Of a stretch of DNA of 64,000 bases, positions 1-64,000 are shown piece after piece. Location: contig NZ_CP034072.1 in assembly GCF_003855255.1 (NCBI RefSeq), positions 930,001-994,000 of the forward strand, written 5' to 3'. Each line of letters begins with the position of its first letter. The stretch's first letter is position 1. The position numbers were made by a program, and so were the translations under genes. This stretch comes from Mycolicibacterium nivoides. Its GTDB lineage: Bacteria > Actinomycetota > Actinomycetes > Mycobacteriales > Mycobacteriaceae. The notes beneath the pieces are model-generated. The model saw only the letters and a program-made list of their open reading frames with translations. It searched no databases and had not been told where the DNA came from.

Positions 1-557
1 CGGGATCGGTCGCGGTACCCAATGCCAAGGCGCGGGTCGCGCTGGCCAGCCGGATCTATGTGGAAGGCCGCCACGACGCCGAGCTCGTCGAGCAGGTCTG
101 GGGCGCCGATCTGCGTATCGAAGGTGTCGTCGTCGAGTACCTCGGCGGCGTCGACGACCTGGCCGGCATCGTGGCCGAGTTCGCGCCCGGACCGGGACGC
201 CGTCTGGGCGTGCTGGTCGATCACCTGGTGACCGGTTCCAAGGAAGCACGCATCGCCGAGGCGGTGCGCCGTGGCCCTGGCGGTGGGCACACCCTGGTGG
301 TCGGGCACCCGTTCGTCGACATCTGGCAGTCCGTCAAACCGGCCCGGCTCGGGATGAAGGCCTGGCCGGCCATCCCGCGCAACGTGGAGTGGAAACACGG
401 CATCTGTGCGGCGCTGGGCTGGCCGCACCAGGACCAGGCCGACATCGCGCGGGCGTGGCAGCGGATCCGCGGCCGGGTCCGGGACTGGAACGACCTGGAG
501 CCCGCGCTGATCGGCCGGGTCGAGGAACTGATCGACTTCGTCACCGCGCCGGCGTAG
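1..557 (+). CDS. DUF3097 family protein, C-terminal part (5' end outside window)
   Basis: The reading frame is open from base 3 and ends at TAG 555-557, so only the last 184 residues are visible. The visible part has an RIYVEGRHDAEL segment and a VLVDHL segment, which I associate with the actinobacterial DUF3097 proteins that carry a Toprim-like acidic core. The EGRHD and VDHL acidic residues would fit metal binding, but no activity is established. It lies 30 bases upstream of rarA on the same strand, so cotranscription is likely. The family call rests on recognition and not on a search. Confidence 0.75.
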   Translation, partial: GSVAVPNAKARVALASRIYVEGRHDAELVEQVWGADLRIEGVVVEYLGGVDDLAGIVAEFAPGPGRRLGVLVDHLVTGSKEARIAEAVRRGPGGGHTLVVGHPFVDIWQSVKPARLGMKAWPAIPRNVEWKHGICAALGWPHQDQADIARAWQRIRGRVRDWNDLEPALIGRVEELIDFVTAPA

Positions 558-587
558 TCCGTCGTGTCGGCGTGGTAAGCAGAAAGC

Positions 588-1922
588 GTGTCCGACGGTT
601 TGTTCGACGTGCCAGGTGACCCGGGGCCGGGTGACCCCGGCGCGCTTGCCGCACCCGGCAGCGCGCCGCTGGCGGTGCGGATGCGCCCGGCCGGGCTCGA
701 CGAGGTCGTCGGCCAGACCCATCTGCTGCAGGCCGGTTCGCCGTTGCGCCGCCTCGTGGAGGGGTCGGGAGCGGCGTCGGTCATCCTCTACGGCCCGCCC
801 GGCACCGGCAAGACCACGCTGGCCTCGCTGATCTCGCAGGCCACCGGCCGCCGGTTCGAGGCTCTGTCTGCGCTGAGCGCCGGGGTCAAAGAGGTCCGTG
901 CCGTGATCGATGTGGCCCGGCGCGCGGCCGTCCACGGCGAACAGACCGTGCTGTTCATCGACGAGGTGCACCGCTTCTCCAAGACCCAGCAGGACGCCCT
1001 GCTGGCCGCCGTGGAGAACCGGGTCGTGCTGTTGGTGGCGGCCACCACGGAGAACCCGTCGTTCTCGGTGGTCGCGCCGCTGTTGTCGCGGTCACTGATC
1101 CTGCAGTTGCAGCCGCTGACCCCGCAGGACGTCGAGATCGTGCTACGTCGCGCGATCACCGACCCGCGGGGTCTGGGTGGTGCGGTCGAGGTCACCGACG
1201 AGGCCGTCGATCTCCTGGTGCAGCTCTCCGCCGGCGATGCGCGGCGGGCGCTGACCGCGCTGGAGGTTGCTGCCGAACCCGGCGAACAGGTCACCGTCGA
1301 AATCATCGAGCAGTCGCTGGACAAGGCGGCCGTGCGGTACGACCGCGACGGCGATCAGCATTACGACGTCGTCAGTGCCTTCATCAAGTCGGTCCGCGGA
1401 TCCGATGTCGACGCGGCCTTGCACTACCTGGCCAGGATGCTGGTGGCGGGGGAGGACCCTCGCTTCGTGGCGCGCCGGTTGATGATCCTGGCCAGCGAGG
1501 ACATCGGGATGGCCGACCCGACCGCTTTGCAGACCGCCGTCGCCGCGGCGCAGACCGTGCAGCTGATCGGGATGCCCGAGGCGCAGCTGACGCTGGCGCA
1601 TGCGACGGTGCATCTGGCCACCGCGCCCAAGTCCAACGCGGTGACCACGGCGCTGGGTGCGGCGATGAACGACATCCGGGCCGGAAAGGCCGGGTTGGTG
1701 CCCCCGCATCTGCGGGACGGTCACTACTCGGGAGCGCAGAAACTCGGCAACGCCGTGGGATACAAGTATGCCCACGATCATCCCGATGGTGTTGTGCCAC
1801 AACAGTATCCACCGGACGACCTGGTGGGAGTGGACTACTACCAGCCGACCGGGCGCGGTTTCGAACGCGAGCTGGTCACCCGGCTGGACAAGCTGCGGGC
1901 CATCATCCGCCGCAGGCGCTGA
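588..1922 (+). CDS. rarA: Replication-associated recombination protein A (RarA/MgsA), AAA+ ATPase
   Basis: This is a 444-residue clamp-loader-like AAA+ ATPase that acts at stalled replication forks. The Walker A motif GPPGTGKTT is at residues 69-77 and the Walker B motif LFIDEVHRF has its Asp-Glu pair at 125-126. ATTENPS (sensor 1) follows, then the C-terminal tetramerisation region with SEDIGMADP and AVAAAQ segments typical of RarA/WRNIP1. The start is GTG at 588. Length matches the family. It corresponds to Rv2559 of M. tuberculosis by memory of gene order. The gene ends just before a strong inverted repeat shared with the convergent gene at 1995-2303. Confidence 0.95.
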
Positions 1923-1943
1923 TACCGCTGGGACGCGCGAAAA

Positions 1944-1979
1944 CCACGGTCCCGGTTGAAAATTCAACCGGGACCGTGG
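1944..1979. terminator. Perfect inverted repeat between convergent genes, likely bidirectional terminator
   Basis: The 36-base element is a perfect palindrome with 17-base arms around a 2-base centre (about a 15-16 bp stem with a 4-base loop in RNA). It begins 22 bases after the rarA stop and ends 16 bases before the stop of the opposite-strand gene. There is no long U tract, as is usual for mycobacterial hairpin terminators. Confidence 0.75.
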
Positions 1980-1994
1980 CGCGGGGGTAGGTGG

Positions 1995-2303
1995 TCAGCG
2001 CAGCAGGCCGGACCGTCGGGTTCCCAGGATGCCGGTCCTTCTGCGCCCCATCAGGGCGGATATCAGGGCCACCCCGAGCGCGGCCACGACGACCTGGACG
2101 AGCAGCTCGAGCCAGTCGACGCCGCTGGTCGCCGTCGGGATGCCCATGGCGCGTGCGAGTGCGGTACCGATGAACGCGGAGACGATACCGACGAGGATCG
2201 TCACCAGAATGCCGATGGGTTGTCTGCCGGGAACGATCAAGCGGCCGATCACGCCGACGGCAATGCCGATCAGAATTGCGCTGATGATGCCGGTGATGGT
2301 CAT
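1995..2303 (-). CDS. GlsB/YeaQ/YmgE family stress-response membrane protein
   Basis: This is a 102-residue, very hydrophobic protein with about three membrane segments (roughly residues 3-20, 31-50 and 65-85). The pattern GIAVGVIGRLIVPG followed by a second Gly-rich helix is characteristic of the transglycosylase-associated (GlsB/YeaQ) family. Homologues are induced by stress, but their molecular role is unclear. A good ribosome site (GGAGGAG) precedes the ATG at 2303. The C-terminus ends in a basic tail with RRR and TRRSG segments. It is a single-gene unit convergent with rarA. Confidence 0.85.
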   Translation of the reverse strand: MTITGIISAILIGIAVGVIGRLIVPGRQPIGILVTILVGIVSAFIGTALARAMGIPTATSGVDWLELLVQVVVAALGVALISALMGRRRTGILGTRRSGLLR

Positions 2304-2402
2304 GGTCTCCTCCGTGGCTGGTTTGGGCTGACCATCAAGTACCCAGCGCCGTCACGATGCAAACGGTGCCGTCAATTCACTTCGTCCCTCTTCGTCGGCG
2401 GG

Positions 2403-3023
2403 TCAGGCCATCTCGGGCACTCGCAGGTGGGCCAGCACGAGTTCGAACTCTCCGACGTCGATTTGATCGGCACTCAGGTCGCGTAGCCGGGCGGTGCGCA
2501 ACGCCCGCGCCTGATCGCGGTTGCGGTCCATCGCCTCGGCGCTGTCGAAGGTGGCCGAGGACACCGCTCTGCCGGACCCGCGGTCGAGCATGAGGCTCGC
2601 GCTGCAGAAGCCCTCGAGGTCTTCCATCGCGGGCAACACCGAGGTGCGGTAGAACTCCACGGCCCGGTCGAACAGCTCGGGGCGGGTTCGCAGCCACGTC
2701 GCCCTTACGCAGGCGCCGGGTCCGGAGTACTGCTCGCGGTGAACCATCGCGATCTCCCATTCGTCGACGGTGGCGGTGCCTTCGAACGCCTCCACCACGC
2801 GATGGCGCATCGGCGCTACCGCGTCGGCACTGGCAAGCATTGCCTCTTCAGACCGCCAGGCCGTGGTGAGGACACACTCGCCCGATTCCCGGTTCACCAT
2901 CAGGGACAGGCCTACACAACCGTCGATGGTGTCGATGGCGGGCATGACCTCGTCGCGGACATGGGCGATACCGGCGTTGACGGCCCGGGTGCGCGCCGCA
3001 ATCGTGGTTGAACGTGCGAACAC
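2403..3023 (-). CDS. Protein with two tandem ABM/dimeric alpha-beta-barrel-like domains
   Basis: The protein has 206 residues if translation starts at the GTG at 3021-3023, which has an AAGGGG-type ribosome site just upstream. A longer reading to 3173 adds an Arg/Pro-rich stretch that looks non-coding. Two similar halves are visible: each has a VxPAI/LPAM motif followed by G-C-x-G-L/F-x-S-A-x-L-M-hydrophobic and ending in SAEAM/SEEAM. This is the antibiotic-biosynthesis-monooxygenase or DABB fold in tandem. Such small barrel proteins include monooxygenases and heme-binding proteins. No substrate can be read from the sequence. By synteny it occupies the place of Rv2557/Rv2558. Confidence 0.75.
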   Translation of the reverse strand: MFARSTTIAARTRAVNAGIAHVRDEVMPAIDTIDGCVGLSLMVNRESGECVLTTAWRSEEAMLASADAVAPMRHRVVEAFEGTATVDEWEIAMVHREQYSGPGACVRATWLRTRPELFDRAVEFYRTSVLPAMEDLEGFCSASLMLDRGSGRAVSSATFDSAEAMDRNRDQARALRTARLRDLSADQIDVGEFELVLAHLRVPEMA

Positions 3024-3139
3024 GGTCCACCCCTTCCTGCCAGGGCGGCGCCCCGGTGGCGCCACCGGTTCCACTCCCAACCATCCTCCGGTGTGTCGCA
3101 GGTGGCAATGGTGTGGCGCCAGGCTCGTAGGCTGGGCCG

Positions 3140-3541
3140 ATGGACACCGACGTGATCGACGTGGACACCTCACGGCGCCGCATCGTCGATCTCACCGACT
3201 CGGTACGCAGGTTCTGCGGCGCGCACCGCGATGGCCTGTGCAACGTGTTCGTCCCGCACGCGACGGCCGGCGTGGCCATCATCGAGACCGGCGCCGGCTC
3301 CGACGACGACCTGCTCGATACCCTGGAACGGTTGTTGCCGCGTGACGACCGCTACCGGCACAGCCACGGATCGTTCGGCCATGGCGCAGATCACGTGCTG
3401 CCCGCCCTGGTGTCGCCGTCGGTCACCCTGCCGGTCCAGGCGGGCCGGCCGTTGCTGGGAACCTGGCAGAGTGTGGTGCTGGTCGATCTGAACCGCGACA
3501 ACCCGCAGCGTTCGGTGCGGCTGAGCTTTCTGGGGGCGTGA
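3140..3541 (+). CDS. YjbQ/UPF0047 family protein (secondary thiamine-phosphate synthase type)
   Basis: This 133-residue protein shows the YjbQ signature: CNVFVPHATAGVAI near residue 40, a DLLDTLERLLP helix, HGADHVLPALVSPS with the conserved His, and the closing GTWQSVVLVDLN. Members of this family form trimers with a putative metal site, and some can replace thiamine-phosphate synthase weakly. The physiological role is not settled. ATG at 3140 is the only sensible start. It lies divergently from the ABM-domain gene (116-base gap) and upstream of alaS. It corresponds to Rv2556c by gene order. Confidence 0.85.
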   Translation: MDTDVIDVDTSRRRIVDLTDSVRRFCGAHRDGLCNVFVPHATAGVAIIETGAGSDDDLLDTLERLLPRDDRYRHSHGSFGHGADHVLPALVSPSVTLPVQAGRPLLGTWQSVVLVDLNRDNPQRSVRLSFLGA

Positions 3542-3578
3542 GGCTTGTCGCCCTTTTCGGGGTGAACGCGCAGAACGG

Positions 3579-3584
3579 TAATGT
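3579..3584 (+). promoter_or_regulatory. Possible -10 element upstream of alaS
   Basis: TAATGT fits the mycobacterial SigA -10 consensus TANNNT and would place transcription start about 60 bases before the alaS GTG. No clear -35 element was seen. Confidence 0.3.
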
Positions 3585-3650
3585 AAAGCGGTCGAACTGA
3601 TGGTTGCCTGCGCAACCCCAGCCACCCACGAACACGAGGACACGAGCAAC

Positions 3651-6341
3651 GTGCAGACACACGAGATCAGGAAGCGCTTCCTCGATCATTTCGTGAAGGC
3701 GGGCCACACCGAGGTGCCCAGCGCCTCGGTGATCCTCGACGACCCCAACCTGCTGTTTGTCAACGCCGGCATGGTGCAGTTCGTGCCTTACTTCCTCGGT
3801 GCCCGCACGCCACCGTGGGACCGCGCCACCAGCGTGCAGAAGTGCATCCGCACGCCTGACATCGACGAGGTGGGCATCACCACCCGGCACAACACCTTCT
3901 TCCAGATGGCCGGCAACTTCTCGTTCGGCGACTACTTCAAGAAGGGCGCCATCGAGCTGGCCTGGACCCTGCTGACCAACCCGGTCAGCGAGGGCGGCTA
4001 CGGATTCGACCCGGAAAGGCTGTGGGCAACGGTCTATCTGGACGACGACGAGGCGATCGAGCTGTGGCAGGAAGTCGCCGGGCTGCCGCTCGAGCGCATC
4101 CAGCGCCGCGGCATGGCCGACAACTACTGGTCGATGGGCATCCCCGGGCCGTGCGGGCCGTGTTCGGAGATCTACTACGACCGCGGCCCCGAATACGGGA
4201 TCGAGGGCGGGCCCGAGGCCAACGAGGACCGCTACATCGAGATTTGGAATCTCGTGTTCATGCAGAACGAGCGCGGTGAGGGCACCTCGAAGGACGACTT
4301 CGAGATCCTCGGCCCGCTGCCGCGCAAGAATATCGACACCGGGATGGGCGTCGAACGCATCGCCTGCCTGTTGCAGGACGTGGACAACGTCTACGAGACC
4401 GACCTGGTGCGTCCGGTGATCGATCTGGTCGCCGGGATCGCCCCGCGCGGATACGGCGCAGGCAACCACGAGGACGACGTCCGCTACCGCATCATCGGCG
4501 ACCACAGCCGCACCGCGGCCATCATCATCGGCGACGGGGTCAGCCCCGGCAACGAGGGCCGCGGCTACGTGCTGCGGCGCCTGCTGCGCCGCATCATCCG
4601 CGCGGCCAAACTGCTCGGTGTCGAGGAGCCCATCATGGGCCGGCTGATGTCCACGGTGCGCGATGAGATGGGCCCGTCGTACCCGGAGCTCGTGACCGAT
4701 TTCGAACGCATCAACCGGATCGCCGTCGCCGAGGAGACCGCGTTCAACCGGACCCTGGTCGCCGGCTCGAGGCTGTTCGACGACGCCGCCGCGGCGACCA
4801 AGAAATCCGGTGCTTCCGTGCTTTCCGGCAGTGACGCGTTCACCCTGCACGACACCTACGGCTTCCCGATCGACCTCACGCTGGAGATGGCGGCCGAGGC
4901 CGGCCTCGCGGTCGACGAGCAGGGCTTCCGAACGCTGATGGCCGAGCAGCGCCAGCGCGCCAAGGCTGATGCCGCCGCGCGCAAGCAGGCTCACACCGAT
5001 CTGTCGGCGTACCGCGAGCTGGTCGACGCCGGGCCCACCGAGTTCACCGGCTTCGACGAATTGTCCACTGAAGCAAGGATTCTCGGCATCTTCGTGGACG
5101 GCAAGCGGGTGCCCGTGGTGACCCACGAAGGCCTGGACGCCGATCGCGTGGAGCTGATCCTGGACCGCACCCCGTTCTACGCCGAGTCCGGTGGCCAGAT
5201 CGCCGACGAGGGAACGATTTCCGGTACGGGTGCCTCAGTCGCCGCCAAGGCCGCTGTGACCGATGTACAGAAGATCGCCAAAACCCTGTGGGCACACCGG
5301 ATCAACGTCGAGTCCGGAGAGTTCGTCGAGGGCGACACCGTCACGGCCGCGGTGGATCCCAAGTGGCGCCACGGCGCCACCCAGGGCCACTCGGGCACCC
5401 ACATGGTGCACGCCGCGTTGCGACAGGTACTGGGCCCCACCGCGGTTCAGGCCGGTTCGCTGAACCGTCCCGGTTACCTGCGGTTCGATTTCAACTGGCA
5501 GGGCGCGCTCACCGACGACCAGCGCACCCAGATCGAAGAGGTCACAAACGAGGCCGTCGAGGCCGACTATCAGGTGAACACCTTCGTCACCGCCCTGGAC
5601 AAGGCCAAGGCAATGGGTGCGATGGCGATGTTCGGCGAGAACTACCCCGACCAGGTGCGGGTGGTCGATATCGGCGGGCCGTTCTCGCTGGAACTCTGCG
5701 GTGGCACCCACGTGCGCAACTCGGCCCAGATCGGCCCGGTGACCATCCTCGGGGAGTCCTCGGTCGGATCCGGCATCCGCCGCGTGGAGGCCTACGTCGG
5801 CCTCGAGTCCTTCCGCCACCTGGCCAAGGAACGCGCCCTCATGGCAGGCCTGGCCTCCTCGCTCAAGGTCCCCTCCGAAGAGGTGCCCGCCCGGGTGGCC
5901 AACCTGGTCGAGCGTCTCAAGGCCGCCGAGAAGGAACTGGACAAGGCCCGCCTGGCCAACGCCCGGGCCGCGGCAGCCAACGCGGCCGCCGGAGCCGAGA
6001 CCATCGGCAAAGTCCGGGTCGTCGCCCAGCGGATGGCCGGCGGCATGTCGGGCGGTGATCTGCGCACCCTGGTCGGCGACATCAAGGGCAAGCTCGGCAG
6101 CGACCCGGCGGTGATCGCGCTGATCGCCGAGGGCGAGGACGACGCGGTGCCCTTCGTGGTCGCGGTCAACCCGGCCGCCCAGGATCTGGGGCTGCGCGCC
6201 AATGAACTGGTCAAACCGTTCAGCGCTGCAGTCAACGGCCGCGGTGGCGGCAAAGTGGACATGGCACAAGGTTCCGGTAAGGGGGCGGCGGGTATCGACG
6301 CGGCATTGGCCGCGCTGCGCGCCGAGATCGGCCGGGGCTAG
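3651..6341 (+). CDS. alaS: Alanine--tRNA ligase
   Basis: The protein has 896 residues and charges tRNA-Ala in the cytoplasm. It begins with [13 protein letters not shown], a canonical class II AlaRS N-terminus; the GTG at 3651 is preferred over an ATG at 3600 because the family starts here and GAGGA lies upstream. The aminoacylation core includes [19 protein letters not shown]. The editing domain has the zinc-binding HSGTH and the CGGTH motif, and a C-terminal coiled-coil plus DHHA1-like domain follows. It heads an apparent alaS-ruvX-mltG-aroE operon, as in M. tuberculosis. Confidence 0.97.
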
Positions 6342-6345
6342 CTTC

Positions 6346-6864
6346 GTGTCCGACACGGTCGACGACCGGCTACCGGACCGCCCAGGGGACGACGACCCCG
6401 GACGTGGGCGGCGCATCGGCATCGACGTCGGAACCGTGCGGATAGGCGTGGCAAGTTGCGATCCCGACGGGATCTTGGCCACTCCGGTCGAGACCGTTCA
6501 GCGGGACAAGCGGGACCGGTCGGGCAGACACCTGCGCAGACTGGTGACGCTGATCGGCGAGTATGAGGCCGTCGAGGTCGTCGTCGGGCTGCCGCGCACG
6601 CTCGCCGATCGGGCCGGCAGCTCTGCCCTCGACGCCATCGAACTGGCCGATCTGCTGGCTCGCCGAATCGCCCCGATACCGGTGCGACTGGCCGACGAGC
6701 GGCTCACTACTGTTTCGGCTCAGCGGTCGTTGCGTGAAGCGGGAGTCCGGGCAAAGGGACAGAAGGCGATGATCGACCAGGCCGCCGCGGTTGGCATTCT
6801 GCAGAGCTGGCTGGATCAGCGGCGCGCGGCTCTGGCTGCGCGCGGAGAGGGCATGGATGGCTGA
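6346..6864 (+). CDS. ruvX: Putative pre-16S rRNA nuclease / Holliday-junction resolvase-like protein
   Basis: This is a 172-residue YqgF/RuvX family protein with an RNase H-like fold. The hallmark [12 protein letters not shown] (catalytic Asp) is near residue 27, VVVGLPRTL in the middle, and the late acidic motif is [12 protein letters not shown], followed by [21 protein letters not shown]. The GTG at 6346 lies 4 bases after the alaS stop, which fits translational coupling. The last bases overlap the mltG start by 8. Proteins of this family finish the 5' end of 16S rRNA. Confidence 0.9.
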
Positions 6865-8101
6865 GAAGTGGGGTGCCGACAAAGCGAAGCCCGAGGTGGT
6901 CGGACCACCGCGGCGCGGGCTGAGCAAGGCCGAGCGGGCCCGCAAAGCCCGCAACGACCGGAAGCGACGTGTCACCAGGGGCTTCTCCATCGCAGCGCTC
7001 ATCGTGGTCTTGATCGGCGCGGTGTTCCTCGGTTCCAGGCTGTGGCACGGCATGTCGGGCTCCTCCGGCGACTACGCGGGTGACGGTGTCGCCGATGTCG
7101 TCATCCAGGTGCATGACGGCGATTCCACGACGGCCATCGCCAAGACGCTGCAGGAAAAGAAGGTGGTCGCAACGGTCAAGGCCTTCGTCGACGCGGCCCA
7201 CAAGAACGAGGCGATCTCGGCGATCCAGCCCGGCTTCTACAAGGTGCGCACCGAGATCCCGGCAGCCAACGCCGTTGAGCGACTGGCAGATCCGGACAGC
7301 CGGGTGGGCAAGCTGACAATCCCGGAGGGACGTCAGCTCGACGACACCGCCGACGTCAAGACCAAGGCCGTCACCGAAGGCATCTTCACGCTGATCTCTC
7401 AGGCCTCGTGCGTCGAACTTGACGGCGAGAAGCGTTGCGTACCGGTCGATGAGCTCCGTACGGCTGCGCAAACCGCACCCGCTGCCGCGTTGGCGGTACC
7501 CGACTGGGCCGCGGCTCCGGTCGCGGCGATGCCCAACGATCACCGACGGCTGGAGGGGCTGATCGCGCCCGGTACCTGGAATGTGGACCCGGCGGGAACG
7601 GCGCAGGACATCCTGTCCACCCTGGTCGCCGGCAGCGCCACCCTCTACACCCAGAGCGGTCTGCTCGACACCGCGGCAGCGATGCAGATGTCGCCCTATC
7701 AGATCCTCACCGTCGGATCCCTCGTGCAACGCGAAGCCAAGCCCCAGGACTTCTCCAAGGTGGCGCGGGTGATCTACAACCGGCTCGCCGAACACCGCAA
7801 GCTGGAGTTCGACTCGACCGTGAACTATCCGCTGGACCGCCAGGAAGTGGCGACCACCGATGACGACCGGGCCAAGGTCACCCCGTGGAATACCTATATG
7901 AGCCAAGGGCTTCCGCAGACGCCGATCTGCTCGCCCGGCACGGATGCGCTGGCCGCGGCCGAGCGTCCGGCCGAGGGGGACTGGCTGTACTTCGTGACCA
8001 TCGACCTGCAGGGCACCACGCTGTTCACGCGCGACTACGACCAGCACCTGGCCAACATCGAACTGGCCCAGCACAACGGTGTCCTCGACAGTGCCAGATA
8101 G
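6857..8101 (+). CDS. mltG: Endolytic murein transglycosylase MltG
   Basis: This 414-residue bitopic membrane protein cleaves nascent glycan strands in peptidoglycan. A basic cytoplasmic segment ([15 protein letters not shown]) precedes one membrane helix at about residues 42-64. The extracytoplasmic YceG domain carries the catalytic-glutamate segment GSLVQREA, followed by [20 protein letters not shown]. The ATG at 6857 is chosen because GGAGAGG sits 6-7 bases upstream. The gene overlaps ruvX by 8 bases and aroE by about 23 bases. It corresponds to Rv2553c. Confidence 0.93.
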
Positions 8102-8927
8102 GCGGCTCGCCGCCGTGCAAGGTAGGCCGGATACCGGCCGCAAGGCCGCCGTTCTGGGCTCGCCCATCACGCATTCGCGCTCGCCGCAGCTGCACCTGGC
8201 CGCCTACCGGGCGCTGGGCCTACCGTCGTGGACCTACGACCGCATCGAGTGCACGGCCGAACAGCTGCCCGGCCTCGTCAGCTCTCTGGGCCCGGAATGG
8301 GTCGGTCTGTCGGTCACCATGCCGGGCAAGTTCGCCGCACTGGAGTTCGCCGATCAGCGCACCGAACGCGCTGAGCTGGTGGGCTCGGCGAACACCCTGC
8401 TACGGCTGCCCACGGGTGGCTGGCGTGCCGACAACACCGATGTCGACGGGGTGGTCGGAGCGCTCGGCACGGCCGGTGACTCGGCACTGGTGATCGGATC
8501 CGGCGGCACCGCCCCGGCAGCCGTCGTGGCCCTGGCCGAACTCGGCGTACAGCGGATCACCATCGTGGCGCGCGACGAGGGCAAGGCATCGCGGTTGGTG
8601 GAGTTGGCCGGCCGGTGCGGCGCGCAGGGCAGCTGGTGCGACATCGGCGGCTCGGCGCTGACCGACGCGGTGGCCACCGCCGATGCGGCCGTCAGCACGA
8701 TCCCGGCCGACGCGGCCGCCGCGTACGCGGGCACGCTGGCCGGGGTGCCGCGCGTGCTCGACGCCATCTACGACCCGTGGCCGACGCCGCTGGCCCAGGC
8801 CGTCGAGGAAGCGGGCGGTGAGGCGATCAACGGGCTGCAGATGCTGCTGAACCAGGCCTTCGCCCAGGTGGAGCAGTTCACCGGGATGCCCGCTCCCAAA
8901 GAGGCGATGCGCGCCGCACTGGACTGA
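8079..8927 (+). CDS. aroE: Shikimate dehydrogenase (NADP-dependent)
   Basis: AroE reduces 3-dehydroshikimate to shikimate. The substrate-binding N-terminus GSPITHSRSPQLH, the SVTMPGK motif with the catalytic lysine, NTDVDG, and the nucleotide-binding loop GSGGTAPA are all present. The end has INGLQMLLNQAF. At 282 residues it is normal in length. The start is ambiguous: GTG at 8079, 8091 or 8115 are in frame, all overlapping or just following the end of mltG, and none has a strong ribosome site. Coupling to mltG translation is therefore likely. Confidence 0.94.
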   Translation: MSSTVPDRRLAAVQGRPDTGRKAAVLGSPITHSRSPQLHLAAYRALGLPSWTYDRIECTAEQLPGLVSSLGPEWVGLSVTMPGKFAALEFADQRTERAELVGSANTLLRLPTGGWRADNTDVDGVVGALGTAGDSALVIGSGGTAPAAVVALAELGVQRITIVARDEGKASRLVELAGRCGAQGSWCDIGGSALTDAVATADAAVSTIPADAAAAYAGTLAGVPRVLDAIYDPWPTPLAQAVEEAGGEAINGLQMLLNQAFAQVEQFTGMPAPKEAMRAALD

Positions 8928-8931
8928 GCCT

Positions 8932-9915
8932 TCACGGGGCGAACGTGCCCCGGTGGTAGGAGCTGTAGAGGTATTCCTTGGATCCGACCAGACGCGCCAG
9001 CGGGGACTGGACCGTGTTCTCGGTGTCCACCATTTCCGCGATCGCGGCCATGTCGTATCTGGGATGCCAGCCCAGATCGGCACGGGCGCGGGCGTTGTCG
9101 TAGACCCGGTCGATGCGGGTGGGAAAGCGCCAACCGCGCCGCGCCCACACCTCGGCCGCCCTGGGCGCCCGTCGGGCGAACACGCCGGCGGCATCGGTCC
9201 GCAACTGCGCCAGGTCCTTCGGCAGGAACGGCGTGGTCGCGGAGACGATGTAGCGGCCGAACCCGATCCGGCGGGCGGCGGCGGCGGCCAGCAGGTGCGC
9301 GTCGACCGCGTCGTCCAGCGAAACTCGGCGTGTCGCGTATTCATCGGCCTTGACGTTGGAGTCGGTCCGGCCCTCGTGGGCGTCGGGCCTGTCGTCGGTT
9401 TCCGGGAAGAACCGGGCCACCCGCAGCACCACGCAGGACAACCCGTGGTTTCGGTGGGCCAGCTGACACAAGTCCTCGGCAGCGGCCTTGGTGACGCCGT
9501 ACATGTTCTTGGGCACCGGCGCCACCGACTCGTCGATCCAGGCTGCCGGTCTCTCGGCCTCGGGCACCAGGGCATCGCCGAAAACCGTTGTGGAAGAGGA
9601 CATCACGAAGGCCTGGACGCCGGCTTCCGTGGCCGCCTCCAAGAGTGCCAGCGTCCCGCTGACATTCGTTTCGACAAAAGCCTGCCCTGGCACGAACGCC
9701 AACTGCGGCTTGTGCAGCGTCGCGGTGTGCAGCACCACGTCAACGCCTGCCATCGCGGCCCGGACGGCTGCGGGATCGGTGACAGAACCGACCCTGTCGG
9801 TCCACGGCGAGGGCCGGATGTCCATGCCCGCCACGTCTTCACCGCGGGCGCGGAGGGTGCGGACGATCGCCTCACCAAGATGGCCGGAACTGCCCGTGAC
9901 CAGTGTTCGCACCAC
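8932..9915 (-). CDS. NAD-dependent epimerase/dehydratase (extended SDR)
   Basis: The 327-residue protein has the extended short-chain dehydrogenase layout: the Rossmann glycine motif TGSSGHLG at residues 8-15, an MSSSTTVFG strand, and the catalytic YGVTK near residue 140. The substrate-binding C-terminal half has NVSGTLALLEAA and LRVARFFPE segments. These features fit UDP-sugar epimerases and related enzymes. The substrate cannot be deduced. It is convergent with aroE (4-base gap) and divergent from the flavin oxidoreductase gene at 9982. Confidence 0.85.
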   Translation of the reverse strand: MVRTLVTGSSGHLGEAIVRTLRARGEDVAGMDIRPSPWTDRVGSVTDPAAVRAAMAGVDVVLHTATLHKPQLAFVPGQAFVETNVSGTLALLEAATEAGVQAFVMSSSTTVFGDALVPEAERPAAWIDESVAPVPKNMYGVTKAAAEDLCQLAHRNHGLSCVVLRVARFFPETDDRPDAHEGRTDSNVKADEYATRRVSLDDAVDAHLLAAAAARRIGFGRYIVSATTPFLPKDLAQLRTDAAGVFARRAPRAAEVWARRGWRFPTRIDRVYDNARARADLGWHPRYDMAAIAEMVDTENTVQSPLARLVGSKEYLYSSYHRGTFAP

Positions 9916-9981
9916 TCGACCGTGTCATACCGCCGCAAGCGGTTTTCCGGGCAGCATCTGGGCGACCGTAGGGTGGCGACC

Positions 9982-10860
9982 ATGACCCAGTCCGGCCACC
10001 GGCCCCGAGTCGGGGTGGTGTTTCGTCCCGACCGCTCACCCGAGACCCTGCCCAGCACCGCAGCTGCCGCACAGCGAGCCGGCATCGACGAACTCTGGTT
10101 GTGGGAAGACTGCTTCCTGCAGGGCGGCATCGCGCAGGCGGCGGTCGCACTCGCCGGCAGCGAGACGCTGACCGTCGGCATCGGGGTCCTCCCGGCGCCG
10201 TTGCGCAACGTGGTGTCCACGGCGATGGAGATCGCCACCCTGGCCACCATCTATCCGGGCCGCGTCCGGGTCGGAATCGGGCACGGTGTGCAGGCCTGGA
10301 TGCGCCAGGCCGGGGCCGCGGTGCCGTCCCCGCTCACGCTGCTGCGCGAATACCACGCCGCGCTGCGGCAGTTGCTCTCCGGCCGATCGCTCAGCACCGA
10401 CGGCCGGTTCGTGCGTCTTGATGGTGTGCAACTGGAATGGGTTCCGCCTCAACCCGTTCCGTTGCTCATCGGCGGTACCGGACCGAAGACCCTGCGGCTC
10501 GCCGGCGAGATCGCCGACGGTGTGATCATCGACAGCACCAACACGCCCGCCTCGGCCCGTGCGGCGCTCGGACATGTCGCCGCCGAGCAGGCTCAGCGGG
10601 TCAGCGCTCCACCTTTCGCGACGGTGCAGTACCTGGCGTGCGCACCCGGTGCGGACGGGCGTCAGCTCCTCGACGACGTGGCAGTGGAGCGTGGGCTGGA
10701 CTCCGGCGGCTACGGCGTCAGCGGCACCGTAGAGGAGATCGTCGCGGCGGCGTCCGCATATTCCGCCCAGACGTTGGTGTTCCAACCGATCGGGCCCTCG
10801 GTCGACATGGACGGCTTCACCCACACCGTTGGCGAGGTGGCGACCGCTCTGCGGGCGTAG
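9982..10860 (+). CDS. LLM class flavin-dependent oxidoreductase (luciferase-like, F420/FMN)
   Basis: This 292-residue luciferase-like TIM-barrel protein has segments typical of the group: LWLWEDCFLQGGI, IGVLPAPLRN, PGRVRVGIGHGVQAWM and PLLIGGTGPKTLRLAGEIADGV. In mycobacteria many of these use coenzyme F420; the sequence alone cannot distinguish F420 from FMN. ATG at 9982 is chosen because the earlier in-frame region is antisense to the SDR gene and reads like a shadow. Substrate unknown. Confidence 0.85.
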   Translation: MTQSGHRPRVGVVFRPDRSPETLPSTAAAAQRAGIDELWLWEDCFLQGGIAQAAVALAGSETLTVGIGVLPAPLRNVVSTAMEIATLATIYPGRVRVGIGHGVQAWMRQAGAAVPSPLTLLREYHAALRQLLSGRSLSTDGRFVRLDGVQLEWVPPQPVPLLIGGTGPKTLRLAGEIADGVIIDSTNTPASARAALGHVAAEQAQRVSAPPFATVQYLACAPGADGRQLLDDVAVERGLDSGGYGVSGTVEEIVAAASAYSAQTLVFQPIGPSVDMDGFTHTVGEVATALRA

Positions 10861-10938
10861 CCCGCCGAAGTGCCAGGGCGGGCGCAGCCCGCAAAAGAGG
10901 CGACGAGGGACACGCTCTGCGCGCCTTAGCCTCGATTG

Positions 10939-11364
10939 ATGAGGGTGGGGGTAACCGTCATCGCGTGCGCCTGGCTGCTGGTACTCAGCGGCTACGACAT
11001 CGCCGAACGCAGGCTGCCGAACTGGCTGACGCTTCCCGGCGCACTGCTGGTTCTGGTGGTGGCGGCCGTGGCGTCCCGCGGCCTCGCCGCACTGGCCGGA
11101 GCGACGGCACTGTCGGGTCTGTACCTGGCGGTGCATCTGCTCTCACCGCGGGCCATGGGCGGGGGAGACGTCAAACTCGCCGCCGGGCTGGGGGCGATGA
11201 CCGGTGCGTTCGGTATCGATGTGTGGCTTCTGGCCGCGCTGGCCGCACCCTTGCTCACCGCGGGCCTCGCATTCGGCGCAGCGGTCCGCGGTATCCGCAC
11301 CGTGCCGCACGGGCCGTCGATGTGTACGGTCAGTGCCGTCGCGGTCGCCCTGGTGCTGGTATAG
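10939..11364 (+). CDS. Prepilin-peptidase-like (A24 family) membrane protein
   Basis: The protein has 141 residues and about four membrane segments. It keeps the A24 aspartate context: SGYDIAERRLPNWLT near residue 20 and GGGDVKLAAGLGAM near residue 75. The family cleaves type IV prepilin or Flp/Tad leader peptides at the inner membrane. It lacks the N-terminal methyltransferase domain of full-length PilD, so it resembles TadV/CpaA. No pilin genes lie nearby. It corresponds to Rv2551c. Confidence 0.8.
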   Translation: MRVGVTVIACAWLLVLSGYDIAERRLPNWLTLPGALLVLVVAAVASRGLAALAGATALSGLYLAVHLLSPRAMGGGDVKLAAGLGAMTGAFGIDVWLLAALAAPLLTAGLAFGAAVRGIRTVPHGPSMCTVSAVAVALVLV

Positions 11365-11421
11365 CCGACGGCCGGTCGGCTTCAGGCACGGATTTCAGGA
11401 GGCAAACCCCGACGTGGGAGA

Positions 11422-12629
11422 ATGACACCCGTGTTGCGTTGGACCACAGCTGGTGAATCCCACGGCCGCGCCCTGGTGGCCATGCTCGAAGGGATGGTTG
11501 CCGGCGTGCCCATCACCTCAGAGGAGATCGGGGCACAGCTCAAGCGTCGTCGTCTCGGCTACGGCCGGGGTGCCCGGATGAAGTTCGAACAGGACCAGGT
11601 CACCATGCTGGCCGGGGTGCGTCACGGCACCACCCTGGGCGGGCCGATCGCCATCGAGATCGGCAACACCGAATGGCCCAAGTGGGAGACCGTGATGTCT
11701 CCGGACCCCGTGGACCCGGCCGAACTCGATGTGGCGCGCAACGCCCCGCTGACCCGTCCGCGCCCGGGCCACGCCGACTACGCCGGCATGCTCAAGTACG
11801 GCTTCGACGACGCCCGCCCGGTGCTCGAACGTGCCAGCGCACGCGAGACCGCTGCGCGGGTGGCGGCCGGCACCGTGGCCCGCGCCTTCCTGCGTGCGGC
11901 GCTCGGTGTTGAGGTCGTCTCGCACGTCATCTCCATCGGCGCGTCCAAGCCCTACGACGGTCCGCCGCCGCAGTTCTCCGACCTGGACCAGATTGACGCG
12001 AGTCCCGTTCGTGCGTTTGACGAAGCCGCTGAGTCGTCGATGATCGCCGAGATCGAGGACGCCAAGAAGGATGGCGACACCCTCGGTGGTGTCGTCGAGG
12101 TCGTGGTCGATGGTCTGCCGATCGGGTTGGGCTCGTTCACCAGTGGCGACAACCGCCTCGACAGTCAGCTCGCCGCCGCGGTGATGGGCATCCAGGCGAT
12201 CAAGGGTGTGGAGATCGGCGACGGCTTCGAGACCGCGCGCCGTCGCGGCAGCGTCGCCCACGACGAGATGTACCCGGGCCCCGACGGGGTCCTGCGCTCG
12301 ACCAACCGGGCCGGTGGTCTGGAAGGCGGCATGACCAACGGCCAGGCGCTGCGGGTCCGGGCCGCGATGAAGCCGATCTCGACCGTGCCGCGCGCACTGG
12401 CCACCGTCGACATGGCGACCGGCGAAGAGGCCGTCGCCATTCACCAGCGGTCCGACGTGTGCGCGGTGCCGGCCGCCGGTGTGGTGGTGGAGACCATGGT
12501 CGCCCTGGTGGTGGCCCGGGCCGTGCTGGAGAAGTTCGGTGGGGACTCGCTGGCTGAGACCCGCGCCAACATCGACGCCTACCTGCGGGCCGTCGCCGAG
12601 CGCGAGCCCGCGGCGCAGGCCCTGGGCTG

Positions 12630-12630
<1 letters not shown>
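11422..12630 (+). CDS. aroC: Chorismate synthase
   Basis: AroC (called aroF in M. tuberculosis) eliminates phosphate from EPSP to give chorismate, using reduced FMN. The N-terminus [20 protein letters not shown] is canonical. [45 protein letters not shown] and the C-terminal [15 protein letters not shown] are all diagnostic. The 402-residue length is normal. GTG at 11431 is an alternative start with GGGAG 10 bases upstream. Its stop overlaps the first base of aroK's ATG. Confidence 0.97.
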
Positions 12631-14440
<1,810 letters not shown>

Positions 14441-14479
14441 GTGCGCCTGAGTTCTGCTTCGCCCTGGTGGGCGGGCTGG

Positions 14480-15046
14480 TTACTGCTTGGGTTGCTCGGG
14501 GTAGTCGACCGGGGCCTCGGCGTCGGCATTCTCTGACGCGCCGTTGGCCGTCACGGCGGCGAACACGTCGGTGTCTGCGCGTTCGTCGGCTGCCAGGCCG
14601 TGGTGGCGCTGGCGCGGCATCGGCGGGGCCTTGCGGTCCACCAGCCAGCGGCCCACGGTCACGCCGCCAACGCCGAGCAGGAACACCAGCAGCGCGGTGA
14701 ACGCCGCGAATGTGGTGACCTCGTTGAGCAGCGCATCGGTGTAGAGGCTCTTGTAGAACAGCCCGATGAACCACGCCACCGCGCCGCTGACGACGCCGGC
14801 GAACAGGCCGGCGATCAGCCAGATCATCGCCATGTCGGCACGACGATCCGGATCCGGATTGGCACGTGCGTCGGCCTGGCCGTCGAACAGGCCCCAGATC
14901 AGCACGCCGATCCCGAACAACGTGACCAGCCCCAAGCTGAACCAGGTGGCGTTACCCGGCGAGGCGTTGATCAGTGCTCCTTGCAGTAAGCGCACTATGA
15001 CCATCGCTGTTGCGAACACCACTCCGCGCAGTAACCACTTGCTCAT
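14480..15046 (-). CDS. B-4DMT-like four-helix membrane protein (Rv2536-type)
   Basis: The 188-residue protein has four membrane helices, at about residues 6-25, 34-53, 73-95 and 108-133. A hydrophilic acidic tail ends in EAPVDYPEQPKQ. The layout and genomic place match Rv2536, annotated in databases as a B-4DMT family transporter. That name is based on fold, and no substrate is known. The gene is convergent with aroB and divergent from pepQ (33-base gap). Confidence 0.75.
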   Translation of the reverse strand: MSKWLLRGVVFATAMVIVRLLQGALINASPGNATWFSLGLVTLFGIGVLIWGLFDGQADARANPDPDRRADMAMIWLIAGLFAGVVSGAVAWFIGLFYKSLYTDALLNEVTTFAAFTALLVFLLGVGGVTVGRWLVDRKAPPMPRQRHHGLAADERADTDVFAAVTANGASENADAEAPVDYPEQPKQ

Positions 15047-15079
15047 GGGGGCACACTGTAGCGAGTAGCGTCACAGACC

Positions 15080-16165
15080 GTGACTATTTCCCAGCGCAGG
15101 GACCGGCTGCGGCGTCGGCTGGCCGATTTGGGCCTGGACGCGATGTTGGTAACTGACCTGGTCAACGTGCGTTATCTGTCCGGATTCACGGGTTCCAACG
15201 CTGCCCTGTTGGTCCTCGCCGAGCACACCACTCCGGTGCTGGCCACCGATGGGCGCTATCGCACGCAGGCCGCGCAGCAGTCCCCGGACGCCGAGGTGGT
15301 CATCGAGCGGGCCTGCGGGTCGCACCTGGCCGGGCGCGCCGCCCGTACCGGCGCCCTGCGGTTGGGTTTCGAGAGCCATGTGGTGACCGTGGATGCCTTT
15401 GCGGCCCTGAAGAAGGCGGCCGGCGACACGGTCGAGTGGGTGCGCGCGGCGGGCACCGTGGAGGCGCTGCGCGAGATCAAGGATGCCGGCGAGATCGCGA
15501 TGCTGAGACTGGCCTGCGAGGCCGCCGATGCGGCGCTCATGGACCTGCTGGAGCGTGGCGGCCTGCGTCCCGGCAGGACCGAGCGCGAGGTACGCAACGA
15601 GCTGGAAGCCCTGATGCTCGACCACGGCGCCGACGGGCCGTCCTTCGAGACGATCGTGGCGACGGGCTCGAACTCGGCAATCCCGCACCACCGGCCCACG
15701 GAGGCGGTGCTGGCCGCGGGGGATTTCGTCAAGATCGATTTCGGTGCCCTGGTGGAGGGCTATCACTCCGACATGACGCGCACGTTCGTGCTTGGCCCGG
15801 CGGCCCAGTGGCAGCTCGACATCTATGACCTGGTGGCCACCGCACAGCAGGCGGGTTGTGACGCGCTGGCCCCTGGAGTTTCGCTGAGTGCGGTGGACGC
15901 GGCATCGCGCCAGGTCATCGCCGATGCCGGCTACGGCGACAACTTCGGCCACGGCCTCGGCCACGGTGTCGGACTGCAGATCCACGAAGCGCCGGGAATC
16001 AATGCCGCCGCCGCCGGTACACTGCTTGCTGGCTCTGCGGTCACCGTTGAGCCAGGTGTCTACTTGCCCGATCGCGGCGGTGTCCGGATCGAGGACACCC
16101 TGGTCGTCGGAGAGGCGGCACCCGACCTGCTTACCCGGTTCCCCAAGGAACTGGCCATTTTGTGA
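15080..16165 (+). CDS. pepQ: Xaa-Pro peptidase (M24 family metallopeptidase)
   Basis: The 361-residue cytoplasmic protein is predicted to cleave X-Pro bonds. The N-terminal creatinase-like domain has VRYLSGFTGSNAAL. The pita-bread catalytic domain shows the five metal ligands in order: KIDFG and HSDMTR (Asp, Asp), FGHGLGHGVG (His), VEPGVY (Glu) and RIEDTL (Glu). It starts with GTG at 15080. It precedes efp by 24 bases, the pepQ-efp-nusB arrangement seen in mycobacteria. Confidence 0.93.
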   Translation: MTISQRRDRLRRRLADLGLDAMLVTDLVNVRYLSGFTGSNAALLVLAEHTTPVLATDGRYRTQAAQQSPDAEVVIERACGSHLAGRAARTGALRLGFESHVVTVDAFAALKKAAGDTVEWVRAAGTVEALREIKDAGEIAMLRLACEAADAALMDLLERGGLRPGRTEREVRNELEALMLDHGADGPSFETIVATGSNSAIPHHRPTEAVLAAGDFVKIDFGALVEGYHSDMTRTFVLGPAAQWQLDIYDLVATAQQAGCDALAPGVSLSAVDAASRQVIADAGYGDNFGHGLGHGVGLQIHEAPGINAAAAGTLLAGSAVTVEPGVYLPDRGGVRIEDTLVVGEAAPDLLTRFPKELAIL

Positions 16166-16189
16166 CAAAAGCTTAGGAGCTACACCCTC

Positions 16190-16753
16190 ATGGCATCGAC
16201 TGCCGACTTCAAGAACGGGCTCGTCCTGCAGATCGACGGACAGCTGTGGCAGATCGTCGAATTCCAGCACGTCAAGCCGGGTAAGGGCCCGGCCTTCGTG
16301 CGGACGAAGCTGAAGAACGTGGTGTCCGGCAAGGTCGTCGACAAGACCTACAACGCCGGTGTGAAGGTGGAGACCGCCACCGTGGACCGCCGCGACGCCA
16401 CCTACCTGTACCGCGACGGCAACGACTTCGTCTTCATGGATTCCGAGGACTTCAATCAGCACCCGTTGTCCGAGGCGCTCGTCGGCCGCTTGGCCGACTT
16501 CCTGCTCGAGAGCCTGCCGGTGCAGATCGCCTTCCACGAGTCCGCGCCGCTGTACCTGGAACTTCCGGTGTCCGTCGAGCTCGAGGTTTCCCACACCGAG
16601 CCCGGCCTGCAGGGTGACCGCTCCAGCGCCGGCACCAAGCCCGCCACCATGGAGACCGGCGCCGAGATCCAGGTGCCGCTGTTCATCAACACCGGTGACA
16701 AGCTCAAGGTCGACACCCGCGACGGCAGCTACCTCGGCCGCGTGAATGGCTGA
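16190..16753 (+). CDS. efp: Translation elongation factor P
   Basis: The 187-residue factor relieves ribosome stalling at polyproline stretches. The tip-loop motif [12 protein letters not shown] places the usual functional lysine at residue 32. The C-terminal domain ends with [17 protein letters not shown], the EF-P signature. A TAGGAG ribosome site lies 8-10 bases before the ATG. Its stop is two bases before the nusB ATG. Confidence 0.98.
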
Positions 16754-16755
16754 CC

Positions 16756-17244
16756 ATGCCTGACCGCCGTGGCGACCGGGGCCGTCACCAGGCCCGCAAG
16801 CGCGCCGTGGATCTTCTGTTCGAGGCCGAGGCGCGCGGTCTGACGCCGGAGGCGGTGGCCGATGGCCGTACCGCCCTGGCCGAGGATCAGCCCGACGTCA
16901 CCCCGCTCAATCCCTACACGGTGTCGGTGGCGCGCGGTGTCACCGAACACGCCGCCCACATCGACGACCTCATCTCGGCGCACCTGCAGGGATGGACGTT
17001 GGAGCGGCTGCCCGCCGTGGACCGGGCCATCCTCCGGGTGGCGGTCTGGGAACTGCTGCACGCCGAGGACGTGCCCGAACCCGTCGCCGTGGACGAGGCC
17101 GTCGAGCTGGCCAAAGAGCTGTCCACCGATGAGTCGCCCGGGTTCGTCAACGGGGTGCTGGGCCAGGTGATGCTGGTGACCCCGCAGATCCGGGCCGCGG
17201 CCGCGGCCGTGCAGGGCGCGGTTCAGGACCGGCCCGAGCAGTAG
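16756..17244 (+). CDS. nusB: Transcription antitermination factor NusB
   Basis: The 162-residue RNA-binding helical protein works with NusE at boxA of rRNA operons. It begins with the basic [20 protein letters not shown] and continues with [18 protein letters not shown] and [31 protein letters not shown], all conserved in NusB. It is the last gene of pepQ-efp-nusB. Confidence 0.97.
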
Positions 17245-17337
17245 GTTCGTGTCCCGGAGATCGGGAACACAGGTGCCGATCGGTGCCACGATGTTGTTAC
17301 GTGTGTGACTACCCGTACCGACATCCGGAGGCCACTG

Positions 17338-19587
17338 ATGGGACACGAGTCGAGAAGCATCGCGGACGTCGGTGCGGACGGCCTGCACCTGCACGCCTGT
17401 CCGCTGTGTGAGGCCATGTGCGGCTTGGAGATTCAGGTCGCCGACGGCAAGGTTGCGAGCGTTCGGCCGAACAAGTCCGACCAGTGGAGCGCGGGCCACA
17501 TCTGCCCCAAGGGCGCGTCGCTGGCCGGGTTGCACGATGACCCCGACCGGATCCGCCGGCCGATGATCAAGCTGGACGGCGAATGGCACGAGGTCGACTG
17601 GGACACCGCGTTCCGTCGCTGCACCGAGCTGCTCGCTCCCGTCATCGAGAAGTACGGCATCGGCGCGGTCGCGGCGTATACCGGGAATCCGCTGGCGCAC
17701 TCGTTCTCGTTGTCCCGCTACTCGGCGATCCTGCTCGGCCTGTCCGGTATGCCGATCACCTACTCGCCGGGCACCATCGACCAGTGGCCGAAGAACCTGT
17801 CGTCGCACCTGATGTACGGCAGCTGGTGGGCATTCCCGACGCCGGACATCCAACACACCGACCTGCTGGTGGTGATGGGGGCGAATCCCGCGGCCTCGCA
17901 GGGTTCGCTGCTGGCCGCCCCCGACGTGATGGGCATCATCGCCGGTATCCGCAAGCGCGGCAAGGTGATCGTCATCGACCCGGTGCGCACCGCCACCGCT
18001 GTCAAGGCCGACGAGTGGCTGCCGATCACGCCCGGTACTGACGCGGCACTGCTGCTCGGGATCGTCCATACCGTGTTCGACGAAGGGCTGGTCAACCTCG
18101 GCGAGTTGGAACGCCACCTCGAGGGAGTGTCCACCCTGCAGCAAGCGGTGGCCGACTGGTCACCCGAAAGGGTCTCTGCCACAACAGGTATCGATGCGGA
18201 GCGGATTCGTGGACTGGCCCGCGAGCTGGCCGGCACGCCGCGCGCGGTGGTCTACGGCCGGATCGGCACGTGCAATCAGGAGTTCGGCAGCCTGGCCAGC
18301 TGGCTGGTGGATGTGGTCAACATCGTCACCGGTCACTTCGACACCCCCGGCGGCGCGATGTTCGCCAGGCCGACGGCCTGGACGATCACGAGCCAGCCGA
18401 TCCCGGGGCTGGAGGACGGGGCGCCGAATTTCGGCCGCTACCGCACCCGGGTGCGCGGGGCCAAAGAGGTGCTCGGGCAGGTGCCGGTGTCATGCATGCT
18501 CGAAGAGATCACCACGCCCGGTGAAGGGCAGCTCAAGGCCCTGATCACCGTCGCGGGCAACCCGGTGCTGTCCACCCCGGGCGGCGACAAGCTCGACGAG
18601 GCGCTGCCGCAGCTGGACGCGATGATCTCGGTGGACCTGTGGCTCAACGAGACCACCCGGCACGCCGACGTGATCCTGCCCGGTGCCTCGGCGCTCGAGC
18701 AGCCGCACTCGGCCGACCTGCTGCTGGGTGCGGCGATCAACAGCTTCGCCCGGTACTCACCGCCGGTGTTCCACCGCGAGGATCCCGATGCACCGGAGGA
18801 ATGGGAGATTCTGATCCGGCTCACCGGGCTGTGCACGGGCACCCCGGCCGAGGATGTCGACATCGCCGCGCTCGATGACGGCTGGTTCGACTACCTGTGT
18901 TTCACCCAGGGGCTCGACGGCGCCGAGATCCGCAAGCAGTACGACCACGGCGGCCCCGAGCGGATGCTCGATCTGACGCTGCGGACCGCCGCGTTCGGCG
19001 ACCGGTACGGCGAGAACCCCGACGGTCTGACCCTGGACAAGCTCAAGGCCCACCCGGACGGAATCAACTACGGCCCCATGGTGCCCCGGGTTCCCGAGGT
19101 GCTCGGCACCGCCGACCAGAAGATCCGGCTGGCGCCGCAGTATCTGCTCGACGACCTGCCGCGGCTGGCCGAGCGGCTCGATCGGGCTCCCGACGAACTG
19201 GTGTTGGTGAGCCGGCGCCATCTGCGGTCCAACAACTCCTGGCTGCACAACGTCGGTGCGTTGATGAAGGGGCGCGACCGGTGCACCCTGCTGATGCACA
19301 GTCAGGATGCGGCGGCCCGGAGGATCGCAGATGGCGACATCGCGGAAGTGGCGTCGGCCGGCGGCAAGATTGTTGTCCCGGTCGAGGTGACCGACGCGAT
19401 CAAGCCCGGAGTGGTGTCGATGCCGCACGGCTGGGGCCACGGTCAGCCCGGGACGCGGCTCGGCGTCGCGAACGCGTCGCCCGGGGTCAACACCAACATC
19501 CTGTCGCTGCCCGATTTCCTCGACGAGCCGTCCGGCAACGGAGCGCTCAACGGCATCCCCGTCACGGTCAGCGCGACGACGAGCTAG
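17338..19587 (+). CDS. Molybdopterin-dependent oxidoreductase (formate dehydrogenase/nitrate reductase type)
   Basis: The protein has 749 residues. An N-terminal [4Fe-4S] motif is visible as C21-x2-C24-x3-C28-x27-C56. The molybdopterin-binding domains follow (GNPLAHSFSLSRYSAILLG, VVMGANPAASQGS, VIVIDPVRTATA, NIVTGHFDTPGGAM), and the C-terminal dinucleotide-binding domain has VSRRHLRSNNSWLHN and MPHGWGHG. No twin-arginine signal is visible, so it is probably cytoplasmic. ATG at 17338 is chosen because CGGAGG lies 7 bases upstream. No electron-transfer partner or cofactor gene is adjacent. The substrate is not determinable. Confidence 0.88.
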   Translation: MGHESRSIADVGADGLHLHACPLCEAMCGLEIQVADGKVASVRPNKSDQWSAGHICPKGASLAGLHDDPDRIRRPMIKLDGEWHEVDWDTAFRRCTELLAPVIEKYGIGAVAAYTGNPLAHSFSLSRYSAILLGLSGMPITYSPGTIDQWPKNLSSHLMYGSWWAFPTPDIQHTDLLVVMGANPAASQGSLLAAPDVMGIIAGIRKRGKVIVIDPVRTATAVKADEWLPITPGTDAALLLGIVHTVFDEGLVNLGELERHLEGVSTLQQAVADWSPERVSATTGIDAERIRGLARELAGTPRAVVYGRIGTCNQEFGSLASWLVDVVNIVTGHFDTPGGAMFARPTAWTITSQPIPGLEDGAPNFGRYRTRVRGAKEVLGQVPVSCMLEEITTPGEGQLKALITVAGNPVLSTPGGDKLDEALPQLDAMISVDLWLNETTRHADVILPGASALEQPHSADLLLGAAINSFARYSPPVFHREDPDAPEEWEILIRLTGLCTGTPAEDVDIAALDDGWFDYLCFTQGLDGAEIRKQYDHGGPERMLDLTLRTAAFGDRYGENPDGLTLDKLKAHPDGINYGPMVPRVPEVLGTADQKIRLAPQYLLDDLPRLAERLDRAPDELVLVSRRHLRSNNSWLHNVGALMKGRDRCTLLMHSQDAAARRIADGDIAEVASAGGKIVVPVEVTDAIKPGVVSMPHGWGHGQPGTRLGVANASPGVNTNILSLPDFLDEPSGNGALNGIPVTVSATTS

Positions 19588-19598
19588 CGGTGGTCCCG

Positions 19599-21032
19599 TC
19601 AACCGCTTGGTTCCGGGGGAACCAGTAGTTCCGCGGGGTGGAAGTGGTGGTTGAGGGTGTCTTGCCCGGCGTTCATCAGGGGTGGCGGATGCCAGTGGAC
19701 ACGTCCGGTGTCTGGATCGATGCTGGTGGTCCAGCCGAGTCCGACGAGGCGGTTGTCGGGGCCGCAGCCCAGGGCGAGGTCGGGGGCGTCGGTGTGGCCG
19801 CCGTGTTGCCAGTCGGCTCTGGCGTGGTGGACTTCGCAGCGATCGGCGGCTGCGGTGCATCCGGGGCGGGTGCAGCCGCGGTCGCGGTTTTAGAGCAGGA
19901 GTCGTTGGGCTTTGGTGGCCAACCGTTTGGTGCGGGCCAGGTACAGCGGTTCGGCGGTGTGGCGTTTGTAGACGGTGAGGTAGTGAAAGCTGTGTGATGC
20001 CAACCGGATCAGGTCGTTCATCGGCATCCGGATGCCCGCGCCGGTGACGGCGATCCCGGCGCCGGCTTCCAGTTCGGCCAGGGTGGTGGACACGACCACG
20101 GTGACCGGCAGGCCACCGTGTTGGCCGAGCCGTTTGGACATCAGCACTTCGCGTAGTGCCACTTTGAGTGCGTCGTGGTTGCGCTGGGCGACGGTGCGGG
20201 TGTCACGGTTGGCGGCGGCGTGCTGGTCTTGGCGGGCTTGAGCGGTGTCCTGTTCTGCCTCAGCGTCATCGAGCGGATTGGGCGAGGAGTCGTGGATCGG
20301 TTCGGGATCATCGGGATTGTTGATGCCCGGTGCACCCCACACGCCAGTGACGGTGGTCAGGTACGCCGCTGTCTCGGGGTCCAGCCAGCCTTGGACGTGC
20401 ACCAGTCCGTCGGCGTCCTGTGTGCCGATCCGCAGCCCACGCAGGTGGGCCGCGACATCGGGTGAGTCGCCGTCCTGGTTGAGCAGATACAGCAGTTTGT
20501 CCGCAGCGGCTTTGAGCGTTTCAGGAGTGTCGCGGGTCGCCGCGGCCACCAGGTCCGATTCGATCTGGACGAGTTCAGCCGTGCTGACGTACTTTTTCGC
20601 CTCCACCAGAGTGTCGCGGATGATCGCGATGTGTTCGGTGTTGATGGTCCCTGACAGCAGCGCCTCGGCGCATGCGGGAAGTAGCGGCTCCAACACCTCA
20701 CCGCCGATGGCATACCGCGGCCCCAGCTCGGCGGCTGCGGTCACGCGGCGTGAGGCCTCCTTGCCGCTGATCCGCATCCGGGTGGCCAGCACATCCTTCC
20801 AGGACTTGCCGCCGATCTCGTGCGGGATGGCCTGCGCCATCAGGGCGGCTTGGATCCGGTGATCGATCATCGCCTCGGTGCGGGCCTGCTGTTCGCGCTG
20901 GGACTGCAGTGCCAGCAATTCCGCGGTGCTCAACGCGGTGAAGTCGACATCGAGCAGCGCGGAGGTCGTCGCGCGGTGACCGGCCAGCGCCGCGTGCACC
21001 TCATCCCGGTTCTGTGCCAACCCGATCACCAT
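19599..21032 (-). pseudogene. 13E12-repeat/DUF222 HNH endonuclease-like gene interrupted by an in-frame stop
   Basis: From ATG 21032 the frame encodes 380 residues of a DUF222 domain (VRMRISGKEASRRV, EHIAIIRDTL, VQGWLDPETAAYL) up to TAA at 19890-19892. The same frame continues without any further stop for 96 codons after it. It reads NRDRGCTRPGC, then DRCEVHHARADWQHGGHT, NRLVGLGWTTS and a final HPAELLVPPE, which is the expected HNH domain. The TAA falls where family members usually have a Tyr codon (LLLY-A/N-RDRGC). A single substitution therefore separates the two halves. Members of this family are multicopy in mycobacteria, and some serve as phage integration targets. Confidence 0.85.
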
Positions 21033-21297
21033 GATTCGAACACTAGTTCGATACTCTGACAGGAATCACCAGGTTGGGACTGGCGAGACCAAAGTGGCCA
21101 AAGTTTTTCGGCCCGGCGCAATGAGTTTCGATCACCGCGATTTGTAAATTCTTGCCGGGATCGAGGTGGCGTAATGCCGGTCGGCAAGGCGGTTTCGCCA
21201 GGTACGGATCCTGGGTCGGCGGCGCAATCAGTTAACCTGCGTCGACGGCGTATCCGCCGCACTGCAGGTGCCTCCGACAGGCCCTTACCTTGAGTGC

Positions 21298-22056
21298 GTG
21301 TCTTCCCAGCCCGAAGCCCATCCCGTATCGCTGCCGAGTCGCCGTGCGCGTGCCGACCAGGCCCGTCAGGTCGCCGACGTGCTGCGCCACCAGATCCACG
21401 AGGGCACGTACGACCGGGCGCTGCCGGCCGAGGCGGAACTGGCCGCCGAATTCTTCGTCTCCCGCAACACCGTCCGTGAAGCCCTGGCCGTCCTCAAGTC
21501 CGAGGGCCTGATCGACCGCGGCACCAAGGTGGGCACCCATGTGGCGGGCCGCAAGTACGACCATGGCCTCGACGCGTTGGTGGGGCTGAAGGAGACCTTC
21601 AAGGACTACGGCGACGTCCGCAACGAAGTCCGTGCCGTGCAGCGACTCTCGGCCCCGCCCGCGGTGGCCCGCAAGCTGGCGCTGGAGCCCGGCGCCCAGG
21701 TGGTCTTCATCGAGCGCCTGCGCTACCTCGCCGATCTGCCGCTGTCGCTGGATCTGACCTACCTGGCGCCCGAGATCGGCGAGCAGGTGATCGGCCACGC
21801 GCTGGAGGACAACGACATCTTCGCGCTCATCGAACGGGTCAGTGGGCATCGCCTGGGCGGGGCGAGTCTTGCGCTGGAAGCGGTTTCGGCTGACCCGCAC
21901 ACCGCCGTGACGCTGCAGGTGCCGGCTGGATCAGCCCTGCTGATGGCCGAGCGGCTCACGAGTCTGGACGACGGCACGCCCGTCGACCTGGAGTACATCA
22001 GGATGCGTGGTGATCGAATCACCATGCGCGGCAACCTCAATAGGAGAGACGCATGA
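21298..22056 (+). CDS. GntR family transcriptional regulator (HutC/UTRA type)
   Basis: The 252-residue protein has an N-terminal winged helix (about residues 18-85; the LPAEAELAAEFFVSRNTVREAL recognition region is classic GntR). A C-terminal UTRA effector domain follows, with VFIERLRYLADLPLSLDLTYL and LLMAERLTSLDDGTPVDLEYIRMRGDR. GTG at 21298 is the chosen start. The stop overlaps the ferredoxin ATG (ATGA), so the regulator is cotranscribed with the transport/flavoprotein operon and probably controls it. The effector is unknown. Confidence 0.9.
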   Translation: MSSQPEAHPVSLPSRRARADQARQVADVLRHQIHEGTYDRALPAEAELAAEFFVSRNTVREALAVLKSEGLIDRGTKVGTHVAGRKYDHGLDALVGLKETFKDYGDVRNEVRAVQRLSAPPAVARKLALEPGAQVVFIERLRYLADLPLSLDLTYLAPEIGEQVIGHALEDNDIFALIERVSGHRLGGASLALEAVSADPHTAVTLQVPAGSALLMAERLTSLDDGTPVDLEYIRMRGDRITMRGNLNRRDA

Positions 22057-22280
22057 CGCTGGTCAACCAACGCGCCGATGTCCCGGTGACCATCGACGAG
22101 TCCCTGTGTATCGAGGGCTGCACGTTGTGCGTGGACGTGTGTCCGCTTGATTCGCTGGCCATCAACCCCGACAACGGCAAGGCCTTCATGCACGTCGACG
22201 AGTGCTGGTACTGCGGGCCGTGCGCGGCCCGCTGTCCCACCGGCGCCGTCACCGTCAACATGCCCTATCTCATCCGTTAG
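22053..22280 (+). CDS. Small dicluster 4Fe-4S ferredoxin (AprB-like)
   Basis: The 75-residue protein has two tetracysteine motifs: C19-x3-C23-x2-C26-x3-C30-P and C51-x2-C54-x2-C57-x3-C61-P. The first, with three residues between the first two cysteines, resembles the beta subunit of adenylylsulfate reductase more than ordinary bacterial ferredoxins. It is the first structural gene behind the GntR regulator. It probably passes electrons to or from the flavoprotein encoded at 25357-28044; that partnership is inferred from the operon. Confidence 0.9.
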   Translation: MTLVNQRADVPVTIDESLCIEGCTLCVDVCPLDSLAINPDNGKAFMHVDECWYCGPCAARCPTGAVTVNMPYLIR

Positions 22281-22290
22281 AGGACCCGAA

Positions 22291-23721
22291 GTGAAAACAG
22301 CCCTGATCGCCCTCACCGCCGGTCTCACGCTCGCGACCGCCGGCTGCTCCCTGGACTCGGCGACGAAATCGGCCGACACGGTCGACGTCGTCGTCGGCTA
22401 CCAGTCCAAGACCATCAACACCGTCACCGCCGGCACCCTGCTGCGTGCCCAGGGGTACCTGGAACGCCGGCTGGCCGACATCACCACCCGCACCGGCACC
22501 AAGTACAACGTGACGTGGCAGGACTACGACACCGGCGCCCCGATCACCGCGCAGATGGTGGCCGAGAAGATCGACATCGGCTCGATGGGTGACTATCCGA
22601 TGCTCATCAACGGGTCCAAGACCCAGGCCAACGAACGCGCCAAGACCGAGATCGTCTCGGTCACCGGGTACAACCCGAAGGGTGCGCTGAACATGGTTGT
22701 GGTGGCGCCGGATTCGCCGGCCAAGTCGTTGACCGACCTGGCAGGCAAGAAGGTCTCGGCCAGTGTCGGATCGGCCGGCCACGGCATGCTGGTGCAAGCC
22801 CTCGGCAAGACCGGGATCGACGCCAAGACCGGTGTGGAGGTGCTCAACCAGCAGCCGCAGGTCGGTGCATCGTCGCTGGAATCCGGTCAGGTCCAGGCGC
22901 TTTCGCAGTTCGTCGCCTGGCCGGGTCTGTTGGTTCACCAGGGCAAGGCCAAGCTGCTCTACGACGGTGCCGAACTGAACTACCCGACCCTGCACGGTGT
23001 CGTGGTGCGCCGGGCGTATGCGGCCGATCACCCGGAGGTGCTCGACGCGTTCCTGCAGGCGCAACTCGACGCCACCGACTTCCTCAACGCCAAGCCGCTG
23101 GAGGCGGCCCGCCTGGTGGCCGAGGGCAGCGGGCTGCCACAGGAGGTCGTGTACCTGTACAACGGGCCGGGCGGCACCTCGTTCGACACCACCCTCAAGC
23201 CGTCGCTGGTCGATGCGCTCAAAGGTGATGTGCCCTACCTGAAGTCGATCGACAACTTCGCCGATCTCGACGTGGCCGGTTTCGTACAGGACGGACCGCT
23301 GCGGGCGGTGTACTCCGCACGCGGTCAGGACTACGACAAGGCATTGAACTCGAACGCCAACCCGTCGGCGTTGAGCGGCACCGACCCGGTGTGCCACACC
23401 GCCGTCGACAATCCCGCCACGGCCGGCGAACTGTGGCTCGACGGATCGGACACCACCACCGCGGCCGCGACGCCGGTCTGCCTGCTCAAGGCGATCCGGC
23501 AGGCAGAAGGCGAGGGCAAGAAGGTCCGCGCCGCCTACGTCTCCGACGCCGAGCTGGGCACCCGGTGGTTCGCCGACAAGGCGGTGTGGGTGCGCCTTCC
23601 CGCACCGGGTGCCGAGGGGTACCTGCCGTTCGGAACCCAGGCCGGTGCCGAGCGCTATACCGCCGCGCATCCCGGCGCGGCGATCGTCGACTATCGGCAA
23701 GCCCTGGCAGGTGCGGTGTGA
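22291..23721 (+). CDS. ABC transporter substrate-binding lipoprotein with a NosL-like C-terminal domain
   Basis: The 476-residue protein begins with a lipoprotein signal whose lipobox ends in TAGC, with the lipidated Cys at residue 19. Residues about 30-350 are a TauA/SsuA/NMT1-type periplasmic binding domain (YQSKTINTVTAGTLL, KIDIGSMGDYPMLI, DLAGKKVSASVGSAGHGM). Residues about 363-474 do not belong to that fold. They contain DPVCHTAVD (Cys 368), a second Cys at 397, then AAYVSDAELGTRWFADKAVWV and AERYTAAHPGAAIVDY, a pattern like the copper chaperone NosL. The NosL match is from pattern recognition. GTG 22291 is chosen over upstream in-frame starts inside the ferredoxin gene. Confidence 0.85.
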   Translation: MKTALIALTAGLTLATAGCSLDSATKSADTVDVVVGYQSKTINTVTAGTLLRAQGYLERRLADITTRTGTKYNVTWQDYDTGAPITAQMVAEKIDIGSMGDYPMLINGSKTQANERAKTEIVSVTGYNPKGALNMVVVAPDSPAKSLTDLAGKKVSASVGSAGHGMLVQALGKTGIDAKTGVEVLNQQPQVGASSLESGQVQALSQFVAWPGLLVHQGKAKLLYDGAELNYPTLHGVVVRRAYAADHPEVLDAFLQAQLDATDFLNAKPLEAARLVAEGSGLPQEVVYLYNGPGGTSFDTTLKPSLVDALKGDVPYLKSIDNFADLDVAGFVQDGPLRAVYSARGQDYDKALNSNANPSALSGTDPVCHTAVDNPATAGELWLDGSDTTTAAATPVCLLKAIRQAEGEGKKVRAAYVSDAELGTRWFADKAVWVRLPAPGAEGYLPFGTQAGAERYTAAHPGAAIVDYRQALAGAV

Positions 23722-24578
23722 CCACCACCGATACTCCGCCCGTCGCGGTCGGTGACCCTCCGGCCCCGCCGGAATCGCAGCATTCCCGGCGCGCGCCCTC
23801 GGTCTGGCCGCATCGCCTGGTGCGGCTGGCATCGGTGGTCGGCGCGGTCGTCCTCTGGCAGCTGCTGACCGCCAACGACGTGCGCCTGGGCCTGCGGTTC
23901 GACACCCTGCCAACCGTCACCGAAATCACTGCGGCCCTGGTGAACCGGCTGGGCACACCCGAATACTGGCTGGATCTCGGCCAGTCGCTGATCCGGATCC
24001 TCACCGGGTTCGGGATCGCCGCGGTGGTCGGCGTGATCACCGGAATTCTGCTCGGGCGCACCGCCTGGTTCGCCGACATCTTCGGTCCGCTCACCGAGTT
24101 GGCCCGGCCGATACCGGCGATCGCCATGGTGCCCGTGGCCATCCTGCTGTTCCCCAGCGATGAAGCGGGAATCGTGTTCATCACGTTCCTGGCCGCCTAC
24201 TTCCCGATCATGGTCAGCGTGCGGCACGCGGTGCGTGCCCTGCCGACCATCTGGGAGGACTCGGTACGCACTCTCGGTGGCGGTCGCCTCGACGTGCTGC
24301 GCCAGGTGGTGCTGCCGGGCATCCTGCCCGGACTGTTCGGCGGGCTCTCGGTCGGCATGGGGGTGGCCTGGATCTGTGTGATCTCGGCCGAGATGATCTC
24401 GGGCCGCCTCGGTGTGGGTTACCGCACCTGGCAGGCGTACACGGTGCTGAACTACCCCGACGTGTTCGTCGGCATCATCACGATCGGCGTGCTCGGTTTC
24501 GTGACTGCCGCGGCGGTCGAGTTGATCGGCCGCCGGGCCACCCGCTGGCTGCCGCGTGGTGAGGAGAGCACGCGATGA
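23718..24578 (+). CDS. ABC transporter permease (TauC/SsuC type)
   Basis: The 286-residue protein has about six membrane helices. The inner-loop EAA motif appears as EDSVRTLGGGRLDVLRQVVLPGILPGLFGGL, typical of nitrate/sulfonate/taurine importers. Other family segments are FGPLTELARPIPAIAMVPVAILLF and YRTWQAYTVLNYPDVFVGII. GTG at 23718 overlaps the TGA of the binding-protein gene. It forms the importer with the genes on either side. Confidence 0.92.
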   Translation: MTTTDTPPVAVGDPPAPPESQHSRRAPSVWPHRLVRLASVVGAVVLWQLLTANDVRLGLRFDTLPTVTEITAALVNRLGTPEYWLDLGQSLIRILTGFGIAAVVGVITGILLGRTAWFADIFGPLTELARPIPAIAMVPVAILLFPSDEAGIVFITFLAAYFPIMVSVRHAVRALPTIWEDSVRTLGGGRLDVLRQVVLPGILPGLFGGLSVGMGVAWICVISAEMISGRLGVGYRTWQAYTVLNYPDVFVGIITIGVLGFVTAAAVELIGRRATRWLPRGEESTR

Positions 24579-25360
24579 GCCCCACCGACACCGCCACGCG
24601 GACGGCCACCGGCATGAGACTGGAACTCGATCGAATCCGGTTGTCCTACACCGGTGCCCCGGTGATCGACGACCTGAGCCTCACCGTCGAGCCCGGCGAG
24701 ATCCTCGTGCTCACCGGTCCGTCGGGCTGCGGCAAGTCCACGGTGTTACGCGCGTTGACCGGACTGTTGCGGCCTGACGGAGGCCGGGTACTGGCCGACG
24801 GCGATCCGGTCACCACCACCTCACGGGACCGCGGCATGGTGTTCCAGGACAGCGCGCTGCTGCCGTGGCGCACGGTGCGGTCCAACATCGAACTGGCCCT
24901 GCAGCTCCGCGGCGAGCCGCGCAATGGACGCAGTGGCGAGTCCAAGGCGGCACGCCGGGACCGGGCCGACCGCTGGATCGCCGAGGTCGGCCTGACCGGG
25001 TTCGCCGACTTCCTGCCGAAGAACCTGTCCGGCGGTATGCGGCAGCGGGTTCAACTCGCACGCGGCCTGGCCGGCGCACCGCGCGCGGTCATGATGGACG
25101 AGCCGTTCGCGGCCCTGGACACCCAGACCCGGGCGGCCATGCAGCGGTTGCTGATCGACACCTGGCAGGCCCATCCGACGACGATCGTGTTCGTCACGCA
25201 CGACGTCGACGAGGCGCTCACGCTCGGTGACCGCGTCGCGGTGCTCGGTCGTGCCGGGCAGCCGTTGCGCGCCCTGATCGAGGTGGCCCAGCCCCGAACC
25301 GACCATCCCGAACGATCCGCGCTGCGCGCCGAGATCATTGCCGCCCTGGAGCAACCGTGA
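24575..25360 (+). CDS. ABC transporter ATP-binding protein (TauB/SsuB type)
   Basis: The 261-residue ATPase has Walker A GPSGCGKST at about residues 49-57, a Q-loop MVFQDSALLPW, the signature LSGGMRQRVQLARGLAGAPRAV, Walker B VMMDEPFAALD and H-loop FVTHDVDEAL. These are standard for nitrate/sulfonate/taurine importers. It starts within the end of the permease gene and ends overlapping the flavoprotein start (GTGA). Confidence 0.94.
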   Translation: MSPTDTATRTATGMRLELDRIRLSYTGAPVIDDLSLTVEPGEILVLTGPSGCGKSTVLRALTGLLRPDGGRVLADGDPVTTTSRDRGMVFQDSALLPWRTVRSNIELALQLRGEPRNGRSGESKAARRDRADRWIAEVGLTGFADFLPKNLSGGMRQRVQLARGLAGAPRAVMMDEPFAALDTQTRAAMQRLLIDTWQAHPTTIVFVTHDVDEALTLGDRVAVLGRAGQPLRALIEVAQPRTDHPERSALRAEIIAALEQP

Positions 25361-28044
25361 CCGAATTGACCGAGATTCCCGATGTCGATGACGCGATTCG
25401 CATCGACTGCGACGTACTGGTGATCGGCGGTGGCACCGCGGGCACCATGGCGGCGTTGACCGCCGCCGAGAACGGCGCCCAGGTTCTGCTGCTGGAGAAG
25501 GCCCACGTTCGGCATTCGGGTGCGCTGGCCATGGGTATGGACGGCGTCAACAACGCAGTCATCCCGGGAAAGGCCGAGCCCGAGGACTACGTCGCCGAGA
25601 TCACCCGGGCCAACGACGGAATCGTCAACCAGCGCACCGTCTATCAGACCGCGACCCGTGGATTCGCCATGGTGCAGCGGCTGGAACGGTACGGAGTCAA
25701 ATTCGAGAAGGACGAGCACGGTGAGTACGCCGTGCGGCGCGTGCACCGATCGGGCTCCTATGTGCTGCCGATGCCCGAGGGCAAGGACGTCAAGAAGGCG
25801 CTGTACCGGGTGCTGCGCCAGCGCTCGATGCGCGAGAAGATCCGCATCGAGAACCGGCTCATGCCAGTGCGTGTGCTCACCGAATCGGGCAGGGCCGTGG
25901 GTGCGGCGGCATTCAACACCCGCACAGGAGAATTCGTCACGGTGGCCGCCAAGGCCGTGATCCTGTCCACCGGGGCGTGCGGCCGCCTCGGGCTGCCCGC
26001 ATCGGGCTATCTGTACGGCACCTACGAGAACCCCACCAACGCCGGTGACGGATACGCCATGGCCTACCACGCCGGCGCCGAACTGTCGGGAATCGAGTGC
26101 TTCCAGGTCAATCCGCTGATCAAGGACTACAACGGGCCCGCATGTGCCTACGTGGCCAACCCCTTCGGCGGCTATCAGGTCAATGCGCTGGGGGAGCGGT
26201 TCGTCGACTCCGACTACTGGTCGGGTCAGATGATGGCCGAGGTCAAGGAGGAGATCGAATCTGCCCGCGGGCCGATCTACCTCAAAGTCAGCCATCTGCC
26301 CGATGAAACGCTGACCACGCTGGAGAACATTCTGCACACCACGGAGCGACCCACCCGCGGAACGTTCCACGCCAATCGCGGGCACGACTACCGCACCCAC
26401 GACATCGAGATGCATATCTCCGAGATCGGTTTGTGCTCAGGGCATTCCGCGTCCGGCGTGTGGGTCGACGAGCATGCCCGCACCACGGTGCCCGGGCTGT
26501 ACGCGGCCGGGGACCTGGCGTGTGTACCGCACAACTACATGATCGGGGCCTTCGTCTACGGCGATCTCGCCGGCGAGCACGCGGCCTCGACACTGTCGGA
26601 AGTGTCTGCGCCCGAGGGTCTTCCGTCCGATCAGGTGGCCCAGGCCCACGAGCTCATCTACCGCCCGCTTCGGCAACCGGACGGTCCGCCGCAGCCGCAG
26701 GTCGAGTTCAAGCTGCGGCGGTTCGTCAACGACTATGTGGCACCACCGAAGACCGCCACCAAATTGTCGATTGCAGTGCAGACCTTCGAGCGCATGACGA
26801 CCGAGGTCGAGGGTATCGGCGCGCGCACCCCCCACGAACTGATGCGCGCTGCCGAGGTGTCCTTCATTCGGGACTGCGCGGAGATGGCGGCCCGATCCTC
26901 GCTGACCCGGACGGAATCCCGCTGGGGTCTGTACCACGAGCGGGCCGACCTGCCGGAGCGCGACGACGCGCAGTGGCGCTACCACCTCAACCTCTACAAG
27001 GACGCCGACGGCGCCATGAAGTTCGTGAAGCGGCCGGTGGCACCGTACTTCGTCGCGGTGCCCGAGCTGGACCATCTGACTTCCCACGATCCGGTGACGG
27101 CCGTCGAGCAGCCCGATCTGCACGCCGGCCGGGCGCCCGCAGCCGAACGCTCCAGGGTCCGTCCCACCGGATCCGCGCAACCGCCGTCACCGCGTATCGC
27201 CGCGGTCCTGGCGTTGGAGGAGCCCTCGCTGGAGGATCTGAGTACCTACCTGACCGATCCGGATGCGGGCGTGCGCCGCACCGCGGTCGCCACCCTCGTC
27301 GAGCATCTGCCCGACGGGTACCAGCCCGCGCTGGTGTCCGCGCTGGCCGATGACGACGCCGAAGTACGGCGCGAAACTGCCGATTCGGTACGGGAACTCG
27401 TCGAGGTGCTGCCCGACCCGGGCGCCTTCGCCGACCGGCTGGAGTCCGCGGACCCGGTGGTCCGTGCGGTCACGGTGTACCTGCTGAGTTCCCGGCGCGT
27501 CGGCAATGGCCAGGCCTACCGGGTCGCGTCGACCGATGCCGATCACCGGGTACGGATCGAGGCGGTGCGGGCGCTGGTGTCGGTCGACGACCACACCGGG
27601 GTGGCGGCCGCCACCACCGACGAGAACCGGGAAGTGCGGATCGCCGCGGTGGGCGGACTCGCGACCCTGCGTGCCGGTGCCGATGCGGTGCGCGTGGCCC
27701 TGGACGACCCCGATCCGCTCGTCCGGGCGGCGGCCCTGGCCTCACTCGGCGCGGTCGGCTGCACCGACGAAGACGTGGTGAGCGTCGAGAAGGCGTTCAC
27801 CGAGTCGGCCTGGCAGATCCGCCAGGGCGCGGCCCGGGCGTTGGCCGGAGCGTTACCGGAGGTGGCGGTTCCCACCCTGTCTCGAGCGTTGGACGACCAG
27901 CATCTCGATGTCCGCAAGGCCGCGGTGCTGAGCCTGAGCCGGTGGGCGAGCTCGGAGTCGATCGCCCGGCAGGCCCTCACCGTGGCGCTGGACGACACCG
28001 ACGCCGACGTGCGCGCCTATGCGCGTCAGGCGCTGACTGGTTGA
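25357..28044 (+). CDS. AprA/fumarate-reductase-like flavoprotein fused to C-terminal HEAT repeats
   Basis: The protein has 895 residues. Residues 1 to about 600 are a flavoprotein of the succinate dehydrogenase/fumarate reductase/adenylylsulfate reductase alpha family: FAD-binding GGGTAG at 24-29, KAVILSTGACGRLG, NAGDGYAMAYHAGA, and GLYAAGDLACVPHNYMIGAFVYGDLAGE. From about residue 614 to the end come seven or so HEAT-like units, recognisable by recurring D-P/D-x-x-V-R-x-x-A motifs (DAGVRRTAV, DAEVRRETA, LDVRKAAV, DADVRAYAR). The natural partner is the dicluster ferredoxin at 22053. Gene order suggests the enzyme acts on the compound brought in by the ABC importer, or on sulfur released from it. 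The substrate remains unknown. Confidence 0.88.
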   Translation: MTELTEIPDVDDAIRIDCDVLVIGGGTAGTMAALTAAENGAQVLLLEKAHVRHSGALAMGMDGVNNAVIPGKAEPEDYVAEITRANDGIVNQRTVYQTATRGFAMVQRLERYGVKFEKDEHGEYAVRRVHRSGSYVLPMPEGKDVKKALYRVLRQRSMREKIRIENRLMPVRVLTESGRAVGAAAFNTRTGEFVTVAAKAVILSTGACGRLGLPASGYLYGTYENPTNAGDGYAMAYHAGAELSGIECFQVNPLIKDYNGPACAYVANPFGGYQVNALGERFVDSDYWSGQMMAEVKEEIESARGPIYLKVSHLPDETLTTLENILHTTERPTRGTFHANRGHDYRTHDIEMHISEIGLCSGHSASGVWVDEHARTTVPGLYAAGDLACVPHNYMIGAFVYGDLAGEHAASTLSEVSAPEGLPSDQVAQAHELIYRPLRQPDGPPQPQVEFKLRRFVNDYVAPPKTATKLSIAVQTFERMTTEVEGIGARTPHELMRAAEVSFIRDCAEMAARSSLTRTESRWGLYHERADLPERDDAQWRYHLNLYKDADGAMKFVKRPVAPYFVAVPELDHLTSHDPVTAVEQPDLHAGRAPAAERSRVRPTGSAQPPSPRIAAVLALEEPSLEDLSTYLTDPDAGVRRTAVATLVEHLPDGYQPALVSALADDDAEVRRETADSVRELVEVLPDPGAFADRLESADPVVRAVTVYLLSSRRVGNGQAYRVASTDADHRVRIEAVRALVSVDDHTGVAAATTDENREVRIAAVGGLATLRAGADAVRVALDDPDPLVRAAALASLGAVGCTDEDVVSVEKAFTESAWQIRQGAARALAGALPEVAVPTLSRALDDQHLDVRKAAVLSLSRWASSESIARQALTVALDDTDADVRAYARQALTG

Positions 28045-28108
28045 GCGGCACCTTGCCCGGACAGCAAGATCCGTGCCGTAGCGCGCCATCGCGCTGATAC
28101 TGGGCAGG

Positions 28109-28603
28109 GTGCACACAAGCCAGCAGCGCAGGCGGGACAACCCGCCGCCGCGCACCGCGAACAGCGAAGCCGAGGTCTTGCGGGGATTTCTCGATTACCT
28201 CCGCACGTCGATCGCCGCGAAGGTCGAGGACGCGCCTGAACCGATGGCGCGGACGTTTTCGGTGCCGTCGGGCACCACGCTGCTTGGCCTGCTGAATCAC
28301 CTGACCTACGTCGAACGGTGGATTTTTCTCGGGGACGACGTCTCCGACTGGCAGGCGACGTTCACTGTCGAACCGTCGGACAGCATTGCCGATGTGGTGG
28401 CCGGCTACCGGAATGCCGTCGAGCGCGCCAACGAGGTGCTCGACGCCTGCACCGATCTCGCGGCACCGCTACCGCGTTCGCGGCCGGGGCGGTCCGCGGC
28501 CAGCGTCCGCTGGTCCCTCACCCACATGATCGAAGAGACCGGCCGCCACGCAGGTCACGCCGACATTCTGCGTGAACTGATCGACGGCACGACGGGTCGG
28601 TGA
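28109..28603 (+). CDS. DinB/DUF664 family protein
   Basis: The 164-residue protein has the four-helix DinB/DUF664 layout. The helix with LLGLLNHLTYVERWIF supplies the first metal-site His, and WSLTHMIEETGRHAGHADILREL supplies the other two. In actinobacteria such proteins include mycothiol-dependent thiol transferases and maleylpyruvate isomerases. The specific activity is not known. The start is GTG at 28109, 64 bases after the flavoprotein stop, and it may or may not belong to that operon. Confidence 0.85.
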   Translation: MHTSQQRRRDNPPPRTANSEAEVLRGFLDYLRTSIAAKVEDAPEPMARTFSVPSGTTLLGLLNHLTYVERWIFLGDDVSDWQATFTVEPSDSIADVVAGYRNAVERANEVLDACTDLAAPLPRSRPGRSAASVRWSLTHMIEETGRHAGHADILRELIDGTTGR

Positions 28604-28690
28604 CCACGCTGAGCTCGACCCGGGTTTCTTACAGCATCGAAGTTCGTCGTTAACGCTGCTAACGACCGGGCCTGGGCCTAGTGTCGATGC

Positions 28691-31297
28691 GTGCGACTCG
28701 CCTGGCCGCTGACGGGGCGGTTGGAGGAGGCCCGGCTGATCGACGCCGCGCTGGCCTCCGCCGAACTGTCCGGGATCGTGATCTATGGAACTGCCGGGGT
28801 GGGCAAAAGCCGTATCGCCCGTGAAGCGCTCTCCACAGCGGGCAGCAACGGTCACGAAACCCGCTGGGCGGTGGGCACATCAGCTGCCCGGGCACTGCCG
28901 CTGGGGACGTTCGCACGATGGGTAGGAACCTCGGACGCCGACAGCGTGGCGCTGGTCGGCAGGGTGATCGACGGCCTGACCGCGGTATCGAACGGCCGGC
29001 CGGTGCTGGTGTGTGTCGATGACGCGCACCTGCTCGACGGGTTGTCGGGTTTCGTGTTGCAGCAGATCGTGCAGCGCGGCGCCGCCAAGCTCCTGCTGAC
29101 CGTGCGCACCGGTTCGCCGGTACCTGCCGAGGTGCTGACGGCGTGTGACCGTGGCCGGTTCGAGCGGTTGGACCTTCAGCCGCTGTCCCGGGACGAGTCG
29201 ACTCAGTTGCTGACCGCCGCGCTCGGCGGGCCGCTCGATCACGAAGCAGCGCAGCGGCTGTGGCGGCTGACCCGCGGCAACGTGCTCTATCTGCGCAATA
29301 TCGTCGAGCAGGAAGTCGCCCAGGGGCGGCTCGCCTGCCAGGAGGGCACCTGGCGGTGGACCGGGGATCCGGTGATGCCGCCCGGGCTGGTCGAACTGAT
29401 CGAGACGAGGATCGGCGCCCTACCGCCGGCGGTGAGCGAGGTCGTCGATGTCCTGGCGGTGGCCGAGCCGATCCAGCTGGACCGGCTGACCGCGATCACC
29501 GATGCCGATTCGGTGGCCGCTGCCGAGACACGCGGGTTGATCACGATCGATGCCACCGACCACGAGGTCCGCGTAGCTCACCCGCTCTACGCCGAGGTGC
29601 GACGCAACCGGGTGCCGGGTTCTCGCTTGCGCCGGTTGCGGGGGCTGGTGGCCACCGCGCTGGGTGACCGGGATGACCGTGACGCCATGAGGGTGGTGGT
29701 ACGACGGGCCACGCTGATGCTCGACTCGGACCTGCCGCTCGATCCCGAGTTGTTGACCCGGGCGGCACAGGGCGCGGTGTGGCTGTCCGATCTGGCCCTG
29801 GCCGACCGGTTGGCCCACGGGGCGATCGAGGCCGGCGCCGATGCAGAGGCGAAATTCATTCGCGCGCATGCCTTGTCGTGGCTCAGCCGAGGTGAGGAAT
29901 CGGATGCGGTGCTCGACGCCATCGAGCTCGGCGACCTCACCGACGACGGGCGGGCCCGGTTGGCCTTCCTGCGTGCGTCGAACATGTTGTGGTCGCTCGC
30001 CGATCCGGCAGGCGCCAAGCGGCACGTCGACGATGCTGCGGCGCACATCCCTACCGCTGCCCGTGCCTGCATTGACGCGTTCTACACGGTGTACTGGGCC
30101 GCGATGGGTGATCCGGAGCGGGCCAGGGCTGCGTCCAGCGGCCTGGATCTGGACGCTCTGCCCGCCATCGTGGGTGCGGTGACCGCGTGGGCCGTGGCCG
30201 CGTCGTGCGGCGATGCCGGCCGCGTCGACGAGGCCGTCACTGCCGCTCACGCCGGTTACCGCATCACGGACGGCTCCTTCGATGCCGCGCACACGCGGTT
30301 CGTCATCGCCGACGCGCACATCGGTGCGCTGCTGCTGGCCGGGAGGATCCGTGAGGCGCGCGAGGAAGCGGAGCAGTTGAGCCGGCACGCCGCGAACCTG
30401 CCCGGAGCGGCCCAGCTGTTCGGCGTCGCGCTGACAGGCCGTGCTGCCTCGGGGGCCGGCCAGCTCGGCCTCGTGGCCGAACTGCTGGATCCGGTGGTCG
30501 AGATGATGCGGGCCGCGGGGGAGACCAACGGGTTCGGCTACCGATTCCACCTGCCCCGGGCCACGGCACTGGCCATCCGGGGTCTGGCTGACGACAGCAC
30601 CCTGACTGAACTCGACGAACGCCGTCATGCCAGCTGGCGCTACCTCGCCTATGAACACACCCTGGTGCGGGCCTGGGTGGCTGCGACCCAGGGCGCGGTG
30701 TCGGAAGCCATTGCCATCGCACTCGATGCCGCCGATACCGCCGGAGCGCAGGGACAAATGGCGGGCGAGGCGTTGTGCCTGCAGACCGCGGCGCAATTCG
30801 GCGACGCTTCCCGCGCGGACCGGCTCGACGAGTTGACCGGGCTGGTCGAGGGGCCGCGAGTCGGTGCCGCCGCCGCCATGTGCCGCGCGCTTGCCCACGA
30901 CGACGGTGACGGGTTGGCAAAGGTATCAATCGAATTCGAGGAACTCGGGGACCTGGTGGCCGGGGCTGACGCCGCCGGACTCGCGGCGGTGGCGTACCGG
31001 CGCAGGGACATGCGTGGCTCGGCGATGGCGTCCGCGGCGCGGGCCAGGGCACTGGCCGACACCTGCGGCGGTATGGCCACTCCGGCGTTGCTCGCCGCCG
31101 CCGAGCGTCTGCCCTTGACCGACAGGGAGCGGGAGATCGCCATGCTGATCGGTGCGGGCCTGTCCAGCCGGGCGATTGCCGACCGGCTGCGGCTGTCGGT
31201 GCGCACCGTCGAGGGGCACATCTACCGCGCGATGGCGAAAACCGGAGTGTCCACCCGGGCTGAACTGATCGCGCTGCTACCCCGACGGCACCGCTGA
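28691..31297 (+). CDS. Large LuxR-family (LAL-type) transcriptional regulator with ATPase domain
   Basis: The 868-residue protein has a P-loop GTAGVGKS at 33-40, a VCVDDAHLLD Walker B near residue 105, a long helical middle resembling the TPR-like region of LAL/MalT regulators, and a C-terminal LuxR helix-turn-helix (LTDREREIAMLIGAGLSSRAIADRLRLSVRTVEGHI, about residues 805-845). LAL proteins bind DNA after ligand-driven ATP-dependent assembly. Target genes are not evident; the next gene downstream is a small protein on the same strand. GTG at 28691 is the likely start. Confidence 0.9.
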   Translation: MRLAWPLTGRLEEARLIDAALASAELSGIVIYGTAGVGKSRIAREALSTAGSNGHETRWAVGTSAARALPLGTFARWVGTSDADSVALVGRVIDGLTAVSNGRPVLVCVDDAHLLDGLSGFVLQQIVQRGAAKLLLTVRTGSPVPAEVLTACDRGRFERLDLQPLSRDESTQLLTAALGGPLDHEAAQRLWRLTRGNVLYLRNIVEQEVAQGRLACQEGTWRWTGDPVMPPGLVELIETRIGALPPAVSEVVDVLAVAEPIQLDRLTAITDADSVAAAETRGLITIDATDHEVRVAHPLYAEVRRNRVPGSRLRRLRGLVATALGDRDDRDAMRVVVRRATLMLDSDLPLDPELLTRAAQGAVWLSDLALADRLAHGAIEAGADAEAKFIRAHALSWLSRGEESDAVLDAIELGDLTDDGRARLAFLRASNMLWSLADPAGAKRHVDDAAAHIPTAARACIDAFYTVYWAAMGDPERARAASSGLDLDALPAIVGAVTAWAVAASCGDAGRVDEAVTAAHAGYRITDGSFDAAHTRFVIADAHIGALLLAGRIREAREEAEQLSRHAANLPGAAQLFGVALTGRAASGAGQLGLVAELLDPVVEMMRAAGETNGFGYRFHLPRATALAIRGLADDSTLTELDERRHASWRYLAYEHTLVRAWVAATQGAVSEAIAIALDAADTAGAQGQMAGEALCLQTAAQFGDASRADRLDELTGLVEGPRVGAAAAMCRALAHDDGDGLAKVSIEFEELGDLVAGADAAGLAAVAYRRRDMRGSAMASAARARALADTCGGMATPALLAAAERLPLTDREREIAMLIGAGLSSRAIADRLRLSVRTVEGHIYRAMAKTGVSTRAELIALLPRRHR

Positions 31298-31352
31298 TTC
31301 GAGTATTGGGTTACTCGCTTCGGATCGGCTGATCCGTCGCATCCTGGATCGC

Positions 31353-31556
31353 ATGGCCGACGAGGGCGACACACGCGAACAGGCGCTACGTCAGCTGCCG
31401 TTGCCGTACTCACTGGCACTGCGGCTGCGCGACGCCGGGGTTGCGCGCGACGTCGTCTGTGAGTACCTCAGTATCGAGGAGTCCGCGCTCGACGGCCTCT
31501 ACCGGATCGCCGAGGCCAAACTGGCCGCGGTGTCGGCGGCCAAGGCCGGCGCATAG
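31353..31556 (+). CDS. Small conserved-looking hypothetical protein
   Basis: The 67-residue protein reads as three short helices, with LRQLPLPYSLALRLRDAGVARDVVCEYLSIEE in the middle. That layout (PYSLALRLRDAG then a helix and a turn) looks like a degenerate helix-turn-helix, similar to sigma region 4 or small actinobacterial regulators. No function can be named. It lies 55 bases downstream of the LuxR regulator on the same strand and converges with the monooxygenase gene (7-base gap). Confidence 0.65.
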   Translation: MADEGDTREQALRQLPLPYSLALRLRDAGVARDVVCEYLSIEESALDGLYRIAEAKLAAVSAAKAGA

Positions 31557-31563
31557 CGCTGCC

Positions 31564-32778
31564 TCAGCCTGCAGGCAACGGGTAGTCCGGGAGGTCGACC
31601 GCGTCGGCAGTGGTGAACCATTTGCGCTCGGCGAACCCACGGAACGGCCGGCGCTGCATCCACTTCATCACCTGAGCGGTCACCGCGACATCGCTGGACG
31701 ACTTGGGGAGGTAGCCGTCAATACCCTGTGGCAGGGCCTGGCACCGGTCGATGTAAGGCCGCATCACCGCCTCGTACCGCATCAGTGCGTCCGGGATCTG
31801 CTCGGCATCAAAGGACTCGGCCGCACCGAGTTCGCCGGCCAGGACGTGGGCGCCGACCAGCGCCAGGCTGGTACCCATGCCGGACAGCGGTGAGGCGCAG
31901 TAGCCGGCATCGCCGACCAGCGTCACCCGGCCGTTCGAGAGGGTTGGCATGTGGACCTGTAGAAAGGCGTCGAAGTAGAAGTCGCCGGCCTCCGCCGCCG
32001 CGGCCAGTAACGCCTCGCAATGCCAGCCGGCGCCCGCGAAATATGTTGCCAGCAGGGCTCTTTGCTCGTCGGGATCGCGGCGGTCGAACGACAGGGGCCC
32101 GGACCGAAAGGCCAAGCCGGCCTTGCACAGGGCCGGCTCGTGGGCCGGGCGCATCGACGCGTTGCGTCCGGGCTCCTGATACATCAGGTACCACGCGTCG
32201 AGCCCGGCGGTGTCCGGGGCGGTGAACCAGGCGTTGTAGCCGCCGAGCAGTTTGACGAATTGCTCCTCGGGACCAAACGCGAGCCGCCGAACCGCGGAGT
32301 GCGGCCCGTCGGCGCCGACCACCAGATCCGCGGTCACCGCAGTACCGTCGCTCAACGTCGCCTCGACGACACGTCCCGTCTGGCGCAGCGCGGTGATGCG
32401 GGTGCCGAACCGGTATTCGGTGCGCGCCCTTGTGTGTTCGTAGAGCGCGTCCACCAGATCACCACGCAGGATCTCCAGTTTCGACACCACGCCGTTGCCG
32501 TGAAACGCCGTCACCGGCATCTCTGCCCGACGGGTGCCGTCGGCGCGGACCCACGCGATTCCCTTCTGATCGATCAACCGGCGCTGCAGTTCGTCCGTCA
32601 GTCCCATCCGGCTCACCACGTCGCGACCGGCGCCCCGCAGGTCGACAGTCTGTCCACCCGGCCGGATTCCGGGTGCGGATTCCACAACGGTCACCCGGTA
32701 CCCGTAGTTGGTCAACCAATGCGCCAGCGCGGGTCCGGCGATCCCGGCGCCGCTGACAAGAACGGTGGGCTGCGTCAT
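31564..32778 (-). CDS. FAD-dependent monooxygenase (PHBH/TetX-like)
   Basis: The 404-residue class A flavin hydroxylase has the GAGIAGPALAHWL Rossmann motif at residues 10-22. A DG-type motif follows (LVVGADGPHSAVRRLAFG), and the FAD-ribityl motif VTLVGDAGYCASPLSGMGTSLALVGA is near the C-terminus. It lacks a thioredoxin-like tail. Substrates of this group are aromatic or polyketide molecules, and none can be inferred here. It lies downstream of the serine hydrolase on the same strand (46-base gap). Confidence 0.9.
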   Translation of the reverse strand: MTQPTVLVSGAGIAGPALAHWLTNYGYRVTVVESAPGIRPGGQTVDLRGAGRDVVSRMGLTDELQRRLIDQKGIAWVRADGTRRAEMPVTAFHGNGVVSKLEILRGDLVDALYEHTRARTEYRFGTRITALRQTGRVVEATLSDGTAVTADLVVGADGPHSAVRRLAFGPEEQFVKLLGGYNAWFTAPDTAGLDAWYLMYQEPGRNASMRPAHEPALCKAGLAFRSGPLSFDRRDPDEQRALLATYFAGAGWHCEALLAAAAEAGDFYFDAFLQVHMPTLSNGRVTLVGDAGYCASPLSGMGTSLALVGAHVLAGELGAAESFDAEQIPDALMRYEAVMRPYIDRCQALPQGIDGYLPKSSSDVAVTAQVMKWMQRRPFRGFAERKWFTTADAVDLPDYPLPAG

Positions 32779-32824
32779 GGGGCACAGCGTATGCGCGGCG
32801 GCTGTGACCGAGTCGGTCAGACGT

Positions 32825-34027
32825 TCAGAGGTCGAGCGCCTGATACGTGCGGCGGACGAATCTGGGTTGCGCGGTCTGGAGTTTCGCCGTCGAGGTGTTG
32901 CCGCTGACGGCGGCCGCGTCGACCGACAGGTTCGGATGGTTCTGGATCAGGTAGATCAGGATCAGATCCGCCGAAGGGTCGGCCTGCCACCAGGTGCCGT
33001 AGGCGCCCGGCCAACTGAAGGTGCCCAGTCCGCCCGGGGCGAACAACTGACGCGACTTCGCCGGGTCGGTCACCACCGACAGGTTCAGCCCGAAGCCCCG
33101 GCCGACCCAGAACGGTGCCCCCAGGAACGGGTACTGCTTCTGTTCGGGGGTGAGCCGGTCGGTGCGCATCAGCCGTACCGACTCCTCGGACAGCACGCGC
33201 ACCCCGTCGACGGTGCCGCCGGCCAACAACATCCGGGCGAACTTCAAATAGTCGTCGGCGGTGGAGAACAGCCCCGCCCCGCCCGTGCAGAACGGGGGAT
33301 CGGTGATGGGCGCCGGACCCATCACATCGTGGGTCAGGGTGTTGTCGGCGGTCAGTTGGTACATCGTCGCCGACCGGCGCCGGCCGGCCGCGTCGACCGA
33401 GAAACCAGTGTCGCTCATGCCCAGTGGCGCGAAGATGCGCTCGGACAGCACCTGTGACAGCGGCTTGCTCTCGATGCGGGACAACGCGATCCCCAGCACA
33501 TCGGTGGAGTGGCTATACGTGAGGCGTTCCCCGGGCTGATGGGCCAGCGGCAGTTTGGCCACCTCGGCCAGCCAGCGGTCCTGGTCCTGGCGCAGCGACA
33601 GCTTGCCGTAGGCCGACGCCAGCGGCCCCAGTACCGAGAACACGTAGGCCAGGCCGCTGCGATGGGTCATCAGGTCGTCGAAGGTGATGGGCCGGCGCGC
33701 GGGCTCGGTGCGGTCCAGCGGTCCGCGCGCCTCGCGTAGCACCCGCATGTCGGCCAATTCCGGCAGCCATTTCGTCACCGGCTCGTTCAGCCTGAACTTG
33801 CCCTCCTCGGCCAGCGCCATCGCCGCGGCCACCGTCACAGGCTTCGTCATCGACGCGATCCTGAAGATGGTGTCGGTCTGCATCGGCAGCCCCGCATCGA
33901 CGTCCCGGTGACCAAGGGCACTGACTTGAAGGACCTTGCCCGCCTGCCACACCAGCGTGACCGCGCTGGCCAGCAGCCCGGCGTCGATGGCCTCCCGGAT
34001 GGACGATTGATTGCCGTCGAGGTTCAC
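32825..34027 (-). CDS. Serine hydrolase of the beta-lactamase/EstB family
   Basis: The protein has 400 residues from GTG 34027. The catalytic SxxK is SMTK at residues 59-62. The general layout is class C beta-lactamase-like: FRIASMTKPVT, DDLMTHRSGLAY, YSHSTDVLGIALSRI (Tyr motif) and FSWPGAYGTWWQADP near the end. Such proteins are esterases or peptidases more often than true beta-lactamases. No signal peptide follows from the chosen start. Longer in-frame starts up to 34210 run into the upstream divergent MFS gene and look non-coding. Ribosome-site support is weak, so the start is tentative. Confidence 0.85.
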   Translation of the reverse strand: MNLDGNQSSIREAIDAGLLASAVTLVWQAGKVLQVSALGHRDVDAGLPMQTDTIFRIASMTKPVTVAAAMALAEEGKFRLNEPVTKWLPELADMRVLREARGPLDRTEPARRPITFDDLMTHRSGLAYVFSVLGPLASAYGKLSLRQDQDRWLAEVAKLPLAHQPGERLTYSHSTDVLGIALSRIESKPLSQVLSERIFAPLGMSDTGFSVDAAGRRRSATMYQLTADNTLTHDVMGPAPITDPPFCTGGAGLFSTADDYLKFARMLLAGGTVDGVRVLSEESVRLMRTDRLTPEQKQYPFLGAPFWVGRGFGLNLSVVTDPAKSRQLFAPGGLGTFSWPGAYGTWWQADPSADLILIYLIQNHPNLSVDAAAVSGNTSTAKLQTAQPRFVRRTYQALDL

Positions 34028-34157
34028 CCGGGCCAGGCTAGCGGGCGCCTCCGAGGCTCGGCAGTCCACACTCGCGGTCCGCCGCCGGGCATTCTCGACA
34101 ACAATCACCGCGGCTTGGGCGATACTTCCCTGGCGAACATGGCGTGAGAAGAGGCAG

Positions 34158-35492
34158 ATGACCCAGCAGGACCAGATCGACGGCGTGTCCACCCCCGAGC
34201 CCAACCCCATGAGACGGGTGGCGTTCGCGAGCTTCGTCGGGACGGCGATCGAGTTCTACGACTTCTATATCTACGGCACCGCCGCGGCACTGATCTTCCC
34301 GCACGTGTTCTTCCCGAACATGGGCCCCACGATGGCCACCATCTCCTCACTCGGCACGTTCGCGGTCGCGTTCCTGTCCCGTCCGATCGGTGCCGCGGTC
34401 TTCGGGCATTTCGGAGATCGGCTGGGCCGCAAGAAGACTCTGATCGCGACGCTGCTGATCATGGGGTTGTCGACCGTGTGCGTGGGGTTGGTGCCCAGTG
34501 CGGCGACCATCGGCGTCGCCGCACCGATCATCCTGCTGATCCTGCGGCTGCTGCAGGGCTTCGCCGTCGGTGGGGAATGGGCGGGGTCGGCGCTGCTGAG
34601 CGCCGAGTACGCGCCAGTCGGAAAGCGCGGAATGTACGGGATGTTCACCCAGCTCGGTGCGGGTGCCGGACTTGCGGTGAGCAACCTCGTGGTCTTCATC
34701 GTCAGCCTGACCGTCGGTGAGAAGAGCGCGGTGTTCCTGGACTGGGGCTGGCGGCTGCCGTTCCTGTTCAGCGCGGTGCTGCTGATCGTGGCGCTGTATG
34801 TGCGGTTGAGCATCGACGAGACGCCCGTCTTCGCCCGGGAGCGGGTGACCGGCGGCGTGCCCAAGGCGCCGCTGAGCGAACTGTTCCGGACCCAGACCCG
34901 GCAGGTGGCGCTCGCGGCGGGCTGCATGGTCGGCATCTTCACCATGAGTTTCCTGGGTGGCACCTACCTGATGAGCTACGCCAGCACCCGCATCGGACAC
35001 CCGCGCAGCCTGATCCTCGGTGTCGGGGTGCTCGCCGGCGTCGCGCTCATGATCTTCTCGGCGATTTCGGCGGTGCTGTGCGACCGGTACGGCCGCCGGC
35101 GCGTCATACTCGCAGGCTTCGGGCTGGCCCTGCCATGGGCGTTCGTGGTGATGCCGCTGATCGACTCCGGTTCACCGGTGGCCTTCGCGGTGGCGATCGC
35201 CGGCATCTTCTGCATCTTCGGCCTGTCCTACGGGCCGATCGGGTCCTTCCTGCCTGAGATCTTCGCCACCCGCTACCGCTACACCGGCGCCGGTCTCTCG
35301 TTCAACCTGGCCGGCATCGTGGGCGGGGCAATTCCACCGTTGGTCGCCGGAGTCCTGGTGGCCACGCTGGGTAGCTGGGCTGTTGGGGCGATGATGGCGG
35401 CTTTCGTCGTCGTCAGCATCGTTTCGACCGTGCTGCTGCCCGAGACAAAGGGAACCGAACTGGACGCCGTATTGAGTGACTCCGCGAGATGA
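34158..35492 (+). CDS. MFS transporter of the metabolite:H+ symporter (MHS) family
   Basis: The 444-residue protein has 12 predicted membrane helices. The opening FASFVGTAIEFYDFYIYGTAAALIFP is typical of the MHS (ProP/KgtP/ShiA) group, and GHFGDRLGRKKTLIATLLIMG is the MFS loop 2-3 motif. RLLQGFAVGGEWAGSALLSAEYAP is also diagnostic. ATG 34158 follows a GAGAAGAGG ribosome site. MHS transporters import organic acids, shikimate or osmolytes. The substrate is not readable. Confidence 0.92.
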   Translation: MTQQDQIDGVSTPEPNPMRRVAFASFVGTAIEFYDFYIYGTAAALIFPHVFFPNMGPTMATISSLGTFAVAFLSRPIGAAVFGHFGDRLGRKKTLIATLLIMGLSTVCVGLVPSAATIGVAAPIILLILRLLQGFAVGGEWAGSALLSAEYAPVGKRGMYGMFTQLGAGAGLAVSNLVVFIVSLTVGEKSAVFLDWGWRLPFLFSAVLLIVALYVRLSIDETPVFARERVTGGVPKAPLSELFRTQTRQVALAAGCMVGIFTMSFLGGTYLMSYASTRIGHPRSLILGVGVLAGVALMIFSAISAVLCDRYGRRRVILAGFGLALPWAFVVMPLIDSGSPVAFAVAIAGIFCIFGLSYGPIGSFLPEIFATRYRYTGAGLSFNLAGIVGGAIPPLVAGVLVATLGSWAVGAMMAAFVVVSIVSTVLLPETKGTELDAVLSDSAR

Positions 35493-35550
35493 CCGTGGCA
35501 GGCCGGACGTTTGCGGCCTGCTAAGCTACCCGGCAGTTCGACGTCCTTTA

Positions 35551-35590
35551 ACGATCCGTCCCGAGAGGCGGAGAAGGAGGTCAGGGTCAC
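35551..35590 (+). promoter_or_regulatory. PyrR-binding leader overlapping the pyrR ribosome-binding site
   Basis: The leader has GATCCGTCCCGAGAGGCGG at 35553-35571, where CCG/CGG arms can close a loop containing CGAGAGG, the core of PyrR RNA targets. The ribosome site AAGGAGG (35574-35580) follows directly. In M. smegmatis PyrR is reported to repress translation of the pyr operon by binding such a site in the presence of UMP. The arrangement here fits that mechanism. There is no separate terminator/antiterminator pair in view. Confidence 0.75.
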
Positions 35591-35593
35591 CTT

Positions 35594-36151
35594 ATGGGCT
35601 CTTCAAGTGCCGACCGGGAATTGTTGTCTGCGGCGGACGTCGGCCGCACCATTTCCCGGATCGCCCATCAGATCATCGAAAAGACCGCTCTTGACGATCC
35701 CGCCGAACGTGAGCGGGTCGTTCTCCTCGGCATCCCCACGCGCGGCGTGACGCTGGCCACGCGCCTGGCCGCCAAGATCGACGAGTTCGCCGATGTGGCG
35801 TTGCCGGTCGGTGCCCTCGACATCACGCTCTACCGTGACGACCTCAACTTCAAGCCGCCCCGGCCGCTCGCGGCGACGTCGATCCCGCCCGGCGGCATCG
35901 ACGACGCCGTGGTGATCCTCGTCGACGACGTCCTGTACTCGGGGCGTTCGGTGCGCTCGGCGCTGGATGCCTTGCGCGACATCGGTCGTCCTCGGGTGGT
36001 GCAGCTGGCGGTGCTGGTCGACCGCGGCCACCGGGAGCTGCCGATCCGGGCCGATTACGTCGGCAAGAACGTGCCGACCTCCCGCGCCGAGAGTGTCCAT
36101 GTGCTGCTGTCCGAGGATGACGACCGCGATGGGGTGGTGATTTCGAAATGA
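35594..36151 (+). CDS. pyrR: PyrR: pyr operon RNA-binding regulator / uracil phosphoribosyltransferase
   Basis: The 185-residue type I phosphoribosyltransferase has the PRPP loop [21 protein letters not shown] and the PyrR segments [16 protein letters not shown] and [10 protein letters not shown]. PyrR senses uridine nucleotides and binds pyr mRNA. It is first in the operon, behind its own probable binding site. The ATG at 35594 is 13 bases from AAGGAGG, slightly longer than usual. Its last bases overlap the pyrB ATG. Confidence 0.97.
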
Positions 36152-37104
36152 CGACACGTCATCTCCTATCGGCGCAGGACCTCACCAGGGATGACGCGAC
36201 GGCGATCCTCGATGATGCCGACCGGTTCCGTGAGGCGCTGCTGGGCCGCGAGGTCAAGAAGCTGCCGACATTGCGCGGCCGGACCGTCATCACGATGTTC
36301 TATGAGAACTCCACCCGGACCCGGGTGTCGTTCGAGGTCGCGGGCAAGTGGATGAGCGCCGACGTGATCAACGTGAGCTCGTCGGGATCCTCGGTGGCCA
36401 AAGGGGAGTCGCTGCGCGACACGGCGCTGACGCTGCGCGCCGCCGGGGCCGACGCGCTGATCATCCGCCACCCCGCCTCGGGCGCTGCCCAGCAGCTCGC
36501 CGAGTGGACCGCCGAGGACGGCGGCGGCGGGCCCAGCGTCATCAACGCCGGTGACGGGACGCATGAACACCCCACCCAGGCGCTGCTCGACGCCTTGACC
36601 ATCCGCCAACGGCTCGGCTCCATCGAGGGCAGGCGTGTGGTGATCGTCGGCGACGTGCTGCACAGCCGGGTGGCCCGGTCGAACGTGTCGCTGCTGGCGA
36701 CCCTGGGTGCCGAGGTGGTGCTGGTGGCGCCGCCGACGCTGCTGCCGGTCGGGGTGTCCGGCTGGCCGGTCACGGTGTCGCACGACCTCGACGCCGAACT
36801 GCCCGCTGCCGATGCGGTGTTGATGCTGCGGGTTCAGGCCGAGCGGATGAACGGTGCGTTCTTCCCGTCCGCGCGTGAGTACTCGGTGCGCTACGGATTG
36901 TCGGAGAAGCGCCAGGCCATGCTGCCCGGCAACGCCGTGGTGCTGCACCCGGGGCCGATGCTACGCGGCATGGAGATCGCGTTCCCGGTTGCCGATTCCT
37001 CGCAATCGGCTGTTCTGCAACAGGTTTCTAATGGTGTCCACGTGCGGATGGCGGTGCTGTTCCATCTGCTGGTGGGCGCGGATCGGGAGGCGATCAGCGT
37101 ATGA
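36148..37104 (+). CDS. pyrB: Aspartate carbamoyltransferase catalytic subunit
   Basis: The 318-residue protein condenses carbamoyl phosphate with aspartate. [11 protein letters not shown] is the carbamoyl phosphate signature; [18 protein letters not shown] and [10 protein letters not shown] are conserved in ATCases, and HPGPMLRG lies at the end. No pyrI regulatory subunit is present, as expected in actinobacteria. ATGA overlaps link it to pyrR and pyrC. Confidence 0.97.
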
Positions 37105-38423
37105 CGAAACACATCGCAGGCTCGAATCCGCCGGTCCTCATCCGCGGTGTCCGGCTCTACGGTGAGGGTGACGCGCTCGACGTGTTGGTCGCCGATGGGC
37201 AGATCGCCGAGATCGGTTCGGCCCTCAAGGCTCCCGAGGATGCCGAGGTCATCGAAGCTGCCGGCCAGATACTGCTGCCGGGCTTCGTCGATCTGCACAC
37301 CCATCTGCGCGAGCCGGGCCGCGAATACGCCGAGGACATCGAAACAGGTTCAGCCGCAGCGGCTCTGGGTGGCTACACCGCGGTGTTCGCGATGGCCAAC
37401 ACCGATCCGGTCGCCGATTCCGCGGTGGTCACCGACCACGTGTGGAACCGCGGACAGCAGGTGGGCCTGGTCGACGTGCACCCGGTCGGCGCGGTCACGG
37501 TCGGCCTCGAAGGCAAGCAACTCACCGAGATGGGCCTGATGGCCGACGGTGTCGGTCAGGTGCGGATGTTCTCCGATGACGGTCTGTGCGTGCATGACCC
37601 GCTGGTGATGCGCCGGGCACTCGAATACGCCACCGGCCTCGGGGTGCTCATCGCCCAGCACGCCGAAGAGCCGCGGCTGACCGTCGGCGCCGTCGCTCAT
37701 GAGGGGCCGAACGCGGCCAAGCTCGGGCTGGCCGGTTGGCCGCGGTCGGCGGAGGAGTCGATCGTCGCCCGGGATGCGATCCTGGCCCGCGACGCCGGCG
37801 CCCGGGTGCACATCTGCCACGCATCCACAGCGGGCACCGTGGAATTGCTGAAATGGGCCAAGGCACAAGGTATTTCCATCACCGCCGAGGTCACCCCGCA
37901 TCATCTGCTGCTCGATGACGGCCGGCTGGCCAGCTATGACGGGCGCAACCGGGTCAACCCGCCGCTGCGCGAATCCAGTGACGCCGTGGCCTTGCGTCAG
38001 GCCCTGGCCGACGGCGTCATCGACTGTGTGGCCACCGACCATGCCCCACACGCCGAACACGAGAAGTGCTGCGAGTTCTCGGTAGCCCGACCGGGCATGC
38101 TGGGCCTGCAGACCGCGCTGTCCGTGGTGGCCGAAACCATGGTGCGTCCCGGCCTGCTGACCTGGCGCGGCGTCGCCAAGGTGATGAGCGAGGCGCCCGC
38201 TGCCATCGTCGGCCTGCCCGATCAGGGCCGGCCCCTGGAGGTGGGGGAGCCCGCCAACCTCACCGTGATCGATCCCGACGCGACCTGGACGGTGGAGGGC
38301 GACGAGCTGGCCAGCCGCTCCGACAACACGCCTTTCGAATCGATGACGCTGCCTGCGACCGTGACCGCCACGCTGCTGCGCGGCAAGATCACCGCCCTGG
38401 ACGGGAAGTCGGGACCACGGTGA
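37101..38423 (+). CDS. pyrC: Dihydroorotase
   Basis: The 440-residue amidohydrolase has metal ligands visible in [11 protein letters not shown] (His-x-His), [25 protein letters not shown] and ATDHAPH. This is a class I dihydroorotase, which closes carbamoyl aspartate to dihydroorotate. The gene overlaps its neighbours on both sides (ATGA and GTGA), so strict cotranslation is likely. Confidence 0.97.
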
Positions 38424-38920
38424 ACACACCTACCCTGATCGCGTCGCTGGTGCTGGCCGGCCTGCTGGCCGTGCTGATCGCTTTCCTGATCCGCCAGATG
38501 ATGCGCGGCTGGCTGCATCGTGCACAGCGCCAGGCCGAGCTGATCGGCACCTTGCCGGCGCTGCCCGACACCGTCGGTGCGGCGACGATCGCGGCCACCA
38601 AGGGGATGTACGTCGGCAGCACGCTGGTACCGCACTGGAACGACAAGGTCGCCGCGGGGGATCTGGGCTTTCGCACCAAGGCGGTGCTGACCCGCTACCC
38701 CGAGGGAATCATGATGCAGCGCAGCGGTGCCGGGCCGATCTGGATCCCCGCCGAGTCGGTCACCGCGATCAGGACCGAACGCGGAATCGCAGGCAAGGCA
38801 CTGACTTACGACGGAATCCTGGCCATCAGGTGGCGACTGCCCTCGGGCACCGAGATCGATACCGGGTTCCGCGCCGACAATCGCGCAGAGTACGACCGCT
38901 GGCTGGAGGAAGAGGCATGA
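38420..38920 (+). CDS. Membrane-anchored protein of the pyr operon (Rv1382-type)
   Basis: The 166-residue protein has one N-terminal membrane helix (about residues 5-24) followed by a basic turn. A cytoplasmic domain follows that looks like a PH-type beta barrel ([46 protein letters not shown]). A homologue sits between pyrC and carA in M. tuberculosis. No enzymatic motif is present. Its overlap with pyrC and carA (ATGA) suggests a role linked to pyrimidine synthesis, or simple hitchhiking. Confidence 0.8.
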
Positions 38921-40062
38921 CGAACAATCGAAATGGCAAGGCGGTCCTGGTACTTGAGGACGGGCGCGTCTTCACCGGTACGACGTTCGGGGCGGTCGGG
39001 CAGACCCTCGGCGAGGCGGTGTTCTCCACCGGGATGTCGGGCTACCAGGAGACGCTCACCGACCCCAGCTACCACGGCCAGATCGTGGTCGCCACCGCGC
39101 CGCAGATCGGCAACACGGGCTGGAACACCGAGGACGGCGAAAGCCGCGACGACAAGATCTGGGTGGCCGGTTACGCCGTGCGCGATCCTTCGCCGCGCGC
39201 GTCGAACTGGCGTGCCAGCGGAACCCTGGACGACGAGTTGGTCCGGCAGGGCATCGTGGGCATCGCCGGCATCGACACCCGGGCGGTGGTGCGCCACCTG
39301 CGCACACGCGGGTCGATGAAGGCCGGGGTGTTCTCCGGAGACGCGTTGGCCGGGACCGACGAGCTGGTGGCCCGCGTACTGGACCAGCCCTCGATGCTGG
39401 GCGCGGATCTGGCCGGTCAGGTCAGCACGCGCAGCCCGTACATCGTTGAAGCAGAGGGAGCACCTGAAGGTGGCCACCGGTTTACGGTCGCGGCGGTTGA
39501 CCTGGGAATCAAGACCAACACCCCGCGCAACTTCGCCCGGCGCGGGATCCGCAGCCACGTCCTGCCATCGTCGGTGACGTTCGACCAGATCGCCGACCTC
39601 CAACCCGACGGGGTGTTCCTGTCCAACGGTCCCGGTGACCCGGCCACCGCCGACCACATCGTTGCGGTGACCCGCGAGGTGCTCGGTGCCGGAATCCCGC
39701 TGTTCGGCATCTGCTTCGGCAACCAGATCCTGGGCCGTGCGCTGGGCAGGTCCACCTACAAGATGGTGTTCGGCCACCGCGGCATCAACATCCCGGTGAT
39801 CGACCACATCACCGGCCGGGTGGCGATCACCGCCCAGAACCACGGCTTCGCCCTCGAGGGCGAAGCGGGCGAGACCTTCGACACCCCCTTCGGTGCCGCC
39901 GAGGTCAGCCACACCTGCGCCAACGACGGTGTGGTGGAAGGGATCCGGCTGGCCGATGGCCGGGCGTTCTCAGTCCAGTACCACCCGGAGGCCGCGGCCG
40001 GACCACACGACGCCGAGTACCTGTTCGACCAGTTCGTCGACCTGATGGCAGGAGAGAAGTAG
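38917..40062 (+). CDS. carA: Carbamoyl-phosphate synthase small (glutaminase) subunit
   Basis: The 381-residue class I glutamine amidotransferase has the nucleophile Cys in [14 protein letters not shown] and the His/Glu pair in [11 protein letters not shown]. The N-terminal domain shows [17 protein letters not shown]. It supplies ammonia to CarB. It has GGAGGAAGAGG upstream and overlaps the preceding gene by 4 bases. Confidence 0.98.
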
Positions 40063-43416
<3,354 letters not shown>

Positions 43417-43418
43417 CG

Positions 43419-44231
43419 ATGGAGGCTTTCGGGCAACGGCTGGCCGACGCGGTGTCGGAGCGGGGGCCGCTGTGTCCCGGCATCGACCCCCATCCCGAGC
43501 TACTTCAGGCTTGGGGGTTGTCCGCCGACGCCGACGGCCTGGCCGCGTTCAGCGAGATCTGCGTGGCGGCGTTCGCCGGCTTCGCGATGGTCAAGCCGCA
43601 GGTGGCGTTTTTCGAGGCCTACGGCTCAGCGGGTTTCGCGGTGCTGGAGCGCACGATGGCCGCCTTGCGCGAGGCCGGCGTGCTGGTGCTGGCCGATGCC
43701 AAGCGCGGGGACATCGGCTCGACCATGGCCGCCTATGCCGCGGCGTGGGCCGGTGATTCGCCGCTGGCGGCCGACGCGGTGACCGCATCGCCGTATCTCG
43801 GGTTCGGTTCGCTGCAGCCGCTGCTGGACACCGCCGCGGCCCATGGCCGGGGCGTGTTCGTGCTGGCGGCGACCTCCAACCCGGAGGGGGCGAGTGTGCA
43901 GCGCGCCATGACCGGGTCACGCACTGTCGCGCAGTCCGTCGTCGACGACGTTGCCGCCGTGAATCGAGCCGCCGGTGGGCCGACCGGCTCGGTCGGTGTG
44001 GTGGTCGGCGCGACCGTGACCGAACTGCCCGATCTCAGCGCGCTGGGCGGACCGGTGTTGGTTCCCGGTGTCGGAGCCCAGGGCGGCCGCGCCGATGCGC
44101 TGGGCGGATTCGGCGGGGCGCGATTGGTGCTGCCCACGGTGTCGCGCGAGGTGCTGCGGGCGGGCCCGGCGGTGGCCGATCTGCGTGCGGCAGCCGAGCG
44201 CTTGCGCGACGAAGTCGCTTACCTCGCCTGA
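43419..44231 (+). CDS. pyrF: Orotidine 5'-phosphate decarboxylase (type 2)
   Basis: The 270-residue TIM-barrel enzyme makes UMP. The catalytic motif is [16 protein letters not shown], with the Asp-Lys-Asp arrangement of the long (type 2) mycobacterial form. GIDPHPELL opens the barrel, and the late VPGVGAQGG segment binds phosphate. ATG at 43419 is 2 bases after the carB stop. It is the last gene of the pyr operon. Confidence 0.95.
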
Positions 44232-44274
44232 CGGCACGCCCCGTCGCGTGGGCCGGTTTGCTTGTGCCCCACAC

Positions 44275-44331
44275 CGTTTTCCACACCTGGGCCGTGATCG
44301 CCGCGGTGTCGCGACCCAGGCGTGGAAAACG
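44275..44331. repeat. Long inverted repeat downstream of pyrF
   Basis: Arms of 17 bases (44275-44291 and 44315-44331) match with a single G-U-compatible mismatch around a 23-base centre. It lies between the convergent pyrF and Gly/Pro-rich genes. It may act as a terminator for both or be a dispersed palindromic element; a similar layout occurs after metK. Confidence 0.6.
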
Positions 44332-44405
44332 ACGACCGATACGAGAAGCGGTCGAGCACAATCAGATTGACTGGTTGCCTGTCAGACCTGTTGCGGCGCA
44401 GGCCG

Positions 44406-44954
44406 TCACAGCGGGATCCAGATGCCGAAGAACCAGAAACCCCACGCGTTGTAGCCCGGATCGAAAATGGGTGTCACCCAGCTGCCGTTGTAGTTGAACG
44501 GCTGGTGGTCGAACCGGCCCTGGTCCATGCCGCGCCAGGACAGGTCCGGGGGTGGCGGGCCCCAATGCCGGCCATGGTCGTCCGGTCCACCCGGGCCACC
44601 GGGGCCTCGGTCACCCGGCCATCCGGGTCCACCCGGGCCACCGGGCCAGCCGGGCCCATCATGGCCTCCTGGGCCGCCGGGACGGTCCGGTCCACCGGGC
44701 CCGCCTGGTCCAGCCGGCCCGCCGGGGTGTTCGGGCCCTCCTGGGCCTCCTGGGCCGCCAGGACGGTCGGGGCCACCTGGCCCACCTGGCCCACCTGGCC
44801 CACCTGGCCCACCTGGTCCTCCGGGTCCCTGGCAGTTGCCGAAGCCGCAGGGCGGTGCGGGTTGGGCGGCTGCCACGCCCGCTCCGGCCGCCAAGGTGGC
44901 GGTTCCGAGCGCTATGGCGAGGGCAGAAGCGCAGGTCAAGCGCTTGATGTTCAT
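44406..44954 (-). CDS. Secreted Gly/Pro-rich protein with collagen-like GGP repeats
   Basis: The protein has 182 residues from ATG 44954, which has GAAGGG upstream. A Sec signal peptide ([20 protein letters not shown], cleavage near AAAQPAPP) leads into a long tract of Gly-Gly-Pro triplets broken by Asp-Arg-Pro and Glu-His-Pro. The C-terminal 45 residues are conserved-looking and aromatic ([30 protein letters not shown]). Function unknown; a cell-envelope or extracellular role is inferred from the signal. In M. tuberculosis this position holds PE15/PPE20. Confidence 0.75.
44774..44818. repeat. Five tandem 9-base repeats inside the Gly/Pro-rich gene
   Basis: The unit CCACCTGGC is repeated five times in phase; only the last base of the last copy differs. 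It encodes Gly-Gly-Pro on the minus strand. Such perfect short repeats are prone to copy-number change by slippage. Confidence 0.9.
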
Positions 44955-45453
44955 GTCCAGCTTCCCTTCGGGGGTCATGGATTCCCGACCTGTGAAGGCT
45001 ATTTAGCCAAGCTGTGTAATCGCTATGCGGCAATTAGGTGGGTGCTGGGCGTCGTGAAATGCGTCCGCTTGACGTGCGCGTAACCCGTTCCGACACGCCC
45101 GACACGCCGTGACCAGCGAAAAGTTTTTCCAATACCCCGCGGTAACCAGGTCCGGTGGCGTCGGAACCGGTGCGGGACGCCTGAGTAGTTAGCTGTCGAT
45201 CGCTCGAAAACCATTGACTTGCAGGAATATCCGGCCCAATGGGGTGTCGGGGGCGATGCCGGACGGCGTTTTCGGGGGGAAACCGGGTGTCGCCCGCGCG
45301 CACTACACGCTGGGCTTTTAACGCCGTAACCAGGGGGTGGCGTTCGCTTTCGTCAGCCAGCGTGGGTAGGTTCGTCGTCGCTGGCTGGTTTGCACTCCAG
45401 CCGTAAAAAACAAGAGATGGCCGAAGAAGAATCGCCAGGAGACGGAGGAACCC
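44955..45453. other. Intergenic region between the Gly/Pro-rich gene and mihF (499 bases)
   Basis: No convincing gene was seen on either strand. It must hold the divergent promoters of the Gly/Pro-rich gene and of mihF. The stretch from 45000 to 45130 is relatively AT-rich. TTGACTTGCAGG near 45213 could include a -35 element, but no clear -10 at the right distance was found. Confidence 0.6.
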
Positions 45454-45768
45454 GTGGCCCTTCCCCAGTTGACCGACGAACAGCGCGCGGCAGCGTTGGA
45501 GAAGGCTGCTGCCGCACGTCGAGCGCGAGCCGAGCTCAAGGATCGACTCAAGCGCGGCGGCACCAACCTCAAGCAGGTGCTCACCGACGCCGAGACCGAT
45601 GAGGTCTTGGGCAAGATGAAGGTCTCCGCGCTGCTGGAGGCCCTGCCCAAGGTCGGCAAGGTCAAGGCGCAGGAAATCATGACCGAGCTGGAGATCGCCC
45701 CGACCCGCCGTCTGCGCGGCCTCGGTGATCGTCAGCGCAAGGCCCTCCTGGAGAAGTTCGACCAGTAG
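45454..45768 (+). CDS. mihF: Mycobacterial integration host factor
   Basis: The 104-residue nucleoid-associated protein has the actinobacterial IHF pattern: [24 protein letters not shown] at the N-terminus, [23 protein letters not shown], and the closing [18 protein letters not shown]. The K-V-G-K helix-two-turn-helix binds DNA without sequence specificity, and the protein is needed for L5 phage integration in M. smegmatis. GTG 45454 has GGAGG at the right distance. It is followed by gmk after 11 bases. Confidence 0.96.
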
Positions 45769-45779
45769 AGGCTTCCGCA

Positions 45780-46373
45780 TTGAGCGCTGGTAGAGGGGCC
45801 GGACAACACGCAGCAACGGCTCCGGTCGTCGTGTTGTCCGGTCCCTCCGCCGTCGGGAAGTCCACCGTGGTCCGCTGTCTGCGGGAGCGGCTTCCCGACC
45901 TGTATTTCTCTGTCTCCGTCACGACCAGGGCTCCCCGCCCCGGCGAGGTTGACGGAGTCGATTACACATTCGTGTCCGCCGAACGGTTCCAGCAGCTGAT
46001 CGATGACGGCGAACTGCTCGAATGGGCTGACATTCACGGCGGATTGCACCGCTCGGGGACGCCGGCCCAGCCTGTGCGGGATGCCACCCGGGCCGGGCGC
46101 CCGGTGCTGATCGAGGTCGATCTGGCCGGTGCGCGAGCCGTCAAGAAGGCCATGCCCGAGGTGGTATCGGTGTTCCTGGCGCCGCCGAGCTGGGACGAAC
46201 TCGTCAGCCGATTGTCCGGCCGGGGCACCGAGTCGCCCGAGGTGATGGCCAGGCGATTGGAGACGGCGCGGGCCGAAATGGCCGCCAAATCCGACTTTGA
46301 CCAGGTCGTGGTGAACCGCCAGTTGGAAACTGCATGTGCTGAATTGGTATCCTTGCTGGTGGACAGTCGATGA
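45780..46373 (+). CDS. gmk: Guanylate kinase
   Basis: The 197-residue kinase phosphorylates GMP. P-loop GPSAVGKS is at 21-28; [20 protein letters not shown] is the GMP-binding signature, and [23 protein letters not shown] follows. The start codon appears to be TTG at 45780, which is unusual but has AGAGG upstream and matches the family N-terminus. It lies between mihF and rpoZ as in other mycobacteria. Confidence 0.96.
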
Positions 46374-46467
46374 CTCATCGTGGCGGGACCGACGCGATCG
46401 GATCCGCGAGCCACCAGCACGCTGTTCGCAAAGTGCATTTTCGCCATAACCGCCAGGAGACTTTTTA

Positions 46468-46788
46468 GTGAGCACCCCGCACGCCGATGCGCAGCTGGCC
46501 GCTGCGGACGACATCGATTCGTCCGCCGCCAGCGCCTACGACACTCCGCTGGGCATCACCAACCCGCCCATCGACGAGTTGCTGGACCGCGCATCGAGCA
46601 AGTACGCGCTGGTGATCTACGCCGCCAAGCGCGCGCGTCAGATCAACGATTACTACAACCAGCTGGGTGACGGCATCCTTGAGTACGTCGGCCCGCTGGT
46701 CGAGCCGGGTCTGCAGGAGAAGCCGCTGTCGATCGCGATGCGGGAGATCCACGAGGACCTGCTCGAGCACACCGAGGGCGGCGAGTAG
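46468..46788 (+). CDS. rpoZ: RNA polymerase omega subunit
   Basis: The 106-residue protein contains the omega core [39 protein letters not shown], which docks on the beta' subunit. An acidic C-terminal tail ends in EHTEGGE. GTG 46468 has AGGAGA 8-10 bases upstream. It follows gmk. Confidence 0.97.
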
Positions 46789-46807
46789 CCAGGCCAGGGC
46801 CGGGCAC

Positions 46808-48055
46808 GTGAACGCGGGTAAGCGAATCGTCGTCGGCGTTGCCGGCGGCATTGCCGCCTACAAGGCGTGCACCCTGGTCCGTCAACTGACCGAGGCCGGC
46901 CACTCGGTGCGCGTGCTGCCCACCGAGTCGGCCCTGCGCTTCATCGGAGCCGCCACGTTCGAAGCCCTGTCGGGCAATCCCGTGCACACCGGTGTCTTCA
47001 CCGACGTGCACGAGGTGCCGCACGTGCGGATCGGCCAGGAAGCCGATCTTGTCGTCGTCGCACCCGCCACCGCCGATCTGCTGGCCCGCGCGGTCGCGGG
47101 CCGGGCGGACGACCTTCTGACCGCCACGCTGCTCACGGCGCGATGTCCCGTGCTGTTCGCCCCGGCGATGCATACCGAGATGTGGTTCCACCCGGCCACC
47201 GTCGACAACGTGGCCACGCTGCGCCGTCGGGGTGCGGTGGTGCTGGAACCCGCGTCCGGGCGGCTCACGGGAGCCGACAGCGGCGCGGGACGGCTACCTG
47301 AGGCCGAAGAGATCGCCACGTTCGCGCAGCTCCTGCTCGAGCGGGGCGACGCCCTGCCCTACGACCTGGCCGGGGTCAAGGCCCTGGTGACCGCCGGCGG
47401 AACCCGTGAACCCCTCGATCCGGTGCGGTTCATCGGCAACCGCAGTTCCGGCAAGCAGGGATATGCCGTGGCCAGGGTCCTGGCCCAGCGCGGCGCGGAC
47501 GTGACACTGGTCGCGGGCAATACCGCAGGTCTGGTCGATCCGGCCGGCGTCAACGTGGTGCACATCGGCTCGGCCGCGCAGTTGCGTGACGCGGTGTCCA
47601 AGTACGCCCCCGAATCCAACATCCTGGTGATGGCCGCGGCGGTCGCCGACTTCCGGCCCGCGCAGGTGGCCACCAGCAAGATCAAAAAGGGCGGCGCCTC
47701 CGAACCCAGCTCCATCGACCTCGTCCGCAATGACGACGTGCTCGCCGGGGCGGTTCGGGCCCGTACCGAGGGGCAGTTGCCGAATATGCAGGCCATCGTC
47801 GGTTTCGCGGCCGAGACCGGCGATGCCAACGGTGATGTGCTGTTCCATGCCAGGGCCAAACTCCAGCGCAAGGGATGCGACCTACTGGTGGTCAACGCGG
47901 TGGGGGAGAACCGGGCGTTCGAGGTGGACAACAACGATGGTTGGTTGCTGAGCGCCGATGGCGCCGAGGTCGCACTCGAGCACGGTTCGAAGACTCTGAT
48001 GGCCACCCGTATCGTGGACGCGATCGCGGCGTTTCTGGGCAAGCACGACGGGTGA
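46808..48055 (+). CDS. coaBC: Bifunctional phosphopantothenoylcysteine decarboxylase/synthetase
   Basis: The 415-residue protein makes 4'-phosphopantetheine for CoA. The N-terminal CoaC flavoprotein half has VGVAGGIAAYKA and the motif PAMHTEMW (His in place of the common Asn). The C-terminal CoaB half starts at about residue 190 with LVTAGGTREPLDPVRFIGNRSSGKQG and later has MAAAVADFRPA with the KIKK motif. The GTG at 46808 is 19 bases after the rpoZ stop. Also called dfp. Confidence 0.96.
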   Translation: MNAGKRIVVGVAGGIAAYKACTLVRQLTEAGHSVRVLPTESALRFIGAATFEALSGNPVHTGVFTDVHEVPHVRIGQEADLVVVAPATADLLARAVAGRADDLLTATLLTARCPVLFAPAMHTEMWFHPATVDNVATLRRRGAVVLEPASGRLTGADSGAGRLPEAEEIATFAQLLLERGDALPYDLAGVKALVTAGGTREPLDPVRFIGNRSSGKQGYAVARVLAQRGADVTLVAGNTAGLVDPAGVNVVHIGSAAQLRDAVSKYAPESNILVMAAAVADFRPAQVATSKIKKGGASEPSSIDLVRNDDVLAGAVRARTEGQLPNMQAIVGFAAETGDANGDVLFHARAKLQRKGCDLLVVNAVGENRAFEVDNNDGWLLSADGAEVALEHGSKTLMATRIVDAIAAFLGKHDG

Positions 48056-48199
48056 TCCGACGTACGCATCAAGGTGCGGATAAGGGTTGCGCATTCGCGT
48101 CCCACGCGCTTGGGTGCAACAGGGCATGGATATTATTCGCCTAACTAAGTAGTTTTGAGACTGAGAACTTTTTCAGATCGGCAAGGAAGGAAGCAGACC

Positions 48200-49399
48200 G
48201 TGAGCCAAGGTCGCCTGTTTACCAGTGAGTCGGTAACCGAAGGACACCCCGACAAGATCTGTGATGCGATCAGCGACTCGGTGCTCGACGCGCTGCTGGA
48301 GCAGGATCCCAAGTCGCGGGTCGCGGTGGAGACGCTCGTCACCACCGGTCAGGTGCACGTCGCCGGTGAGGTCACCACCTCTGCCTACGCCGACATTCCG
48401 AAGATCGTCCGTGACCGCATCCTGGAGATCGGCTACGACTCGTCCACCAAGGGTTTCGACGGCGCCTCCTGCGGGGTGAACATCGCCATCGGCGCACAGT
48501 CGCCCGACATCGCCCAAGGTGTGGACACCGCCCACGAGGCGCGTGTCGAGGGTGCCGCTGACCCGCTGGACTCCCAGGGCGCCGGCGACCAGGGCCTGAT
48601 GTTCGGATACGCCATCGGCGATACCCCCGAGCTGATGCCGCTGCCCATCGCGCTGGCCCACCGGCTGTCGCGCCGGCTGACCGAGGTCCGCAAGAACGGC
48701 GTGCTCGACTACCTGCGGCCGGACGGCAAGACCCAGGTCACCATCCAGTACGACGGCCGGACGCCGGTGCGGTTGGACACCGTGGTGCTGTCCACTCAGC
48801 ACGCCGACGGGATCGACCTGGACGCCACCCTGACCCCGGACATCCGGGAGAAGGTCGTCAACACCGTGCTGGCCGACCTCAACCACGAGACGCTGGACAC
48901 CTCCGATTTCCGCCTGCTGGTCAACCCGACCGGCAAGTTCGTGCTCGGCGGTCCGATGGGTGACGCCGGTCTGACCGGCCGCAAGATCATCGTCGACACC
49001 TACGGGGGCTGGGCCCGCCACGGCGGCGGCGCCTTCTCCGGCAAGGATCCGTCAAAGGTGGACCGTTCGGCCGCGTACGCGATGCGCTGGGTGGCCAAGA
49101 ACGTGGTCGCCGCCGGGCTGGCGGAACGCGTCGAGGTGCAGGTGGCCTACGCGATCGGCAAGGCCGCCCCGGTCGGCCTGTTCGTCGAGACGTTCGGCAC
49201 CGAGACCGTCGACCCGGCCCGCATCGAGAAGGCCATCAGCAGCGTGTTCGATCTGCGCCCCGGCGCGATCATCCGCGACCTGGACCTGCTGCGGCCGATC
49301 TACGCCCAGACGGCGGCCTACGGCCACTTCGGGCGTACCGACATCGAGCTGCCCTGGGAGCAGCTGAACAAGGTCGATGACCTGAAGGCCTCGGTCTAG
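48200..49399 (+). CDS. metK: S-adenosylmethionine synthase
   Basis: The 399-residue enzyme joins methionine and [35 protein letters not shown] and [19 protein letters not shown] are all MetK signatures. GTG at 48200 has AAGGAAGG immediately upstream. The 144-base leader is AT-rich near 48130-48180, but I could not fold a recognised SAM riboswitch in it. A strong hairpin follows the stop. Confidence 0.97.
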
Positions 49400-49408
49400 T
49401 AGTTCTGC

Positions 49409-49441
49409 CAACAGCCCCCGATCGCTGATCGGGGGCTGTTG
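49409..49441 (+). terminator. Strong hairpin terminator after metK
   Basis: A perfect 15-bp stem (CAACAGCCCCCGATC and complement) closes a 3-base loop 9 bases after the metK stop, followed by TGTTTC. This is the most canonical intrinsic terminator in the window. Confidence 0.85.
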
Positions 49442-49471
49442 TGTTTCCCGGGCCCGCTGCACGTCGTCGAA

Positions 49472-49520
49472 AGTGACGCAAACGTCGTATCGCGGTGCGG
49501 GGAACGACGTTTGCGTCACT
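49472..49520. repeat. Palindromic element with 17-base perfect arms
   Basis: AGTGACGCAAACGTCGT at 49472-49488 is repeated exactly as its complement at 49504-49520, with a 15-base centre. It sits between the metK terminator and the 3' end of the convergent monooxygenase gene, so it can terminate the latter. It may also be a dispersed mycobacterial palindrome. Confidence 0.75.
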
Positions 49521-49537
49521 CTCGGCGTGAGAAGCGG

Positions 49538-51010
49538 CTACGAGGTGAACGCGTAGTCGTCCAGCGGGAAGCTGCGGCTGCGCCAGTACGCCTCGAATGT
49601 GGTGGCGGGACGCAGCGGCACGTCCCCGTTGCGGTCGAAGTAGTAGCTGTTGGCCAGGCTGCAGCTGTCCTGCCAGAAGATCTGGCGGTGACGCTTGCGC
49701 ATCATCTCGGCGAAATACCGGTCGTTGGCCTCCTGGCGGACCTCGACGCGGCGGGCCGTCCGACGGTCGGCCTGCTCGATGCACCGCACCAGGTGACGCG
49801 TCTGGGCCTCGATCATCGCGAAGTACGACGACCCGACGTAGCCGTACGGGCCCATCACGGAGAAGAAGTTCGCGAAACCCGGAACGCTGACGCCTTCGTA
49901 GGCCTGCATCCGGTGCTGCTTCCAGAACTCGCTCAGCGACTGCCCGCCCGACCCCACGATGTCGAACGTCAGCGCGTCGACGTCCATCACCTTGAAGCCG
50001 GTGGCCAGGATCAGCACGTCGACGTCATGGCTCTCACCGTCGCTGGTCGCGACACCGGAACCCGTGATCTTGTCGATCGGTTCGGTGACCAGCCGGACGT
50101 TGTCCCGGTTGAATGTGGCCAGATAGGTGTTGTGGAACCCGGGTCGCTTACATCCCACCGCGTACCGCGGTGTGAGCTTGTCGCGCACCTCCGGATCACG
50201 CACCTGTTGGCGTAGGTACGCCCGGCCGGCGCCACCGGCCCGCTTGGCGAACGGGTTGATCGTGAAGTACTGCGCGGCGAGCGGGAACGTGAACTCCACG
50301 TACGCCTGGCTGATCAGGCGGTGCAGCGTCCGGCCGCCGGGCAGCCGCAGCGCCCAGCGTGCGACCGGCGGGATCGGCACGTCGAACTTCGGGAAGCACC
50401 AGATCGGGGTGCGCTGAAACACGGTGAGCTGTTTGACCTTCGGGGCGATTTCGGGAATCACCTGGACCGCTGATGCGCCGGTGCCGATGATCGCCACCCG
50501 CTTATCCGTCAAATCCAGGGTGTGATCCCAGCGGGCGGTGTGCACGGTGACCCCGGCGAAGGAGTCCACGCCGTCGATCTCGGGCAGCTTCGGGACGGTC
50601 AGCACCCCGCTGGCGTTGACCAGGAACCGAGCCGTCAGTGTCTCGCCTGCGTCGAGATCCAGGCGCCACAGGTTCTCCTCGTCATCGAAGACCGCGCGGG
50701 CGACGGTGGTGTTGAACCGGATCCGGGGCCGCAGACCGTACTTGTCGACGCAGTTGTCGGCGTAGGTACGCAACTCGTTTCCTGGGGCGTAGGTGCGGGA
50801 CCAGTTCCGCGACTGCTCGAATGAGAACTGATAGGAGAACGACGGGATATCCACGGCCACACCGGGATAGGTGTTCCAGAACCAGGTCCCGCCGGCCCCG
50901 TCGCCGGCCTCCAGGATCAAGTAGTCGTGCAGCCCCGCCTTGTCCAGGGCGATGGCGGCGCCGATTCCGGAAAATCCGGCTCCGACGATGAGGGTGTGAA
51001 AGTCGGGCAT
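49538..51010 (-). CDS. Baeyer-Villiger-type flavin monooxygenase (Rv1393c-type)
   Basis: The 490-residue protein has the N-terminal FAD Rossmann motif GAGFSGIGAA, the Baeyer-Villiger fingerprint F-x-G-x3-H-x3-W in FAGVTVHTARWDH, and the second (NADPH) Rossmann motif IGTGASAVQVIPEIA. WNTYPGVAVDIPSFSYQFSF is also typical. It oxidises ketones or heteroatoms; the true substrate is unknown. ATG 51010 overlaps the P450 stop by ATGA, so the two are one transcript. Longer in-frame readings to 51442 are antisense to the P450. Confidence 0.93.
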   Translation of the reverse strand: MPDFHTLIVGAGFSGIGAAIALDKAGLHDYLILEAGDGAGGTWFWNTYPGVAVDIPSFSYQFSFEQSRNWSRTYAPGNELRTYADNCVDKYGLRPRIRFNTTVARAVFDDEENLWRLDLDAGETLTARFLVNASGVLTVPKLPEIDGVDSFAGVTVHTARWDHTLDLTDKRVAIIGTGASAVQVIPEIAPKVKQLTVFQRTPIWCFPKFDVPIPPVARWALRLPGGRTLHRLISQAYVEFTFPLAAQYFTINPFAKRAGGAGRAYLRQQVRDPEVRDKLTPRYAVGCKRPGFHNTYLATFNRDNVRLVTEPIDKITGSGVATSDGESHDVDVLILATGFKVMDVDALTFDIVGSGGQSLSEFWKQHRMQAYEGVSVPGFANFFSVMGPYGYVGSSYFAMIEAQTRHLVRCIEQADRRTARRVEVRQEANDRYFAEMMRKRHRQIFWQDSCSLANSYYFDRNGDVPLRPATTFEAYWRSRSFPLDDYAFTS

Positions 51011-52389
51011 CAGGCCACCTCCCGGCTGCGTCCGGTCATGTGAACGCCGTGTTTGGGTCGCAACGTCAACGTAGCCTCCAACTCCACCGAGTGGCCAGGA
51101 TTGAGATCGAATACGAACCGCCGGCTCATGATCGCGGCGATCAGCGCCATCTCCATCAGCGCGAAACTCTGTCCGATGCAGATGCGGCGGCCGCCGCCGA
51201 AGGGGAGATAGGCCGAGCGGGGGCGGTTCTTGGGCGCATCGCCGAGAAAACGGCTGGGGTCGAAGGTTTCCGGATCGGGCCACCATCGGCTGTCGTGGTG
51301 GATCTGGTGAATCGGGATGATCACCGTGGTGCCCGGTCGGATGTGGTGGCCGTCGATGTCGTCGGGCTCGACGGCCTCGCGCGCGACGATCCACACCGCG
51401 GAGTAGTACCGCTGCGACTCCTGAAGGCACGCGGTCGTCCACGGCAGCCGGGTCAGGTCGGCGGCTGTCGGACGACGCGCCCCGACCACGTCATCGACCT
51501 CGGCCAGCATCCGGTCCCGGGCTCCGGGATGGCGTGCCATCAGGAACCAGAACCACGCCATCGCGTTCGCGGTCGTCTCGTGCCCCGCGAGCATGAACGT
51601 CAGCGCCTCGTCCCGGACGCGCCGGCGGGGCCAGGTTCCGTCGTCGGCGCCGAACAACACGTTGAGCAGGTCGGCCGATTCCGTGGGATGGGCAAGACGC
51701 TCGTCGAGCACGGTGTTCACCGCGGTGTCCAGCGCCAGGGCGATCCGCTGACCTTCGCGAAGCGGTGGGGGCAGCGGGATCCCGGAGAACGTGCTGGTGG
51801 CGATGGCGTCGTAGACCGGGCGGGGGAGCAGGCCCAAGAGTCCGAGTCTGGCCAGCAGTTCGGTGCGTCGCAGTCCACGCGTCGTGAGGTCTCGCATGCT
51901 GTGCACGATCGGGCCGAAATCCTGGCTGAACAGCGTGTTGGAGACCACCCGCAGGGTAGTTTCCACCATCGCCGAGTGCATGTCGAACTGCACGCCGTCG
52001 CCCTGTTCGATGAGCTCGTCCGTGGCCCGCTCGATGGGGTCGATCATCAGGTCGACGAGCGTATTGAGGTGACGGCGCGCGAAGGTCGGATTCAGTGCCG
52101 TTCGGTGACCGGCCCAGGAGTCGCCCTCGTCGGTCAGCAGGTTGATGCCCGCCGCCGCCCTAATCGGTTCGTACTCGTTGGATTTGACGTAGCGAAGGCG
52201 TGCCCGGTGCAGAACGTGGTCGACGTAGTCAGGATGCGTGATCGATACGAAACGCCTTCCTGCGCAGCGGAACCGGGTGATGTCCCGGCCCTGGGTCCGG
52301 GCCAGGAAGCCTCCGTCGGTGCTGAATCCGACGGTGATGGCCTCGCGGGTCATGGTCCACGTGCTCAGTCGTGCCGCCGGCGCCGCCAT
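51010..52389 (-). CDS. Cytochrome P450 (CYP132-like)
   Basis: The 459-residue P450 has heme-binding motif FGGGRRICIG with the thiolate Cys at about residue 404, I-helix AGHETT, the K-helix ESQR (in place of ExxR with E-S-Q-R) and the PERF-like DPSRF. Position and direction next to the monooxygenase and the divergent AraC regulator match CYP132 (Rv1394c). ATG at 52389 is preferred over starts further upstream that would cross the regulator promoter. Substrate unknown. Confidence 0.92.
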   Translation of the reverse strand: MAAPAARLSTWTMTREAITVGFSTDGGFLARTQGRDITRFRCAGRRFVSITHPDYVDHVLHRARLRYVKSNEYEPIRAAAGINLLTDEGDSWAGHRTALNPTFARRHLNTLVDLMIDPIERATDELIEQGDGVQFDMHSAMVETTLRVVSNTLFSQDFGPIVHSMRDLTTRGLRRTELLARLGLLGLLPRPVYDAIATSTFSGIPLPPPLREGQRIALALDTAVNTVLDERLAHPTESADLLNVLFGADDGTWPRRRVRDEALTFMLAGHETTANAMAWFWFLMARHPGARDRMLAEVDDVVGARRPTAADLTRLPWTTACLQESQRYYSAVWIVAREAVEPDDIDGHHIRPGTTVIIPIHQIHHDSRWWPDPETFDPSRFLGDAPKNRPRSAYLPFGGGRRICIGQSFALMEMALIAAIMSRRFVFDLNPGHSVELEATLTLRPKHGVHMTGRSREVA

Positions 52390-52424
52390 GAATCCAGCGT
52401 ATGAGTGACAAGACCGACGAGGAA

Positions 52425-52460
52425 TGGGACTATCGGACACAGAGTTGGGATTTTGGGACA
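52425..52460 (+). promoter_or_regulatory. Direct repeats in the CYP132-AraC divergent promoter region
   Basis: TGGGACTATCGGACA (52425-52439) and TGGGATTTTGGGACA (52446-52460) agree at 12 of 15 bases and are 21 bases apart, two helical turns. This spacing suits binding by one AraC-type protein dimer. They lie between the start codons of the P450 and regulator genes. In M. tuberculosis the orthologous regulator Rv1395 is reported to control both. Confidence 0.5.
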
Positions 52461-52477
52461 GCGGCTGGAGGCGAACC

Positions 52478-53530
52478 ATGGCCAGGTCGGGATCGATCTC
52501 GCGATCAACATGGTCGGCCGACGTGTGCCATCCGATTCATGCCACCCGGGTGCTGTGCGAGGTGGCCGTGGAACGCGGTGTCAGCGCGGCGCAGGTCCTG
52601 GCCGGAACCGGAGTGGCGCCAGCGGATCTCGATGACCCCGATGGTGTGATCAGTGCGCACGACGAGATCCTGGTGGTCCGCCACCTGCAGGCCCGGCTTC
52701 CCGGCGAACCCGGACTGGGCATCGATGTCGGTGGCCGGTCGGCCCTGACGCACATGGGGCTGTTCGGGTTCGCCGTCATGTCCTGTGCCACCCTGCGGGA
52801 ACTGTTCAGCATCGGGATGCGGTATTTCGCCCTGACGACCCTGCAGATTGATCTGCAGTTGTTCGAGGGCGCCGACGAGTGTGTGCTGGAACTCAATGCC
52901 GACCATCTGCCCAACGATGTCCAACGCTTCTTCATTGAACGAGACATCGCTGGAATGATCGCTACCACAAGCAGTTTCGCGTACAATGTGGTGGCTCAGT
53001 ATGCCGACCGGATCTACGCCGAGGTGTCGATCGACGAGGAAGTGCTGCAGCCTCTCCTGACCTTGATGCCGCTACCGAATGTGGCGTTCGGGCGTGCCTA
53101 CTCTCGGTTGCACTTTCCCCGTGCCATGCTCGACGAGCCACTGCCACAAGCTGATCCGTACACCCTCGATCTGTGCATTGCCCAGTGCGATGCGCTGATG
53201 CAGCGTTATGAGCAACGTCGCGGTATCACTGCTGTGGTGCGCAGCAAGCTTTTTCGCGATACCGGCCGGTTTCCGGCCCTTCCCGAGGTGGCAGCAGAGC
53301 TCGACATGCATCCGCGCACATTGCGGCGTCGGCTCGCCGACGAGGGCACGTCATTCCGCGCGTTGGTGAACGAGGCGCGCTCGGCGCTCGCGCGCGACCT
53401 GCTGTGCAATGTCGGGTTGACGGTCGACGAGGTATCGCGCCGCCTCGGCTACACCGAGACCTCGACGTTCTGCCACGCCTTCAAACGCTGGCATGGCATG
53501 CCGCCCAGCACGTTCTCGCAGACACGCTAG
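52478..53530 (+). CDS. AraC family regulator (Rv1395-type)
   Basis: The 350-residue protein has an N-terminal arabinose-binding-like domain of the OruR/ArgR kind ([34 protein letters not shown]). The C-terminal double helix-turn-helix includes [37 protein letters not shown] and [29 protein letters not shown] 52478 is preferred because GGAGG sits 6-10 bases upstream; an in-frame ATG at 52424 lacks one and would cover the proposed operator repeats. It is divergent from the P450. Confidence 0.92.
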
Positions 53531-53663
53531 CCATTTGAACCGCGACTCCGAAGTACGCGATGGTCGGAAGTGAATTACGTTTCAGTACAGTGCGTTTACT
53601 CACATGAAGGTCGACGGCGAGGCGCCTTCCCGCTTTCTTCTGTGATAGGCCTTGACCGACTAC

Positions 53664-54547
53664 TCAATTGATTTCCATCCAGGCTGGTTCCGGGCCTAGA
53701 GCGGAGTTGAATTCCGCGATCTGCACCGGAGTTGTGTACGTGATGTCCATATTCTCGCTGTCCTGCGAGATGTAGAAGCGTTCCGCGCGTCCGGGTGGGG
53801 CAAAGATCGGTGCCAACTGTTCGATCAGCCCGTCGGGTAGGTACTTGGCGTACATGGTGAAGGGCAGCGAGTGTCGGGCAGCGCCCATCTCGAATTCGAT
53901 GACGGCGTTGGGTGTCGGGTCCAAGCTGGGGCGCTGATGGTCGTCGATCGTTTCGAACCTGATCTGACGCAACGGCCCGTCGTATCCGCTGAGGCGGGCG
54001 AATTCACGCACGATCTCGAATACATCGTCGTCGTAGAACTCCACCTGGTTGGTGAAGAACGCGAGGTGTCGAAGTGGTGGGTCCCGTTCGTCGCCCAGCA
54101 TTTCCAGGACCATCGTCACGGAGTGGATGCCCATCTCTTCGAATACGTCAGTGTGTTCAGCGCACTCGACGACATCGTCATCGGATACTTCGCCGGGTTC
54201 GAGAATCCCGGCCGTTTCCAGCAGGGCGAACGTGGACAGCAGTTGTACCTGAAGTTCGGGTGCAAGTGGGTGCCGCCACCGGGGCGACGCCGGTCGGTTC
54301 GGGTCAGGTGGTGAATACGGCGGTTCGTCATCGCGGGCTTCGAGAAACTCCTTGTAGGCCTGCCGTAGGCATCCGAGACCAAACGCGAGAATCCCCCACG
54401 CGACCAGTTGGTTCGGCATGGGCGTATTCGGGATCGACCACAGCCCCAGCCACCCATGCCGAGGCCGCACCCCAAATAGAGCAGTGGACCAATCCAGCGC
54501 GTCCGGTACAGCGCCTGATCGAAGAGGTCCGTCCACCACGAGTTCAC
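53664..54547 (-). pseudogene. Membrane protein of unknown family, apparently broken by a one-base frameshift
   Basis: From GTG 54547 (GGGAG upstream) one frame encodes MNSWWTDLFDQALYRTRW and a hydrophobic segment (IGPLLYLGCGLGMGGWG), then becomes unlike protein. A second frame becomes protein-like at the same spot (LWSIPNTPMPNQLVAWGILAFGLG, another hydrophobic helix). It runs to TGA at 53664 with a soluble acidic domain of about 200 residues (EFYDDDVFEIVREFARLSGYDGP). Restoring one G in the run of four at about 54448-54455 joins the frames. It lies 40 bases downstream of the SUFU-domain gene. The domain is not recognised. Sequencing error remains possible. Confidence 0.65.
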
Positions 54548-54587
54548 GGCGTAATCACTCCCGAACGAGCGACGGGTAGAAATGCGC

Positions 54588-55721
54588 TCATCTTGAGGTG
54601 GGGTGGTTGATGTCTGTAATCAGCAGGGGATTGGTCTCCGCAATCTTCTCGAGTATCTGCAGTGTGCCTGCCACGCCATTGTCGAGCGCTTGTGCGGAAG
54701 TGACGGTGTCGTCGGTAACGCCGACAAGTTGAACGAAGCGCAGGCGACCGAATCCGGTGTCGATCGCAGCGAGTGCAGGATCGTCGCCGAACATGATTGC
54801 GGTCAGGTCGGTTTGGGGTTCACCTAGTGTGATCGGCCCGCCGACTTTGATGCGGTGACCCACGTCCAGCGCATCGGTTCCGCTGAAAACCAGGTCTCCC
54901 AGCCGTTGGAGGAGAATCAGGGACCAGGTAGGAACCTGGGGTGCCAGCGGTTGGGTGAGGTCGATGTCGGCGGCCACTCGGAAGGTCCACTCAAAGTCTG
55001 CCCAGGTGTCGTCCTCGTCGGGCGACGGGTCGGAAGCGAACACGTTGGAGAACCCGTAGGTGACCAGGTGCCAGTGCGGCTGAGGGGCCGCGGTGTTCGG
55101 GTAGGCAGTGATTCCCCAAATTCCCTGGCCCGGCAGACGCGCATCGGTGCGTCCGAAATGTGGCGCGGCATCCCCCAGTCCTGGGTACAGCCGGGCAAAC
55201 GCGGCATCGATGGCATCCCATCCGGGAGCCGAATCGTCGTCGTCGTCATCATCGTCGTAGTCATCACGGCGGTCGAAACGTTCACCAAGCGCCTTGGAGG
55301 GCAGCACGCCGAAGATGATCGGGAACACGGATCCGATGTAGGGCAACAGGAATAGCAGGGACATCCATCCTGACAAATCGGCGTCATGGAGTCGGCGGAC
55401 CAAGAGTGCCCAGTTTGGAACCGCACACACAAGTACGAACACCACCACGAGTGCCAGAGACAGGCGCCCGAGCGCGCTGGGGTCTCCGGCTACGGCGACG
55501 ATTGCCACGCAAAAGATGGCGACTATTGCGATTGCCAGCTGGACCCACCAGTACTCGCTGCGCGACGCGCGGCCGGAGAAGCGGGCGTAGCTGCGGAAGA
55601 AGCGCGACACTGCGTGGCCGAATGTGGCTCCGTACAGCGGCAGCGTGAGGTCGCGCGGATCGTTCGCGCCGACTGGCTCGGATGGGTGCGTGTCGGACGA
55701 CGTGTCCTCGCTGCGGGTCAT
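54588..55721 (-). CDS. DUF805 membrane domain fused to a suppressor-of-fused (SUFU) domain
   Basis: The protein has 377 residues. Residues about 35-140 are a DUF805 domain: YARFSGRASRSEYWWVQLAIAI opens it, and RRLHDADLSGWMSLLFLLPYIG closes it, with about four membrane helices. A very acidic linker (an eight-Asp run) follows. From about residue 165 the sequence GWDAIDAAFARLYPG, GIWGITAYPNTAAPQPHWHLVTYGFSNVF fits the SUFU family. In bacteria SUFU proteins are known mainly as immunity components of polymorphic toxin systems. Here it would be membrane-tethered. ATG 55721 has AGAGG upstream. It is divergent from the AAA ATPase gene. Confidence 0.85.
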   Translation of the reverse strand: MTRSEDTSSDTHPSEPVGANDPRDLTLPLYGATFGHAVSRFFRSYARFSGRASRSEYWWVQLAIAIVAIFCVAIVAVAGDPSALGRLSLALVVVFVLVCAVPNWALLVRRLHDADLSGWMSLLFLLPYIGSVFPIIFGVLPSKALGERFDRRDDYDDDDDDDDSAPGWDAIDAAFARLYPGLGDAAPHFGRTDARLPGQGIWGITAYPNTAAPQPHWHLVTYGFSNVFASDPSPDEDDTWADFEWTFRVAADIDLTQPLAPQVPTWSLILLQRLGDLVFSGTDALDVGHRIKVGGPITLGEPQTDLTAIMFGDDPALAAIDTGFGRLRFVQLVGVTDDTVTSAQALDNGVAGTLQILEKIAETNPLLITDINHPTSR

Positions 55722-55932
55722 TGGTCCTCTTCTCGATTATTCGGTTGTGCACGGAACCGGCTGAGTTCCGCTGTCCGATCCACTGGGGCTGAGATCAACG
55801 CGCAAGGTACAGCGTTGCGTCAAGCAATACGGGCAATTCGGGTGGAGTGGAAGTTGTCGTAGAGGTAGGTGATTACGCTATCGCTGCGCGGTCTCATTGG
55901 TTGACCGTTTGTGTGCGGGAGGATGGCGCGGA

Positions 55933-57150
55933 ATGGCGATAGACCCTCAGCTGCTGGCGGCGATCGACGGCGCGGTTCGTGCCGAGCCGGCAAATCGCGC
56001 TCTACGGCTGCACCTGGCAGATCTGCTCCTAGATGACGGGCAGTACGTCGCCGCGCTCGGTCACTGCGAAATTCTCCTGCAGCAGTCCCCTGAGGACGCC
56101 GAGGTCCTCGCGCGTAAGACCGCGGCGCTCGATGGATTCGGCATGCCCACTGTCACACCGCAACCGACCGTTCCCGAGCAGGTTGCCCCCGCGCCACAAC
56201 CGGCGCAGCTGCCGCAGACCGAATCATGGGCCACGGCCGACGACGATGACGACGCCATCCCGGTCAGCGACTTGATGGAGATCGTCCGGCCGGAACTCAC
56301 GCTCGACGATGTGGCCGGGATGGAGGACGTCAAACAACGGCTTCGGATGAGCTTCCTCGAACCCATGCGCAATGAAGAGCTGCGCAAGTCGTTCGGGCAT
56401 GCACTGCGATCCAGCCTGCTGTTGTGGGGACCGCCCGGTTGCGGCAAGACGTTCCTGGCCAAATCGCTGGCCGGCGAACTCGGGCTGTTCTTCATCCATG
56501 TCGGCATCGCCGACATCCTCGACAAGTGGCTCGGCAACAGCGAGCGCAACATCAAGAGTGTCTTCGAAGAAGCGCGACAGATGCGCCCGACCGTGTTGTT
56601 CATCGATGAGCTCGACGCACTCGGCCACAAACGCGCGCAGACATCGAGCTTCATCCGCAGCATCGTCAACCAATTGCTGCTCGAACTCGACGGGGCGACC
56701 AGCGACAACGAGGGGATATTGGTGCTCGGGGCGACCAACCAGGTGTGGGATGTCGACCCCGCGCTGCTGCGTCCTGGTCGCTTCGATCGAAAGGTGCTGG
56801 TGCTGCCGCCCGATCGACCCGCCAGAGAGGCGATCCTGGCGCACCATCTGCAGACCAGCCCGACAGAGCGGCTGAACCTGGCGGCTGTGGCCGACCGCAC
56901 CGAAGGGTATTCGGGGGCGGATCTGGCGGGTCTGTGCCGCCACGCTGTCGAGTTCGCACTGCACGACTCGGTGCGACGCGGTTCCACCCAGCCGGTCAAC
57001 CAGCGCCACCTCGACACGGCACTGAAGGACTCCCAGGCCAGCACGGCGTCGTGGTTCAGCCTGGCGCAGAACTATGTCGCGTTCGCCGAAAACCGGGACG
57101 AATACGCCGAACTCGAACGCTACCTCGCGAGGAGGAGGAAGCGGCGATGA
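55933..57150 (+). CDS. AAA+ ATPase with N-terminal TPR segment
   Basis: The protein has 405 residues. Residues 1-65 form TPR-like helices (LRLHLADLLLDDGQYVAALGHCEILLQQSPEDAEVL). A Pro/Gln linker and a five-Asp run follow. The AAA domain is of the FtsH/Cdc48/proteasomal type: Walker A GPPGCGKT at 166-173, Walker B LFIDELDALG with Asp 225 and Glu 226, and the second region of homology GATNQVWDVDPALLRPGRFDRKV with two arginines. No protease motif (HExxH) is present. ATG 55933 has GGAGG upstream. It overlaps the next gene (ATGA). Confidence 0.88.
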   Translation: MAIDPQLLAAIDGAVRAEPANRALRLHLADLLLDDGQYVAALGHCEILLQQSPEDAEVLARKTAALDGFGMPTVTPQPTVPEQVAPAPQPAQLPQTESWATADDDDDAIPVSDLMEIVRPELTLDDVAGMEDVKQRLRMSFLEPMRNEELRKSFGHALRSSLLLWGPPGCGKTFLAKSLAGELGLFFIHVGIADILDKWLGNSERNIKSVFEEARQMRPTVLFIDELDALGHKRAQTSSFIRSIVNQLLLELDGATSDNEGILVLGATNQVWDVDPALLRPGRFDRKVLVLPPDRPAREAILAHHLQTSPTERLNLAAVADRTEGYSGADLAGLCRHAVEFALHDSVRRGSTQPVNQRHLDTALKDSQASTASWFSLAQNYVAFAENRDEYAELERYLARRRKRR

Positions 57151-58289
57151 CGTCGATGGCCGACCGTGCCGCGGAGAAGGTCCGGGTACTTCTCGATCTC
57201 GACCGCAACGAGGAGGCAGCCCAGGCGGCACGCGCCGGATTGCAGAGCGACCCGAACAACGCCGAGCTGTTGGGACTGCTGGCCTCTGCGCTTCACGCGG
57301 ACGGTCACGCGCGCGAGGCCCGGAAGTGGACCGAACGCTCCCTTGCCATCGACCCGAACCAGGCTTGGGTCCATGACGTCCGGGCGCGAGCCATCCTCAA
57401 CGGTGGCGGAAAGGCCAAAGAGGCAGTCGAATCGGCCAGTGCGGCAGTGAAACTCGCGCACACCCACGCCTACTACCGCTACACGCTCACGCGCACCCAG
57501 CTCGAGGCCAAACAACGCAAGGCCGCCCAGGCAACCGCGGAGTCGATCCGCACAGTCGCCCCGGCTTCGCCGTTGGGCCCGCTCTCACAAGCGCTCGTCG
57601 AGATCGACCGCGCCAAGTTCTTCAGCGTTCACCCGGTGTGGGCAGTGGTGGCAGTCGTGGTGACCCGGGGTGCCGTCCTGCTTTTCTGGGCCATCGCGTG
57701 GCTCTACATGTACTTTCGGCGGCGCGGCCCACTCCGGCGCGCCGACGCCCACCTCATGGAAGCGTTGCGCCTCAACCCAGGGGACGCCTTCACGCATCGG
57801 GTCGCTGCCGAAGTCGCCCGATACCGTTTCCGGTTCGTCCGCGCCGTCGATTCCACACTCGCGTCGGCAGCAATTGACGCCGACATGGTGGACGCAACCG
57901 AGCTGGCGCGCGGCATCGTGCGCAGGACCACGGCGATCACGGCCGTCACCTTCGCCGTCTGGCTCGTCCTCATGCTGACGCTGTTCAGCACCATGAGCCA
58001 CTCAGCCGTGATGTCCATCCTCGGTACGGTGCTGGTGATCGCCGCAGCGGCGGGCGTCACCTGGCTTTATGAGGAACAGACCAAACGACTACCGCCGGGC
58101 GTCCTGCGACTCGTCCGCCGACGCTGGGGCCTGCCGGCCACGGTGCTCGTGATCGCGGCGTGGCTATCGCTCATGGCCGCGAACAACCCGCTGAGCATCG
58201 CTGTCCCTACGGCGGTCGGCGCTGTGACCCTGCTGGCTGGCTTCTGCGTATTGACCGTGAAGCTGGTGTCCGCCAGGCGTATTGGCTGA
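57147..58289 (+). CDS. TPR-repeat multi-pass membrane protein
   Basis: The protein has 380 residues. The first 150 are TPR-like (EEAAQAARAGLQSDPNNAELLGLLASALHADGHAREARKWTERSLAIDPNQAWVH). One membrane helix follows at about 160-185, a second TPR-like stretch (ADAHLMEALRLNPGDAFTHRVAAEVARYRF), and then about four to five more membrane helices to the end. Coupling by ATGA to the AAA ATPase strongly suggests a complex in which the membrane protein anchors the ATPase. Function unknown. Confidence 0.8.
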   Translation: MTSMADRAAEKVRVLLDLDRNEEAAQAARAGLQSDPNNAELLGLLASALHADGHAREARKWTERSLAIDPNQAWVHDVRARAILNGGGKAKEAVESASAAVKLAHTHAYYRYTLTRTQLEAKQRKAAQATAESIRTVAPASPLGPLSQALVEIDRAKFFSVHPVWAVVAVVVTRGAVLLFWAIAWLYMYFRRRGPLRRADAHLMEALRLNPGDAFTHRVAAEVARYRFRFVRAVDSTLASAAIDADMVDATELARGIVRRTTAITAVTFAVWLVLMLTLFSTMSHSAVMSILGTVLVIAAAAGVTWLYEEQTKRLPPGVLRLVRRRWGLPATVLVIAAWLSLMAANNPLSIAVPTAVGAVTLLAGFCVLTVKLVSARRIG

Positions 58290-58321
58290 TCCGAGAGATG
58301 GAAGTCTGTGACTCACCGGCG

Positions 58322-60673
58322 TTATGGCTGGGGCAGGTACCAGTGTCGGCCCACTGCCCATCCGAGGAAACGTCGGCCCGTACCCGCCGGCACGGTGCCG
58401 GTCGCTGCGAATGTCTTTCCGCCGATGACGTGGTCCAGTCCGTCAATCGCGGGCCGGAATTGGTTGTGGATGCCGGCAGCCCGGGCTTCGTCGTGCAGCA
58501 GCCCCACCTGTGACTGTTGCACCGCAGGATCGCAGAAGCTGAGCAGGAAGATTGCCTGACGCCAGGCGTATGCGGCGTTCTTGATTTGGATCAGTGCGAC
58601 GTGCCAGTCATGGGTGGGTTGTGCGAGTCGTCGGATAACCCAGGTGAATGTGTTGCGGACCAATTGGGGTGAGCTATCGCGCAACTGGTCAAGGAGGTCG
58701 AGCTCGTACACGAGCGTAGCAAGGTTATGGGTGGTAAGGATCTGGCTTTGTTCCAGAATGGCGCCGTTGCGAGCGACCCAGGAGCCGTTGCGGGGTTGAT
58801 ATTCCGTGGCGCCTGCCTCTTCGGCTCGCCTAGCGCACACCTGAGCGAAGTCCTCTGCTGTCGGCTTTCCCCATCGTTTCGGGGCGTCGCTTCGGGCCGC
58901 CCAGAACCAAGCAGGCGGGAGATCGTAGTAGTCGGCGTAGAGGGTGCCGGCCATGGTGCGGCTAGCGATAGCAGCGGCGCTATGCCATTTTGAGGTGAAG
59001 GTGCCCATGAAGATGTCAGCGGCGACTTCCTCCACCAGCGGCAGTTGCAGCCCGGATTCGGTCGCCAGCGTGCCGAGTTCGCGGACCAGTGAGTTGGGCA
59101 AGATGGTGTGGGGAAACGCAGTCAGGGCAAGCATGCTGGCTTGTCGCAGAGATTGCCGGGCCGCCTTGGCGTTGTCCGCGTGCCGAGATCGGCATGGTTG
59201 CAGCGCAGCGATCCACGGCAATTCCTCAAAGCGCACCTGGTGTTCGAGGTTGAGGAGCAGCAGGCTACGACGGCGGCGGAACGCGGTGTAGGTCTGCTCG
59301 TAGAGGCCGGCCAGCACCGGATCGCCGATGCTTGCTGCAGTAAGCCGTGACGTCAGCTGCGGCAGCACGATCGCGAGCACCTCGCTGGAGCTGATGACGC
59401 CACGGCTCACCAACTCATCCACGGGCGCTTCTAGCGCGCGAGTTGCCTTCTGCAGCAAGTGTTGCGGGATCGGTGTCCCCGTGGGGATGCTGTCGACTGG
59501 CTCATCGGCTTCGGTGACGTCGGCGGCGATCGAATCTAGCGAAGGCACACCTGCGTCCGCGGGGTAGCGGTCCAAGCGTCGGGCGAGCACGCGGGCCAGC
59601 GCGGCGTATGTTGGCGCGTTGGCGATTCTGAGCTGAGTCGCTCGGAGTGTGTCTCGGTGCTTAGAGCCGGCGGCTCCGTGCCGGGTGATCGTGTTCGCCA
59701 GAGCGCGACGGATCCCGCCGACCTCATGGGCGGGCAGTGTTTCACCCCCGTTGGGGCAGCTTTCAAGAGCGCGGTGCAGCGTGGCGAAGTTGCTCTTGGG
59801 GTGGGCGTGGCGACCAACGAATTCATCACTGCTGCATGCTTGCGCGAAGTCGGCGAGCCAGCGTGCCCTATCGTGCGCCCACTTTGGCGGCCATTGTTGG
59901 CAGGGCCAGCCTCCATGCACGGCTCGAGTTCCGTCGCGGTGAGGCAATTCACCCTCAACTGTGGTGGACCACAGCGCTACAAGTCGGTCATACAGTGGGT
60001 TCCATACGGCCAGCGTTGCCCGCATCGTAGCGATCTGGGGCGGCACTGACACCGCTCGTAATGACTGTGCCGTCTGCGTGGCAGAGGCCAGCCGCACCGC
60101 AGCCCCCGACAAGCGGGCCACCGACTCGAACCGTGGGGTGAACCTGAGCCGGTTCATGAACGGCCTCAGTTCTGCGACAAGGTCCAACGCTTGTTCTGGG
60201 AAGTCGTTGTCCAACAACAGCACTACGACGCTGAGAGCGGCCTCTTCAGGTATCTCCACGCGGTAGTGGCCGCTATGCAAGGCCTCGCGCAGCCGCGTCT
60301 GCCCGGCATCGCTTAGAAACCACAGATTGAGCCGTTCACGCTCATTCGCACCCGGGGTATCGCCGGGCAGCGTTGTCAGCAGCGCCATTTCGTCGTCATC
60401 GAGTGCGCTCTCCGCCAGATACCGTCCGGTGGCGAAGCCCCCGTGGGCGACCTCCAAGGTCACCCAAACCGGAGTGTCGGCGACAGGTGTGCGATTGCCC
60501 ACGGAAATCTGGCCGCTGGCGATCCCGAACACGACATCTTCCCAGCGTCGTACTTTCTGCCGCACCCGCTCACGGTCCGCGGCATCGCCCAGCTCAACTG
60601 CCCGGGCCATCGCGCGGTGCAGCTGCTGGGTCGCGTACGCCAGGGACGCGGTGGGGTAGTGCTCGTCGGGCAC
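58322..60673 (-). CDS. Large protein of unknown function, downstream of two tRNA genes
   Basis: The 783-residue protein is soluble and mostly helical, with no signal peptide, membrane helix or nucleotide-binding P-loop. Conserved-looking blocks are ADTPVWVTLEVAHGGFATGRYLAE near residue 65, LNLWFLSDAGQTRLREALHSGHYRVEIPEEAAL near 120, RRRRSLLLLNLEHQVRFEELPW near 475, and RFLGWAVGRHWYLP at the end. I recall similar unannotated proteins in Streptomyces, but this is not verified. GTG 60673 has GGAG 7-8 bases upstream and lies only 24 bases after the 3' end of the tRNA-like gene at 60698-60769 on the same strand. Expression from the tRNA promoter is therefore likely. Confidence 0.75.
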   Translation of the reverse strand: MPDEHYPTASLAYATQQLHRAMARAVELGDAADRERVRQKVRRWEDVVFGIASGQISVGNRTPVADTPVWVTLEVAHGGFATGRYLAESALDDDEMALLTTLPGDTPGANERERLNLWFLSDAGQTRLREALHSGHYRVEIPEEAALSVVVLLLDNDFPEQALDLVAELRPFMNRLRFTPRFESVARLSGAAVRLASATQTAQSLRAVSVPPQIATMRATLAVWNPLYDRLVALWSTTVEGELPHRDGTRAVHGGWPCQQWPPKWAHDRARWLADFAQACSSDEFVGRHAHPKSNFATLHRALESCPNGGETLPAHEVGGIRRALANTITRHGAAGSKHRDTLRATQLRIANAPTYAALARVLARRLDRYPADAGVPSLDSIAADVTEADEPVDSIPTGTPIPQHLLQKATRALEAPVDELVSRGVISSSEVLAIVLPQLTSRLTAASIGDPVLAGLYEQTYTAFRRRRSLLLLNLEHQVRFEELPWIAALQPCRSRHADNAKAARQSLRQASMLALTAFPHTILPNSLVRELGTLATESGLQLPLVEEVAADIFMGTFTSKWHSAAAIASRTMAGTLYADYYDLPPAWFWAARSDAPKRWGKPTAEDFAQVCARRAEEAGATEYQPRNGSWVARNGAILEQSQILTTHNLATLVYELDLLDQLRDSSPQLVRNTFTWVIRRLAQPTHDWHVALIQIKNAAYAWRQAIFLLSFCDPAVQQSQVGLLHDEARAAGIHNQFRPAIDGLDHVIGGKTFAATGTVPAGTGRRFLGWAVGRHWYLPQP

Positions 60674-60697
60674 GACAGTCTCCAGAATTAAGGGGTG

Positions 60698-60769
60698 ACC
60701 TGGTGGTGAGGTTCGAACTCACGCCCTCCCGGTTACGAGCCGGATGCTCTGCCGCTGAGCTACACCAGG
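60698..60769 (-). tRNA. tRNA-Thr(CGU)-like, atypical
   Basis: A full 72-base cloverleaf can be drawn. The acceptor is CCTGGTG/CACCAGG and the D stem GCTC/GAGC with loop AGCGGCA. The anticodon stem TCCGG/CCGGG holds loop CTCGTAA (anticodon CGU, Thr). The variable loop is five bases, and the T stem GTGAG/CTCAC has loop TTCGAAC. Odd points are C at position 1, U as discriminator, and no encoded CCA. It lies 22 bases after the tRNA-Arg-like gene and 24 bases before the large ORF. True amino-acid identity is uncertain. Confidence 0.8.
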
Positions 60770-60791
60770 TTGCGACATGGCGGTCGCGTCG

Positions 60792-60863
60792 ACATGGAGG
60801 CGGGGATCGAACCCGCGCCCTCCCGGTCCGAAGCCGGGCGATCTACCGCTGATCTACTCCATG
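60792..60863 (-). tRNA. tRNA-Arg(UCG)-like, atypical
   Basis: This is a 72-base cloverleaf. The acceptor is CATGGAG/CTCCATG and the D stem GATC/GATC with loop AGCGGTA. The anticodon stem CCCGG/CCGGG holds loop CTTCGGA (anticodon UCG, Arg codon CGA). The variable loop is AGGGC, and the T stem GCGGG/CCCGC has loop TTCGATC. UCG is not a usual arginine anticodon in actinobacteria, where inosine-modified ACG reads CGA. The expected arginine identity base A20 and an A/G discriminator are missing, and CCA is not encoded. It is first in a row with the tRNA-Thr-like gene. Confidence 0.75.
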
Positions 60864-60874
60864 ATGGCGAATCG

Positions 60875-60880
60875 ACGCTA
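60875..60880 (-). promoter_or_regulatory. Possible -10 element for the tRNA pair
   Basis: On the minus strand this reads TAGCGT (TANNNT consensus), preceded by TGC, and lies 11 bases before the 5' end of the tRNA-Arg-like gene. No good -35 was seen. If real, it would drive both tRNAs and the 783-residue gene. Confidence 0.35.
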
Positions 60881-61052
60881 GCAGAAGGGACCATTGCTGG
60901 CCGGCGATTTCGGCGTGGGGCGACTTGGTAGCTGTAACTGATCAGGGCTCGACCCGCAGTGGGCTTCGCGTGGCGGCTGAAAGACACGTATCAGCCTCGG
61001 GATGCAGATCCCCGAGCATCCCGTAGTGGTCAACCAGAAGTCAGGATTGCAA

Positions 61053-61379
61053 TCACTTCCTGAATTCGGCTGCAGCCTGATTGCGACCCTGTTGCATCTT
61101 GGCGAGGTCAACCAGCTCACCGTAACCCTTGGACAGTGCTGCAGGGTCTGCGGCGTTTGTCGCCACCCACGAAAGAAGCTGGTCGGCAATGAGATCTACC
61201 ATCTCGCCACGCGATTGATCCCGCAAATCAAGCATCAGGACATTGTTTTCATTCAGCTCGTGAATTTCCTGGCGCGCTGGCCCCGCCGGCAATGTGTCCT
61301 CAAGAAAATCGAACAAGAAGCTGGTCATCGAACTCTTCCATGACCAGTTACCGTGCTGGAGACGAACAAAACCGCCCAT
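61053..61379 (-). CDS. Small hypothetical protein
   Basis: The 108-residue protein has an ATG at 61379 preceded by GAGAGG. A second ATG at 61328 with GGAAG upstream is also possible. The sequence is acidic and helical (FLFDFLEDTLPAGPARQEIHELNENN, then LSWVATNAADPAALSKGYGELVDLAKMQQ). No family was recognised. It lies upstream of the tRNA pair on the same strand, about 190 bases away, at the edge of the accessory segment. Confidence 0.55.
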   Translation of the reverse strand: MGGFVRLQHGNWSWKSSMTSFLFDFLEDTLPAGPARQEIHELNENNVLMLDLRDQSRGEMVDLIADQLLSWVATNAADPAALSKGYGELVDLAKMQQGRNQAAAEFRK

Positions 61380-61827
61380 GCAGTCCTCTCATGTCACCGC
61401 GGATCCGCAGCATGCACACCCCGTGACACAGTCGGTTGCCCAGGGCGGCACATACCGTTCAAGTAAGTGTGGACCCAGTACGCGGATCTTTGAACAACGT
61501 ATGTACAACCGCATCATGAGTGTGCCCAGTTCCGGTTTCTGAGTCCACCCGTTTATAAAGTCAGGCTTGTTTGATCAGATTCAGTGGATGCGGCAGGCCA
61601 TGAAGAAACATGCGCTTGTTGTTCAGTCGATCGTCGATGGACGTCACGACGGTATAGGCATTTGGCCGACCTCGGGCACACCTGGACTTCCTTTTATTCA
61701 CAGACTTCTGCGGTTGCATGGCAGCCGACACACAGACTCGGCACCGCGTTCGGCCGAATGAACGGCGGGCGGCCGCATACCGTTTCACACTGGAGGAAGT
61801 CCAGCGGCGAAGGGGAGTGCGACCAGG
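61380..61827. other. Non-coding stretch between the accessory segment and the peroxidase gene (448 bases)
   Basis: No convincing gene was found; short open frames here lack ribosome sites and protein-like composition. Base composition is less GC-rich than the flanks between about 61460 and 61700. It presumably carries promoters for the genes on both sides. No attachment-site duplication could be identified by eye. Confidence 0.55.
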
Positions 61828-62907
61828 ATGGAATCCGATGACGTTCCGGCGCTCAACCGCAGGAGAGCACTGCTCGGTCTGGCCGCGGTCGGCGGTGTCG
61901 CGGCGGTCGGTGTCGGCGGTCTCGCCGAGGCGGCGGGCTTGCTGCGGCCCAGTGCGCTGACTCCGGCGGATTTCGCCGACCGCTTCGAACAGATCAACGG
62001 CCGTCACGACGGTTTCCGGCGCAACCACGCCAAAGGCTTGGCCGCGACCGGAACGTTCACCAGCACGGGCGCAGGCGCCGAGGTGAGTCGCGCGGCGGTG
62101 TTCAAGCCTGGCGCAGTGCCCGTCGTGGGCAGGTTCTCGCTGTCGGGTGGCCTGCCCGATCAACCCGACAAGCCGGACACCGTGCGGGGATTGGGCCTGA
62201 TGTTCCGGCTTCCCGACGGGGAGCAATGGCGCATCGCGATGGTGAACGTCCCGGTGTTCACCGACAACACCCCGCAAGGCTTCTACGACCGGATGCTCGC
62301 GTCACGCCCACAACCGCAGACCGGCAAGCCGGATCCGCAAGCGATGGCAGATTTCCTGGCCGGCCATCCGGAAACCGCCGCGGCGATGAAGATCATCAAG
62401 CAGAACCCACCGAGCGCCGGATTCGCCGACAGCACCTACCGCGGACTACACGCCTTCCGCGCCACCAACGACCAAGGCGCGACGACGTTCATCCGGTGGA
62501 CGGCCGTGCCTCTGCAACCCGACGAGCCCGCCGAACCGCCACAGGCCAACGACAAGAACGGTCTCTTCGACGCGCTGATCGAGACGGTGGCGCACGGGCC
62601 CGTCCGCTGGAAGCTGGTCCTCACCCTGGCCGATCCGAGCGATCCCACCAACGACCCGACACTGCCGTGGCCGGCGAACCGTCCGACGATCGAGGCCGGC
62701 ACGATCACCATCGACGCCGTCCACACCGAGGCCCCCGGCAACGCCCGCGACATCAACTTCGACCCGCTGGTGCTGCCTGACGGTCTGGACGCCTCCGACG
62801 ACCCGGTGCTGACTGCGCGATCGGCGGTCTATGCCCGCTCGTTCAACCGGCGGGCTCGAGAACCCAAGTCGCCCAGCGCAGTCGTCGTTCCCGGGGGTGC
62901 GCAATGA
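61828..62907 (+). CDS. Exported catalase-related peroxidase (SrpA type)
   Basis: The 359-residue protein begins with a probable twin-arginine signal (NRRRALLGLAAVGGVAAVG). The catalase-fold core follows: FRRNHAKGLAATGTFTSTG contains the distal His, and RGLGLMFRLPDGEQWRIAMVN and ARSAVYARSFNRR near the end supply the proximal heme Tyr with its Arg neighbour. This is the small SrpA-type catalase-like peroxidase, which uses heme and acts outside the cytoplasm. ATG 61828 has AGGGGAG upstream. The stop overlaps the cytochrome b561 start. Confidence 0.9.
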   Translation: MESDDVPALNRRRALLGLAAVGGVAAVGVGGLAEAAGLLRPSALTPADFADRFEQINGRHDGFRRNHAKGLAATGTFTSTGAGAEVSRAAVFKPGAVPVVGRFSLSGGLPDQPDKPDTVRGLGLMFRLPDGEQWRIAMVNVPVFTDNTPQGFYDRMLASRPQPQTGKPDPQAMADFLAGHPETAAAMKIIKQNPPSAGFADSTYRGLHAFRATNDQGATTFIRWTAVPLQPDEPAEPPQANDKNGLFDALIETVAHGPVRWKLVLTLADPSDPTNDPTLPWPANRPTIEAGTITIDAVHTEAPGNARDINFDPLVLPDGLDASDDPVLTARSAVYARSFNRRAREPKSPSAVVVPGGAQ

Positions 62908-63470
62908 CCACCGAGACGAAATCGCCGATCACCCGCTTCAATCTGCCCGCCAGACTGCTGCACTGGTCGATGGCGGTGATGGTGATCGCGCAGTTCTTCA
63001 TCGGTGTCACGATGATCGCGGCGCTCAGCTACTACCCGCTGCTGCTGGCGATCCACCGGCCGCTGGGCATAGCGATCCTGGTGTTCGCGATCGTGCGGCT
63101 CGTCAACCGGCTGACTCACCGGTTGCCGCCGTTCCTGGCCACGATGGGGTCCGTGGAACGGCGGGTCGCCAGCTACTCCGAATACCTGCTGTACGCACTG
63201 CTTTTGGTGCAGCCACTGATCGGGTGGGCCATGCTGTCGGCCGCGCAGTCACCGGTCGTGATGGTGGGGGCGGTGCACCTGCCGGCGATCGCCCCGCACA
63301 ACATCACCCTGTACGCCGCGCTGCGCACGGCGCACACCGTGGCCGCCTACTTGTTGTTCGCGACGTTCACCGCACACATCTGCGCGGTGCTGTTTCACAC
63401 TCTGGTGCTACGCGACGGCATTCTGCATCGAATGTCGTTGTGGCCCAAAAGAAACCATCCCGCCGAGTAG
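62904..63470 (+). CDS. Cytochrome b561 family membrane protein
   Basis: The 188-residue protein has four membrane helices. Conserved heme-ligand histidines are visible in LLHWSMAVMVI, LLAIHRPLGIAIL, ALRTAHTVAAYLL and FTAHICAVLFHTLV. The protein is expected to shuttle electrons across the membrane from quinol. ATGA overlap with the peroxidase gene indicates that it supplies electrons to that exported enzyme. The pairing is common in proteobacteria and actinobacteria. Confidence 0.92.
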   Translation: MTTETKSPITRFNLPARLLHWSMAVMVIAQFFIGVTMIAALSYYPLLLAIHRPLGIAILVFAIVRLVNRLTHRLPPFLATMGSVERRVASYSEYLLYALLLVQPLIGWAMLSAAQSPVVMVGAVHLPAIAPHNITLYAALRTAHTVAAYLLFATFTAHICAVLFHTLVLRDGILHRMSLWPKRNHPAE

Positions 63471-63483
63471 GGGAGTGAAACCG

Positions 63484-64000
63484 TCAGCCGTGCAGCGCAT
63501 CTCGCAGCGCGGCGATGGCCTTGTCGAACGATTCGGTGGAGGCGGGCACCACACCGACATATCCGAGGTAGCCGTGTACCAGGGTCTCGGCGTTGTCCAG
63601 CTGCACCGGAACGCCTGCGGCGGATAGCAATTCGGCGTAGCGGATGCCGTCGTCACGCAACGGGTCGTGCCCGGCCACCGCGACGTAGGCCGGTGCGAGG
63701 CCGGACAGATCCGTCGCGCGGGCCGGCACCAGCGTGGCCGGTGGATCGGACAGATCCACGTGCCCGGCATACCAGCGCGAGAACCCCTGGACAGCGTCGA
63801 GCCCGAGGATCGGTGCGGTGGCGTTCTCGGTGAACGACGGCAGGCTGGTGTCCCACGTGGTGGCGGGGTACCAGAGCAGCTGAAAGCGCAGGGGAGTGCC
63901 GGCGTCACGCGCCAGCAGCGCCACGACCGCGCTGAGGTTGCCGCCCGCCGAATCGCCGGCCACGGCCATCCGGGTGGCGTCGGCACCCAGTTCTGCGGCA
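63484..64000 (-). CDS. Alpha/beta hydrolase of the HSL/LipH family, C-terminal part
   Basis: The frame is open to the window edge, so only about 170 C-terminal residues are seen. The nucleophile elbow GDSAGGNLSA places the Ser; AGHDPLRDDGIRYAE holds the Asp and LVHGYLG the His of the triad. This is the hormone-sensitive-lipase group, including LipH/LipI of M. tuberculosis, and the position next to srpA/b561 agrees. The oxyanion HGGG region lies outside the window. Confidence 0.88.
   Translation of the reverse strand, partial: AAELGADATRMAVAGDSAGGNLSAVVALLARDAGTPLRFQLLWYPATTWDTSLPSFTENATAPILGLDAVQGFSRWYAGHVDLSDPPATLVPARATDLSGLAPAYVAVAGHDPLRDDGIRYAELLSAAGVPVQLDNAETLVHGYLGYVGVVPASTESFDKAIAALRDALHG

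Follow-up and report, generated by a model that had tools for sequence, protein, structure and literature searches.

In canonical bacterial tRNAs, each body normally belongs to a single amino acid identity with the corresponding anticodons. A different relation between RNA and protein is found in type III toxin-antitoxin systems such as ToxIN and TenpIN and in AbiF, where a structured RNA is encoded directly upstream of a protein gene in the same orientation, sometimes in tandem, and where the type III toxin is a small endoribonuclease of the ToxN kind. The bacterial Ro protein, a helical RNA-binding protein defined by its TROVE domain, is paired with YrlA, a Y RNA in which a stem adjoins a tRNA-like part. 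Finally, tRNAs encoded by phages have been proposed to resist anticodon nucleases (PMC10264068).

In the window, a stretch of 64,000 nucleotides from Mycolicibacterium nivoides (NZ_CP034072.1), two tRNA-like RNAs stand ahead of the gene of a 783-residue protein. Like canonical tRNAs (RF00005), these RNAs and their relatives at homologous loci share a cloverleaf with D-, anticodon- and T-arms, U33, mostly seven-base loops and a GG/UUC elbow (116 of 138 distinct RNAs), whereas they differ in that one body carries 29 anticodons on loops of 5–7 nt, contains neither a G1:C72 pair nor A73 and adjoins one protein family. With type III systems and AbiF the locus shares the upstream, co-oriented and sometimes tandem RNA, but it is distinguished by a full tRNA fold, a protein of 783 residues that is all-helical in its model, a fast-changing loop and, in a second protein family, an RNA located downstream. 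The combination of a tRNA-like RNA with a helical protein also recalls Ro and YrlA, yet Pfam scans matched neither a TROVE nor a vWA domain, with no TROVE match among 54 family members at an E-value of 0.5, which does not prove that such a structure is missing, and the RNA is a plain 73-nt cloverleaf. A stem like that of Y RNAs is not seen, and the spacing leaves little room for it, with the start codon following the 73 positions of the RNA at a median of 25 nt and a promoter-like hexamer preceding them by 16–17 nt. As for phage tRNAs, whose anticodon-loop changes are linked to tRNA-cutting enzymes (PMC10264068), a connection of loop variation with such enzymes is conceivable here, but the present RNAs are bacterial and belong to one protein family, which was found neither in the phage records searched nor by a scan of viral contigs.

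Searches of the open-licence literature in PMC showed no description of such an RNA–protein pair, nor of the pattern of a fixed tRNA-like body with faster anticodon-loop turnover tied to one protein over several phyla, and we take the locus to point to an undescribed RNA–protein system. A loop acting as bait would make this a bacterial sensor of anticodon nucleases, whereas with a loop acting as an address, the module would constitute a retargetable RNA–protein system of very compact size.

Two tRNA-like RNAs ahead of a protein modelled as helical

All three genes are located on the minus strand. RNA 1 (60791..60863, type CATGGAG, anticodon UCG) is called tRNA-Arg(UCG) by ARAGORN and RNA 2 (60697..60769, type CCTGGTG, anticodon CGU) tRNA-Thr(CGU), and both match the Rfam family RF00005 over their full length with 66.3 and 66.2 bits, respectively (E about 3e-12). 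The initial description of the locus, made from the sequence alone, is thus borne out in its account of an Arg(UCG)- and a Thr(CGU)-like RNA ahead of the protein, and the covariance-model search that it had proposed for both RNAs likewise classified them as tRNAs. Its observation that both RNAs begin with C, carry U as discriminator at position 73 and lack an encoded CCA is equally evident in the letters. The distances of 22 and 24 bases that it gave fit RNA boundaries of 72 nt; with boundaries of 73 nt, RNA 2 follows RNA 1 after 21 nt and the GTG start codon follows RNA 2 after 23 nt. The complete cloverleaf that it ascribed to both RNAs finds support in Rfam, ARAGORN and covariation across 46 relatives, on which we base the assignment, and not in minimum-free-energy folding of each RNA alone, which failed to return the exact cloverleaf (z-scores of –0.98 and –1.65). 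Both anticodon loops contain seven bases, and a survey of loop forms and the comparison of related pairs described below define their positions 34–37 as hypervariable, with the sequence UCGG in RNA 1 (60828..60831, minus strand) and CGUA in RNA 2 (60734..60737, minus strand), the latter being replaced by CUUA in a related locus (L003).

We have further characterized the RNAs with a covariance model (R1) constructed from 46 RNAs. In the genome of the window, R1 scores RNA 1 with 94.5 and RNA 2 with 90.0 bits, compared to 69 bits for the best other match; the resulting gap of 21 bits over the 35 further matches is in part a consequence of construction, as both RNAs are contained in the model. 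In the surroundings of further matches with high scores, five stretches were found to contain tRNAs for Val, Arg, Pro, Gly and Trp. The classification by ARAGORN and Rfam could be taken to indicate ordinary extra tRNAs that reside beside a gene by chance or copies of tRNAs at integration sites, a view to which the separation by R1, with the same reservation, is opposed and to which we return with the anatomy of the RNAs.

The 783-residue protein is encoded between a GTG at 60673 and a stop codon ending at 58322 (58322..60673, minus strand). At the limits used it has no family match in Pfam, NCBIfam, PADLOC or PHROG and no sequence match in the PDB. Its AlphaFold2 model, calculated from an alignment of 54 sequences (mean pLDDT 88.7, pTM 0.83), is almost entirely helical and has no clear fold match in PDB or viral libraries. 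No nuclease or signalling domain was recognized in the protein, which we count against the bait mechanism proposed below.

With respect to expression, a –10-like hexamer (TAGCGT, 60875..60880, minus strand) is found 17 nt before RNA 1. Its assignment is based on the letters and on the clustering of TAnnnT in relatives, where the motif occurs at position –16 or –17 of RNA 1 in 47 of 108 loci. A consensus scan of 60600–61060 detected neither a sigma-70 promoter nor a terminator. The same 108 loci contain a single RNA in 62 cases, two in 45 and three in one; the spacers between RNAs (n=47) measure 1–38 nt except for two of 106 and 132 nt, and the distance from the last RNA to the estimated start codon has a median of 25 nt, a minimum of 0 and a maximum of 167 nt (105 loci). 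As judged from these positions, the layout fits a single transcript containing RNA and protein. The very short distance to the start codon would also suit autoregulation, with the tRNA-like segment serving the protein as a cis element in the 5′ untranslated region of its mRNA, an explanation to which we assign little probability given the tandem copies, the fast change of the loop and the downstream position of the RNA in the second family.

Conserved pairing of RNA and protein

Homologous loci were collected from a contig scan (80 of 88 retained), from plasmids (6) and from whole-genome searches, with three loci (L001, L089, L116) left out as repeats. R1 was run on 87 loci and subsequently on the window and 46 loci, all of which were already known to bear the protein, and it found a co-oriented match just upstream in 125 of 134 loci, a count that includes near-copies and that for the loci of the 46 RNAs in the model is in part a result of construction. 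In the 121 of these that are contained in the alignments A3 and A4, at most 250 nt separate the RNA from the matched protein region, and in 115 at most 100 nt; the remaining four (L005, L055, L057, L081) are outside of both alignments and are thus missing from the counts of RNA anatomy, loop pairs and layout. Among the nine loci without a match, L058 and L061 are truncated upstream and L133, L135 and L136 are fragments lacking the protein start. When L058, L061 and the start-less L133–L136, one of which (L134) contains an RNA, are set aside, 128 testable loci remain, near-copies again counted, from actinobacteria, Pseudomonas, Myxococcota, Acidobacteriota and other lineages. In 124 of them, the RNA is found just upstream on the same strand, in one to three copies.

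Without recourse to R1, ARAGORN places a tRNA gene upstream of the protein in 75 of 81 loci (L002–L082) and in all 29 loci of L093–L122 without L116. Other RNA genes in the scans of the 81 loci amount to just four tRNA genes and one tmRNA, besides two antisense calls that overlap the upstream tRNA-like RNAs, and since so few other tRNAs are called, the adjacency of RNA and protein exceeds what would be expected by chance. The survey of homologues for a nearby upstream tRNA, which the sequence-only reading had proposed, naming a lack of tRNAs beside most homologues as the refuting outcome, gave the opposite result and found the pairing to be preserved.

The four testable loci without RNA (L046, L051, L077, L079) originate from Planctomycetota (twice), Armatimonadota and a Gracilibacteria bin, and no RNA was found on their contigs. 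In a FastTree phylogeny they occupy one side of a branch with a support of 80, with L077 on a long branch; this tree, as well as the pair test described below, excludes proteins in multiple pieces or with a matched span below 600 profile positions, and it labels L058 as RNA-bearing although this locus is truncated upstream. In these four lineages the protein may act without RNA or with an RNA encoded elsewhere, which counts against the bait mechanism.

Co-occurrence was investigated in 297 genomes of one family (that of G049), where 38 contain both components, six only the protein, four only the RNA and 249 neither (Fisher p 4.9e-37, kinship uncorrected). In this analysis, R1 was applied at an E-value of 1e-16 with stricter filters, at the expense of weak matches, and matched 42 genomes, 38 of them carriers of the protein and four non-carriers. 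The six protein genomes below the cut include three (G502, G692, G747) that do have RNAs, scoring 74–78 bits, and three (G574, G587, G734) that contain fragments only. Among the four RNA-only cases, L160 is a solo RNA of the same type with no trace of the protein in the surrounding 6 kb, L161 and L163 are loci of the second protein family and L162 contains a tRNA-Val.

The overall distribution is patchy. Carriers of the protein account for 44 of the 297 genomes if decayed copies are counted, for four of 396 genomes of the phylum, including that of the window, and for none of 36 other genomes of the same genus. Plasmid-borne copies of the module were found and each of ten genomes checked contains a single copy, whereas the protein was absent from 50,697 phage records in tblastn searches and was not confirmed in viral contigs in a pattern scan of IMG/VR. 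Together, the upstream RNA in nearly all testable loci and the co-occurrence across genomes uphold the earlier proposal of RNA and protein as one unit, and with the tRNA fold, the fixed body and the fast-changing loop, we conclude that the RNAs and the 783-residue protein form a dedicated RNA–protein module.

A constant body with a fast-changing anticodon loop

In an alignment of 46 RNAs (A2), 99.5% of the cells at paired positions are paired, and in 17 of 21 pairs both partners have undergone changes. Among the 138 distinct RNAs, the pair 1–72 is CG in 123 and UA in 15 and never G1:C72, and position 73 is U in 103, G in 20 and C in 15 and never A. According to tRNA identity rules, the absence of G1:C72 and A73 would hinder ordinary charging, and since both are missing throughout, ordinary charging of these RNAs is doubtful. 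For the same reason, and in view of loops of only 5–6 nt in 18 of the 138 RNAs, the earlier suggestion of anti-phage replacement tRNAs or aminoacyl donors finds no support. The second family, with loops of 8–9 nt and a single far longer one, would likewise misfit decoding. The elbow deviates from the predominant GG+UUC combination of D-loop and T-loop by AG+GGC in 10 RNAs, AG+UGC in three and other combinations in nine, with altered forms including those of Streptomyces, Embleya, Curtobacterium and two loci of Myxococcota. This paired change suggests that the elbow is recognized by the partner protein and not by the general tRNA machinery, and because the body is constant, covaries and shows matched changes of both loops, the protein would be expected to recognize the body. 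From these sequence features, we infer a ribonucleoprotein whose RNA is not charged.

In contrast to the body, the anticodon loop is diverse, which is the most telling property of these RNAs and one that the single locus behind the sequence-only reading could not reveal. Whereas C32 and U33 are invariant, the 138 RNAs display 66 loop forms with lengths of 7 nt in 120, 6 nt in 15 and 5 nt in three cases. The 120 seven-base loops contain 29 anticodons, and seven identical bodies bear two to four different loops. None of the 120 has A34; G36 is followed by G37 in 55 of 56 and U36 by A37 in 21 of 42 cases, and both preferences are also seen in real tRNAs. The loops of these RNAs thus look like those of genuine tRNAs. 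It is this resemblance, besides the calls by ARAGORN and Rfam, that would speak for ordinary tRNAs, an explanation to which we give almost no credence in light of the 5–6 nt loops, the lack of G1 and A73 in all 138 RNAs, the 29 anticodons on one body and the pairing with one protein family.

The rate of loop turnover was quantified in 27 disjoint pairs of loci with a protein identity of 70–98% and equal RNA number, comprising 36 RNA pairs. For this test, as for the layout and the comparison of loops within loci, 14 loci with proteins at least 99.5% identical to another were removed, which were kept in the count of 134 loci. Positions 34–37 show 0.285 differences per site compared to 0.022 in the rest of the RNA, a 12.8-fold excess with gaps treated as differences. 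The loop is altered in 18 of the 36 RNA pairs and unaltered in the other 18, the latter counting against the bait mechanism, and CUU is mostly kept across pairs of Pseudomonas. In the pairs L020/L027 and L041/L080, the loop contains three changes with none elsewhere, and RNA 1 of L026/L109 differs at three loop positions and at zero to one in the body. Between the window and L003, whose proteins are 96% identical, RNA 1 is the same and RNA 2 differs in its anticodon (CGU compared to CUU) and by three other changes, and the protein thus does not follow the loop. Higher ratios of 20 to 52 times obtained from close pairs were discarded in favour of the pairs chosen by protein, as they are biased by the prior removal of identical rows. 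Similarly, the difference of loops within loci was rejected as a signal, since none of 46 loci with multiple RNAs has agreeing loops, which would be expected by chance with a probability of 30% (45 two-RNA loci).

A constant scaffold with a short, fast-changing segment and a protein that is indifferent to it would be compatible with a guide, in which three to four or more loop bases of an adaptor RNA carried by the protein would recognize a codon or a different RNA by base pairing and where a change of the loop retargets the system with the protein unchanged; the longer loops in the second family point in the same direction. We consider this explanation, which together with an RNA antitoxin is the main rival of the bait mechanism, unlikely, since three to four bases provide no unique address outside of the ribosome, it leaves the avoidance of A34 and the preferences at positions 36–37 without explanation, and complements of the loop are not enriched in nearby mRNA, with 17 of 137 found in the spacer and the initial 90 nt of the protein region that was matched, compared to 16.0 in shuffled sequences.

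As preferred mechanism, we tentatively propose, with well under even confidence, that the RNA serves as bait or sensor offered to anticodon-cutting enzymes. A promoter just upstream would drive one transcript in which the protein comes after one to three tRNA-like RNAs, as the positions suggest. The RNAs would then be excised and held via their constant body by the all-helical protein, with the anticodon loop, which is the part changing in evolution, probably presented outward. Built to avoid charging and translation, the RNA might in this way offer its loop to enzymes by which phages, rivals or mobile elements cut anticodons, and the protein might sense the loss of the bait or be released by it. 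Among the observations weighing against this bait mechanism, loops of short or long size would mimic those of tRNAs poorly, and the anticodons show no preference for known targets of anticodon nucleases, which include Lys UUU, an anticodon found once in 120 RNAs.

A second protein family and the genomic surroundings

Starting from two of the RNA-only genomes, we identified a protein of about 445 residues, next to which one or two RNAs of similar kind are encoded. This second family is matched in nine of 150 genomes of that family of organisms and in two of 396 genomes of the phylum, one match being a fragment in either case, and in seven plasmid records, six of which were examined (plasmid match H9 was left out). 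A similar RNA is present at all 17 full-length loci (L161, L163–L171, L173–L179), downstream in 16 and upstream in one (L175), where it has an enlarged loop and scores 40.9 bits only. The downstream loops, as read by eye, contain 6–9 nt and start with CUCU, with one loop of the family being much longer. In two fragments with stop codons (L172, L180), ARAGORN found no RNA. The model of the 445-residue protein is weaker (pLDDT 71.2) and has no fold match. Profile comparison reveals no significant similarity between this family and that of the 783-residue protein (probabilities of 0.3 and 0.4%), and a likeness of motifs noticed by eye (YTAxRR; WNxxxxAYNAAR compared to KNAAYAWRQ) is not supported by this test.

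The second family bears on a type III-like toxin-antitoxin system, in which the upstream RNA would bind and silence a toxic protein. The upstream RNA on the same strand, its tandem arrangement in part of the loci (two copies in 45 and three in one of 108) and the patchy and plasmid-borne distribution resemble such systems, whereas the size of 783 residues without a match to a toxin family, the downstream RNA in 16 of 17 loci of the second family, the occurrence of an RNA without protein (L160) and a fast-changing loop that is needless for an antitoxin render this explanation distinctly improbable. In a broader sense, the RNA could be a tRNA scaffold with a swappable anticodon-loop address that is used by at least two protein families sharing no detectable similarity of sequence and retargeted by loop changes to a codon, an RNA or the nuclease of an enemy, which we regard as possible though rather doubtful.

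In the vicinity of the module, neighbouring genes recur mostly within close kin, as judged from the 30 largest clusters. PADLOC searches at an E-value of 1e-8 of 121 ORFs, out of 156 chosen around 45 loci, matched one each of JetD, ZorB, SduA, viperin and PDC-M42C and two of mad2. As counts without a background rate, these do not clearly indicate an enrichment of defence genes, which again counts against the bait mechanism. In the window, the module is part of a stretch of about 5.9 kb (55829..61758) that is missing in a genome of the same genus (G021), where 58 nt are found instead. Besides the module, this stretch contains an ORF of 108 residues and the genes of a TPR protein and of an AAA ATPase, for which PADLOC gives an IetA-like match (E 1.3e-36), and it is common to the window and L003. 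Alternative edges of this stretch are located at 55838 and 61716.

The tRNA elbow and protein variants in the first family

In the branches of the 783-residue family represented by loci L083-L088, L072, L018 and L028, which derive from other genomes or plasmids, the T-loop carries GGC or UGC instead of UUC, AG mostly takes the place of GG in the D-loop, and the tRNA elbow is therefore rebuilt in these RNAs. Within the same family, the proteins of L127, L128, L129, L130 and L075 carry additional sequence near positions 302, 469 or 96 of the family profile.

RNA and protein apart

For the homologues at L046, L051, L077 and L079, which all reside on one side of a tree branch, a tRNA-like RNA was not found on the contig examined. 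The RNA, in turn, outlives its protein at two loci, being intact upstream of a decayed protein at L134:2534-2606 and solitary at L160:1883-1955, where the 6 kb examined showed no trace of the protein.

Genes adjoining the module

The 5.9 kb stretch that is absent from the same-genus genome G021 also contains, both on the plus strand, an IetA-like AAA ATPase with TPR (window 55897-57150; PADLOC, E 1.3e-36) and an adjoining TPR protein (window 56745-58289).

A second family with tRNA-like RNAs

A protein of about 445 residues is directly followed by one or two tRNA-like RNAs, which in one case are located upstream. Members include L163:3906-5243 and L161:4197-5462, both on the minus strand, L164-L171 and L173-L179, and the family is also carried by plasmids of Streptomyces, Hymenobacter and Miltoncostaea. 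The modelled protein is predicted to be mostly helical, and a Pfam search with its sequence returned nothing above the cut-off. Anticodon loops of the RNAs comprise 6-9 nucleotides; that of L175, located upstream of its protein on the Miltoncostaea plasmid (L175:4322-4407, RNA and neighbours), is enlarged beyond 9. Two peptidyl-tRNA hydrolase genes and one RNA ligase gene are found nearby.
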